A program made the position numbers and the translations under genes. 44,466 bases of DNA, taken from NCBI GenBank assembly GCA_014804365.1, contig JAAUZX010000019.1:1-44466 (forward strand), written 5' to 3'. Origin of the DNA: Lachnospiraceae bacterium (lineage in GTDB: Bacteria > Bacillota > Clostridia > Lachnospirales > Lachnospiraceae). The notes under the pieces are model-generated. The model searched no databases and was not told the origin of the DNA. It saw only the letters and a program-made list of their open reading frames with translations. Shown in pieces: positions 1 through 44,466 of this stretch (positions are counted from its first letter, which is position 1; each line of letters starts with the position of its first letter).

Positions 1-56
1 ACATTTTCTTCCCCCGTTGATATAAATGTTATAAAACAATTATATCAAAATGTCCC

Positions 57-86
57 AAAAAAGAGAATGGAATTATCCCATTCTCC
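57..86 (-). terminator. Intrinsic terminator after aspS1
   Basis: On the minus strand GAGAATGG and CCATTCTC form an 8-bp stem with a 7-nt loop, followed directly by a run of six T. It lies about 40 nt past the aspS1 stop codon, so aspS1 appears to be a transcription unit that ends here. Confidence 0.85.
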
Positions 87-127
87 TTAACATTTTTGTA
101 ACTTTATAAGTTTATCCTGTACAACTT

Positions 128-1891
128 TCACTCTTCCTTCGGCATCTTGATCTCAATATGCACATCCCGAAGCTGCCTTTCATCAACCTGCGCGGGTGCA
201 CCCATCATAATATCCTGTGCCTGTTTGTTCATCGGGAAAGGAATTACTTCTCTGATGCTGTCCTCGCCCGCAAGCAGCATGACCATTCTGTCCACGCCCG
301 GAGCAATGCCTGCATGCGGCGGCGCACCGTAACAGAACGCGTTGTACATTGCCGGGAATTTCGCCTTCACATCTTCCTCACCCAATCCAACGATCTGGAA
401 TGCCTTCACCATGATCTCCGGATCATGATTACGGACTGCCCCCGAAGACAGCTCCACACCGTTGCAGACCAAATCATACTGGTATGCCAGAATGCTAAGC
501 GGTTCTGACTCATTAAGTGCCTGCATTCCACCCTGCGGCATAGAGAAAGGATTATGGCAGAACTCCATCTCACCGGACTCTTCCCCGATCTCGTACATAG
601 GGAAATCAACAATCCAGCAGAACTCATAGCATGCCTGTCTGAAATGTCCCTCCGATTTCATACCCAGCATTCTTCTGAGAACACCTGCCGTCTTGACTGC
701 CGCATTCTTATCTCCGGCGGTCACGCCTATGAAGTCGCCCGGCTTTAAGTTAAGCGCAGCATCCACCTCGGCCTTCCTGTCCGTCAGGAATTTGGAGATA
801 CCGCCCACATAATTACCGTTCTCGTCTACTCTGAACCAGTATGCCTTGCTTCCGCTCTCCACTTCCACGTCCGCGCATAATTTATCGATCTCTTTTCTCG
901 TGGCTGTATAGCCGTCCGTCACTACCGCCTTGATCGCATGATTCTTGAAAGGCTCAAACTCACACTGCCCGAACAGCTCCGTAACATCATGAACGAGCAG
1001 GTCGATCCGTAGGTCGGGCTTGTCTGTCCCGTATTTCTCCAGCGCTTCCAGATACGGTATTCTCGTAAAAGGCGCTGCCGACGCCTGATCATATACGCCA
1101 TACTTCTCAAAAACCGGCGGAAGCACCTGCTCGATCACGGAAAATACATCTTCCTGCGATGCGAAAGCCATCTCCATATCAAGCTGATAGAACTCGCCCG
1201 GCGAGCGGTCCGCCCTCGCGTCCTCATCCCGGAAACAGGGCGCGATCTGGAAATAGCGGTCAAAACCGGAGGCCATCAAAATCTGCTTAAACTGCTGCGG
1301 TGCCTGAGGCAGCGCATAAAACTTACCCGGATGGTTTCTGGCCGGTACAAGATAATCTCTTGCACCCTCCGGCGAGGAACAGGTTAAGATCGGTGTAGTG
1401 ATCTCCACGAAATCCAAGTCGTTCATTCTCTGTCTGAGCTCCGTCACGATACGGCTTCTAAGCAGGATCTTATCTTTTACATCCGGATTCCTCAGATCCA
1501 GATAGCGGTATTTTAACCGGATATTTTCGTCCGCATTCTTCGACTGTCTGATCTCAAAAGGCAGTATATTATAAGTACATTTACCGAGTACTTCCACTTT
1601 AGTCGGCACCACTTCGATGTCGCCGGTCGGAATCGTGTTCGTTTTATTGGAACGCTCCCGCACCGTGCCTTCTATCATTAATGTGGACTCCTTGTTTACG
1701 CCCTCTAACCGGTCCATCATCTCCTCAGTCTCAAAGACGATCTGTGTGACACCGTAGAAGTCCCGGAGTAACAGGAAGCCCAGGTTCTTGCTGACCTGTC
1801 TGATATTCTCGTACCATCCGACCAGAGTGACCTTGCTGCCCGCGTCGGATAATCTGAGTTCGTTGCATGTGTGTGTTCTTGACTGCATCAT
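128..1891 (-). CDS. aspS: Aspartyl-tRNA synthetase, first paralogue (probably Asp-specific)
   Basis: Class IIb aminoacyl-tRNA synthetase that charges tRNA with aspartate in the cytoplasm. The 587-residue protein has the bacterial layout: an N-terminal OB-fold anticodon domain, a class II catalytic core with motif 2 ([19 protein letters not shown]), the bacterial GAD insertion, and motif 3 (GVDRMVML) near the C-terminus. The start at 1891 is chosen because an AGGAAAGG Shine-Dalgarno lies 12 nt upstream; an in-frame extension to 1936 has no such signal. In the anticodon domain the segment after GWYENIR reads QVSKNLGF, whereas the paralogue at 6644-8395 reads DHGGVSF. A His at that spot is typical of non-discriminating enzymes, so this copy is inferred to be the tRNA(Asp)-specific one. 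It stands alone, with its own terminator and no T-box. Confidence 0.95.
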   Translation of the reverse strand: MMQSRTHTCNELRLSDAGSKVTLVGWYENIRQVSKNLGFLLLRDFYGVTQIVFETEEMMDRLEGVNKESTLMIEGTVRERSNKTNTIPTGDIEVVPTKVEVLGKCTYNILPFEIRQSKNADENIRLKYRYLDLRNPDVKDKILLRSRIVTELRQRMNDLDFVEITTPILTCSSPEGARDYLVPARNHPGKFYALPQAPQQFKQILMASGFDRYFQIAPCFRDEDARADRSPGEFYQLDMEMAFASQEDVFSVIEQVLPPVFEKYGVYDQASAAPFTRIPYLEALEKYGTDKPDLRIDLLVHDVTELFGQCEFEPFKNHAIKAVVTDGYTATRKEIDKLCADVEVESGSKAYWFRVDENGNYVGGISKFLTDRKAEVDAALNLKPGDFIGVTAGDKNAAVKTAGVLRRMLGMKSEGHFRQACYEFCWIVDFPMYEIGEESGEMEFCHNPFSMPQGGMQALNESEPLSILAYQYDLVCNGVELSSGAVRNHDPEIMVKAFQIVGLGEEDVKAKFPAMYNAFCYGAPPHAGIAPGVDRMVMLLAGEDSIREVIPFPMNKQAQDIMMGAPAQVDERQLRDVHIEIKMPKEE

Positions 1892-2087
1892 ATTTTCGTT
1901 ATTCCTTTCCTGTGATTTCTCTTCTGATTCTATCACCGCGCACCGTAAAATACAATAAATATTCGTTTCTACATCATTTTACTTCGACATTTTGTGCCGC
2001 ACTTCGATTCTTTTCAAAATGCCTTTTGTGCAATTGGTTTTTTATATTATTTTCATGAAAATTTCATATAATCGGAGGGGCTTCGCA

Positions 2088-2116
2088 TTGACATTCTTTT
2101 TCAAACTTTATATGAT
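2088..2116 (+). promoter_or_regulatory. Sigma-70 type promoter for the 2236 gene
   Basis: TTGACA at 2088-2093 and TATGAT at 2111-2116 are separated by exactly 17 bp, predicting a start near 2123. The transcript would carry a leader of about 110 nt containing the 22-nt palindrome at 2156-2177 before the AGGGG Shine-Dalgarno of the downstream gene. Confidence 0.85.
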
Positions 2117-2155
2117 ATGATTCGGGTAAAAAAGGTGCATGTTATAAACTGATGT

Positions 2156-2177
2156 GGCAGATTGCACAAAATCTGCC
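2156..2177 (+). repeat. Family A solo remnant (joined terminal repeats)
   Basis: GGCAGATT-GCACAA-AATCTGCC: an 8-bp perfect inverted repeat around a 6-nt loop. The first 17 bases equal the left end of the full family A copy at 28322, and the last eight equal its right end, so it looks like the two ends of the element with everything between them missing. It lies in the leader of the following gene. Confidence 0.7.
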
Positions 2178-2235
2178 TATGAAAATTTATTGATGCGCCT
2201 TTCGACACCAAAATTATCAGACAGGGGATGATATC

Positions 2236-3051
2236 ATGTCAGTTGCAGAAGAGATCAGAGAACAGCAAAAGCAGGCGTTCAGTACCATGAATTCCAAGGA
2301 AAAGCTTGCTTATTTTTGGGATTATTATAAGATACACGTTCTTGTGCTAATCGCCGTGATCGCGATGGTATCCACTTTTATTTATCAATATGTTACCAAT
2401 AAAGATTACGGTTTCTATATATCTTTTGTTAACGCTGCAATAACTGGTCAAAATCAGGATCTGGCCTCGGAATGGGCGGCGGAATTTCAGGAATACGCAG
2501 GAATCGATTCTAATGAATATCAGGTGTATATCGACACTTCCGTGATACTCTCTGAAGATATGGGTACATCATACTCTGTCTCCGATGAGGAGAAACTGTT
2601 CGTCATGACTCAGGTAGGTACGGTCAATGCCATTATCGCCGAAACAAAGACATTTGAGAAATATTCTCAGTCCGAATATTTTTATAATCTGGAAAATGTA
2701 TTATCCGCTGAAGAAATCGAGAAATATCGTCCTTATTTCTACTATACAGATGCTGCCACTTTCGATACTGGAGACGACGACACATTCTATGAAGCGTCCG
2801 AGCGGAAAGATCCCGCTAAACTGACAATCAATCACCGTGATCCTTCCGATATGGAACAGCCGGTAGCCGTAGGCATTATTCTCACTTCCGACAATAAGCT
2901 TGCAGACGCTGGATATTACACTTATCTGGCAAGCGATGAGTATGATTATCAAGGATATCCTTCTGAGACAGTTCTCGGCATCCCTGTATCAAACAAAGAA
3001 CCGGAGCTGGCTGTCCGGTTCTTGGAATTCTTGCAATTAGGGGAGGGTTGA
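2236..3051 (+). CDS. Membrane-anchored protein of unknown function
   Basis: 271 residues. The N-terminal ~30 residues are polar and charged and are followed by one hydrophobic segment (about 33-52, IHVLVLIAVIAMVSTFIY). The remaining ~220 residues are hydrophilic, acidic and rich in Tyr, with no enzymatic motif I recognise. The topology suggests a short cytoplasmic tail, one membrane anchor and an exported domain. The start has an AGGGG Shine-Dalgarno, and a strong promoter lies at 2088-2116. The gene is monocistronic and converges on gatB with only 11 bp between stop codons. I cannot assign a function. Confidence 0.8.
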   Translation: MSVAEEIREQQKQAFSTMNSKEKLAYFWDYYKIHVLVLIAVIAMVSTFIYQYVTNKDYGFYISFVNAAITGQNQDLASEWAAEFQEYAGIDSNEYQVYIDTSVILSEDMGTSYSVSDEEKLFVMTQVGTVNAIIAETKTFEKYSQSEYFYNLENVLSAEEIEKYRPYFYYTDAATFDTGDDDTFYEASERKDPAKLTINHRDPSDMEQPVAVGIILTSDNKLADAGYYTYLASDEYDYQGYPSETVLGIPVSNKEPELAVRFLEFLQLGEG

Positions 3052-3062
3052 CTGTGATTTCA

Positions 3063-4496
3063 TCACAGCATCTCCCTCAACATCTGATTGACCGCCGCCG
3101 GATCAGCCTTGCCCTTCATGGCCTTCATAGTCTGTCCGACAAGGAATCCGATCGCCTTCTCCTTACCGTTACGGTAATCTTCCACTGACTGCGGATTCCC
3201 GGCGATGACTTCCTCTATCGTCTTACGCAGGGCACCTTCATCGTTGACAGTCTTTAATCCTTTTTCCTCTACATACTGTTCCGGGTCTGTGTTCTCCTCA
3301 AACATTACCTCGAAAACTTCCTTCGCTACGGAGCTGTTGATTGCTTTGGATTCCGTAAGCGCAATCAGTTTCGCCAGATTTTCCGGTGAAAAACGCAGAT
3401 CGGAGGCATCTACTTCTTTTTCCTTCATCAGACGGAGCGTCTCACCCATCAGCCAGTTAGACACTTTCTTAGGCTGCCCGCAAATCGCGGTCGCTGCCTC
3501 AAAGAGATCCGCCATATGCTTGTCACCGGTAATAATCTCGATATCATAGTCCGGAATATCGAATTCTTCCTTATAACGCTTCATCTTCTCGGTACGGAAT
3601 TCCGGCTGTCTTTCCTTAATCTGCGCCAACATCTCATCACTCACGGCGATGGGCACCAGATCCGGATCAGGGAAATAACGATAATCCTGCGCATCCTCTT
3701 TGCTTCTCATGGCGTAGGACTCGCCCTTCGTATCATCCCATCTCCTCGTCTCCTGCACTACTTTCTCACCAGATTCGATCAGGTCGATCTGCCGCTCTGT
3801 CTCGCCTGCAATAGCTCTGGATATCGCCTTGAAGGAGTTCAGATTCTTCATTTCGGTTCTGGTGCCGAACTGCGCGGCACCCACTTCCCGCACAGACAGG
3901 TTCACGTCAGCGCGCATGGAGCCCTCCTGAAGCTTGCAGTCGGAAGCGCCCAGATATTGAATGATCAGCCGCAGTTTCTCAAGGTAAGCAATGACTTCCT
4001 CCGCGCTGCGCATATCAGGCTCTGACACGATCTCTATGAGAGGCACTCCGGAACGGTTGTAATCCACCAGTGAGCAGTCCTCCCACTCGTCATGGATCAG
4101 CTTGCCCGCATCTTCCTCCATATGAATCTCATGAATGCCTACGGTCTTTACCCCGCCTCCTTCCGTCTCAATCTCCACGCCGCCGTTTCGGCAGATCGGC
4201 AGATAGAGCTGGGAGATCTGGTAGTTCTGCGGGTTGTCCGGGTAGAAATAGTTTTTTCTGTCAAATTTCGCATATCTGGTAATATCACAGTTCGTTGCAA
4301 GTCCTACCGCGATCGCATACTCTAATACCTGCTTGTTCAGCACCGGAAGGGAACCGGGCATACCGGTACATACCGGACAGGTCTGGGTATTCGGTTCTGC
4401 GCCGAATGCAGTGGAACAGCCGCAGAAAATCTTCGTCTTCGTGGCAAGCTCCACATGCACTTCCAGACCGATGACTGTCTCATAATTTTTACTCAT
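3063..4496 (-). CDS. gatB: Asp/Glu-tRNA amidotransferase subunit B
   Basis: Kinase-like and tRNA-binding subunit of the GatCAB amidotransferase. It activates Asp-tRNA(Asn) or Glu-tRNA(Gln) with ATP so that ammonia from GatA can amidate the amino acid. The 477-residue length is normal for the family. Visible are the N-terminal GatB core (YETVIGLEVHVEL), the zinc-site cysteines in CGCS and CPVC, and a C-terminal YqeY-like tail domain. The start at 4496 follows an AGGAGG Shine-Dalgarno by 9 nt and overlaps the gatA stop by 8 nt, so the two subunits are probably translationally coupled. Last gene of the aspS2-gatCAB operon, convergent with the 2236 gene. Confidence 0.96.
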   Translation of the reverse strand: MSKNYETVIGLEVHVELATKTKIFCGCSTAFGAEPNTQTCPVCTGMPGSLPVLNKQVLEYAIAVGLATNCDITRYAKFDRKNYFYPDNPQNYQISQLYLPICRNGGVEIETEGGGVKTVGIHEIHMEEDAGKLIHDEWEDCSLVDYNRSGVPLIEIVSEPDMRSAEEVIAYLEKLRLIIQYLGASDCKLQEGSMRADVNLSVREVGAAQFGTRTEMKNLNSFKAISRAIAGETERQIDLIESGEKVVQETRRWDDTKGESYAMRSKEDAQDYRYFPDPDLVPIAVSDEMLAQIKERQPEFRTEKMKRYKEEFDIPDYDIEIITGDKHMADLFEAATAICGQPKKVSNWLMGETLRLMKEKEVDASDLRFSPENLAKLIALTESKAINSSVAKEVFEVMFEENTDPEQYVEEKGLKTVNDEGALRKTIEEVIAGNPQSVEDYRNGKEKAIGFLVGQTMKAMKGKADPAAVNQMLREML

Positions 4497-6102
4497 GGCG
4501 CTGTCCCTCCTGTTCTGCAAATCTTACTGCCGTCGAATTACGTGCTGTATCATAGTTTGCTTTAGCCGCATCCTGCCCGGTGCGACTGTCTCCTGCCTCT
4601 TGCCGTGCCAGAGTTTTATCCTGTCCCACTTCGCTTTCCTCCATATGGCTCTGCTCCGGCCGGAAGATACCTCTGATCTTCTCGTAAGTGTACGCTGTCT
4701 GAATCAATTTCTTCTCCTGAAAACAGTCTCCGATCAACTGTAATCCGATAGGCAGCCCGTTCCTATCTTTCCCGCAGGGAAGACTGATTCCCGGAAGTCC
4801 TGCAAGATTCACTGCGATGGTATAGATATCGCCCAGATACATCTTGATCGGATCGGACAAACTGGAACCCAGCTTAGGGGCGGTCGTGGGCGCTACCGGC
4901 CCAAGGATCACATCGTATTTTGAAAAAGCCTCATCAAAAGCCTTCTTGATCAGCGCCTTCACACGAAGCGCTTTCAGATAATATGCGTCATAATAACCAG
5001 AGCTCAACACGAAAGAACCCAGCATGATACGGCGTTTTACTTCCTCTCCGAATCCCTCGGAACGGGATTTCTTATACATGTTGTGGAGTCCTGCATAATC
5101 TTCGGTACGGTATCCGTATTTGATACCGTCGAAGCGCTCCAGGTTCGAGCTTGCCTCCGCCGCCGCAATGGTATAATACGTAGGGATTGCATACTCAACC
5201 AGACTTAAGTCGAAATGCTCCACCACTGCACCTTTACGCTCCAATGCTTCCGCCGCCTTAAGAACCGCCGCCTTCACTTCCTCGTCAAGTCCTTCTCCAA
5301 AATAGTCGTTAGGAATACCAATGCGCATGCCCTGTACATCGTCAACAAGCGCGGAAGTAAAATCAGTATCCTGCCGCTCCACAGAAGTGGAATCCTTCTC
5401 ATCGTGTGATGAGATTGCTTCCAGTACAGCCGCACAGTCCGCCACGTCCTTAGTGAGTGGTCCGATCTGATCTAAAGAAGAACCGTAGGCAATCAGCCCG
5501 TAGCGTGACACCGTACCATAAGTCGGCTTCATGCCAACAATGCCACAATAGGAAGCCGGCTGTCTAATAGAACCGCCGGTGTCAGAACCCAGCGCATAAT
5601 AACATTCATCCGCCGCCACTGCCGCCGCAGATCCTCCGGAAGAACCACCCGGTACATGCTCAGTATTCCATGGATTTCTCGTCACGCCGTAAGCCGAAGT
5701 CTCCGTGGTAGATCCCATGGCAAATTCATCCATGTTCGTCTTGCCCAAGATCACCGCTCCCGCTTTCTTAAGATTCAACACCGCTTCCGCCGTGTAAGTC
5801 GGCACGAAATTTCCCAATATCTTAGAAGAGCATGTGGTGAGCATCCCTTCCGTACACATATTATCCTTAATTGCCACCGGCACCCCAGCCAGAGCCCCCG
5901 TCAGTTCTCCCGCCTCCATCTTAGCCTGCACTTCCTTCGCCTGCGCCAACGCCCCTTCCCTGTCTACCGTCACATAGCAGTTATAAATCTTATCCTGTTC
6001 CTCTATACGGGCAAGCATGGCCTCTGTAACCTCCACCGCGGTGGTCTTCCCCTCTTTAATCGCGGCAGAAAGCTCCGCCGCCGTCATATCTATCATATTC
6101 AT
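4489..6102 (-). CDS. gatA: Asp/Glu-tRNA amidotransferase subunit A, with C-terminal extension
   Basis: Glutaminase subunit of GatCAB, from the amidase-signature family. It releases ammonia from glutamine, which is channelled to GatB. The Lys / cis-Ser / Ser catalytic triad is in place: K79 in PVAIKDN, S154 in PGGSSGGS and S178 in GGSIRQPA. At 537 residues it is about 50 longer than usual. The extra 57 residues (481-537, starting RPEQSHMEES) are hydrophilic, rich in Gln, Glu, Asp and Ala, and look disordered. The tail ends by overlapping the gatB start. A 233-bp gap holding family A copy a separates this gene from gatC. The start has an AAAGGAG Shine-Dalgarno 11 nt upstream. Confidence 0.96.
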   Translation of the reverse strand: MNMIDMTAAELSAAIKEGKTTAVEVTEAMLARIEEQDKIYNCYVTVDREGALAQAKEVQAKMEAGELTGALAGVPVAIKDNMCTEGMLTTCSSKILGNFVPTYTAEAVLNLKKAGAVILGKTNMDEFAMGSTTETSAYGVTRNPWNTEHVPGGSSGGSAAAVAADECYYALGSDTGGSIRQPASYCGIVGMKPTYGTVSRYGLIAYGSSLDQIGPLTKDVADCAAVLEAISSHDEKDSTSVERQDTDFTSALVDDVQGMRIGIPNDYFGEGLDEEVKAAVLKAAEALERKGAVVEHFDLSLVEYAIPTYYTIAAAEASSNLERFDGIKYGYRTEDYAGLHNMYKKSRSEGFGEEVKRRIMLGSFVLSSGYYDAYYLKALRVKALIKKAFDEAFSKYDVILGPVAPTTAPKLGSSLSDPIKMYLGDIYTIAVNLAGLPGISLPCGKDRNGLPIGLQLIGDCFQEKKLIQTAYTYEKIRGIFRPEQSHMEESEVGQDKTLARQEAGDSRTGQDAAKANYDTARNSTAVRFAEQEGQRHE

Positions 6103-6160
6103 AGGGAGCCAGTCTCCTTTCTTTTCATATAAACCTAAAATATTTCAGCCAAACTGTACC

Positions 6161-6309
6161 GGCAGATTGCGCAAAATATTCTTGAAGCCGTCCTTGCGTA
6201 GGAAAATGAGATTTTCTTAATATTGCGTCCGCCGCCATAGCCTCACCGGAATATTTAGAAAATCCATTTCCCGAAGCCCGACGCGAAAGAATATTTTGTG
6301 CGATCTGCC
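6161..6309 (+). repeat. Family A palindromic element, copy a (internally deleted, inside the gatCAB operon)
   Basis: 149 bp, in the gap between gatC and gatA. Left end GGCAGATTGCGCAAAATATT pairs with the right end (AATATTTTGTGCGATCTGCC) apart from two positions. The flanks AACTGTA (6152-6158) and TACAGTT (6318-6324) extend the pairing outward. Compared with copy b it lacks the central hairpin block: the sequence jumps from ...TTCTTAATATT to GCGTCCGCCGCC. The inner arms (6201-6224 and 6248-6272) share a T-to-A change on both sides relative to copy b. Gene transcription runs opposite to the orientation used here. Confidence 0.85.
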
Positions 6310-6335
6310 CCTCAACCTACAGTTATTTAGACTAT

Positions 6336-6629
6336 TCACTCAAACGTCCTCGGCGCCATAAACATCCCATCCTTCTGCTCCGGCGCATTAGCCAACAACT
6401 CTTCCCGCGTATCTCCATTCGTCACCACATCCTCCCGGAACACATTCTGCACCGGAAATACATGGGACATAGGCTCCACCCCGGTAGTATCCAGCTCGCC
6501 CAGCTTGTCGATATAATCAAGCATCCTGCCCATATCAGACTTCGCCTGTTCTTTCTCCTCATCAGACAATTCCAGCTTCGCCAGAATGCCCACATACTCA
6601 ATTGTCTCGTCACTGATGATATTTGCCAT
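6336..6629 (-). CDS. gatC: Asp/Glu-tRNA amidotransferase subunit C
   Basis: Small subunit that wraps around and stabilises GatA and contacts GatB. At 97 residues it has the normal length, with the family pattern of an N-terminal helix ([20 protein letters not shown]), a middle [17 protein letters not shown] segment and a C-terminal [13 protein letters not shown]...TFE. It starts 14 bp after the aspS2 stop, consistent with one operon. The usual tight gatC-gatA junction is interrupted by family A copy a. Confidence 0.95.
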
Positions 6630-6643
6630 TGTCTCTGTCCTCT

Positions 6644-8395
6644 CTAACTTCTGATCTTAATATGCACTTCCCGAAGCTGCTGCTCCGTCACATCATTAGG
6701 CGCACCGCACATCAGATCCTGCGCCGTTCCGCTCATCGGGAACGCGATAACCTCCCTGATATTCTCCTCGTTCTTAAGCAGCATGATCATACGGTCTACC
6801 CCCGGCGCCATTCCGGCGTGTGGCGGCGCGCCGAACTGGAATGCATTGTAGAGTGCACCGAATTTATTTTTCAGAGTCTCCTCGTCATATCCTGCAATCT
6901 CAAATGCTTTGACCATAATCTCCATATCATGGTTACGAACCGCGCCGGAAGATAACTCCACACCGTTACATACGATGTCGTACTGGTACGCAAGGATCTC
7001 CAGCGGGTCCATCGTGTTCAAAGCCTCTAAACCGCCCTGCGGCATGGAAAAAGGATTGTGGGTGAAACCGATCTGCTTCGTATCCGGATCAAGTTCAAAC
7101 ATCGGAAAATCATTGATGTAGCAAAACCGATACGCATTTTTTTCCAATAAGTCAAGTTTCTGTCCCAACTCGTTGCGAATCTGCCCCGCATAATATGCCG
7201 CCCGTGCTTCCTTATCTGCGATGAAGAAGATCGTATCGCCTGCCGCCAGTCCCGCAAGGTCCGCCAGCTCACTCTTCTTTTCATCAGGAATAAACTTGTC
7301 GATGGGACCCTTGTAACTCATATCCTCCGCCACTTCCAGATATCCGAGCCCGCCCATGCCCATATCGGTGGCAAACTTCAACAGTTTTTCGTGAAATCCT
7401 TTCGACATATCCGCATGTACCCTGATTGCGCGAACTGTCCTGCCATGGAATGGCTTGAATGTGCATGCCTGGAAATATTCTGTCAGATCTATAATCCGAA
7501 GCGGGTTCCTGAGATCCGGTTTATCCGTACCGAACTCTAACATCGCCTGCTTATAACTGATGATCGGGTATGGCGCTTTGGTAACTTCATATCCCTCCGG
7601 AGCAAATTTCTCAAAGGTTGCCGAGAGCACTTCTTCACCTGCGCGGAACACATCTTCCTGCGTGGCGAAACTCATCTCGAAGTCCAGCTGATAGAATTCT
7701 CCCGGCGAACGGTCTGCTCTGGCATCTTCATCTCTGAAACAGGGAGCGATCTGGAAATATTTGTCAAAACCGGACACCATCAAAAGCTGCTTATACTGCT
7801 GCGGTGCCTGCGGCAATGCATAGAATTTACCTTTATATTTTCTGGACGGAACAATATAGTCTCTTGCCCCTTCCGGTGAAGAAGCGCACAGGATCGGCGT
7901 CTGGATCTCCAGAAATCCCATTTCCGTCATTTTTTCCCGCAGATAGGCAATCACTTTAGATCGGAATATAATGTTATCCTTCACTTTCTGGTTGCGCAGA
8001 TCCAGATAACGGTATTTCAGGCGGACATCTTCTCTCGTCTCTTTGGATGTCATGATCTCAAAAGGAAGCTGCTTGTAGACTCTGCCCAGCACATCAACCT
8101 TATGTGCCTCCAACTCGATCGTTCCTGTCGGGATTCTGGGGTTGTAGGTCTCCTCATCTCTGTGCTCGATCAATCCTTCAATGGATACGCTCATCTCTCT
8201 GGATAATCCGTCAAGCAGCGTGGTGTCACGCATAACGACCTGCAGTACGCCGTACATATCTCGCAAGTCCACAAAGGATACGCCGCCGTGATCCCTTATA
8301 TTCTCGATCCAGCCCGCCACGCGGATCTCCTTACCGATATCGGATTCGCTAATCTGTTGTAAAGTTACGTCTCTGTAGATATTTTTGTTTGTCAT
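6644..8395 (-). CDS. aspS2: Aspartyl-tRNA synthetase, second paralogue (probably non-discriminating)
   Basis: Class IIb synthetase of 583 residues with the full bacterial set: anticodon OB-fold, motif 2 ([19 protein letters not shown]), GAD insertion and motif 3 (GVDRMIMLL). The start at 8395 follows AAGGAG by about 9 nt; an in-frame extension upstream runs into palindromic element C and is not credible. H36 in IRDHGGVSF is the residue found in bacterial AspRS that also charge tRNA(Asn); discriminating enzymes such as E. coli have Leu there. Being first gene of an operon with gatCAB, under a T-box, it is inferred to make Asp-tRNA(Asn) for conversion to Asn-tRNA(Asn). Confidence 0.95.
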
Positions 8396-8436
8396 TGTAT
8401 TGGTCTCCTTTTCCATGATTATGTCCCTAGGAAACT

Positions 8437-8560
8437 GCGAATAAGCAGATTCGGAAGACTTCGTCTTCCTCATTCGCGTTGCTCGTCATAAGTCTTCCGG
8501 CTCATGCGCTCATGCAAGCATGGCGCCTGATTCGAAATCCTTCCACCTCTGCTTATTCGC
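8437..8560 (-). repeat. Palindromic element C in the aspS2 leader
   Basis: 124 bp bounded by perfect 13-bp inverted ends (GCGAATAAGCAGA at 8437-8449, TCTGCTTATTCGC at 8548-8560). Inside is a perfect hairpin, GGAAGAC-TTC-GTCTTCC, and a second copy of the GGAAGACTT motif on the other strand. It starts two bases after the T-run of the T-box terminator and ends about 40 nt before the aspS2 start, so it is transcribed in the read-through mRNA. No second copy was seen in this window. Confidence 0.7.
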
Positions 8561-8562
8561 GC

Positions 8563-8822
8563 AAAAAAGTCCCGGAACACATTTCTGTATTCCGGGACGG
8601 ATAGTTATGATTATCCGCGGTACCACCCGCATTGATAAGCCGACATCTCCGACAAGATGTTGCTTCGCCTTACCCTCTCTTAACACTTAACGCGTGTAAC
8701 GTACTGCCCTAGCGCATATCTATAGCCTCAATACTGCATACGGTTCAGGCAATCTGCTCCGGAGTGTTCCCGTTCCCTACCTTTCACAAACAGCGCTCTC
8801 AGTCGGTGACGCCGTATTCCTG
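8563..8822 (-). promoter_or_regulatory. T-box leader of aspS2-gatCAB
   Basis: tRNA-sensing transcription switch read on the minus strand. The T-box sequence GGGTGGTACCGCGG is at 8616-8629. A terminator follows: GTCCCGGAA / TTCCGGGAC stem at 8569-8598 and a six-T run at 8563-8568. At the base of stem I, AUACGG (8812-8817) pairs with CCGUAU (8738-8743). Just before the latter strand is UGAAC (8743-8747), where the specifier is expected. GAAC can be read as GAA (Glu) or AAC (Asn), both logical for this operon. I could not place every stem I motif, so the exact specifier is unproven. Confidence 0.93.
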
Positions 8823-8897
8823 TCGCTTCCCGTAAGGTGAGTCTCCTTCATTGCATTTTTGTATTTTTGTATACAATTTATATATCATACAATAAAA

Positions 8898-8935
8898 TAA
8901 AAAGCAACCTTTGTATTTAAAAAAATACAAAGGCT
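8898..8935 (-). terminator. Terminator after the DUF5684 gene
   Basis: Minus-strand stem CCTTTGTATTT / AAATACAAAGG (8908-8933) with a short T/A loop, then TGCTTTTTATTTT. It separates the small membrane protein gene from the T-box leader. The hairpin is A/T-flanked on both sides, so it may also act on the plus strand. Confidence 0.8.
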
Positions 8936-8963
8936 ACCTTTCAAAATCATTATTTTACTCCAT

Positions 8964-9338
8964 TTAGCCCTTTGACGGTCCTACATACTGCGCATCGCCA
9001 AATCCAAGCATCGGCACGAAAATAAATGGAAGGAACAGAATTCCGATACCGAAACCTACCCCCTTGTCAAACGCCATTGCCAGCTTGATCCACATAATGA
9101 TCGTCATGATCGCGCCTACACACGGAACAAATATCAGCAGGAACAACCAACCGGTTCCAAAGGTCATCTCAAACAGGCAATAAAGATTATAAAGAGGTAC
9201 GATCGCACCCCAGCCCGGTTTGCCCGCCTTCTCAAAAACCTTCCACAATCCGACCAAAACTACGATCGCTATTGCAAGTACTACCAACATGTACACAATA
9301 GATCCTGCTGCCAATGCAGCTGCTGTTGCATCATTCAT
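8964..9338 (-). CDS. Small multi-pass membrane protein, DUF5684-like
   Basis: 124 residues, almost entirely hydrophobic, with about three or four membrane segments: residues ~14-36, ~58-85 and ~92-112. The linking motif KVFEKAGKPGWGAIVPLYNLYCLFE, given here only in part for its FEKAGKPGWGAIVPLYN core, is the hallmark of the DUF5684 family. Members are small inner-membrane proteins of unknown function. Expressed alone from the promoter at 9410-9438 and ended by the terminator at 8898-8935. Confidence 0.8.
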   Translation of the reverse strand: MNDATAAALAAGSIVYMLVVLAIAIVVLVGLWKVFEKAGKPGWGAIVPLYNLYCLFEMTFGTGWLFLLIFVPCVGAIMTIIMWIKLAMAFDKGVGFGIGILFLPFIFVPMLGFGDAQYVGPSKG

Positions 9339-9409
9339 CTTTCTTCTCCTCCTACATAAGAAAATAAATTAATAAAAATCCGTCATTGCCCTCACACAAC
9401 GACATGCCT

Positions 9410-9438
9410 ATAGTAGCAAAATATGACATACTTTGCAA
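9410..9438 (-). promoter_or_regulatory. Promoter of the DUF5684 gene
   Basis: Minus strand TTGCAA (9433-9438), 17-bp spacer, TACTAT (9410-9415), preceded by TGC, which gives an extended -10. Predicted start near 9403, about 65 nt before the gene. Confidence 0.6.
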
Positions 9439-9490
9439 GATGTTTTTCAAGATGCTTATTGCGACTCTTTATCTCTTTGTCCACCGATAA

Positions 9491-10030
9491 TCATTTCGAC
9501 ATTTTACAATTTTTCCTATGTGCTTTCAGCTTCTTTAACGCCCAGTTGTAATGACTTGACGTATTAGAAATAAAATAGGAGCCCAGTGTGCTGGTACCGA
9601 CCCACTTATAAACCCCTTTTGTAAACAATTCCTCATTCGTAAAAGTTTCCGCCAGATCCATGACTTCCTTATGGGATTTCTCCAGCATCTGACTTGCCTC
9701 CTCCAAAGTGGTATCCTGATGTTTCTTCCAGAAAAATTCATTCAAACTTCCATACGTTTTCCATGTATACGGCTTTGGGAGAAACGGCTTGTTCTCTCCT
9801 TTTTGATTAGATGGAGCCCAGTCTAACAGAAGCTGATGCCACTCATAAAGGTGAATCAACACATCCCGCAGGTTTTTATCCCGCTTCCAATGCGCCTCTT
9901 TCTTATTATCATCGAAAGCAAACGGTGTTGATAATTCCTGCTCTGTCATTGATGCAATAAATTGATTCATCTCCTCATAATTAGCCGCTGCCGCGCTGAG
10001 TAATTCTGCCTTTGACGTAGGTCTGCCCAT
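9491..10030 (-). CDS. ClbS/DfsB family four-helix protein (DUF1706)
   Basis: 179 residues. The opening GRPTSKAELLSAA, the WKRDKNLRDVLIHLYEWHQLL segment (core DVLIHLYEWHQLLLDW) and the C-terminal SSHYNWALKKLKAHRK match the ClbS/DfsB family, a DinB-like four-helix bundle. ClbS itself protects colibactin producers from their own genotoxin. Most homologues in Firmicutes are uncharacterised, and no colibactin cluster is present here. It is followed on the same strand by the DUF5684 gene but with a separate promoter in between. A TATAAT -10-like hexamer lies about 45 nt upstream of the start. Confidence 0.85.
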   Translation of the reverse strand: MGRPTSKAELLSAAAANYEEMNQFIASMTEQELSTPFAFDDNKKEAHWKRDKNLRDVLIHLYEWHQLLLDWAPSNQKGENKPFLPKPYTWKTYGSLNEFFWKKHQDTTLEEASQMLEKSHKEVMDLAETFTNEELFTKGVYKWVGTSTLGSYFISNTSSHYNWALKKLKAHRKNCKMSK

Positions 10031-10130
10031 ATCTGTTCTCTCCTTTTCCGTTTAGTAACCATTCATAACTGTATTATAGCGGAGAAAATCTGACACCGTA
10101 TTGTCAGGTTTTATTTCTGCGGACAGCAAT

Positions 10131-11486
10131 TCAGGGAGATACCGGCTGATTTTGGCTTAAGAATTCAACCGCACTCTGATATGCCTCATCCGGATTTGTC
10201 TGTATATCGGGTGTCAAAGCCCGCTCCGTATTATTTTCGTCCGGTCGGATAAACTGCTTATGCGAGACGGTTGCCAATATATGGGAATTCGGCAACGACA
10301 TATAAAGAATATCGCCGTAGCTGCTGGGTGTATTGGAGCTTGCTTCCCCTATGATCGTACCGAGTTTTCCGTCTCTTACCCATACACATAGCATAGTCGC
10401 GGAGCTGAACGTGTACCGGTCACAGAGCACGACAAGCCGCACGTTGTCATTCACCGTACATTTTGCGGAGCCATTCCATCTGAATGTACCGCTATCCCGC
10501 AGATAACCGACCTGTTCCGATGCCTCATCGGAAAATCGAATCAGCATATCATACCCCGGCCCTGTCATTCCCATGGCTCCAAGCAGCCTTTTACATGCGT
10601 TCGAATTCCCGCCGCCGTTTCCTCTGGCATCGATTATGACCTTATTGCAGCCCTGTTTGACAGCCTTTTCCAGTTCATCCGCAATAGATTTCAAATTCGC
10701 ATCATCTACACACTCAACAAAGTTGACGACGAAGATATCCCCATCCATCTGACATGTATTTACAGGCGCCTCATATTCGCTGTCAGGATCTTCTTCCGGT
10801 TTATAAAACGTGCACTCCTCTGTGGAACCGTCCGAATAAGTTACTGCCACATTTTCAGCTATGCCGTCTGCCTCTTGCGTGATCACGCCTGCCAGTTCCA
10901 GAATATTTCTTCCGGTTATGTAAGTCCCCCGGTTGATCTGCCGCGCCATATCGTTTTCCGCCGGAAAAATGTGATCGATCGTTTCATATATATTTTCAAT
11001 GGGCACACCGCCTATTTCCACAACAGACCGGTCACTGACAATACCTTTTTCTATGCGGTATGTATTTTGATCCTGATATACCTGTTCCATGTCGAGATAT
11101 TCATCTTCGCTCCAGCGGATACGGGTATGACCGTCTTCAAAAAAGCATAAATATTCCGCCGTTGCCGCCTGAAAATCTCCCACGCTCATTTCGCCGGAAG
11201 CCGCGTTCATATAATTCCGGCATGCCTGCTCATAGGCCGAATGGTCTTTTTGCACAACAAAATACGGGTGTGCATCTTCCACAAACTGTATTGCAAGGTC
11301 CCGATCCTCCGTCACCTGCTCTTTCGTCAGTAAAATATCTGTTGCAAGCGCTTCGGGTCTTTCGGGATACTGCCCGCCGAAGCTGATCGGAAGACGGTAG
11401 AATCCTATGACTCCGACTGCTATAAGCGCTAAGAGAAGAATTGTGATGAGAATGATTGGTTTCTTTTTCGTCTTATGTTTTTTCAT
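10131..11486 (-). CDS. S41 family (tail-specific type) peptidase, membrane anchored
   Basis: 451 residues. The N-terminus is basic (KKHKTKKKP) followed by a single hydrophobic segment (about 11-30), so the rest is exported and tethered. The C-terminal half carries the S41 fold: KVIIDARGNGGGNS, then the segment with the expected nucleophile, DRYTFSSAT, and GEASSNTPSSYGD. Such proteins cleave peptides or partly folded proteins outside the membrane. No PDZ domain is obvious, so this belongs to the PDZ-less tricorn-core-like branch rather than CtpA. It is not clearly in an operon. A 6-bp hairpin (CTGACA/TGTCAG) with T-rich flank follows the stop. Confidence 0.85.
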   Translation of the reverse strand: MKKHKTKKKPIILITILLLALIAVGVIGFYRLPISFGGQYPERPEALATDILLTKEQVTEDRDLAIQFVEDAHPYFVVQKDHSAYEQACRNYMNAASGEMSVGDFQAATAEYLCFFEDGHTRIRWSEDEYLDMEQVYQDQNTYRIEKGIVSDRSVVEIGGVPIENIYETIDHIFPAENDMARQINRGTYITGRNILELAGVITQEADGIAENVAVTYSDGSTEECTFYKPEEDPDSEYEAPVNTCQMDGDIFVVNFVECVDDANLKSIADELEKAVKQGCNKVIIDARGNGGGNSNACKRLLGAMGMTGPGYDMLIRFSDEASEQVGYLRDSGTFRWNGSAKCTVNDNVRLVVLCDRYTFSSATMLCVWVRDGKLGTIIGEASSNTPSSYGDILYMSLPNSHILATVSHKQFIRPDENNTERALTPDIQTNPDEAYQSAVEFLSQNQPVSP

Positions 11487-11583
11487 GTCTATTCCTCATG
11501 CTCTTTTCACTTCGTAAAAGAAATACATTTCCTCCTCGTCATCATTGATGGCCTCTTGGAATAAATCTGTTCACACTTTTATT

Positions 11584-11592
11584 AGTATAGCA
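11584..11592 (-). promoter_or_regulatory. Extended -10 promoter candidate upstream of the S41 gene
   Basis: TGCTATACT on the minus strand, an extended -10 box about 100 nt upstream of the S41 start; no good -35 is visible. It also lies just downstream of the GNAT stop, so it would make the S41 gene independent. Confidence 0.45.
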
Positions 11593-11614
11593 CAATTAGA
11601 TTTTGCGGACGCAT

Positions 11615-12082
11615 CTATTTCGCATAAAACACCAATGTCAACTTATCATTGATCACTTTCTCTGCACCCGTTCTTTTGTATCCCATCTTCTCATACAGAT
11701 AACAGTTCTTCGGCTCCTGCAGGATCGTATCAAGTTCCCATCCCTCTGATCCGTGCAATTCTTCGCACATTCGGATCGCCCTCTGCGCAATTCCCTGTCC
11801 TCTGAATTCCGGCAAAACAAAGATCGGAGATATCCGTTTGTTTACGCCGTTTTCTTTCCGGTCAACAATACGAATAGCACCCACTTTGCGCGCACCGAGA
11901 CAGATAAAGTAATAGTAAGTGAAATCCTGTCTCAGCCGAAATTCTACCTTTTCAACAGGTTCACAGCCGGGACTTGTATCAAAATCCTGATATTTATCGA
12001 GCAGTTCCCGGAACGATTCGATCTGCATTGCGTGCAATTCTCCTGCATCTTCTATTCCTGCTCTTAACAATTTGACTTCCAT
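11615..12082 (-). CDS. GNAT family N-acetyltransferase
   Basis: 155 residues. The acetyl-CoA binding signature FVLPEFRGQGIAQRAIRMCEE is visible (core LPEFRGQGIAQRAI, the R/Q-x-x-G-x-A loop). It is preceded by the usual beta strands (YYFICLGARKVGAIRIV) and followed by YLYEKMGYKRTG, a common GNAT C-terminal motif. The substrate cannot be told from sequence; small-molecule or protein amine acetylation are both possible. The start at 12082 has an AAAGGAG Shine-Dalgarno 6 nt upstream; an in-frame extension to 12142 reads through a terminator hairpin and is rejected. The gene lies directly behind a terminator, so its expression is probably set by attenuation. Confidence 0.9.
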   Translation of the reverse strand: MEVKLLRAGIEDAGELHAMQIESFRELLDKYQDFDTSPGCEPVEKVEFRLRQDFTYYYFICLGARKVGAIRIVDRKENGVNKRISPIFVLPEFRGQGIAQRAIRMCEELHGSEGWELDTILQEPKNCYLYEKMGYKRTGAEKVINDKLTLVFYAK

Positions 12083-12107
12083 AAACAGCTCCTTTCTTTC
12101 ACACTTG

Positions 12108-12305
12108 AAAAAATGCACCAAACATTGATATGTCCGGTGCACCTCTAAATCCTGTCGGTTATAAACGATTTATTTTCTTTCAAAACCTACATATACCGAT
12201 TTCCATGCACAGACATATCAGACCTACCGCTGTAACTGTGCATCCGATCAGATAACAATTACAGTTAAGTACGTCTGTAATACATGTAGATATAATTCAT
12301 TGTAA
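12108..12305 (-). promoter_or_regulatory. Candidate attenuator leader of the GNAT gene
   Basis: Read on the minus strand: a promoter candidate TTACAA-17-TATTAC (12300-12305, 12277-12282) overlapping an inverted repeat ATTACAG/CTGTAAT. Next is hairpin 1, ATGCACAG/CTGTGCAT (12206-12244). Last is a terminator, TGCACC-GG-ACAT-ATCA-ATGT-TT-GGTGCA-TTTTTT (12108-12141), whose T-run ends 26 nt before the start codon. UGAUAUGUC from hairpin 1 (12212-12220) is perfectly complementary to GACAUAUCA inside the terminator (12126-12134), and UGCA can add four more pairs. This gives a possible antiterminator that excludes both hairpins. Confidence 0.55.
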
Positions 12306-12347
12306 TATGTAAGTTCCGCATTTTAATCTCCGTGTCTGTAAAATTTT

Positions 12348-13352
12348 CTATAGGCTATCACAGTCCGTCTTATGTGTCAAGAAATATTGCTTTGCTTTTT
12401 CATATTCTTCTACGGATATTCCGAGACCTACGCAAGCCTGCTGTAAATCAATTTTAAAATTCTTCATTGCCGATTCTACATTTTCTATCAACGTTCTCAA
12501 ACGTCCCTCCTCTCGGCCTTTTTCTAGCCCCCTTTCTAACCCTATTTCTTCTCCTCTAGCCATGCCAATCTCAAGAATATTCATCCTCACAGCCTCCCAT
12601 TCCTCCGATTGCTTTACCTCTCCTACAATTCTGTCTAGATCCAGAATCCTTTCATCCTTCACGGTTACATTCTCGTTATCCAGCGTAGTATGTTTCATGT
12701 ATTGCAGCAGACTGACCAGCTCCGATCGCCCGTTCTTACTGGTCATATTCAGGAATATCTTGCTTGTACCATCATCCAGTGACAGTTCCGGTACTTCTTC
12801 ACATCTCTCTCGAAATGTATACATCGCCAGATTCTTTCCGAAAATATCTTCCTGCGTAATAAAAATAATCGTTGTAGACGGCAAATGTTTGTATCGGGTT
12901 TCCTTACCGGATTTCAATATCGGCGTATCAATAAGTCCTTGGTAAAATCTGGAGCGTTTACGGATGTCATCGCTTTTTGTATCGTTCTGCATCTCCATAT
13001 TAAACTGCCGTTCTGACACATCTTGCGCCCACGCGTCAAGACGTATCGCCCGCTTCCCTGACCGATTCAGGATAACCTGTTCGACTTTAACCTCTTTAAG
13101 CTGTAACTCCGACTCGTCCAATATAATACTGAGCACATCCTCATAAGCTTCCTTAACTTTCATCACTGACAGGAACAATGCGAAATCACTCAAATTAAGC
13201 TGATACTCTTCATGAAATACATCTTCTGCATGATCTTTAGTGTCTGTTTTCTGTATTGGCGTTGCCAGTTCTCCATTCACACCTTCTGATTTCTGCCCCT
13301 GAATTGTCTTTCGTACCTGATTCTCCGTTTTCGTCGTCGTTTCCTTTTGCAT
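12348..13352 (-). CDS. Rpn family PD-(D/E)XK nuclease / transposase-like protein
   Basis: 334 residues. The middle matches the Rpn (recombination-promoting nuclease, PDDEXK_2) family: FHEEYQLNLSDFALFLS, then the active-site pattern D106 (RLDAWAQD) ... E120-x-Q122 (FNMEMQ), then RSRFYQGLIDTPIL. The C-terminus is the typical helix-rich tail with GLERGLEKGREEGR. Known Rpn proteins are DNA endonucleases that raise recombination and act in phage defence; the role here is unknown. The start at 13352 is favoured by AGAGAGGA 8 nt upstream, although that sequence can pair with TCCTCTCT at the 5' end of the mRNA. A degraded relative lies at 30137-30655. Confidence 0.85.
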   Translation of the reverse strand: MQKETTTKTENQVRKTIQGQKSEGVNGELATPIQKTDTKDHAEDVFHEEYQLNLSDFALFLSVMKVKEAYEDVLSIILDESELQLKEVKVEQVILNRSGKRAIRLDAWAQDVSERQFNMEMQNDTKSDDIRKRSRFYQGLIDTPILKSGKETRYKHLPSTTIIFITQEDIFGKNLAMYTFRERCEEVPELSLDDGTSKIFLNMTSKNGRSELVSLLQYMKHTTLDNENVTVKDERILDLDRIVGEVKQSEEWEAVRMNILEIGMARGEEIGLERGLEKGREEGRLRTLIENVESAMKNFKIDLQQACVGLGISVEEYEKAKQYFLTHKTDCDSL

Positions 13353-13358
13353 AGCATA

Positions 13359-13420
13359 TCCTCTCTTTCCCGTTGACAGAGAGGACATCGCCAATATATC
13401 ACGTTTTTTCCTCCCTGCAA
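13359..13420 (-). promoter_or_regulatory. Promoter and Shine-Dalgarno-sequestering hairpin of the Rpn gene
   Basis: TTGCAG (13415-13420), 16-bp spacer, TATATT (13393-13398) on the minus strand; predicted start near 13386. The mRNA would open with UCCUCUCU (13378-13385), which pairs over 8 bp with AGAGAGGA (13359-13366), the Rpn ribosome binding site. The loop is 11 nt. Confidence 0.5.
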
Positions 13421-13725
13421 TTATTTAGTTGTAAGCAAGGAGTTCTCGCAGAAACTGCTCTGCATGAATACAGATGAAAACAAACACAATTTTTGGACGC
13501 AGAGTGTCCAATATGTTTCTGTTTCATCCGGAGCTTATGATCGCCCTGTAAGATACTATAAGAATCTTAGAATTGTTCTTTGCTTAAAAAGATTGTAACA
13601 CACTCTTTTTTTCATTACAAGATAAACTTTATTAAATACATTGTATCCCAGCTGTAACATCGCACCTTCGTTACAACCGCCGCTGTTCAGACATTATAAT
13701 TATCCGATACAAATGGATGTTAATT
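13421..13725. other. Intergenic stretch without recognised gene
   Basis: About 300 bp between the Rpn promoter and the azlD stop. It holds a small stem (TTGGAC/GTCCAA near 13494-13512) and a GTTGTAAC/GTTACAGC inverted repeat near 13653-13679. Neither has a clear T-run or relation to the repeat families of this window. I see no coding potential. Confidence 0.6.
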
Positions 13726-14052
13726 TTAGAACACAAACTGCACCAACAGCATATAGCAGACCGTCCCGCCCGCTATGGAAATGAGCATCTGTCGCTTCCA
13801 AAGGTGCAGTCCGACCACCACTGCGATACCGATCATTTCCGGTATTCCGTGGCTTCCGGCAAACAAACTGACATTTTTCAGGCAATAGATCACCAACAGT
13901 CCGAACACCGCCGCCGGAAGAACCTTGCCGAGATACTGTATATACTTAGGTGTCGGTTTTCCTGCCGGAAAAACCAGAAACGGGACAAACCGCGTCAGCA
14001 TCGTCCCAAGCACTACCATTCCGATTGTAATTATCTGCTGTGTAAATGTCAT
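13726..14052 (-). CDS. azlD: AzlD family branched-chain amino acid export subunit
   Basis: 108 residues, about four hydrophobic segments, with the AzlD features [24 protein letters not shown] (core [13 protein letters not shown]) and [17 protein letters not shown]. AzlD is the small partner of AzlC; together they export branched-chain amino acids and analogues. The start overlaps the azlC stop (ATGA), and GGAGG precedes it within the azlC end, so the pair is translationally coupled. Confidence 0.9.
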
Positions 14053-14762
14053 TGCCGCACCTCCGTCTCTTTTTCCAGCGGTGCCCTAAGCAGTGTGAGC
14101 ACGCCCAGAATCCCGATCATGGCCGGAATAATGAAGTCATCCGCTCCGAACGCAATCAGACACAGCAGGGAAACTCCGAGCCCCACAAACGCACTTATAT
14201 GGTTCTTCTCCTTCATCCACTGCTCCATGAAAATCACGACAAACATCGCCGTCATGACAAAATCCAGTCCCTCTGTGTTAAAATGAATCAATGAGCCGAA
14301 AATTCCTCCCAGCGTGGCGCCGAAGACCCAATAGCATTGATTCAACAGTGTGACAAAAAACATGAACCATCCCCTGTCGATTCCCTCCGGGATATCCGCC
14401 GTATAATTGATGGAAAAACTCTCATCGCACATTCCGAAGATCAGATAAATATCTTTCAGACCGTTCCCCCGATACTTGTCCAACATGGAAATCCCGTAAA
14501 ACAGATGTCTTGCATTGATCATCAGCGTCATGGCAAGCGCCTGCAGCGGATTGAATGCTCCCAGCAGCAGACTGACTGCCACAAACTCTACGGAACCCGC
14601 AAAGATCGTCAGACTCATAAACATCGGATACAAAAAGCTGAATCCCGATACATTCATGTATATCCCGTAAGTCATACCCAAGAACCAGAAACCTGCAAAA
14701 ATCGGAATCGTATGAGGAAATGCCGCTTTAAAAGCATCTTTTAATTTTGTTCTGTTTGACAT
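14049..14762 (-). CDS. azlC: AzlC family branched-chain amino acid transport permease
   Basis: 237 residues with the family opening [22 protein letters not shown] and the diagnostic [15 protein letters not shown] segment, plus several membrane helices. Large subunit of the AzlCD exporter. Behind the promoter at 14840-14868, with an AGGAG Shine-Dalgarno. The order azlC-azlD is the usual one. No Lrp-type regulator is adjacent, so regulation is not evident. Confidence 0.93.
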
Positions 14763-14839
14763 GGCGATTTTCTCCTAAAGTAAACTGACCGACCACATCG
14801 CCTGTCGCCCCACAGACCGCACAGCCGCTCCACCGCCTT

Positions 14840-14868
14840 ATCATATCACCTCCGGGAAATACTTTCAA
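14840..14868 (-). promoter_or_regulatory. Promoter of azlCD
   Basis: Minus strand TTGAAA (14863-14868), 17-bp spacer, TATGAT (14840-14845); predicted start near 14833, about 70 nt before azlC. It lies in the gap after the FtsX-type permease gene, so azlCD is probably a separate unit. Confidence 0.7.
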
Positions 14869-14895
14869 ATACTATATTAAATCTATAGCCTCATG

Positions 14896-16032
14896 CTAAT
14901 CCAGCATAATCTCCTTCACGGAGAACCTCTCCATTTTCTTCGTATACACCAGCATGATCCCTTCATATAGCAACAAGAATACGATCAATGTCACGATCAT
15001 AGCCGGAACGTCAAACTGATAATCCGGAACGCCTTCCATATCGGCAAATATGACTTCCACCGCTATCTTCAGCAGAACATACTGATAGACCGTCCCAAAT
15101 GCAAATCCTATGTACGCCCAAGGCCGATATCCTCCCAAAACCGCTTTGGCACAGTCTTTCGCATCATATCCGAATACCTTCATCATCGTAATGGTTTTGC
15201 CGTTTGCTTTGACCACGGATGTGGTCGCGATCAAAAGCGTGACACATGCTAAAACCATGCCGATTGCCATAATCATAACAGACATCATAACGCTCGCCAG
15301 TTCATCCATACTGAAAGACATCTGCATCATGGAAGCAAAACAAAAAACTGCAAAGGTGATGAAAAACACCAGCGATTTACGCTGTCTTACACTGCCTTTT
15401 CGCAACTCCGTCAAAAAGGGCATATCTGTCTCTTTTTTCGCCTTAACAATCTTCGAAGTCACTGTTTCTCTCATGAGTGAAAGTGCGGAAACTCTCAGCC
15501 TGCGATAGCTGTAAAGAACTGCGAGCAGGGCAAAGAATACCGTAGGCAGACCTACCAATTCCATAAGCAGGATCGGATGGAAAGTCACGTCCATTGCCGG
15601 AAAATAGCCCTCCGCATTCTGCACTTCATAGAACCTCGGCATAAGCAGATGTGCACAGAAATATCCCGCCGCGGTACCAGCCAGCACGGATAGCCCGAAC
15701 ACGGCAAATCCTTTTGCAATAGCAAGTCTTGAATATCCCAATGCTTTTAAAATGCCTAACTGCTTTTTGTGGGTATCTACATAATGCCCTATGTAAAAAC
15801 ATAATAATACCACTGTGGTGAGAAGCAGACAGCCGCCGCTCACCACGCTCACCATCTTAGCCGTATTGCACTGTGCTTCATAGAATATTTTTGCCATATC
15901 CGCAGTGATCAGCGCTTCTATATCCGTCAGATCTATATAGTAGTTCAGAAACAGCGCACATACAAAAACCGCACAAAAACTTACGATTAAAATTCCGATC
16001 ATCTTAAATATATCTTTATAACTTATTATCAT
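14896..16032 (-). CDS. FtsX/MacB-type ABC transporter permease
   Basis: 378 residues with about eight membrane helices in two FtsX-like halves: ~60-180, containing the CFYIGHYVDTHKKQLGILKALGYS core (KKQLGILKALGYS), and ~215-370, ending with KKMERFSVKEIMLD. The LGILKALGYS and MMKVFGYDAKD segments are the coupling helices that contact the ATPase. It is the membrane partner of the ATPase at 16101-16793 and the third gene of the TetR-led operon. It lacks the large extracellular domain of MacB, so substrate and direction (export or lipoprotein/peptide handling) cannot be told. Confidence 0.85.
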   Translation of the reverse strand: MIISYKDIFKMIGILIVSFCAVFVCALFLNYYIDLTDIEALITADMAKIFYEAQCNTAKMVSVVSGGCLLLTTVVLLCFYIGHYVDTHKKQLGILKALGYSRLAIAKGFAVFGLSVLAGTAAGYFCAHLLMPRFYEVQNAEGYFPAMDVTFHPILLMELVGLPTVFFALLAVLYSYRRLRVSALSLMRETVTSKIVKAKKETDMPFLTELRKGSVRQRKSLVFFITFAVFCFASMMQMSFSMDELASVMMSVMIMAIGMVLACVTLLIATTSVVKANGKTITMMKVFGYDAKDCAKAVLGGYRPWAYIGFAFGTVYQYVLLKIAVEVIFADMEGVPDYQFDVPAMIVTLIVFLLLYEGIMLVYTKKMERFSVKEIMLD

Positions 16033-16100
16033 AACTACTCCTCTTTACATGCTTCGGCACACCTATAAATCAAATTCTTCTCTGCCAATCCCACCTTCAT

Positions 16101-16793
16101 CTACCATGCAATCTCATATGCCGTCTTCTGCTCCGTATTGTGATATGTCTGCACGATCCGGCCACTGTTCATACGGATCACGGTATTTGCCATCTCTGCG
16201 ATATTCTGATTATGCGTCACCATGACCATCGTAAATCCCTGCTCCTTCTTCAGTTTGCAAATATAGTCAAGAACCTGTCTTCCCGTCTGCTCATCAAGGG
16301 CTCCTGTCGGCTCGTCCAGATACAGCACTTTAGGTTTCTTGGCAAGCGCTCTTGCCACGGAGACTCTCTGCTGCTCTCCGCCGCTTAATTCGTGAGGATA
16401 CTTGCTGCGTTTCGCTTCCAATCCGACAGCCTTGATCGTTTCACGGTAGTCTTTGTTATTCGCAAGGTCTGCTCCCATTTTCACATTCTTATCTACATTC
16501 AGATTCGGAAGCAGAAAATACTGCTGAAAAATATAGCCTACATATTCTCTTCTGAACTTTGTCAATTCCGCGTCTTTCATGGAAGACAAATTCTGTGCTT
16601 CGTAACATATCGCTCCCTCATCCGCAGGCTCCAGTCCGGAAATCACATTGAGAAGCGTGGATTTACCCGAACCGGAAGTGCCTAATATGACAACGAAATC
16701 TCCGTCTTCGATCGTAAGCGACACACCTTTGAGCACCTCATTGCGGCTGTCGCCTGTTCCGTATGATTTATGTACATTTTCAATCTTAATCAT
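16101..16793 (-). CDS. ABC transporter ATP-binding protein (MacB/LolD type)
   Basis: 230 residues with all nucleotide-binding motifs: Walker A GTSGSGKST, Q-loop IFQQYFLLPNL, signature LSGGEQQRVSVARAL, Walker B VLYLDEPTGALDEQTG and the H-loop VTHNQNIAEMA. The EPTGALD variant and the length put it in the MacB/LolD/FtsE branch that works with FtsX-like permeases. It overlaps the end of the tetR gene by 8 nt and is followed after 68 bp by its permease. Confidence 0.95.
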   Translation of the reverse strand: MIKIENVHKSYGTGDSRNEVLKGVSLTIEDGDFVVILGTSGSGKSTLLNVISGLEPADEGAICYEAQNLSSMKDAELTKFRREYVGYIFQQYFLLPNLNVDKNVKMGADLANNKDYRETIKAVGLEAKRSKYPHELSGGEQQRVSVARALAKKPKVLYLDEPTGALDEQTGRQVLDYICKLKKEQGFTMVMVTHNQNIAEMANTVIRMNSGRIVQTYHNTEQKTAYEIAW

Positions 16794-17367
16794 GATCTTT
16801 CTTAGCTCCTTTCTCCAGCATCATCAAACCTATAAAAATCTGCGTCAGTCTCTCTCCGATTTGTTCCGCCGAATAACTGCACAACCCGGTAGCGCACATG
16901 GTCGCAATTCCATGAGTATATGTCCACAAGTGCTGATAAATCATGTCCGCAGCTTCACGGCTGTCTACATATTTCTGCACGGATTGCAGAATATCCTCAT
17001 AACTGGCATCTATCTGCGGCAATATGCTCTCCACACTCATATCTCCCGGTACAGCGCTCATAAAAAGAAGCTGAAACAGCAAAGGCTCCTTCATCGAAAA
17101 TTTAATGTATGCCATGCCCACTCCCTTGAATGCAAGCTCCTGCTTCAAACCATCTGCAACATACTGTCCGTAAACTTCTTTCGCCCGGTCAATCACCGCC
17201 GCTTTAACCTCCTCCATATTTTCAAATACGGTGAAGATCGGCCTGGCGGAACTTTGCAGTTGCTTTCCCAGTTCCCTTGCGGTAATCTTGTCATACCCTT
17301 GCGTCCTTGCAATTTGAAAAGCTGCCTCTATGATTTCCTCCCGCGTAAACTTTGCTTTTGGCGGCAT
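16786..17367 (-). CDS. TetR/AcrR family repressor of the ABC operon
   Basis: 193 residues. The N-terminal helix-turn-helix domain is typical: KFTREEIIEAAFQIARTQGYDKITARELGKQL (core FTREEIIEAAFQIARTQGYD) followed by a short recognition helix. The C-terminal part resembles the TetR_C domain of WHG type. It heads the operon with the ABC ATPase (8-nt overlap) and permease. The palindrome TAAAACAT-ATGTTTTA between its promoter and start is a likely binding site, so it probably represses its own operon until a ligand, perhaps the exported compound, is present. Confidence 0.9.
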   Translation of the reverse strand: MPPKAKFTREEIIEAAFQIARTQGYDKITARELGKQLQSSARPIFTVFENMEEVKAAVIDRAKEVYGQYVADGLKQELAFKGVGMAYIKFSMKEPLLFQLLFMSAVPGDMSVESILPQIDASYEDILQSVQKYVDSREAADMIYQHLWTYTHGIATMCATGLCSYSAEQIGERLTQIFIGLMMLEKGAKKDHD

Positions 17368-17381
17368 AATATGCTCCTTTC

Positions 17382-17439
17382 TAAAACATATGTTTTAAAT
17401 CGACCGTTTTATTATATTTCGCATGTGTTTCCCTGTCAA
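17382..17439 (-). promoter_or_regulatory. Promoter and TetR operator of the ABC exporter operon
   Basis: Consensus promoter on the minus strand: TTGACA (17434-17439), 17-bp spacer, TATAAT (17411-17416). A perfect 16-bp palindrome TAAAACATATGTTTTA (17382-17397) lies about 7-22 nt downstream of the predicted start (near 17404), where a bound repressor would block transcription. An AAAGGAG Shine-Dalgarno follows. Confidence 0.85.
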
Positions 17440-17457
17440 GGACAAATAAATTTTTCC

Positions 17458-17494
17458 AAAAAAAAATCATCCTTCACTTTCGAAAGATGATTTT
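17458..17494 (-). terminator. Terminator after the DUF3795 gene
   Basis: Minus-strand stem AAAATCATC / GATGATTTT with a 14-nt loop containing TTTCGAAAG, then a run of nine T. It isolates the DUF3795/AraC region from the TetR promoter just downstream. Confidence 0.85.
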
Positions 17495-17501
17495 AAAAAA
17501 A

Positions 17502-17795
17502 TCAATTTTCTCGCAGGCTTTTTAACATATCCATCCGCGTTTTCACATTTTCCGCAAATTCCTCATCGGAAAATTTGGGATCTCTGGTCTTCATCCATAT
17601 CTCACAGGGCGCTGCTTCACATTCCCCACAGTTGTTATATCCTTTACTGTTCACGGTACAGTCGTAGATGGCGCACCCTTCCGGCGAATGGAAAACCTTT
17701 CCGCTGCAGTCATTACAGCCTGTGCACATATTCCCGAAGCAGTAGCATGCGCCGCAGTCCGTACCGCATACACTTATGTTTGACATTTTATCCAT
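17502..17795 (-). CDS. Cysteine-rich DUF3795 protein
   Basis: 97 residues with 13 cysteines, mostly in CGTDCGACYCFGNMCTGCNDC (pattern CxxxCxxC...CxxC) and NNCGECEAAPCEIW. This is the DUF3795 layout, presumed to bind metal or Fe-S; no function is established. Downstream of the AraC gene by 99 bp on the same strand and followed by a strong terminator, so the two may be co-transcribed. Confidence 0.85.
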   Translation of the reverse strand: MDKMSNISVCGTDCGACYCFGNMCTGCNDCSGKVFHSPEGCAIYDCTVNSKGYNNCGECEAAPCEIWMKTRDPKFSDEEFAENVKTRMDMLKSLREN

Positions 17796-17894
17796 GGCTT
17801 AATCTCCCTTACTCAAATTGAACCCTGCATATTTACGAGATTTGCATCACAAACTCCAAATACGCAGATCATGTTGTGTCATAATTTCATCATA

Positions 17895-18824
17895 CTACCA
17901 TCTGCCATGAATGTATTGTATATTTCCGACATTATCATAAGCACACTTTTTTGCCTGCTTGATATCCATTGCGTGATAACGCTTAAATTCCCGCATAAGA
18001 TGGGATTGATCCGTATATCCGTACCGGTAAACCGCATCGGCCACATGAAACCACGGATTACTCATAAGCTCACCCCACAAGCACTGATAGCGCACCAAAT
18101 TGCACAGTTTCTTCGGCGTGATCCCGACATATTCATGGAATAATCTTTCCAGCTGTCTGCTGCTGACGAAACATTCCCTCGCCAATTGCGCTGCGCTCAC
18201 GTTCCCCTTGTGCAAAAGCATCTGTGCTACCGCACAGTCAATTGTGTTATTTCGCCTGACTTTGCCGACGGCTGATATACCGCTGCCTGCCAATACGCCA
18301 CCTGCCGGCGAATCTTTACCTGCCGTGTCCAGCCTCTTTAGAAATGCCGTTTCTGCAATCGTAGCCCGCTCCGCCATAGAATACCTCTCAAACAACTGCT
18401 GCCGCAGTACCCGATCCAGCCACATAAATCTGGACTGCACATCATAATAACCGTTCAGGGTATCTCTCAAGGAATCTTGTGAAAAGGCATACACGCCCCA
18501 TGCATAGAACCGAATAGCAAATGTAGAAATCAGGTGCCCGTATTTCCTATCCGCGTTGTGGTAAAAGCTTGCATCATTGATTCCGCAAAAACCACTGGAA
18601 ATCGTATTGTCTGTGTGATCAATGTTATAGATAATATCCACGCACGTATCAGGAATGACAATGCCGGCAACCGTATGCTCTTCCTTTTGGAGATAGGGAT
18701 TCTCACTTCCCCAATAGCAGCGGATATATTTTGCCAGCTCAGGGTTTGCGGGCAGCATCTCCGTGTATGTTTCGTTGTGTTTATATGGTGTTGCCGTCAG
18801 CGGCTTGTATGTGGGGGCGTTCAT
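17895..18824 (-). CDS. AraC family transcriptional regulator
   Basis: 309 residues. The N-terminal ~160 residues match the DUF6597-type sensor found in many AraC proteins (NPELAKYIRCYWGSENP, VIPDTCVDIIYN, FYAWGVYAFSQDSLRDT). The C-terminal ~100 residues carry two helix-turn-helix motifs: NVSAAQLARECFVSSRQLERLF and FHVADAVYRYGYTDQSHLMREF (cores SAAQLARECFVSSRQLERLF and DAVYRYGYTDQSHLMREF). The start at 18824 lies 12 nt after AAAGAGG, which is supplied by family B copy B1. Target genes are unknown. Confidence 0.92.
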   Translation of the reverse strand: MNAPTYKPLTATPYKHNETYTEMLPANPELAKYIRCYWGSENPYLQKEEHTVAGIVIPDTCVDIIYNIDHTDNTISSGFCGINDASFYHNADRKYGHLISTFAIRFYAWGVYAFSQDSLRDTLNGYYDVQSRFMWLDRVLRQQLFERYSMAERATIAETAFLKRLDTAGKDSPAGGVLAGSGISAVGKVRRNNTIDCAVAQMLLHKGNVSAAQLARECFVSSRQLERLFHEYVGITPKKLCNLVRYQCLWGELMSNPWFHVADAVYRYGYTDQSHLMREFKRYHAMDIKQAKKCAYDNVGNIQYIHGRW

Positions 18825-18909
18825 TTATATCCATGCCTCTTTCTCAGTCTGCGAGTTTGTGGCCGTAGGGCACAAATCTCGCGGTTGAAAGAATGTAATT
18901 CTTTCAACC
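18825..18909 (-). repeat. Family B leader element, copy B1 (before the AraC gene)
   Basis: In mRNA sense: hairpin 1 GGTTGAAAGAAT-TAC-ATTCTTTCAACC (18883-18909), hairpin 2 GCGAGATTTGTG...CACAAACTCGC (18851-18882), then AGACTGAGAAAGAGG, which is the Shine-Dalgarno, and CATGGATATAA just before the start codon. The same arrangement is found at 26897-26956 and 32252-32352. Confidence 0.8.
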
Positions 18910-18923
18910 TTTTCACTTTCCAC

Positions 18924-20219
18924 TTATCTTTCAATACTTGCAGGGTCAAGCAGAAAATCATAGATATTTATCGTTAAAATTCCGTAATCATCATAATGCG
19001 TCGGAACAATATCTTTTGTTATAATAATTTTCTTAAAAGAATCGCCGATTTTCCGAAATGGTCGTATTTCCTGCGTTCTCTTATCTTCATCAGGAATAGA
19101 ATAAGCTGACTGAATGTAATATCTTGTCGAACCCAGGTTACAAATAAAATCAACTTCAAGCTGTTTACGTACCGCCTTCCCTACCGGGTCTTTTTCTACT
19201 ATCGGCACAACACCGACATCAACACTATAACCCCGCATACGAAGTTCATTATAGATTACGTTTTCCATTGAATGTGTCTGCTCAAACTGACGAAAGTTTA
19301 TACGGGCATTGCGAAGTCCCAGATCTGAAAAATAGTATTTCTTCGGAGTCTCAATATATGCTCTCCCCTTGATGTCATATCGTTGTGCAGACTCAATCAG
19401 AAAAGAATCTTCAAAGTAATCAAGATATTTCTTTACTGTATTTGAAGTAATCTGGGATTTCTTTACGGTTCTAAAAGTATTTTTCAGCTTTTCGGGATTG
19501 GTTAATGAACCTATGGAGGAAGAAAGAATATTGAGCAAGTCTTCCAATTCTCCCTGATTTCTTACTTTGTTTCGTTTGTATATATCCCTAATGTAGATTT
19601 CACTAAACAGGTTCTCAAGGAGTGCCGTCTTTTCATTAATTCCGTCACGAAGAACCACCAAGGGAATTCCGCCATAAAGCATATATTCTGAAAGCCCTTC
19701 ATATTTATCCCCTTTATACACAGACATAAATTCGGAAAAGCTAAGTGGATACATATGAATTTCATCACCACGACCGGCAAATTCCGTAATAATATCTTTG
19801 GATAAGAACTTTGCATTGCTGCCGGTTACATACACATCCATATTAGCATTACGCATATAGCCGTTCAGCACTGTTTCAAAACAGTCGAGCATTTGAACCT
19901 CATCCAACAACAGATAATACATACCCTTGTCCGTCATTTTAGAGCGGATATACGCCATAAACTTTTCCGGATCAACCCGTCTTTTTCCCTTGCCGATTTT
20001 TATAAGACTTTCTCCTATGAGGTAAAGGTCATCGGCAGAATCAAAAGCAAAACGTATAATATGATCTTCATCAACACCATTTTCGAGAAGATGATTATAA
20101 AAAATAGTGTTTAACAAATAGGATTTACCACATCTGCGAATACCGGTTATAACCTTAATCAGACCGTTGTGCTTTCTGTTTATCAGTTTATTTAAATAGA
20201 AATCACGTCCAATCTCCAT
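18924..20219 (-). CDS. AAA family ATPase with DUF4143 domain
   Basis: 431 residues. The N-terminal AAA_14 P-loop domain has Walker A GIRRCGKSYLL and Walker B YYLLLDEVQMLD, followed by sensor segment VYVTGSNAKFLSKDI. The C-terminal DUF4143 domain (from about 205; RDIYKRNKVRN, YIETPKKYYFSDLGLRN) has a PD-(D/E)XK-like nuclease fold with LEVDFIC. Such proteins are very common in Bacteroidetes and Firmicutes; their role is unknown though a link to DNA or defence is often suggested. The start at 20219 is preferred over GTG 20228 because AAGGAG is 9 nt upstream of it. Codon use looks more A/T-rich than in neighbouring genes. Confidence 0.9.
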   Translation of the reverse strand: MEIGRDFYLNKLINRKHNGLIKVITGIRRCGKSYLLNTIFYNHLLENGVDEDHIIRFAFDSADDLYLIGESLIKIGKGKRRVDPEKFMAYIRSKMTDKGMYYLLLDEVQMLDCFETVLNGYMRNANMDVYVTGSNAKFLSKDIITEFAGRGDEIHMYPLSFSEFMSVYKGDKYEGLSEYMLYGGIPLVVLRDGINEKTALLENLFSEIYIRDIYKRNKVRNQGELEDLLNILSSSIGSLTNPEKLKNTFRTVKKSQITSNTVKKYLDYFEDSFLIESAQRYDIKGRAYIETPKKYYFSDLGLRNARINFRQFEQTHSMENVIYNELRMRGYSVDVGVVPIVEKDPVGKAVRKQLEVDFICNLGSTRYYIQSAYSIPDEDKRTQEIRPFRKIGDSFKKIIITKDIVPTHYDDYGILTINIYDFLLDPASIER

Positions 20220-20291
20220 AAAAAGCACTCCTTAAAGAAAGATTTTTGTAACTTAATACACTTTTCCTTTATATATTAGCATGAAAGCAAT

Positions 20292-20340
20292 AAAAAGGCA
20301 ACGTTAGTATTCCTTATAATGAATACTAAATCATTGCCTT
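20292..20340 (-). terminator. Terminator after the flavodoxin-like gene
   Basis: Minus-strand two-part stem: AAGGCAA/TTGCCTT outside and TTAGTATTC/GAATACTAA inside, followed by TTTTTATT. It ends transcription of the gene at 20385-21026, about 45 nt past its stop. Confidence 0.8.
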
Positions 20341-20384
20341 CTCCTATACATATGATACCTATTTTCTCTATAATTCATATAAAT

Positions 20385-21026
20385 TTACATCGCTTTGATT
20401 ACAGTCTTTACATATTCTTCTATTTTTTGTGAAATTGCACTCCAGTCATATTCCTGAACCGGAAAAATATCATCTTTTTCTATCACATTATGCACCGGAA
20501 GGGAAATACCGGTATTCCATTCAGCATTATACGGAATCACCTTGCACTGAATAGTATCAAGCGCATTTGCTATCGTATCATTTACCATCGCCTTATAACT
20601 ATTTAGTGCCCAGTCAGAACCACCGCCGTGTGAAATAATCCCAGCCGGCATCCCGTACACCTCTGATTGATATGCATTATCTTTCCACCAATGCAAAAAG
20701 GTAATTTCCTCCATCTTTTCCAACATCATGCATAATTTTGCCGGGATTGGAGCGTAATGCGGGGAAATAAAGAAAACTGCATTGGCTTTTACAAGCTTAT
20801 TATAAATTTTATTAAAATCAGTATCTCTGCAACATCTTCTACTATCAAAACAATTACCGCAGCCAATACAGGGCAGTAATGAATAATCTCTTAAATCTAT
20901 CGTCTCGCACTCAATATTTTTTTCCATTAAGATCTCCGCTATTTTATCGCAAAATATTTTCGAGACACTATTTAAGTTGCTATGTATAATATTTGAGGCT
21001 GATATGCACAAAACCAAGTCGTTCAT
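20385..21026 (-). CDS. Flavodoxin-family NAD(P)H-dependent oxidoreductase
   Basis: 213 residues, flavodoxin-like fold. N-terminal LVLCISASNIIHSNLNSV is the FMN phosphate loop region. CIGCGNCFDSRRCC is the cysteine cluster of this subgroup (often a 4Fe-4S or structural site). FFISPHYAPIPAKLCMMLEKME is the conserved segment that contacts the flavin ring. These enzymes reduce quinones, nitro compounds or iron with NAD(P)H in anaerobes. Monocistronic in appearance, with its own terminator. The substrate is not predictable. Confidence 0.85.
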   Translation of the reverse strand: MNDLVLCISASNIIHSNLNSVSKIFCDKIAEILMEKNIECETIDLRDYSLLPCIGCGNCFDSRRCCRDTDFNKIYNKLVKANAVFFISPHYAPIPAKLCMMLEKMEEITFLHWWKDNAYQSEVYGMPAGIISHGGGSDWALNSYKAMVNDTIANALDTIQCKVIPYNAEWNTGISLPVHNVIEKDDIFPVQEYDWSAISQKIEEYVKTVIKAM

Positions 21027-21088
21027 TATTACTCGCCCTTCATCTTCAAATTATATTTCTCATATTACGATTTCCTACAGAATCTCTC

Positions 21089-21961
21089 CTAATAAACTTC
21101 CTTCGCGTCTTTCGGCAGATCATACACATGCTTAAGAAACGCCGCTGCCGCTCTGCCTTCCTCCCGGTTATAGGTGTACCCCAATCCTTCCGCCACATAT
21201 TCCGTTACACTTTCAAACAAATCGCACATGGAAAAGACTGCCTGCCACGCTTCCTGCACATTTCCGCCGAAATAAGTGTTCAGATAACGCTGATACTCTT
21301 CCTCGCCAATCCACCGGTACAGATATTTCGCTGATTTTCCCACACTCACTCCAAAATCCGTAATGATACCTACTTTCCACGAAAGCATCTTCTCCAGCTG
21401 CTTACGCACAACGAAATTTGTCATATCTTGAACATACGGCATCTCCCCGCGCCACAGTCCTTTGGCAATGTTATTGCTGCACCACCAGAACTCATTGACA
21501 CACGCCCTAAACTGTGCTTCTGACGGTTTTTGTACATGATAATCCTCATCCGTGGATTCCGGTATCGGAGGCAGCGTATTGTCTTTATCCAGCAGAATCC
21601 GGCAAAGCTTATCGTCATGGATATGCTCCCTCGCATAATCGACAGTCTGCGCCGTAAGATCAACCCGTACGCCGTCATCAAACTGCATCAGCCAGCCATA
21701 GCTGTTCTCCTTATCACTCGGATAGTCCGGGCTCTCGTCAGGATATTGCATGTACAGGACATTCCCGAATTTATGAATCCATTCTTTATCCTCGATAAAA
21801 GGTTTTGTCTCTTTTACCACATACACAATGTCATAATCCTGAAAAATATCTTTCGGCACATTGACATTCGTCCTTGAGCCATTCATATATACCGCTAAAA
21901 TCCTGTCGTCCGCATTTGCGATATCCATAAAAAGTCGATACATCGTTGCTTCATCCCGCAT
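21089..21961 (-). CDS. Aminoglycoside 6-adenylyltransferase family protein (ANT(6)/AadE-like)
   Basis: 290 residues. The nucleotidyltransferase signature is present: YMNGSRTN (G28-S-R30) followed by DIFQDYDIVYVV with D42 and D44 as the likely metal ligands. The remainder matches the streptomycin adenylyltransferase fold (FVVRKQLEKMLSWKVGI, KSAKYLYRW). Characterised members inactivate streptomycin by transferring AMP from ATP to the 6-position. Chromosomal relatives of this type are common in gut Clostridia and need not confer resistance. It follows the nucleoside phosphorylase gene by 60 bp, possibly co-transcribed. No flanking mobile element was seen. Confidence 0.88.
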   Translation of the reverse strand: MRDEATMYRLFMDIANADDRILAVYMNGSRTNVNVPKDIFQDYDIVYVVKETKPFIEDKEWIHKFGNVLYMQYPDESPDYPSDKENSYGWLMQFDDGVRVDLTAQTVDYAREHIHDDKLCRILLDKDNTLPPIPESTDEDYHVQKPSEAQFRACVNEFWWCSNNIAKGLWRGEMPYVQDMTNFVVRKQLEKMLSWKVGIITDFGVSVGKSAKYLYRWIGEEEYQRYLNTYFGGNVQEAWQAVFSMCDLFESVTEYVAEGLGYTYNREEGRAAAAFLKHVYDLPKDAKEVY

Positions 21962-22021
21962 AAATATTCTCCATTCCTGTTTTCCATAATAATTCTGTCA
22001 CAGCAGTTTATCCTCTTTGTA

Positions 22022-22783
22022 TTATATCAGTGTAACTGCATCAAGCGCCAGCTCCATCGCCGCCGCAAAAGTATCATTGCCCCAGTTTCTTCCGTCATGC
22101 GCATCCACATTTGCCAGAGAATCCGCTGTGAATAATAACTGCCCGAATACCACGCCCCGCACTTTTGCGCAGGCTGCCATAGACGCACACTCCATCTCCA
22201 CTACGGAATATCCCTCACTCTTACGATAGCGCACCATTTCCTTCGTTTCCCTGTAAAAGCCGTCAGTAGTCCATGTTTTACATCTGCGGTATGTCAGTCC
22301 GGCATTCTCCAAAGCTTTTTCTATAGCGGCAATTGCCGCTTCACTCAACTCCACTTCTCTTGTCGGTGGCAGATAGTGATAAGAAGTACCCTCCTGCCTC
22401 AGTGCCGCCGTAGGTACAAAAAATTCTCCTTCCGCTCCGTCTTCCAACGCTCCGCAGCATCCTGCCGCAATAATCTGCTTTGCGCCACCGGCGATGATCT
22501 GCTCCATGATCTGTACTGCACCGGCACCGCCGAGAGGAACCTGCGCAAACGTGATTTCTTTCCCCTGTATCTTCGTTTTATATGCATAAAATGTTTTGGT
22601 AACGCATTCAAACTTACCAACTTCTTCACAGTGATGTGCCACCACATACTCATCTATTTCCGGCTCCATGAAAAGCAATACAGCTTTCTCCGAAAAAAGA
22701 TAATCAAAACGTCCCGGCATCAAAACCGCCTGTTTGTCTGTATCGTATTCTAAAATAGGTATCTCATTTTTTATAAGTGCCAT
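22022..22783 (-). CDS. Nucleoside phosphorylase (uridine phosphorylase-like)
   Basis: 253 residues of the PNP_UDP_1 family. VPLGGAGAVQIMEQIIAGGAKQIIAAGCCGAL covers the phosphate-binding and core region (PLGGAGAVQIMEQ, IIAAGCCGAL), and YSVVEMECASMAACAKVRG is the ribose-binding EME motif. The enzyme splits a nucleoside with phosphate into base and (deoxy)ribose-1-phosphate for salvage. Sequence alone does not separate uridine from purine preference. It lies between the dapL terminator and the ANT(6) gene. Confidence 0.88.
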   Translation of the reverse strand: MALIKNEIPILEYDTDKQAVLMPGRFDYLFSEKAVLLFMEPEIDEYVVAHHCEEVGKFECVTKTFYAYKTKIQGKEITFAQVPLGGAGAVQIMEQIIAGGAKQIIAAGCCGALEDGAEGEFFVPTAALRQEGTSYHYLPPTREVELSEAAIAAIEKALENAGLTYRRCKTWTTDGFYRETKEMVRYRKSEGYSVVEMECASMAACAKVRGVVFGQLLFTADSLANVDAHDGRNWGNDTFAAAMELALDAVTLI

Positions 22784-22810
22784 ATTTTACTCACCATAAT
22801 TATTTTTGTA

Positions 22811-22838
22811 AAAATTCCGGCTGTCAACCAGCCGGAAT
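22811..22838 (-). terminator. Terminator after dapL
   Basis: Minus-strand stem ATTCCGGCTG / CAGCCGGAAT (perfect 10 bp, 5-nt loop) followed by TTTTAC and further T-rich sequence, about 60 nt past the dapL stop. Confidence 0.88.
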
Positions 22839-22897
22839 CTTAATATACCACACTCTAAATCGATAGTTTTGGCCTCATTACCATTTTCCCCAAACAA

Positions 22898-24118
22898 TTA
22901 TATCGACAGCTTCTTGATCCTGTCAACTGCCTCCACCGTATTCTCATAACTGCCAAACGCCGTCAGACGGAAGAATGTCTCGCCGCTGGGTCCAAATCCG
23001 GAACCCGGTGTGCCGACTACATTGGCATTTTCCAACAGGTAATCGAAAAACTCCCAGCTCGTCATATTATTCGGCGCTTTCAGCCAGATATAAGGTGCAT
23101 TTACGCCGCCGGACACACTGAATCCGGCAGATTTCAAACCATCTAAAATATAGGCTGCATTCTTCATGTAATAGGCAACCAGTTCTTTTGTCTCTCTCTT
23201 ACCCGCCTCGCTGTATACGGCTTCTCCGGCTCTCTGGATAATGTAGGGCGCGCCGTTATACTTGGTGCCGTGACGTCTCGCCCACAGGGCATGAAGCGAC
23301 ACATCACCCACTTTTAACTCCTTCGGGATAACCGTAAAGCCTAAGCGCACACCTGTAAATCCTGCATTTTTGGAGAAAGAGCGAAGCTCGATCGCACAAG
23401 TTCTGGCTCCCTCGCACTCGTAGATCGTGTGCGGCACATCCGCCTCTGATATATATGCCTCATAAGCCGCGTCATAAATAATGACAGCACTGTTCTTATT
23501 CGCGTAATCCACCCATTCCTGCAACTGCGCTTTATTAATGGTAGAACCTGTAGGATTGTTGGGGAAGCACAGATAAATCAGATCCGGCACTTCCTTCGGC
23601 AGCTGCGGAGCAAAATTGTTGTCTGCCGTACAGGGCATGTAGATCACATCGCTCCATTTCTCCGTAGCGGCATCGTATGTACCTGTCCTGCCGGCCATTA
23701 CGTTAGTGTCTACATAGACAGGATAAACAGGATCGCAGACTGCAATTTTGTTATCCAGTGCAAAAATCTCTTGAATATTGCCGGAATCACATTTCGCGCC
23801 GTCTGATACGAATATCTCGTCCGCCTCGATCTGACAGCCTCTCGCCTTGTAATCATTATCCGCGATCGCACTTCTTAAAAACTCATATCCTAAATCCGGC
23901 GCATATCCGCGGAATGTCGCCGCATCCGCCATCTCATCCACCGCGCCGTGCAGTGCACTTATGACTGCCGGAGACAACGGCTGTGTCACATCACCGATGC
24001 CCAGACGGATGATCTTCTTATCCGGATTCGCCTCCGTATAGGCGTTTACCTTTTTTGCAATCGTAGAAAAAAGATAGCTGCCCGGTAATTTCAAATAATT
24101 GTCATTTACTTTAACCAT
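22898..24118 (-). CDS. dapL: LL-diaminopimelate aminotransferase
   Basis: PLP enzyme that converts tetrahydrodipicolinate directly to LL-diaminopimelate with glutamate as amino donor, replacing the acyl pathway (DapD/C/E) in Clostridia and some other groups. 406 residues, normal length. The N-terminus VNDNYLKLPGSYLFSTIAKK is diagnostic. PNNPTGSTI, YDAAYEAYIS and the PLP lysine in ELRSFSKNAGFTGVRLG are in place. The start at 24118 follows AAAGGA by about 10 nt. It works with dapF just upstream. The 190-bp gap between them holds two strong hairpins (24147-24218). Confidence 0.96.
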   Translation of the reverse strand: MVKVNDNYLKLPGSYLFSTIAKKVNAYTEANPDKKIIRLGIGDVTQPLSPAVISALHGAVDEMADAATFRGYAPDLGYEFLRSAIADNDYKARGCQIEADEIFVSDGAKCDSGNIQEIFALDNKIAVCDPVYPVYVDTNVMAGRTGTYDAATEKWSDVIYMPCTADNNFAPQLPKEVPDLIYLCFPNNPTGSTINKAQLQEWVDYANKNSAVIIYDAAYEAYISEADVPHTIYECEGARTCAIELRSFSKNAGFTGVRLGFTVIPKELKVGDVSLHALWARRHGTKYNGAPYIIQRAGEAVYSEAGKRETKELVAYYMKNAAYILDGLKSAGFSVSGGVNAPYIWLKAPNNMTSWEFFDYLLENANVVGTPGSGFGPSGETFFRLTAFGSYENTVEAVDRIKKLSI

Positions 24119-24146
24119 TGTTTTCATTCCTTTCAAAGTAAGTTCT

Positions 24147-24218
24147 TCGTAACTGTTCAGTACCTCACAGTTACGATGCAAAATCCATTTAAGATTGTTT
24201 TCGACAATGGAATTTTGC
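24147..24218 (-). repeat. Two consecutive hairpins in the dapL leader
   Basis: TCGTAACTGT / ACAGTTACGA (24147-24156 and 24167-24176) is a perfect 10-bp stem with a 10-nt loop. It abuts GCAAAATCCATT / AATGGAATTTTGC (24178-24218), a 12-bp stem with one bulge. There is no T-run, so these are not terminators. They end about 12 nt upstream of the dapL Shine-Dalgarno. They may be REP-like repeats or a leader structure; no second copy is in this window. Confidence 0.6.
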
Positions 24219-24308
24219 ACGTTTCTATCATAGTCTGATTTTAGCACCATAGCATTTTATCTGTAAATATGATTATTTCGATATCAATAATTCTTATTAC
24301 AAATTAAT

Positions 24309-25205
24309 TTAAGACCATTCTCCCTCAAAAACAACCGCCGCCGGCCCTGTCATGTAGACCAGATCGGCTTCCCTGTCCCAAGTGATCTCAATTTCGCCAC
24401 CTAATAGTTTAACAGTAACCGTGTCATCCGTCAAACCATTTAAAATACATGCCACCACTGTGGCACAACATCCCGTGCCGCAGGCAAGAGTCTCTCCCGT
24501 CCCACGCTCCCAGACACGCATCTGTACTGTCTTTCTGTCCAGCACTTTAACAAATTCCGTATTGATGCGGTTCGGAAATCTCTCATGATTCTCGAAATGC
24601 GGACCGATCTTCTCGATCTCTAAATCAGCCACATTATCCATAAAAACAACAGCATGGGGGTTTCCCATTGACACACATGTCATTTTATACTCTTTACCTT
24701 GTACTGTGATCGGCTCATCAATCATGCTTTTTCTGCCTTGCCCTGTAACATGCTCGTCGATAACAGCTCCATCCCCGCTGCTTTTCTCTCCTGTTTCCAC
24801 CGTCACCGGTATATATTCCGGTCTTAGTTCCGGTGCACCCATATTAACTCTGACCGAATCAACTTTTCCTTCTTTTAAGAAAAGTTGTAAATATTTTATC
24901 TTGCCGCAGCTTATGACACTTATGTCAGTTTTGTCCGTTAATCCTTTATCATAAACAAACTTGGCAACACAGCGTATCCCGTTGCCGCACATCTCCGCGC
25001 GACTCCCGTCTGCATTGTACATCTCCATCTCGAAATCCGCCCCATCGGAAGGATTAATAAAAATTACACCGTCACCGCCGATTCCGAAATGCCTGTCGCC
25101 GAGACGCTGTACCAGCTCCGGCTTTTCCTCCTGCGTAATCTTCTCCGTGAAACCATTAACGTAAATATAATCGTTACCACACCCGTGCATTTTCGTAAAT
25201 TTCAT
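24309..25205 (-). CDS. dapF: Diaminopimelate epimerase, with small tandem-duplicated insertion
   Basis: PLP-independent epimerase that turns LL-DAP into meso-DAP for peptidoglycan and lysine. 298 residues. Both catalytic cysteines are present: MCGNGIRC and ACGTGCCATV. KMHGCGNDYIYV opens the protein. The start at 25205 has AAGGAGG 6 nt upstream. An insertion in the middle (coded by about 24690-24780) consists of two similar 13-residue units, VIDEHVTGQGRKS and MIDEPITVQGKEY, indicating a local duplication. It precedes dapL on the same strand; together they give the last two steps before meso-DAP. Confidence 0.96.
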   Translation of the reverse strand: MKFTKMHGCGNDYIYVNGFTEKITQEEKPELVQRLGDRHFGIGGDGVIFINPSDGADFEMEMYNADGSRAEMCGNGIRCVAKFVYDKGLTDKTDISVISCGKIKYLQLFLKEGKVDSVRVNMGAPELRPEYIPVTVETGEKSSGDGAVIDEHVTGQGRKSMIDEPITVQGKEYKMTCVSMGNPHAVVFMDNVADLEIEKIGPHFENHERFPNRINTEFVKVLDRKTVQMRVWERGTGETLACGTGCCATVVACILNGLTDDTVTVKLLGGEIEITWDREADLVYMTGPAAVVFEGEWS

Positions 25206-25322
25206 GATGTTCCTCCTTTTTATACTGCTTGTTCCTGTAGAAGTTAAGTAATATTCATCGTTTTTCAAATAACATGTTTTTTACTACATTATGATAATCA
25301 TACCACACTCCCGCAACAAATA

Positions 25323-25360
25323 GAGCACATTAATTGCATAATACTATGCAAAATGTGCTC
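25323..25360 (-). terminator. Hairpin after the CrtI-like gene, possible terminator
   Basis: GAGCACATT...TTGCATA pairs with TATGCAA...AATGTGCTC through a 2-nt bulge, giving 16 bp in all. On the minus strand it is followed by TATTTGTTG, a poor T-tract, so termination is uncertain. It sits about 50 nt past the stop codon of the gene at 25412. Confidence 0.45.
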
Positions 25361-25411
25361 ACATAAATCTCTCTCGTCGTGAATTTTTTCATAAAAAGGG
25401 TTGTATTTTCT

Positions 25412-26896
25412 TTAAAAATCCATTTTTTCCGCCTTCATGATCCTTTGCGCTGCAAATTTACCCATTGATGCGGCCACAGGCAGTCCTCCGGGACCCATAA
25501 GCCACTGGCTTGCTATCATTACATTCGGAAGTCCTTTGATTTTTCCGGGTACGGTCCTGTTCTTGGCATTCCGAGTCACAATAAAACCCATATAGGCGCC
25601 GTTCCATGCATTGCAGTATCTGTTGTAAGTAGCAGGAGTCCACACATCCAGAATGTGCACTCTTCCTTGCAGTTGCGGGTATTTGTCTACCAGACGCCGT
25701 TGTATTTCTTCCGACAGTTCCGCTTTCTTTTTATGATAAGCCTCTTGATCCTGATATAGCTTGATCCAATACTCATAATCTTCTTCAGTCTGAACAAACG
25801 TACTCTGTATGATGCTTTTCCCCTTAGGAGCAAAGTCCGGCTCATAGGAATAATTATTAATACTCATTCTCTCTGTGCGGCTCATGCCGATGGTAATGGG
25901 GCGACAGGCAAACACATTGGTTTCTTTTGCCTCATCCAAACTTCCTTCTATTCCAAACGCCACATGAAAAGCGCTGACTACCGGATATGATTCCCTTTCC
26001 TTATAAATCTTTGAAAGCCCGCCTGGCATATAGGAACCGTCGATAAGCCGTGTAAACGTATGCCTTGTATCAGTGGCACATACCACATAATCCGCCTTTA
26101 TCGTCTTCCCGTCCGCAAGCAGAATTCCCTCTGCTCTTTGCCCCTTGATCAGTACCTTTTGCACTTCTTTCCCCGTACAGATCATTCCTCCGAGTTTCTG
26201 ATAGCGTTTTACCATACGCATTGCCATCTCAAGAGAGCCGCCTCTCGGAATGTCTCCGTTTCCGCCGGTCACAGTCGCGTAGGAAACAACAAATGCATAT
26301 GCCTGATAACCGGGCGGCATATAGTCTGTTATAGCCATCCGTATCAGAGGATGGTGAAAACGCGCTGCAAGTTCCTTGATATCCATTTTGCCGTACAACT
26401 TCATGACCTTTCCCATATCGGCCATGGATATTCCCATTTTCACATAACCGATCGGACTCATCATGTCAAACGGCTTCTCTACCGGAACCGTCATACTTTC
26501 CGCCATTTTCACTGCATCCATAAGTTGGTTAATTTCTTCCGCGTCCTCCGGAGAGAGGGCAAGCAGTTCTTTTCTCGTGCGTTCCTTATCTCTCCAGAAA
26601 GTAATCTTGTCACCGTTTAACTCTGCGGAAAAGAATTTCTCTTTCTCATACAGCAAAATGTCTTCTCCCAGCACACCGACTTCTTTCCAAAGCTGATTAA
26701 GAGCGCTTCCTTCTCTGGACCCTGTCAGCCAGTGCACACAGTTATCAATGAAAAATCCTTCTCTCTTCCAACCGGTACACAGACCGCCCGCAACCGTATG
26801 CTTTTCATATATTTCTGTTTGCATTCCTGCCTTCTGCAAATAAATTCCTGCTGTCAGTCCTGAAACTCCTCCGCCGATAATCACTACCTTTTTCAT
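25412..26896 (-). CDS. CrtI-like FAD-dependent oxidoreductase (phytoene desaturase family)
   Basis: 494 residues. The N-terminal dinucleotide fold (VVIIGGGVSGLTAGIYLQKAG, core IIGGGVSGLTAGIY) binds FAD. EIYEKHTVAGGLCTGW is the second conserved block and the C-terminal GPGGLPVAASMGKFAAQRI is the FAD-binding motif of the CrtI/retinol saturase family. Members desaturate or isomerise carotenoids, retinoids or unknown lipids. No carotenoid genes are nearby, so the substrate is open. The start at 26896 is preferred to 26908 because AGAAAGG, carried by family B copy B2, lies 12 nt upstream. It follows a TetR gene and is probably regulated with it. Confidence 0.88.
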   Translation of the reverse strand: MKKVVIIGGGVSGLTAGIYLQKAGMQTEIYEKHTVAGGLCTGWKREGFFIDNCVHWLTGSREGSALNQLWKEVGVLGEDILLYEKEKFFSAELNGDKITFWRDKERTRKELLALSPEDAEEINQLMDAVKMAESMTVPVEKPFDMMSPIGYVKMGISMADMGKVMKLYGKMDIKELAARFHHPLIRMAITDYMPPGYQAYAFVVSYATVTGGNGDIPRGGSLEMAMRMVKRYQKLGGMICTGKEVQKVLIKGQRAEGILLADGKTIKADYVVCATDTRHTFTRLIDGSYMPGGLSKIYKERESYPVVSAFHVAFGIEGSLDEAKETNVFACRPITIGMSRTERMSINNYSYEPDFAPKGKSIIQSTFVQTEEDYEYWIKLYQDQEAYHKKKAELSEEIQRRLVDKYPQLQGRVHILDVWTPATYNRYCNAWNGAYMGFIVTRNAKNRTVPGKIKGLPNVMIASQWLMGPGGLPVAASMGKFAAQRIMKAEKMDF

Positions 26897-26956
26897 CTTT
26901 ATAGCCATACCTTTCTCTTAGTCTGCGAGTTTGTGTCCACAAGACACACACTTAAC
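26897..26956 (-). repeat. Family B leader element, copy B2 (before the CrtI-like gene)
   Basis: A shorter version: hairpin 2 is AGTGTGTGTC-TTGTG-GACACAAACT, followed by CGCAGACTAAGAGAAAGG (the Shine-Dalgarno) and TATGGCTATAAAG before the start codon. Hairpin 1 of the other copies is absent. The element fills the gap between the tetR stop and the CrtI-like start. Confidence 0.7.
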
Positions 26957-27529
26957 TTAACCTCTTACAATGTCTACGATCCACTCCGCCTTCGGCAATC
27001 CCATCTCCGGGTGCACTGCATACTGTTCGGCAATCCCCTGAATGCTGCACCAAAATGCATTAGAAAGGGTAAGCGGATCTCCCTTTCTGATGGTACCTTC
27101 CTTCTGCCCCGCTTCGATAATGGGCACAAACTGTTCTATCGTATTTACCTTAAGCGCTATTTCTCTTATATGCTCCGGTGTTCCCGCGCTTCGCTGCGCA
27201 TTCGCCATTAATACGAACAGCTTCGCAATATAGGGCTGCTCCTTCATGAAAAAGAACAACTGCTCCGTAAACCGTGTAAAATAATCAATTGCTTTTTCAC
27301 ACTTCTGTGCTCCTGGACTGTTCGTTCCCTCAAGCCCCATTCTGACCAGCTCTTCATATAACTTTTCTTTTGACTCGAAATAATGAAACAGCAGCCCCAC
27401 ACTCATGGAAACGCTTTCTGCAATATCAGTAATCTTAGTTGCTGCATATCCTTTTGTTACAAATAAATTCAAGGCTGCATAAAGAATTTCCTGCCTGCGC
27501 TGTTCCTTCTGCTCCTGCCTGATGCCCAC
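26957..27529 (-). CDS. TetR family regulator of the CrtI-like gene
   Basis: 190 residues from a GTG start at 27529, chosen for AGGAAAGG 7 nt upstream; an in-frame ATG at 27559 is the alternative. The helix-turn-helix domain is clear: RRQEILYAALNLFVTKGYAATKITDIAESVSMSVGLLFHYFESKEKL (cores ILYAALNLFVTKGYAATKI and GLLFHYFESKEKLY). The ligand domain has no informative motif. It lies 60 bp upstream of the CrtI-like gene and probably represses that gene and itself through the inverted repeat at 27605-27622. Confidence 0.88.
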   Translation of the reverse strand: MGIRQEQKEQRRQEILYAALNLFVTKGYAATKITDIAESVSMSVGLLFHYFESKEKLYEELVRMGLEGTNSPGAQKCEKAIDYFTRFTEQLFFFMKEQPYIAKLFVLMANAQRSAGTPEHIREIALKVNTIEQFVPIIEAGQKEGTIRKGDPLTLSNAFWCSIQGIAEQYAVHPEMGLPKAEWIVDIVRG

Positions 27530-27604
27530 TTTTATTCCTTTCCTTTCAACAAAATGCATTGCTTTCTGGTAATAACTACATTGTCTTTTATTAAATTATT
27601 ATTC

Positions 27605-27622
27605 ATTGAATACATATTCAAT
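27605..27622 (-). promoter_or_regulatory. Probable TetR operator upstream of tetR-crtI
   Basis: ATTGAATA-CA-TATTCAAT, an 8+8 inverted repeat with 2-bp spacer, about 80 bp upstream of the tetR start. On the minus strand it overlaps a weak -35 (TTGAAT) spaced 17 bp from TAATTT. Confidence 0.6.
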
Positions 27623-27633
27623 ATTTTTATAAC

Positions 27634-27660
27634 ATAAAAGCTGCTCTTTGTAAAGCAGCC
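27634..27660 (-). terminator. Terminator after the ANTAR gene
   Basis: Minus-strand GCTGCT / AGCAGC stem with inner T-A pairs, then TTTTATG. It lies about 35 nt past the ANTAR stop and just upstream of the tetR promoter region. Confidence 0.7.
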
Positions 27661-27694
27661 TTTACCGAATTATTGTCCCATTATTTTACCCTGT

Positions 27695-28243
27695 TCATCC
27701 TCTCATCATCGCCAATACCATCTGCGCCGTCTCCACCATATTCGTGCCGCTGTCCATGCTGCACTTCTGGATATAGCGATGGGCCTCCTCTTCTGTCATA
27801 TGATTTCGTTCCATCAAAAGTTCCTTTGCTTCCTTAATAAAAGCTGTTTCCTCTGAATTACGCTCTTTAGGTTTCGACTTCGCCCTGCGTCTCCTGCGCA
27901 TGATCGTCTGGCTCATCATATCCACCGTATTGATAAGATCGTGAACCTTAAGCGGCATTGCAAGACACATGATATCACCGCGCCGGTACTCGTTCAGCAC
28001 CGCCTGCGAGGCCATCAAAAGCATATCAAAACCTTCCGGAAGGCAGTCGTGTAACTCAGTATATATCATGTCTGTCATCTTGTAACCACATATGACAATA
28101 CCGTCACTTAGATCGCGTAACTGGCTGAGTGCCTGTGCTCCCGTCGAGCAGACTGCCGTTACCTGGAAACCGTTCTTCACAAGCACGCCGCGAATACCCT
28201 TAGCATCCTCTATTTTCGGCAAAACCACGATAATATTGATCAC
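27695..28243 (-). CDS. ANTAR-domain response regulator (RNA-binding antiterminator type)
   Basis: 182 residues, GTG start with GGGAGG upstream. The N-terminal ~115 residues form a receiver-like domain (INIIVVLPKIEDAKGIRGVL, CLAMPLKVHDLINTV) but the usual phosphoacceptor Asp position is occupied by ICGYKMTD, so it may be a pseudo-receiver. The C-terminal ANTAR domain (about 130-180: EAKELLMERNHMTEEEAHRY...AQMVLAMM) binds paired RNA hairpins and prevents termination. It lies downstream of glnA, an arrangement seen in Clostridia and suggestive of nitrogen control. Family A copy b sits between the two genes. Confidence 0.88.
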   Translation of the reverse strand: MINIIVVLPKIEDAKGIRGVLVKNGFQVTAVCSTGAQALSQLRDLSDGIVICGYKMTDMIYTELHDCLPEGFDMLLMASQAVLNEYRRGDIMCLAMPLKVHDLINTVDMMSQTIMRRRRRAKSKPKERNSEETAFIKEAKELLMERNHMTEEEAHRYIQKCSMDSGTNMVETAQMVLAMMRG

Positions 28244-28321
28244 ACGCTCACCTCCCGTCCTGTATTTTATGTCATAGCCTTATGTCATATCGCTAAAAGA
28301 TGCCCCAATAATACCTGCATT

Positions 28322-28551
28322 GGCAGATTGCACAAAATGTTCTCGAAGCTGTCATTGCGCAGGAATATGAGATTTTCTTAATATTCCGTTCAATACCCAG
28401 CAATTTTGGGACACGGAAGTCCCAAAAAGCCCGAAATGCGCACGGACGCGCATAGAGGGCGGTTGCGTCCGCCGCCACAACTTCACCGGAATATTTTAGA
28501 AAATCCATATTCCGTAGCCCGACATAAGAGAACATTTTGTGCAATCTGCCC
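28322..28551 (+). repeat. Family A palindromic element, copy b (glnA-ANTAR gap), reference copy
   Basis: 230 bp. Perfect 23-bp ends: GGCAGATTGCACAAAATGTT... (28322-28344) and ...AACATTTTGTGCAATCTGCC (28529-28551). Inner arms at 28362-28387 and 28488-28513, each itself GGAATAT...ATATTCC, can pair locally or with each other. Central hairpin 1 is TTTTGGGAC-ACGGAA-GTCCCAAAA (28404-28427). Hairpin 2 is ATGCGC-ACGGAC-GCGCAT inside GCCC...GGGC (28429-28460). A third is GGCGG...CCGCC. No protein is encoded. Confidence 0.9.
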
Positions 28552-28595
28552 TCACAGCCTAAATACATACAGCACCATTTAACCCCCAAACTCCA

Positions 28596-29930
28596 TCACA
28601 CATTATTCAAATACTCATTAACCTCCCATTCAGTCACCTGCATACGATAGCGGAACCACTCTTTTTTCTTTGCCTTAATGTATTTGTGATAAACATGCTC
28701 CCCTAACACATCTCTGATAAAGCCGTCTGCCTCCATACAGTAGATCGCCTCGATCAACGTACCCGGTATTTCCTCTATTCCGCCTTTTTCCTTTTCCTCC
28801 TCAGTCATGCGGAAAATATTGCAGTCTACACTGCCGGGCGGCGTGATCTGATTCACAATACCGTCCAAACCCGCACGCAGGCATACAGCCAATGCAAGAT
28901 AGGGATTGGCCGAGGGATCGGGACAACGAAGTTCGATCCTCGTTCCCTCTCCTCTGGTAGCCGGAATACGAATCAACGGACTTCTGTTTGTAGCACTCCA
29001 TGCGATGTAAACCGGCGCTTCGTAGCCCGGCACCAGTCTCTTGTAGGAATTGACGAGGGGATTCGTGATCGCAGTCATGCCTTTCATATGCTTCATAATC
29101 CCGCCGATAAAGTAATACGCCGTCTGACTAAGTCCCAACGGGTCATTCCCATCGGCAAAAATATTTTTTCCCTCCTTGGACAAAGACATATTGATGTGCA
29201 TCCCCGAACCATTCACACCAAACTTCGGTTTCGGCATGAAAGTGGCGTGAAGTCCGTGTCTGCGGGCGATCGTCTTAACTGCCAGCTTAAAAGTCATAAT
29301 ATTATCCGCCGTGGCAAGCGCCTCGTCATAACGGAAATCGATCTCATGCTGCGCCGGGGCCACTTCGTGGTGGGACGCCTCGATGACAAATCCCATGTCC
29401 TCTAAAGTAAGCACCATATCCCGTCTGGCATTTTCACCGAAATCCATCGGTCCCAAGTCAAAATATCCCGCCTTCTCATGCGTGATCGTCGTGGGCAGCG
29501 CATTTTCATCCGTATTAAACAGGAAAAACTCACACTCCGGTCCTACCTCAAACGTATACCCAAGCTTCTCAGCCTCCTTGATCGCACGTTTTAAAATATA
29601 ACGCGGGTCTCCCTCAAAAGGCTCCCCATTGGAACGATACACATCACAGATCATTCTTGCCACTTTACCCTGCTGGGGTCTCCACGGAAAAATCTCAAAA
29701 GTACTCAAATCAGGATACAAATACATGTCGGATTCCTCGATCCGTGCAAATCCCTCAATGGAAGAACCATCGAACATGCACTCATTATTAAGCGCCTTTT
29801 CAAGCTGACTGGCGGTAATCGCCATATTTTTCAGATTTCCGAAGATATCCGTAAATTGCAGTCTTATAAACTCAACGTCCTCATCTGCGACCAGTTGTAT
29901 GATATCTTCCTTCGTGTAATTCTTTCTCAT
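28596..29930 (-). CDS. glnA: Glutamine synthetase type I
   Basis: Makes glutamine from glutamate, ammonia and ATP; central to nitrogen assimilation and supplier of the amide donor for GatCAB. 444 residues, the GSI-alpha length. Signatures present: [19 protein letters not shown] (core [15 protein letters not shown]), the ATP-binding [17 protein letters not shown] and [25 protein letters not shown] (core [16 protein letters not shown]). The start has AAAGGAGG 7 nt upstream. It has its own promoter and a strong hairpin at the very start of the leader, and an ANTAR protein gene downstream, suggesting RNA-level nitrogen control. Confidence 0.97.
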
Positions 29931-30005
29931 AGCTGCCTCCTTTTTCTAATTCTTATATAAGTTATGGTTCTTGATTTTCATAAGCGAATTTCCCATAAAA
30001 CATAT

Positions 30006-30079
30006 AAGGGCATTCTTATTCTGTAATAAGAACGCCCTTGTTCCATGTCATGATATCAGTTGTGGAGTAAGTTTGTCAA
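30006..30079 (-). promoter_or_regulatory. glnA promoter and 5'-end hairpin
   Basis: Minus strand TTGACA (30074-30079), 18-bp spacer, TATCAT (30050-30055); predicted start near 30043. The transcript then opens almost at once with AAGGGCGTTCTTATT-ACAG-AATAAGAATGCCCTT (30006-30039), a 15-bp hairpin with one G-U pair and a 4-nt loop. There is no T-run, so it is a leader structure rather than a terminator. Confidence 0.75.
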
Positions 30080-30136
30080 GTTAGGGATTCGTACAACTGA
30101 CATAACATTCAGCAGTACCCGACAACATTTTTAAAA

Positions 30137-30655
30137 TTATTTCTGCGCTTTCAATTTCTCATTTTCCGCAAGAAGCCGCTGAATCTGTGCGTCTTTTTCC
30201 AAGATAACTTTTTCATAGCTCGCAATAGACCTGTCGCGGTCTGCAACTGCTCTCTCATAGTTCCGCAAATCCTGATAATACTCCTCCCTGTCACGGCACA
30301 TCTTGCGAATCTGCTCTTCGGTGTTGTACACAAAAATTGATTTAGCCGCTTCTCTCATATCCTCATCTTTCGCCGCCAACATATTAACCTCCTCCCAAGT
30401 AGTGGCTTTAAGGAGCTTCGCCCAGCTATCAATATGGTATACCTTATCCTCCTCCGTCGCCAAATCTATCCGAGTTAAGTCTACCACATTCAGGGTAATA
30501 TTGTCACTATATTTTTGATAATTTTTAACGTTTATCAGTTTATACGATGCATAAAATTCAGGCCGGCTCCGAAACAGTGTATAATCTAAAAATCCGATAT
30601 GTATTACAGAGTTTGCTTCATCGTAATCCTGCCCGTGATTAAGACTGTCATAATT
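30137..30655 (-). pseudogene. C-terminal fragment of an Rpn/PD-(D/E)XK transposase-like protein
   Basis: An open frame runs from 30655 to the stop at 30137 but has no proper start. A TAA stop lies immediately upstream at 30656-30658. The translation (NYDSLNHGQDYDEANSVIHI..., then LDYTLFRSRPEFYASY and VVDLTRIDLATEEDKVYHID) corresponds to the middle and C-terminal part of Rpn-type proteins, ending in a coiled-coil tail (ERAVADRDRSIASYEKV). The nuclease domain is missing. A GTG at 30487 could start a 116-residue product, but no Shine-Dalgarno supports it. Probably a decayed copy. Confidence 0.7.
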
Positions 30656-30767
30656 TTAAAAACGTTATATCGTTTCTTAAGTTTTTTCGTCTAAATATAG
30701 TATGCACAGGCGTTTATATCACAACTACAATACCGCATATTGTATTGTGCAAATTTCCATCTGTCTG

Positions 30768-30796
30768 TTGAATCCGATTTATAAATGTGTTATGGT
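30768..30796 (+). promoter_or_regulatory. Promoter of the DJ-1/PfpI gene
   Basis: TTGAAT (30768-30773), 17-bp spacer, TATGGT (30791-30796); predicted start near 30803, about 33 nt before the start codon. Confidence 0.6.
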
Positions 30797-30835
30797 CAAA
30801 AACAGAACTGTAGCTAACGGAGGATATCATTAACG

Positions 30836-31414
30836 ATGAAAATATTACTATTTTGTGCAAAAGGATTTGAGACAATGGAATTCAGCGTTTTTGTGGATGT
30901 GATGGGATGGGCACGGAACGACTACCACTACCTTGTGGAAGTCGAAACATGCGGATTCACGAAAACCGTTCTCAGTGCTTTCCATATTCCGATTATCACA
31001 GACAGGACGATCAATGAGATATCTGTTGATGATTACGATGCATTGGCGATTCCCGGAGGTTTTGAAGAGTTTGGTTTTTATGAGGAAGCCTATCACCCTG
31101 CCCTGTCAAAGTTGATCCAAGAATTCGACCGTGCCGGAAAACCCATCGCCTCTGTATGTGTCGCTGCGCTTGCTTTAGGAAAAAGCGGGATTCTCAGAGA
31201 CCGAAATGCAACGACTTACCATCTTAACAACGCCTGCCGCCAGAAGCAGCTCGCGGAATTTGGCGTTCATGTGGTAAGCGAGCGAATTGTAACAGACGAT
31301 AATGTAATCACCTCTTACTGTCCCGAGACGGCACCGGATGTTGCTTTCGCACTTCTCGGAAAATTATGTGGTGAAGAAGCGATGAAGATTGTGAAGGATT
31401 CTATGGGATTTTAA
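30836..31414 (+). CDS. DJ-1/PfpI family protein
   Basis: 192 residues. The fold's landmarks are visible: ILLFCAKGFETMEFSV at the start, YDALAIPGGFEEFGFYEEAY (core ALAIPGGFEEFGF), and the nucleophile region KPIASVCVAALALGKSGIL, where C sits at the expected elbow (SVCVAAL). Members act as chaperones, deglycase-like or amidotransferase-like enzymes, or unknown. GGAGG lies 12 nt before the start. It is 50 bp upstream of the response regulator on the same strand and may be read together with the Bce-type module. Confidence 0.85.
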   Translation: MKILLFCAKGFETMEFSVFVDVMGWARNDYHYLVEVETCGFTKTVLSAFHIPIITDRTINEISVDDYDALAIPGGFEEFGFYEEAYHPALSKLIQEFDRAGKPIASVCVAALALGKSGILRDRNATTYHLNNACRQKQLAEFGVHVVSERIVTDDNVITSYCPETAPDVAFALLGKLCGEEAMKIVKDSMGF

Positions 31415-31464
31415 TTTTTTCTCGTTGCTCTTAGAAACAAATTACTCTAATGCGGAGGATTATC

Positions 31465-32130
31465 ATGCAAAAAATCATGATCATCGAGGACGATAAGGCT
31501 GTGCGTGAGGAGCTGTCTCTCCTACTGGAAAATGAAGGCTACCATCCAATCCCGGTCACCTCTTTTCACAATATCACGCAGCAGGCTGCCAGGGAAATGC
31601 CCGACCTGATCTTATTGGACTTAGGGCTGCCCGAGCAGGACGGGCTGTCTCTGTGCGCCGATCTGCGCCGAAGCAACGATACCCCTATCATCTTCGTCAC
31701 CAGCCACGATTCTACAGCAGACGAACTGGCGGCACTCAGTATGGGCGGTGACGATTATATCACCAAACCATATAATATTCCGCTGCTGCTTACCCGAATC
31801 AAAGTCGTACTGCGCCGAAGCAGTCCGAAGCCCACCGCCGGTTCTCCGGATTATAACGGACTGAACCTGAATCCGGCCAAGGGTACTGCAACGGCAAACG
31901 GGCATACTGCTGAGCTGACGCGCAATGAGATCCAGATTCTGGCACACCTGATAGCTCATGCCGGAGAAATTGTTTCCCGCGCAGATCTGATTGAAGCTTT
32001 GTGGGATAATAAAATCTATATTGACGATAACACTCTCAGCGTCAACATTACCCGACTTCGATGCAAACTGGAGGAACTGGGACTGCCTGACTACATCAAG
32101 ACGCGCAGAGGATTAGGGTATCAAATATAA
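31465..32130 (+). CDS. OmpR/PhoB family response regulator (BceR-like)
   Basis: 221 residues. The receiver domain has the acidic pocket IIEDD, phosphoacceptor D52 in LILLDLGLPEQDGL, T/S in FVTSHD and K101 in ITKPYN. The C-terminal winged helix (about 125-220) has ELTRNEIQILAHLIAHAGEIVSRADLIEALW (core LTRNEIQILAHLIAHAGEI) and VNITRLRCKLEELG. The start at 31465 has GGAGG 6 nt upstream. Paired with the kinase at 32353 and the ABC transporter at 33879-36573, the standard peptide-antibiotic sensing layout, but separated from the kinase by 222 bp holding family B copy B3. Confidence 0.93.
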   Translation: MQKIMIIEDDKAVREELSLLLENEGYHPIPVTSFHNITQQAAREMPDLILLDLGLPEQDGLSLCADLRRSNDTPIIFVTSHDSTADELAALSMGGDDYITKPYNIPLLLTRIKVVLRRSSPKPTAGSPDYNGLNLNPAKGTATANGHTAELTRNEIQILAHLIAHAGEIVSRADLIEALWDNKIYIDDNTLSVNITRLRCKLEELGLPDYIKTRRGLGYQI

Positions 32131-32251
32131 CATTTACACCTCATTGCATCCATACACAAAGATAAGGACTCAAGATTAAAATTATCATACGCAAGATTTG
32201 TGTCTGCCCACTGCTTGTCACAACCTCATTCATGCTCTAAAATGAAGTAAC

Positions 32252-32352
32252 GGTTGAAAGAATTGCATTCTTTCAACCGCGAGATTTATTCCTACACTGA
32301 TAGCGTCTTGGCTAACAAACTCGCAGGCTAAGAAAGGGGCATGGATACAATT
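32252..32352 (+). repeat. Family B leader element, copy B3 (before the histidine kinase)
   Basis: Hairpin 1 GGTTGAAAGAAT-TGC-ATTCTTTCAACC (32252-32278), identical to B1 except for one loop base. Hairpin 2 GCGAGATTT...AAACTCGC (32279-32324) has a longer loop than in B1. Then AGGCTAAGAAAGGGG, the Shine-Dalgarno, and CATGGATACAATT before the start codon at 32353. Confidence 0.8.
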
Positions 32353-33438
32353 ATGACATTTCACGAATTTATATCTGACCATCTGGTTAAAATCATCTTA
32401 CAAATGCTAATTATGACATCACTGTCAGTAATCCTTCTCACAACAGGCACACAATCCGGTGTGATTGTTCTGCTGCTTATGATCCTGCTCCCGATTGGGA
32501 TAATGGTGTATGCCATCGACTTTATCAGATGCCGTTCCCATCTGAAAGAATTGGAAAATATTATGTCCGGACTAGATCAGAAATATCTTTTCATCGAATG
32601 CATTCCGCAGCCCCGGACTGCCTATGAGCGCCGACTCTTCGGCTTGATGCGCGCCTCCTATAAGTCCATGCTCGGCGCAGTATCCGATGCCCAGTCAGCC
32701 ATGCGGGAATATCGGGAATATATCGAAAGCTGGGTTCATGAAATCAAATCCCCCATCACGGCCGCCAAACTGATATCCCATAGCCTTGAAGCGGAAACCG
32801 GACGCCGTCTCACGCAGGAACTGATACAGATTGAAGCCCATGTGGAGAGGGCTCTTTTCTATGCCAGAGCGGAAAGCCCTGAACAGGATTTCATCATTCG
32901 GGAAGTCAGCCTTGAGGAAATCGTGTCGAAGACCATCGAAACCTACCGCACACTGCTAATGCAAAGCAATATGTGCATTGAAACCGAAAATCTGAATCAT
33001 CAAATCTACACTGACAGTAAATGGGCTTGTTTCATTCTCGGACAACTCCTTCAAAACGCTGCACGATACAAAAAATTGAGTTCTACGGAGTTGCAAGATT
33101 CGCCGCGCGAACTCGAAGTTTGTCAGAAAATTCCCCACGCATCCAAAAGTGACGTGTGCGTCATAAATATATCTGCCATGTCTGACGATCGCTTTCTTGT
33201 ACTTACGGTATCGGATAACGGTATCGGCATCCCTGCTCATGAACTGCCGCGTGTATTTGACCGCGGCTTTACAGGCAGCAACGGCCGTGCCAGAGGCGGC
33301 AGTACGGGAATGGGGTTGTACCTGTGCCGCAAACTGGCCGAGGTTCTGAACATTGATCTGCAGATTGCCTCTGTCTGGCAGGAAGGGACTCAGGTGACGC
33401 TCTCCTTTCCCACTAAGGCAAATCTTACGAAAATGTAA
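32353..33438 (+). CDS. BceS-like intramembrane-sensing histidine kinase
   Basis: 361 residues. Two membrane helices (about 12-30 and 35-57) are joined by a very short loop, so there is no extracellular sensor; such kinases take their signal from the partner ABC transporter. The H-box is ESWVHEIKSPITAAKL with H129, and the ATPase domain has LLQNAARYKK (N-box), VSDNGIGIP (G1) and GSTGMGLYLCRKLAEVL (G2). The start at 32353 lies 13 nt after AAAGGGG; an in-frame ATG at 32341 is only 1-2 nt from it. It would phosphorylate the regulator at 31465-32130. Family A copy c separates it from the transporter genes. Confidence 0.92.
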   Translation: MTFHEFISDHLVKIILQMLIMTSLSVILLTTGTQSGVIVLLLMILLPIGIMVYAIDFIRCRSHLKELENIMSGLDQKYLFIECIPQPRTAYERRLFGLMRASYKSMLGAVSDAQSAMREYREYIESWVHEIKSPITAAKLISHSLEAETGRRLTQELIQIEAHVERALFYARAESPEQDFIIREVSLEEIVSKTIETYRTLLMQSNMCIETENLNHQIYTDSKWACFILGQLLQNAARYKKLSSTELQDSPRELEVCQKIPHASKSDVCVINISAMSDDRFLVLTVSDNGIGIPAHELPRVFDRGFTGSNGRARGGSTGMGLYLCRKLAEVLNIDLQIASVWQEGTQVTLSFPTKANLTKM

Positions 33439-33576
33439 GGGAAATCAATAGCAATTCGATACAAGCGGGTATAGTGCGGGGGTATGATGATTGTGTGGTT
33501 CAAAATAGCAGGCTGACGGGCTGCGGATGTGCTGTATGATTGAAGGGCAATAAAGAGGGTATATATAGATTGTGAG

Positions 33577-33803
33577 GGCAGATTATGCGAATGGTTCTCA
33601 CGTGTCGGGCTCCGTCATATGGATTTTCTAAATATTCCGGAAAAATTGAGAGATGTGGACGTGACCGCCCGACATTCGCCATCCGGGCTCAGGTCGGGCT
33701 TTTGGGGACATCCGTGTCCCCAAATCGCTGGGTATCGAACGGAATATTAAGAAAATCTCATATTCCTGCGCAGGACACGTGAGAACCATTCGCATAATCT
33801 GCC
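33577..33803 (-). repeat. Family A palindromic element, copy c (kinase-transporter gap)
   Basis: 227 bp, opposite strand to copies a, b and d. The ends, GGCAGATTATGCGAATGGTT... and its exact complement, match each other over 29 bp, though they differ from the ends of copies a, b and d after the first eight bases. In element sense, inner left arm GGAATATGAGATTTTC is identical to copy b. Hairpin 1 is GGGGACA-CGGA-TGTCCCC and hairpin 2 is closed by GCCCGAC/GTCGGGC with an inner GCC-CGGAT-GGC. Confidence 0.9.
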
Positions 33804-33878
33804 TGCTGTAATTTATCGAAGCAGCTTTAGGATGGCGTATGTTATGAATCACAAAAACACTACTGGAGGAAAGTATTT

Positions 33879-34637
33879 ATGCTGCAAGTCAAGAACATCG
33901 AAAAATATTATGGCAATAAAAATCATGTCACGAAGGCGTTAGACCGTATTAGCTTCCATGTGGCGGAGGGTGAGTTTATCGCGATTATGGGCGCGTCCGG
34001 AAGCGGTAAGACTACACTACTCAACTGTATTTCCACTATCGACACAATAAGCGCAGGCAGTATTCTTTTAAATGGGATCGACATCTCGGGACTTGGTGAG
34101 AGTGATCTTGCACGATTTCGGCGGGAACGGCTAGGCTTTGTTTTTCAGGATTTTAATTTGTTGGACACTCTGACTGTCGAGGAGAATATCGGTCTTGCCC
34201 TCACGCTGAATCACTCAGATTCCCATACCGTACAGAATAAAGTGCAGGAAGTATCCGAAAAACTCGGTATTACAGACATCCTGGGGAAATTCCCTTATCA
34301 GGTATCAGGCGGGCAGAAGCAGCGGGCGGCGTGCGCCAGAGCGATGGTCGCAGGACAATCCCTGCTACTCGCCGACGAACCTACCGGGGCTCTGGATTCC
34401 ACAGCGTCTAAGAATTTATTGGAAATCATGACACAGATGAATCGGGAAATGGGCGCCACGATTCTTATGGTCACCCATGATGCGTATAGTGCCAGTTACG
34501 CTTCACGGGTGCTTTTTCTCAAAGACGGGAAGATTTTCAACGAACTGCTTCGGGGCGAACGGAACAGGTCGGTGTTCTATCGCGAGATCCTGAATGTCCT
34601 CGCTCTGTTGGGAGGTGATATCAGTGACGTTATCTAA
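33879..34637 (+). CDS. BceA-like ABC transporter ATP-binding protein
   Basis: 252 residues. Walker A is GASGSGKTT (38-46), the signature VSGGQKQR (142-149), Walker B LLLADEPTGALDS and the H-loop MVTHDAYSASYASR. The C-terminal tail ending in FYREILNVLALLGGD is the typical BceA end. It energises the permease at 34624, whose GTG start overlaps this gene. The family confers resistance to peptide antibiotics such as bacitracin and reports flux to the kinase. GGAGG precedes the start by 9 nt. Confidence 0.95.
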   Translation: MLQVKNIEKYYGNKNHVTKALDRISFHVAEGEFIAIMGASGSGKTTLLNCISTIDTISAGSILLNGIDISGLGESDLARFRRERLGFVFQDFNLLDTLTVEENIGLALTLNHSDSHTVQNKVQEVSEKLGITDILGKFPYQVSGGQKQRAACARAMVAGQSLLLADEPTGALDSTASKNLLEIMTQMNREMGATILMVTHDAYSASYASRVLFLKDGKIFNELLRGERNRSVFYREILNVLALLGGDISDVI

Positions 34638-36573
34638 ACTATCCCTAAGAAACGCTAAGCGACAGGCGAAAGATTACCTTGTCTATTTCGTCACCATTGT
34701 CATGGCGGCGGCTTTGATCTATGCCTTCAACGGCCTTGTTTTCTCCAAAGAAGTTCTGGAACTGTCCACCCACATGTCCAGTCTGCCGGCAGCTATTGTC
34801 TTCGCAAGTATTGTCGTTGTGTGCATCATCGGTTGGCTGGTTCACTACACCACCGGATTTATGCTTACAAAGCGAAGCCGCGAACTGGGAACCTACATCC
34901 TGATCGGACTTGAATCAAGGCAGGTGACCCGCCTTTTTCTGATGGAAAATCTGACCATCGGCGGCGCTGCCCTTGTGCTCGGGACTCTTCTGGGCAATCT
35001 TCTGTTTCAGGTATTGCGCGCCATCGTGCTGACATTATTCGGCATGCCCTATCACTTCGGGTTTTCCTTTTCTCTGCAGGCACTGGGACTGACACTCTTA
35101 TACTTTGCGCTGATTTACCTTTTCGCCCAGATTAAAAGCCGGCTGCGCATCCGCTCCATGAAGATTTATGACCTCATCTATTATGAAAAAATAAACGAGG
35201 AAGAAATCATTCAGAAAAGCGGCAGACGCCGGAGAACTTTTGTGATCTCCATCGTGTTTGGTATAATCGGCACATTACTGATCATGATTGGTCAGGCGCC
35301 TCCGGCGTTCATCGGAGCAGCCTGCATCATTGTATTCCTCTTTGGATTTTTTATCAGCTTTTCCTCCGGCGTTCCGGCGTACTTTGAAAGCCGTCCGGCA
35401 AAAAAATATAACAGGCAGACGTTACTTGTCTTCCGGACACTCTCGGCAAAACTTGCAACCATGGGCGTCATCATGGCAACGATCTCCCTATTATTCACTG
35501 CCGTGCTGATCAGTCAGGGGATGGGATTGGTCTTTAGCAGTATCTTCCATAACCGCGAGGCGCAGAGCTGCAGTTTTGATCTTTACATTGCAAGTTATGA
35601 CACCAATGTCAACTTAAGTGAATGTTTGGACTTTGTCCATACGAATATTCCGGTTACTTGTGAACTGCAATATCCGGTTTACCTGACAGAAGATTCTCCG
35701 ATCACGGATTACCTTGAATCCAATGCCCGCTATTACCGGTATTATCCGAAAGACACCATGATGAAATACAGCGACTATACCGCCCTCAGGGCAATGCTCG
35801 GTTATCCGGAAGCCTCCTTAGAGCCCGGAAAATATCTGCTTCATTGCGCACCGTACTTAAAAGAATTACTGGAAGATTACGACACGAATGTCATATTGGA
35901 CGAAGTGGAGCTGACACGGGGTAATATCTATACGGAAAACTTCAATCAACGCCTGTACCTAAGCGGCAATGGTTTCGAGTTCCTTTTAGTCGTGCCCGAT
36001 GAGTTACTGGAAAAATGTTCTGTCGGCAGCATTAACTATGCCGCAATGACGGCTGTGCCTGTAAGCGAGGAACATTTCATTTTTCTGGATAACCAGCTTA
36101 ACCGAAACACAGAACCGTTATCGGAAGATTATATAGCCGTATACACAAAAGCACAAGCCGAGTCAGATGCTGCCTTCGGCATAACAATTTTCGTTCTTCC
36201 CTTGTATTACCTTGCTCTGATCCTGACCATGACCACCATCACGATCCTCACCATACATCAGCTCAGTGAGATCAACCGTTACCGGCAGCAGTTTGATTTG
36301 CTTCGCAAACTCGGTATGGAAAAACGTGAGATGGTTGGGACGCTCCGGACGCAGTTTGCCATTTATTACGCCATGCCCGCCATACCGCCGCTTTTTATTA
36401 CAATCCCCTTTATCCTGCATATGGGAAAGGAAGTGGATCCGGGCATTCTGATAGGCGCCAGCCACCCGGTCGTAATTCTCGGGATTACTTTAGGACTGTT
36501 TTTCCTGATCTATGCGATCTATATTCTGCTGGCATATACCGGTTTGAAGCGCAATGTACTGCCTTATGCATAA
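34624..36573 (+). CDS. BceB-like ABC transporter permease
   Basis: 649 residues from a GTG start at 34624 that has GGGAGG 8 nt upstream and overlaps the ATPase gene by 14 nt. The layout is that of BceB: one FtsX-like helix set at the N-terminus (helices near 20-40, 55-75, 105-130, 140-165, then 200-250 and 280-310), a large extracellular domain of about 200 residues (about 320-520), and three C-terminal helices. RNAKRQAKDYLVYFVTI is the characteristic opening. It recognises the peptide or its lipid-linked target and signals to the BceS-like kinase. Confidence 0.93.
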   Translation: MTLSKLSLRNAKRQAKDYLVYFVTIVMAAALIYAFNGLVFSKEVLELSTHMSSLPAAIVFASIVVVCIIGWLVHYTTGFMLTKRSRELGTYILIGLESRQVTRLFLMENLTIGGAALVLGTLLGNLLFQVLRAIVLTLFGMPYHFGFSFSLQALGLTLLYFALIYLFAQIKSRLRIRSMKIYDLIYYEKINEEEIIQKSGRRRRTFVISIVFGIIGTLLIMIGQAPPAFIGAACIIVFLFGFFISFSSGVPAYFESRPAKKYNRQTLLVFRTLSAKLATMGVIMATISLLFTAVLISQGMGLVFSSIFHNREAQSCSFDLYIASYDTNVNLSECLDFVHTNIPVTCELQYPVYLTEDSPITDYLESNARYYRYYPKDTMMKYSDYTALRAMLGYPEASLEPGKYLLHCAPYLKELLEDYDTNVILDEVELTRGNIYTENFNQRLYLSGNGFEFLLVVPDELLEKCSVGSINYAAMTAVPVSEEHFIFLDNQLNRNTEPLSEDYIAVYTKAQAESDAAFGITIFVLPLYYLALILTMTTITILTIHQLSEINRYRQQFDLLRKLGMEKREMVGTLRTQFAIYYAMPAIPPLFITIPFILHMGKEVDPGILIGASHPVVILGITLGLFFLIYAIYILLAYTGLKRNVLPYA

Positions 36574-36627
36574 ACCCGTACTCCCCCACATAAAATGATA
36601 AAAAAAGAATTTCTATGGGGATATTGT

Positions 36628-37095
36628 ATGAGTTCCAAAACCAAAATCGTTGTGCTTCATGTAAAAGAGTTAATATATACCGGAATCTTCGCTGTTCTCG
36701 GTATCTTATTCATTGTACTGCTCATTATCATGTTCCTGCCGAAAGAGGAAAAAAGAGCGACAATGTCTACCGTGACACAGACCACCTCCAACACCTACAT
36801 ACCCGGTGTATACACGACCTCTCTGATTCTGAATGACAACATCGTAGAAATTGAGGTGACCGTAGACGAAAAGAATATTAATTCCATACGGCTCATCAAT
36901 CTGGATGAGGCTGTGACTACCATGTACCCTCTGATTCAGCCATCTTTCGAGGATCTTGCCAATCAGATCATCGTGAACCAGAGCCTTGACGGTATCACCT
37001 ATCCGGATGACAGCAAGTACACCTCCATGATCCTGCTTGATGCCATCACTGCTTCTCTGGAAAAGGCGTTGGAGAATGAGGGGGATGGAGAATAA
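36628..37095 (+). CDS. Membrane-anchored protein with FMN_bind-like domain
   Basis: 155 residues. A short basic start, then one membrane helix (about 14-36), then an extracytoplasmic domain opening with YIPGVYTTSLILNDNIVEIEV and ending with DDSKYTSMILLDAITASLEKAL. The GVYT...DN..EVEVTVD beginning and the D-x-x-x-YTS-x-xxxxA end resemble FMN_bind domains, whose SGAT-x-T motif carries covalent FMN in NqrC/RnfG. Here the motif is reduced to SKYTS, so flavin attachment is uncertain. It lies 55 bp downstream of the BceB-like gene on the same strand and probably belongs to that module. Confidence 0.7.
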   Translation: MSSKTKIVVLHVKELIYTGIFAVLGILFIVLLIIMFLPKEEKRATMSTVTQTTSNTYIPGVYTTSLILNDNIVEIEVTVDEKNINSIRLINLDEAVTTMYPLIQPSFEDLANQIIVNQSLDGITYPDDSKYTSMILLDAITASLEKALENEGDGE

Positions 37096-37113
37096 TGTTA
37101 TTTATTTAACGCC

Positions 37114-39024
37114 CTACAACTCCTCCACCTGCTTCAGCCAGATATCGGCACAGGCATCGGACGGCATGCGCAAATCTCCGCGGGGAGAGACCGCCACGCT
37201 TCCCACCTTGGGGCCGTCCGGCAGACAGGAACGTTTAAATTGCTGCGTAAAGAATCTCTTATAAAAGGTTTTGAGCCACTTTAATATGACACTCTTGTCA
37301 TATATATCTTTGAAGGATTGACAGGCGATCCGGTATATTTTAGCCGGCTCAAAACCGCATCGCAGCATATAATAAAGGAAAAAGTCATGAAGTTCATAAG
37401 GTCCCACCAGATCCTCGGTCTTCTGTGAGATCACACCGTCTACCGGCGGCAGAAGTTCCGGACTGACAGGCGTGTCAAGTACATCCAGAAGAATCGCCTG
37501 TAATTCTTCATTGCTGCAGGTATCCGCATAATACCGTACCAGATGACGCACCAGCGTCTTCGGCACGCCGGCGTTTACCCCATACATGGACATGTGGTCG
37601 CCGTTGTAAGTCGCCCAGCCAAGCGCCAGTTCCGACATATCACCTGTTCCGATAACCATACCATTCGTGCGGTTGGCAATATCCATCAGAATCTGCGTGC
37701 GCTCTCTGGCCTGTCCGTTTTCATACGTCACATCATGATTCTCCATATCCTGTCCGATATCCCTGAAATGCACGGTTACCGCCTCTTTAATATCAACTTC
37801 TTCCAAAACCGCTCCGAGAGTCCGCGCCAGCTTACATGCATTGTCATAAGTTCTGTCCGTAGTACCGAAACACGGCATCGTCACCGCCGTGATCTGCTCT
37901 CTCTTAAGCCCCAGCATGTCAAAAGCACGCACCGTCACTAGAAGCGCCAGTGTAGAATCCAGTCCGCCGGAGACTCCGATCACCGCCGACTGACACCCCG
38001 TATGTTCATAACGTTTCTTAAGTCCGTAAGACTGAATCGAAAGGATCTCCTCACATCGTTTGTCACGTTCATTCTGATTCGCAGGCACGAAAGGCTGTGC
38101 GCCGAATGTACGCACAAGTGCAGTCTCTTCCTCTTCCATATGGACCGGCAGCACCAAATATTGCTCTCGTCTCTCCGGCACATAAGTAGACATCCTCCGC
38201 CTCTCATGCCGCAGTCTGTGAATGTCGATATCCGCATAAATATTTTCCGGTGTAAACCGTTTCGCCTGCGCAAGAATCGTCCCGTTCTCCGCAATCATAT
38301 TGTGTCCGCCGAATACCAAATCCTGCGTGGATTCCCCTTCTCCTGCGGAAGAATAGATATAACCTGCAATCTGCTTGGCACTGGAAGATTTCACCAGCAT
38401 TTCTCTATATTCGTCTTTACCGACCGTCTCATTGGATGCAGACAGATTCACCAGCACAGTAGCGCCCGCCAGCGCGTGCAGCGTACCCGGTGAAAGCGGT
38501 GCCCAGATATCCTCGCAGATCTCGCATCCTACTGTCAGTCCGCTTATGGCATCAACCTCGAATAAGATATTTGTTCCGAAGGGTACTTCTTCTCCTTCAT
38601 AAAGATAAGTCTCCGGCACCTCATTTCCTGCCGCAAAATGCCTCGCCTCATAAAACTCCGCATAGGACGGAATATGTTTCTTGGGAATAAAAGCAAGCAC
38701 CTCGCCGTTTTGCAATACTGCTGCCACATTGTAGAGCTTACTGTCTTTTTCCAACGGAAGTCCCACAAACACCAGCGCATCGCTGCCCTCTGTGGCACCC
38801 GCTGCTATATTCAGGGCCTCTTTAGCCTGCGTCAGCAATAGCTCCTGCAAAAAAAGATCACCACAGGTATAGCCCGTAAGACACAGTTCCGGAAAAACAA
38901 TGATTTTCGCGCCGTTCGTACAGGCTTCCTCGATTCCTTTACATACTTCCTTCGCATTATATTCCGGATCAGCTACCCTGATCTTGGGAGTCATGGCTGC
39001 TACTTTGATAAAACCGTGTTTCAT
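37114..39024 (-). CDS. nadE: Glutamine-dependent NAD+ synthetase
   Basis: 636 residues in two parts. N-terminal nitrilase-like glutaminase (about 1-280) has the Glu-Lys-Cys triad: E in VFPELCLTGY, K in FIPKKHIPSY and C in GCEICEDIW. C-terminal synthetase (about 320-600) has the PP-loop GVSGGLDSTLALL and DMSELALGWATY. It amidates nicotinic acid adenine dinucleotide to NAD+ with ammonia taken from glutamine. AAAGGCGG lies 7 nt before the start, and a TATAAT -10-like hexamer is at 39072-39077. It converges on the FMN_bind-like gene with 18 bp between. Confidence 0.97.
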   Translation of the reverse strand: MKHGFIKVAAMTPKIRVADPEYNAKEVCKGIEEACTNGAKIIVFPELCLTGYTCGDLFLQELLLTQAKEALNIAAGATEGSDALVFVGLPLEKDSKLYNVAAVLQNGEVLAFIPKKHIPSYAEFYEARHFAAGNEVPETYLYEGEEVPFGTNILFEVDAISGLTVGCEICEDIWAPLSPGTLHALAGATVLVNLSASNETVGKDEYREMLVKSSSAKQIAGYIYSSAGEGESTQDLVFGGHNMIAENGTILAQAKRFTPENIYADIDIHRLRHERRRMSTYVPERREQYLVLPVHMEEEETALVRTFGAQPFVPANQNERDKRCEEILSIQSYGLKKRYEHTGCQSAVIGVSGGLDSTLALLVTVRAFDMLGLKREQITAVTMPCFGTTDRTYDNACKLARTLGAVLEEVDIKEAVTVHFRDIGQDMENHDVTYENGQARERTQILMDIANRTNGMVIGTGDMSELALGWATYNGDHMSMYGVNAGVPKTLVRHLVRYYADTCSNEELQAILLDVLDTPVSPELLPPVDGVISQKTEDLVGPYELHDFFLYYMLRCGFEPAKIYRIACQSFKDIYDKSVILKWLKTFYKRFFTQQFKRSCLPDGPKVGSVAVSPRGDLRMPSDACADIWLKQVEEL

Positions 39025-39131
39025 ATGGGTTCCGCCTTTCTGTCAATGAAAATGTGCTTTTACACATATTTATTATAGACAAATTTGCATGTCGTATGCT
39101 TTGTATCTGCATTACAAAAACTACTTTCTTC

Positions 39132-39554
39132 TCATGATTGTTCTTTTCCGTCTAAAATCTCAAGCATCTGCCGTGCAGTTACTATAAAGGGCTCTGCAGG
39201 GAAATGCTTCAGATTGCCGGTCACTAAATAGGCAGCATCGTTACGTTTTTCCATAACCACTTCATAAAACGGCAGATCCTTCATATCCGGTAAAATTATT
39301 CCTGTGGCTGCCGGTTCCAGCAAAACACCATATTTTTCTATTGCCATCAAAAGATATCGTACCATTTCCGGTTCAAAATTAAACTTTTTTCTTCCTAGCA
39401 CCTCTCGATACTCACGCATAATCTCGCCACTGTATACCGGAATAATCTCTCCGCCAATCAATCTTCCCATAAGCCGCACTGTAGCAGCATTCGGCTGATT
39501 AGAAAGTAAGGCGGAAACAAGCACGTTTGTATCAATGACTGCGTAACATATCAT
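39132..39554 (-). CDS. PIN-domain toxin (COG1569 type)
   Basis: 140 residues. The acidic PIN residues are visible: D in VIDTNVLVSALLS, E in IMREYREVL, D in PDMKDLPFYEVV and D in KRNDAAYLVTGNLKHF. Members are Mg-dependent ribonucleases, usually toxins that cut tRNA or mRNA and are neutralised by a partner. The start overlaps the antitoxin stop (ATGA), giving strict coupling with the RelB/DinJ-like gene. Confidence 0.9.
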   Translation of the reverse strand: MICYAVIDTNVLVSALLSNQPNAATVRLMGRLIGGEIIPVYSGEIMREYREVLGRKKFNFEPEMVRYLLMAIEKYGVLLEPAATGIILPDMKDLPFYEVVMEKRNDAAYLVTGNLKHFPAEPFIVTARQMLEILDGKEQS

Positions 39555-39856
39555 TCCGCCTCCTCCTCATCGTATCGTGCCTTGCGGATTTCTTCATTTA
39601 TTTCCTCTAGGCTCATTCCCTCCGGAAAGTTTTTTTCTGACTGCAATCTAAGTTCCATAAATGCCTGCATAGCCTTTTCTCGTGTTATCTCTGGTTCAGG
39701 AGAAACTATCTCGAATGGAATTTTGCGTTCACGAACCACAGCTCTTGCAAATACATTGATTGCGGTTGATGCGGTCATGCCGAAATCAGAACATAAAGTA
39801 TCAAATTGCCTCTTCAAGGTTTCATCCATACGTACACTAAATGTTGCTTGTGCCAT
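39551..39856 (-). CDS. RelB/DinJ-like antitoxin
   Basis: 101 residues. The N-terminal ribbon-helix-helix, ATFSVRMDETLKRQFDTLCSDFGMTASTAINVF (core FSVRMDETLKRQFDTLC), is the DNA-binding and dimerisation part, and the acidic C-terminus should wrap the toxin. The start at 39856 has AAGGAGG 8 nt upstream. RelB-type antitoxins usually pair with RelE-type toxins; pairing with a PIN toxin is a known alternative in this COG1569 group. It likely represses its own promoter at 39879-39907. Confidence 0.9.
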   Translation of the reverse strand: MAQATFSVRMDETLKRQFDTLCSDFGMTASTAINVFARAVVRERKIPFEIVSPEPEITREKAMQAFMELRLQSEKNFPEGMSLEEINEEIRKARYDEEEAE

Positions 39857-39878
39857 ATCACGCACCTCCTTTATTACT

Positions 39879-39907
39879 ATAATACACGTTTCGGTGTCTA
39901 AACACAA
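39879..39907 (-). promoter_or_regulatory. Toxin-antitoxin promoter with candidate operator
   Basis: Minus strand TTGTGT (39902-39907), 17-bp spacer, TATTAT (39879-39884). GTGTTTAGACAC (39894-39905), a near-perfect 12-bp palindrome, overlaps the -35 and spacer and is a likely antitoxin binding site. Confidence 0.6.
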
Positions 39908-39942
39908 CATTCTGCACCTATTGTGTTCGTTTTTAGTGTTTG

Positions 39943-42900
39943 CTATTTGTACAAAACATAATCCTGCATCTCTTTCATAAACCCGGCTTTTCCCAAAGCC
40001 TCCGCCACCGTATCGTCATACTCCTTCACAACGATCCGCTTCACCGCCGGAAAAATACTGCCCCGCTTAAATTCTTCCGCAAAAAGCTTGAAACATTCCT
40101 CCAGCATTTTCTCCGGCAGGTCTGTCTCCAATATCCGCAGCACTTTTCCCTGTCTCTCCATCACCGCAACGGGTTTGCCGCCCAAGCATGCTACCGCAGT
40201 TCCCGGCACATTAATAAAATTTTTACCTTCCTGATGGGGCAGTATCTTCCCCCAGCACTGCGCCGGATCGACCGCACTTACCCAAGCAAGCTTTTTCTCC
40301 GGATTATGCAGCTGCCGAATCACACCCTCGTAATCTTTTCCACGGATAAACTGTGCGCCTGATAATTCTTTCACAAAATATCCTCTTCGCGCCTGACCGG
40401 TATACTCCCAAATACGCAGCACTGATAAAGCTTCCTGCCATGACAGACCGCAGGCAGAAGCGGTCTCTTTACACAGGATCGGACTATAGTCAAAGCAAGC
40501 CTCCAGCTTCTCTTCAATGGTTTTCTCCTGAATAGGTCTCACGATATCCCATCTTCCTGCACTTAATGCTTTGACCCGCGTACTTACCCGCTGCCTTGCG
40601 GTGGCTTTTTTGGTCTTTTCCTGATCCAGCCATTGCCGCACAGGAAGATAACTGTCCGCATAGACCAACCCTTTTTCCATAAGAGATAATAGCGTATCAT
40701 GGGGCGATTCGCCGGGAAGCAGACCATTCAGGGACTGCATGAAACAGGCACCGCGCTTTATGATTGCATCATAAATAATTCTCTCTTTCTCCGTAAGTTC
40801 TTTAATCGTTATCCGATCACCTGTCTCTGCCTTGGTCCGACTGTCGTCTCCGGTCTCCGTCGGGCTGTCTACTTCACTCCCTGTCCGGTTTTCCACACTT
40901 CCGCTTATGTCCGCATCCCAGTCAATATCCGCCTGATAATCAAACCGCAGTCCGCCCTTTTCTTCCATATGCCAGAACAATTCTCCCTGTGCAAGAAAAG
41001 TATCTAACATGGACTCCCTGTAATTTCTGACCCGTCTCGGCAATACGATCTTTTCCCAATAGACTGCGGGAAGTGTCATACCGGTATATTGCCGCAGCGT
41101 ATTGCGCAGACATTCCTCCGCCGGTGCGCCCGACTCTGTTCGGAAAAGCATAAGCGCTGCATAATTCTCCCCCGGACAGGTCTGTATCTCTTCCCGTCTG
41201 TTTTTCAGCGTGCGGACTCTGGCGCGGCTGTATAATTTGGCATGATAATATCTGCCATCCTGTCTGACAGCGTCCTCCCTGCGGCATAATTCTTCCAAAA
41301 CGTCCTCCGCTATGCCCATAGACCATCCGTAGCGCGCTGCTGTCTGTGCTGCATCTGCGGCACCTCTATAGCGAAGCATACGCCTTACGATGTGAATCCG
41401 TTCTTCTTGGCCTTGTATTTCCTTTTGTTGTCCTGTCTCCTGTCGGATCACGGTCTGTTGGTTCGCTGATTCCTGCTTGCCTGCTGCTTCCTGCTCTTCC
41501 CCCAGCGCCGCAGCATACTCTTCTTCCTGCTCCGCCGCGATCCACAATCCCTGCTCCAGATACAGGACTCTGCCTTCCTGTGCCAGACTTTCCAGCCACT
41601 CCACCGGAATATCCAATTCTCCCGCTGCCAGATCACCCTCTGTCATCAGCAGAGAATGCAGTTGTCTCTCGTCCTGCGGAAGCCTGTTTCGCTCCTGCAC
41701 CTCCATCAGTTCCTGACTGCCCGGCTGTATCAGGTGCTTTTCTTTCTTTAAAGCCTCTTCCACCGCCCCGTGGATGCCGCGCGGTGTAGGCGCATAGTCA
41801 TACATTGCCGCCGCTTCCTGACTCCATTGCAGCGGAAGCGACATGGGCGACGGAATATCCGTATAGATCTCTCTAACCGCAACCGCGCCGCAGCGAATAT
41901 CATACAAAAGCTCCTGCACACCTTTGGCATCCCACAGCTCCTGCATACATTCCCGCCTGGTCTCCCGAATCAAAGGGTGCTCCTGCCTGCGCACTACCTG
42001 CTCCAACATTTCCGCGCTTTTAAGCCGCTGCATCCAGAGCGGCTGGCGGCCGCTTTTACGAACCCCCATCAGCAGAGCGCGCCCGCTGTTATACCGGAAT
42101 GCCATATTGAAAAGAGGTGTTGCGGGCAGCATGATCTCCAACTTCCGCATACAGGAATCCGCATCGATCTGCTGCAAAAGTCCTTCCGGAAGATTCTGAT
42201 TTCCATAGGAATACAGCAGGAATCCGTCCTCCTCATCCACGCTCCCGATCTCCATTTCCATCTGCTCCCTCGCCGTCTGTGCTGCAAGAAGAGACAGCGG
42301 CGCATTGATCCGCCTGCCGAATACCGAATGCACCATCACCTGACTGTTTCCCGCCGAATCTTTAAAATGCTCCACCAGAATCGTTTTATGATCCGGCAGG
42401 CTTCCTGTCGACTTGATCTGACGCTCCAGATAACCGCATGCCAATTTGGAGGCTGCTTCATTCAGTCCCAGATCTTCCAATGCCTCTGCCAGTTTTCCGT
42501 CCTCATAAGCCTGCTGCAGAGAATGATAGATTCTGCCGAACGCCTCTCCCGTCCGTTTATCCCTTCCCTTAATCTCTCCATGCCAAAAAGGAAGCCTCGC
42601 GCCTTCCGTATGAGTCTGTGTCACCGTCACGGTATCACGGCTGATATTCACAACCTTCCACGCAAAGGAGCCAAGGATAAATCGGTCACCCTTCTGGGAT
42701 TCATATACGAATTCCTCATCCACTTCCCCCAGTTTCACACCCTCCTGCGTTTTCACGGCATAGTACCCTTTATCGGGAATCGTGCCTCCTGCTGAGACGG
42801 CTAACATCCGGCTGTAACCGTCTCCCTCCACTCTTTCATGAATCCGGTCGTACAAGATCCTCGGACGCACCGGAATATCCTTCTCATGTTCATAATCTCC

Positions 42901-44241
42901 TGCCAGCATGGCAAGCACGGATTGCACGTCTTCTTTGGTGATATTGCGAAAAGACCATGCTCTGGGCAGAATCTCCATCACCTCTGAAATCTCATAACTT
43001 CTGAAAGCCGCCATGGAAACCAAATGCTGTGCCAGCACATCCAGACACTCCTCAGGCGGCTTCACGTGTTCTACGCCGCCCTGCCTCGCGAGCTGCGCCG
43101 TCATCCCGCAGGACACGCATTCCGCCGCTGTTCTGGGGAAAAGATACATTACGCTGACGCGTCCCGGATTATGTCCTGCCCGCCCCAGTCGCTGCATTGT
43201 TCCCGAAATCGTGCGTGGACACCCAACCTGCAGCACCTGATCGATCTCGCCCACATCGATTCCCAATTCCATAGAAGACGTAGCACACAACAGTCTGAGC
43301 GTACCGTCCCGCAGATTTAGCTCCGTCTCCGTCCTCTGCTCTTTCGACAGACTTCCGTGGTGTACTCTGGCAAATCCTTCTCCGCCTAATTGGTTTACAT
43401 AATACGCTAATTGTTCCGCATACCGCCGCCCTTCCACAAAAGCAATCACGCTGCGGCTGTTCTGACAATATTGATACACCAGCTTTCCCAGTTCTTCCCA
43501 CACCGGATCCTTTCTCGGACCTTTCGTGGTGTCCGCATAAGGGCTTAGGATATCCAGCCGTACCTGTTTCGCCATAGCTGGTGCGGCAATGCCAACCTCC
43601 TCCGGCGCCAGATACTCCGCCGCCGTCTCTAACGGTTCAATGGTGGCGGACAGACCGATGCGCTGCAGCGGCTGACCGCATAAATAATCAAGCCGCGCTA
43701 AAGACAACATCAAATGCGCGCCTCTTTTGGTATCAATTAAGGCGTGAAGTTCATCTATGATCACCGCCTTTGACGTTGCCAGAACATTCTGTCCCGTCTT
43801 GCTTGTAAGCATTAAATACAGGGATTCCGGCGTAATAATCAGGATATGGGGCGGTTTCCTGACCATCTGCTGACGTTCTCTCTGTGTGGTGTCCCCGGTT
43901 CGGATTCCGACCGAAATGAGTTCTTCCGCGCCGATCCCGTTTAACGGCCGCCTTAAGTTCTCGCGGATATCCGCCGCCAGGGACTTCAGCGGAGATACAT
44001 AGATCAGCTGCAGTTCCTGCTGTAACGTTCCCGCCTGTGCCTGCCGCTTCATCCGGTCCAGAAAGATCAGAAAAGCCGAGAGTGTTTTACCCGTTCCGGT
44101 AGGCGCGGATATGAGCGCATGTTTTCCCTCGGCAATAATCGGCCATGCCTCACACTGCACAGGAGTAGGCTCTCCCAGCGCATGTTCAAACCACTCCGCG
44201 GTTTCTCTATCAAAAAGCTCAAGCACATTTTCCTTCCACAT
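39943..44241 (-). CDS. lhr: Lhr-type large superfamily 2 helicase
   Basis: 1432 residues, close to the size of full-length bacterial Lhr. The helicase core is complete: motif I APTGTGKT (46-53), Ia VSPLKSL, motif II DELH (163-166), motif III SAT (198-200) and motif VI QRLGRAGHNPG (350-360). The Lhr winged-helix and domain-4 region follow (to ~850), then a long C-terminal part with beta-barrel-like repeats found in full-length Lhr. Lhr unwinds RNA:DNA hybrids and is linked to repair. Two hydrophilic linkers rich in Gln, Glu, Thr and Asp (coded near 41400-41520 and 40800-40920) look like low-complexity insertions. The gene is followed by the toxin-antitoxin unit, apparently independent. Confidence 0.93.
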   Translation of the reverse strand: MWKENVLELFDRETAEWFEHALGEPTPVQCEAWPIIAEGKHALISAPTGTGKTLSAFLIFLDRMKRQAQAGTLQQELQLIYVSPLKSLAADIRENLRRPLNGIGAEELISVGIRTGDTTQRERQQMVRKPPHILIITPESLYLMLTSKTGQNVLATSKAVIIDELHALIDTKRGAHLMLSLARLDYLCGQPLQRIGLSATIEPLETAAEYLAPEEVGIAAPAMAKQVRLDILSPYADTTKGPRKDPVWEELGKLVYQYCQNSRSVIAFVEGRRYAEQLAYYVNQLGGEGFARVHHGSLSKEQRTETELNLRDGTLRLLCATSSMELGIDVGEIDQVLQVGCPRTISGTMQRLGRAGHNPGRVSVMYLFPRTAAECVSCGMTAQLARQGGVEHVKPPEECLDVLAQHLVSMAAFRSYEISEVMEILPRAWSFRNITKEDVQSVLAMLAGDYEHEKDIPVRPRILYDRIHERVEGDGYSRMLAVSAGGTIPDKGYYAVKTQEGVKLGEVDEEFVYESQKGDRFILGSFAWKVVNISRDTVTVTQTHTEGARLPFWHGEIKGRDKRTGEAFGRIYHSLQQAYEDGKLAEALEDLGLNEAASKLACGYLERQIKSTGSLPDHKTILVEHFKDSAGNSQVMVHSVFGRRINAPLSLLAAQTAREQMEMEIGSVDEEDGFLLYSYGNQNLPEGLLQQIDADSCMRKLEIMLPATPLFNMAFRYNSGRALLMGVRKSGRQPLWMQRLKSAEMLEQVVRRQEHPLIRETRRECMQELWDAKGVQELLYDIRCGAVAVREIYTDIPSPMSLPLQWSQEAAAMYDYAPTPRGIHGAVEEALKKEKHLIQPGSQELMEVQERNRLPQDERQLHSLLMTEGDLAAGELDIPVEWLESLAQEGRVLYLEQGLWIAAEQEEEYAAALGEEQEAAGKQESANQQTVIRQETGQQKEIQGQEERIHIVRRMLRYRGAADAAQTAARYGWSMGIAEDVLEELCRREDAVRQDGRYYHAKLYSRARVRTLKNRREEIQTCPGENYAALMLFRTESGAPAEECLRNTLRQYTGMTLPAVYWEKIVLPRRVRNYRESMLDTFLAQGELFWHMEEKGGLRFDYQADIDWDADISGSVENRTGSEVDSPTETGDDSRTKAETGDRITIKELTEKERIIYDAIIKRGACFMQSLNGLLPGESPHDTLLSLMEKGLVYADSYLPVRQWLDQEKTKKATARQRVSTRVKALSAGRWDIVRPIQEKTIEEKLEACFDYSPILCKETASACGLSWQEALSVLRIWEYTGQARRGYFVKELSGAQFIRGKDYEGVIRQLHNPEKKLAWVSAVDPAQCWGKILPHQEGKNFINVPGTAVACLGGKPVAVMERQGKVLRILETDLPEKMLEECFKLFAEEFKRGSIFPAVKRIVVKEYDDTVAEALGKAGFMKEMQDYVLYK

Positions 44242-44301
44242 GTTTTCCCCTCATATCATTCCAGATTAAAATGCCATAAGGCGCACTAATAAACCCTAAT
44301 T

Positions 44302-44466
44302 GGCAGATTACACAAAATGTTTTCTCATGGCTTGCGCAAGAACATGAGATTTTCTTAATGTTCCGCAAGTGCCCAGCAATTTCATGGGGACCTGCTTATT
44401 ACCCTAACGAGTAAAAAGCTGATGTCCCGAAAAGCCCGAAATGCGCACGGACGCGCATAGAGGGCG
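44302..44466 (+). repeat. Family A palindromic element, copy d (cut by window end)
   Basis: Left part only. The end GGCAGATTACACAAAATGTT, inner arm GAACAT...ATGTTC (copy b has GAATAT...ATATTC, a matched change on both sides) and hairpin 2 (ATGCGC-ACGGAC-GCGCAT) are present. Hairpin 1 is enlarged: between GGGGAC and GTCCC there is an extra stem GCTTATTAC/GTAAAAAGC. It lies about 60 bp upstream of the Lhr gene. The right end is outside the window. Confidence 0.85.

Follow-up and report, generated by a model that had tools for sequence, protein, structure and literature searches.

The palindromic repeats dispersed through the analysed 44,466-nt stretch of Lachnospiraceae DNA (hereafter the window) are copies of a mobile, MITE-like element of about 300 bp, the core of which is the RNA family RF01731 (TwoAYGGAY). 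Its mobility is virtually certain. Taken together, our observations are best explained by a MITE-like palindrome with a core selected in place and with loops that may bind CsrA, a combined reading to which we give slightly less than even confidence. The initial annotation had described the copies as palindromes whose arms change together, and this observation is confirmed as real and not due to chance. It had also stated that no named family has this layout, and had counted membership in an existing Rfam family as refuting; copies b and c score over the cut-off for RF01731. The sequence family itself is thus known. New, as far as we searched the literature, are the mobile unit, its true ends, the lack of an RNA-strand preference behind its arm covariation and its selection in place.

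Copies of the element in the window

Four copies (a to d) sit at the positions first assigned to them (Table 1). Copies b (108.1 bits), c (116.5 bits) and d (67.3 bits on the full contig) exceed the RF01731 gathering cut-off of 43 bits, the model being 168 positions long; b and c match it end to end. Copy d, whose sequence was read to C19:44553 (locus L209), carries a longer hairpin in place of loop 1 and keeps only loop 2. Copy a, with both loops deleted, gives no match to the RF01731 model even at E 0.1. It is a core-deleted relative, and comparison by eye shows a full-length copy with matching flanks in genome G027 (L108), which is orthologous to L434 of G065.

Table 1. Copies, remnants and an empty site of the element in the window
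Feature	Positions	Strand	Basis or remarks
Copy b, arm to arm	28322..28551	+	RF01731 core 28355-28520, AYGGAY strand +
Copy b with outermost terminal repeats (decayed)	28284..28594	+	Best fuzzy match to consensus repeat
Copy c, arm to arm	33577..33803	-	RF01731 core 33607-33773, AYGGAY strand -
Copy a, both AYGGAY hairpins deleted internally	6161..6309	+	Sequence
Copy d, crosses window end	44302..44466	+	Core = contig C19 44332-44525
97-bp internal-deletion derivative, remnants of both outer terminal repeats	2119..2215	not assigned	Repeat matches
Empty site	1909..1917	not assigned	Full element here in G001 (L044)

The arms of copy b are perfect over 23 bp, as had been noted, and those of copy c over 30 bp rather than the 29 bp first given. 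The two pairs of arms differ from each other at many positions and each remains self-complementary. Of the single paired changes pointed out earlier, T-A to A-T in copy a represents a genuine alternative at one pair of the inner stem (columns 47/191: TA 57, AT 42 of 122). The change of ATATTC to ATGTTC in copy d is matched as well (columns 64/175: AT 105, GC 16), its partner being GGAACATT in the right half, past the window end. The GAACAT originally taken for the partner lies on the same side and is not the consensus partner; its changed base forms a C-T mismatch.

The interval assigned to the element in the initial annotation proved too small: in younger copies the GGCAGATT arms are followed further out by an outermost terminal repeat, at a distance of about 70 bp from the Rfam core. 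In copy b these repeats can be recognized at 28284-28303 on the left (9 edits) and at 28572-28594 on the right (5 edits), while in copy c the decay is too far advanced to call them (9-10 edits). The window copies are old, as follows from the decay of their outer repeats. What had been taken for a solo remnant at 2156-2177 is the middle of an internally deleted copy of 97 bp, with 5 and 4 substitutions in its two repeats. Since such repeat matches number 4 here against a mean of 2.95 in shuffled windows, the case for this derivative is carried by their paired position and by the spacer and arm sequence between them. Opposite the empty site at 1909-1917, the element in G001 has an imperfect 7-bp repeat on either side (4 of 7 bases alike); the boundaries were read by eye, the program alignment having misplaced the gap.

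Distribution of RF01731

The expectation of many copies in this and related genomes was borne out. The genome itself contains 18 RF01731 matches over the cut-off, and the first sample of the genus 122 places in 21 of 37 genomes. In a wider genus sample, 40 of 77 genomes carry RF01731, and copy numbers over the sample run from 0 to at least 31 per genome (31 candidates were scored per genome, so that the counts are lower bounds). In 24 other families of the order, sampled by one genome each, there was no match. Across the class, RF01731 is present in 36 of 391 genomes and in 23 of 222 genera, with two or more matches in 27 of the 36; these are again lower bounds, with 7 candidates scored per genome.

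For alignment we combined the 122 copies of the first genus sample with 39 of 40 stretches around high-scoring places among the matches listed; the fortieth (L450) was dropped because a contig end cuts it. Among these 161 aligned copies, GGA is found in loop 1 of 136, in loop 2 of 157 and in both loops of 135. Carriage by phages or plasmids was considered and rejected, copy b having no match in either the phage or the plasmid collection.

Some copies depart from the common form. Two in the window's own genome, G000 (L017, L018), and six in G027 (L105-L110) have cores of 193-226 nt instead of about 167 nt. The additional sequence in L017 and L018 puts a longer hairpin where loop 1 would have its AYGGAY; for the six G027 copies the comparison covered length only. 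The best-scoring copy of the genome (L001, on G000:C53) has outer arms entirely unlike those of other copies and possibly represents a separate arrival.

Ends, target duplications and mobility

Younger copies have a further inverted repeat, GGATTCGGGTGTCAAAAGG, on the outer side of the arms, which brings the unit to about 300 bp. The terminal repeats of the element in the genus are GATTCGGGTGTCAAAAG pairs, decayed in the window copies themselves. The same terminal inverted repeats (TIRs) also bound remnants of 38-107 bp, some of which retain arm sequence. Among 103 distinct TIR-bounded elements, 30 lie between exact direct repeats of 7 bp, where 0.26 are expected from mismatched flanks; with one mismatch allowed, the numbers are 46 and 2.3. 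Exact repeats of 5, 6, 8 and 9 bp occur at 0, 1, 2 and 0 of the 103. When only TwoAYGGAY-bearing copies are taken, the 7-bp repeat is exact at 7 of 37 (0.06 expected) and present with at most one mismatch at 12 (0.47 expected). The duplicated target approximates CTATAAG.

Comparison of orthologous sites points the same way. The site of copy b holds the element in G067, an internally deleted form of it in G065 and G070, and none in G001, G027, G069 and G013. For copy c, the element is present at the site in G027, G065 and G067 and absent in G090, G001 and G013; G070 has an internally deleted form. In G027 and G069 (L203, L202) the site of copy b holds another stretch of about 47 bp with ATGACATA, an inverted repeat of the flanking TATGTCAT.

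That the ends must match for mobility or gene conversion was one of two options in the initial annotation, and mobility is indeed demonstrated by the copy numbers as well as by empty sites and target duplications. The choice offered there, between selection on structure and mobility, does not hold: the element is mobile and at the same time partly conserved in place.

The core is found with other ends, too. In a genome of another family (G137), where 6 copies were fetched and the ends recognized in 5, CTGNAATTCGTAATAT forms the ends of the homologous core. Three of these five copies have direct repeats next to them, 10, 9 and 8 bp long, and the other two have shorter ones. Copies in G410 have arms of more than 100 bp and other ends again. 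Conversely, in other records the TIRs of the genus enclose long, nearly perfect palindromes whose inner sequence is unrelated (L344, L346, L359, L397, L407, L303). There is thus a wider family of fully palindromic transposons, and since the core occurs between other ends and the same TIR around unrelated insides, the core is one cargo among them and not tied to one set of ends. Insertion beside intrinsic terminators was also considered and rejected; they lie on the left side in 7 of 50 cases and on the right side in 11 of 45, with no clear side preference.

Search for the transposase

Long TIRs and 7-bp duplications suggest a transposase of the DDE type. An autonomous partner with the same ends was sought among TIR pairs 400-7000 bp apart and at DDE_Tnp_1 loci, and these candidates yielded none: neither in 8 genomes, nor among the listed TIR loci of the contig scan (stretches of up to 8 kb), nor at 22 DDE_Tnp_1 loci from 16 genomes.

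Palindromic, intergenic, high-copy sequences could alternatively be REP/BIME-type elements that depend on a RAYT/Y1 transposase for movement, and the ends in one relative (G212) look like REPs. However, a Y1_Tnp gene was found in 13 of the 30 genomes searched and was not detected in six carriers of the element (G000, G027, G065, G067, G212 and G300), several of them with high copy number, so that RAYT/Y1 transposases are not co-distributed with it, and the long TIRs and 7-bp duplications would rather fit a DDE enzyme. We therefore regard movement by a RAYT as extremely improbable. In G212, two TwoAYGGAY copies (L267, L268) have inverted copies of about GAGTCACGGGGACGGTTCTNCTGACTCA on either side, flanks which we take to resemble the REP of RAYT systems.

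Selection in place after insertion

The fate of inserted copies was followed at orthologous sites, where the copies form 23 groups. GGA, both loops taken together, shows 2 changes in 246, against 27 in 163 for the adjacent Y positions. The inner stem (25/1925) and the outer arms (129/2487) are to be compared with the unpaired core (143/1361), spacer and TIR (620/3501) and the flanks outside (1411/15298). When GGA is pooled with the Y positions, there is no difference (34/491 vs 440/6148); the effect appears on splitting them. Ruined copies could escape the Rfam model, but most copies score far above the cut-off. In the 11 groups without the four genomes known only from chosen high-scoring copies, GGA changed at 0 of 72 and unpaired positions at 71 of 402 (p=6e-6). 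We conclude with high confidence that the GGA loops and the inner stem are selected in place while the transposon ends decay. Ectopic gene conversion as the source of loop conservation is argued against by the flanking Y positions, which vary (27/163) where GGA does not.

In a purely selfish MITE, the loops and the inner stem would serve transposition or DNA folding only and inserted copies would be neutral. Recurrent internal deletions and losses agree with this, as does the decay of terminal repeats and spacers. Copies a and d and the remnants have lost one or both hairpins, so that single copies seem dispensable. The persistence of GGA loops and inner stem after insertion, while their surroundings change, nevertheless makes pure selfishness improbable, and we retain selection in place as the preferred reading.

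Origin of arm covariation

The covariation of the arms is genuine. On a tree of the 161 copies we counted 297 joint changes from one Watson-Crick pair to another on paired columns (the outer arm accounts for 198), against a mean of 9.6 for permuted partners (maximum 37 in 200 permutations) and 14-28 for slid partners; at least one joint change falls on 55 of 76 pairs. A strict test modelled on R-scape, in which an APC-corrected G-test is run over all column pairs against a tree-based null, gives the expected covariation partial support: only 5 of the 76 consensus pairs reach E<0.05, and 5 of the 6 significant column pairs lie in the structure. The strength of the signal thus depends on the statistic. 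The covarying arms fall outside the Rfam model.

Are the helices then those of a true structured RNA, held by RNA selection only, with the multi-copy spread being incidental? They do covary, and the annotation by Rfam and CaCoFold agrees with this reading, as does the G.T excess outside the long helices described below. Selection of the arms as RNA should, however, leave a preference for G.U pairs, and here the element differs from a control. The helices of the 122 copies contain 8096 Watson-Crick cells, 666 other mismatches, and 174 G.T against 202 A.C, whereas 6S RNA (22 genomes of the same genus, same pipeline) has 132 G.T and 7 A.C. Part of this contrast is due to how the structure is derived, as the 6S structure folded from the antisense strand gives 42 G.T and 75 A.C. 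The own strand folds better in 65 of 122 element copies and in 22 of 22 6S sequences, and both strands of the element give nearly the same structure. Joint transversions are frequent as well (120 of the 297 joint changes), close to the share among all changes (1646/3550). RNA selection on the arms, one of the options of the initial annotation, thus lacks the signature seen in 6S RNA.

Orthologous groups refine the picture. Their long helices show 29 G.T and 31 A.C events, while other pairs favor G.T over A.C by 25 to 2 on the AYGGAY strand (in total 54 to 33, p=0.03). Some RNA-strand selection may therefore act outside the long helices. Orthologous comparisons (n=64, not independent of each other) also contain 56 both-sided changes between Watson-Crick pairs. 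G.T and A.C counts by loose arm extension (89 and 167; genus 177 and 364; distant 69 and 42) were set aside because the extension runs into non-homologous flanks. We consider it quite unlikely, somewhat more so than pure selfishness, that RNA selection is the only force behind the helices.

The lack of strand preference together with the frequent joint transversions fits arm-to-arm copying by DNA template switching. We suggest that this process is probably important for the arms, and selection on structure may act besides it. Hairpins maintained by template switching show, in the cited passages, the same paired multibase changes between arms (PMC8794818, PMC8604942). Those texts deal with RNA genes and yeast coding genes, whereas the present case is a transposon.

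Orientation and the working strand

Tandem contexts within the genus number 65; in 54 of them the AYGGAY strand runs antisense to both neighbours and in 11 sense (p=6e-8). Of the 122 copies, 10 with short flanks, 16 orthologous duplicates and 13 with distant genes were excluded at the main cut-off of 120 aa for open reading frames; other cut-offs gave similar results (56:12, 47:9 and 36:9). Window copies a, b and c agree with the antisense orientation. No promoter or terminator was found in copy b, and in copy c there is one promoter match at chance level, so that an own promoter or terminator, too, was discarded as a candidate: neither copy has anything beyond chance. The antisense placement of AYGGAY and the lack of promoter and terminator weigh against the simple CsrA version of our model. 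Either sense insertions, which place GGA hairpins in mRNAs, are removed, or it is the complement strand that works.

If the complement strand is functional, the elements would lie between genes transcribed together and read-through mRNA would expose paired UCC loops on a long stem, which would set processing, stability or translation of the neighbours, an effect also proposed for ERIC and NEMIS, and the strand given in Rfam would be reversed. Apart from the orientation bias itself and its stability over cut-offs, this agrees with three observations. Firstly, orientation tracks local genes: all 5 copies located where regional gene direction differs follow their neighbours, which also speaks against replication direction as the cause (in that check of 24 copies, 22 had co-directional neighbours, 20 antisense and 2 sense). 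Secondly, GGA/TCC shows 0 changes in 150 in 12 groups antisense to both neighbours. Thirdly, the bias tends to increase with copy age (4:2, 11:3 and 44:7). On the other hand, the co-occurrence with CsrA described below would be left without account, in the long helices G.U is not favored on the transcribed strand, and pairs elsewhere show their G.T excess on the AYGGAY strand (the 25:2 given above). Moreover, distant genomes show no bias (10 to 6-7) and the bias is uneven by group (5:4 in G011). A functional complement strand, and with it a reversed Rfam strand, is in our opinion rather unlikely, and we continue with AYGGAY as the strand that would probably be made as RNA.

Co-occurrence with CsrA

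CsrA sites follow an A-N-GGA loop pattern in which N is free. GGA in hairpin loops, kept by selection, is expected of a CsrA-binding RNA, and both the alignment and the orthologue test show it here. TwoAYGGAY RNAs have been proposed as CsrA sponges on motif grounds, according to the cited passage (PMC4333381).

Across the class, CsrA was found in 29 of 34 RF01731 carriers, 9 of which have only matches below the Rfam cut-off, and in 14 of 44 non-carriers, some of which may be missed carriers given the 7 candidates scored per genome. The non-carriers comprise 10 listed genomes of family f1 and 34 others taken by handle number. Among carriers with a match over the cut-off, 21 of 25 have CsrA. The difference is kept outside family f1 (25/30 vs 6/34), when counted by family (10/11 vs 6/33) and in genomes of at least 2.5 Mb (19/21 vs 2/9), the last two tallies being made by eye. 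Spo0A as a control trait was found, outside f1, in 30/30 and 28/34, respectively. In the genus CsrA is nearly universal (36 of 37 genomes; all 21 carriers and 15 of 16 non-carriers) and does not discriminate there. Of the five carriers without detected CsrA, four are drafts with a CsrA-bearing genus-mate and the fifth (G419) is 98% complete. In several distant copies, moreover, the loop sequence is ACGAT and lacks GGA; both points weigh against CsrA.

RF01731 thus tends to follow CsrA across Clostridia, which supports the older proposal that CsrA binds its loops. From the loop sequence and the co-occurrence, CsrA is a plausible ligand of the paired GGA loops, with chances that we put just under one half. 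Many genomes of the genus encode, beside a 72-aa CsrA, one to three longer open reading frames, mostly of about 80-168 aa, in which a second CsrA domain scores more weakly.

A possible model and its relation to known systems

We propose the following model. The element is a non-autonomous, MITE-like transposon, its entire length being one long palindrome with two GGA-loop hairpins in the centre. In the genus it is bounded by the GATTCGGGTGTCAAAAG repeats and would be moved by a putative DDE-type transposase that makes 7-bp target duplications. Following insertion, the ends decay while selection keeps the GGA loops and inner stem, so that the core would act where it sits. The AYGGAY strand would most likely be made as RNA and its paired loops may bind CsrA, and the copies would act as dispersed sponge RNAs or as mobile CsrA sites. 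The outer arms would stay matched mainly by polymerase template switching, by which a change in one arm is copied to the other and arm sequence may drift freely between copies. The element looks like a jumping regulatory element, not only debris.

A broader version of this model is tempting, and we consider it possible but unlikely. It would see a portable module for binding CsrA (or another ligand of GGA/UCC loops), packaged between unrelated transposon ends in families of Clostridia and retained once inserted, which wires new genes into a global regulon or buffers it; besides that, covariation in the outer helices of an accepted RNA family would be largely written by template switching. Transposon-wired regulons occur in eukaryotes. 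If the CsrA link is true, then a mobile element spreads regulator-binding hairpins in bacteria, which would be a comparable case.

RF01731 TwoAYGGAY was described by Weinberg in 2010, and copies b, c and d match its model over the cut-off. The model ends inside the palindrome, whereas the element extends to the terminal repeats. Rfam types the family as Cis-reg; the discovery table, as cited, lists it as a probable RNA with 'n' for both cis-regulation and switch (PMC2864571). The cited passages on TwoAYGGAY make no mention of transposition, terminal repeats or target duplications, and in the literature on MITEs, structured RNA, Lachnospiraceae and Clostridia we found nothing describing this element by title or abstract start.

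Short non-autonomous palindromic elements, most with TIRs and target duplications, are represented by ERIC, NEMIS/Correia, RUP, RPE and YPAL; according to the cited passages, some of these elements were proposed to affect neighbouring mRNAs and orientation is crucial for ERIC (PMC2229807). The present family differs in that a conserved two-hairpin core recurs in different families between different terminal repeats, its target duplications measuring 7 bp in this genus and about 8-10 bp at three copies of G137, and that its loops are conserved after insertion. With the CsrB/RsmZ-type sponges, as described in the cited passage, it shares GGA hairpin loops, but it consists of dispersed mobile copies with two sites each and its CsrA binding is a prediction (PMC4333381).

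This gives an orphan Rfam family known since 2010 a way of spreading, real ends, a preferred target and a candidate ligand to test. Further, strong covariation of base pairs is commonly taken to prove RNA function; its combination here with little RNA-strand signature implies that G.U asymmetry should be checked first in long palindromes.

Neighbouring features in the window

Two different aspartyl-tRNA-synthetase-like genes on the minus strand (128-1936 and 6644-8473) lie, as judged by eye, on either side of gatA/gatB/gatC-like genes. A T-box leader at 8590-8860 on the minus strand (E=3.5e-13; 69.6 bits, short of the gathering score of 93) is situated upstream of the second of them.
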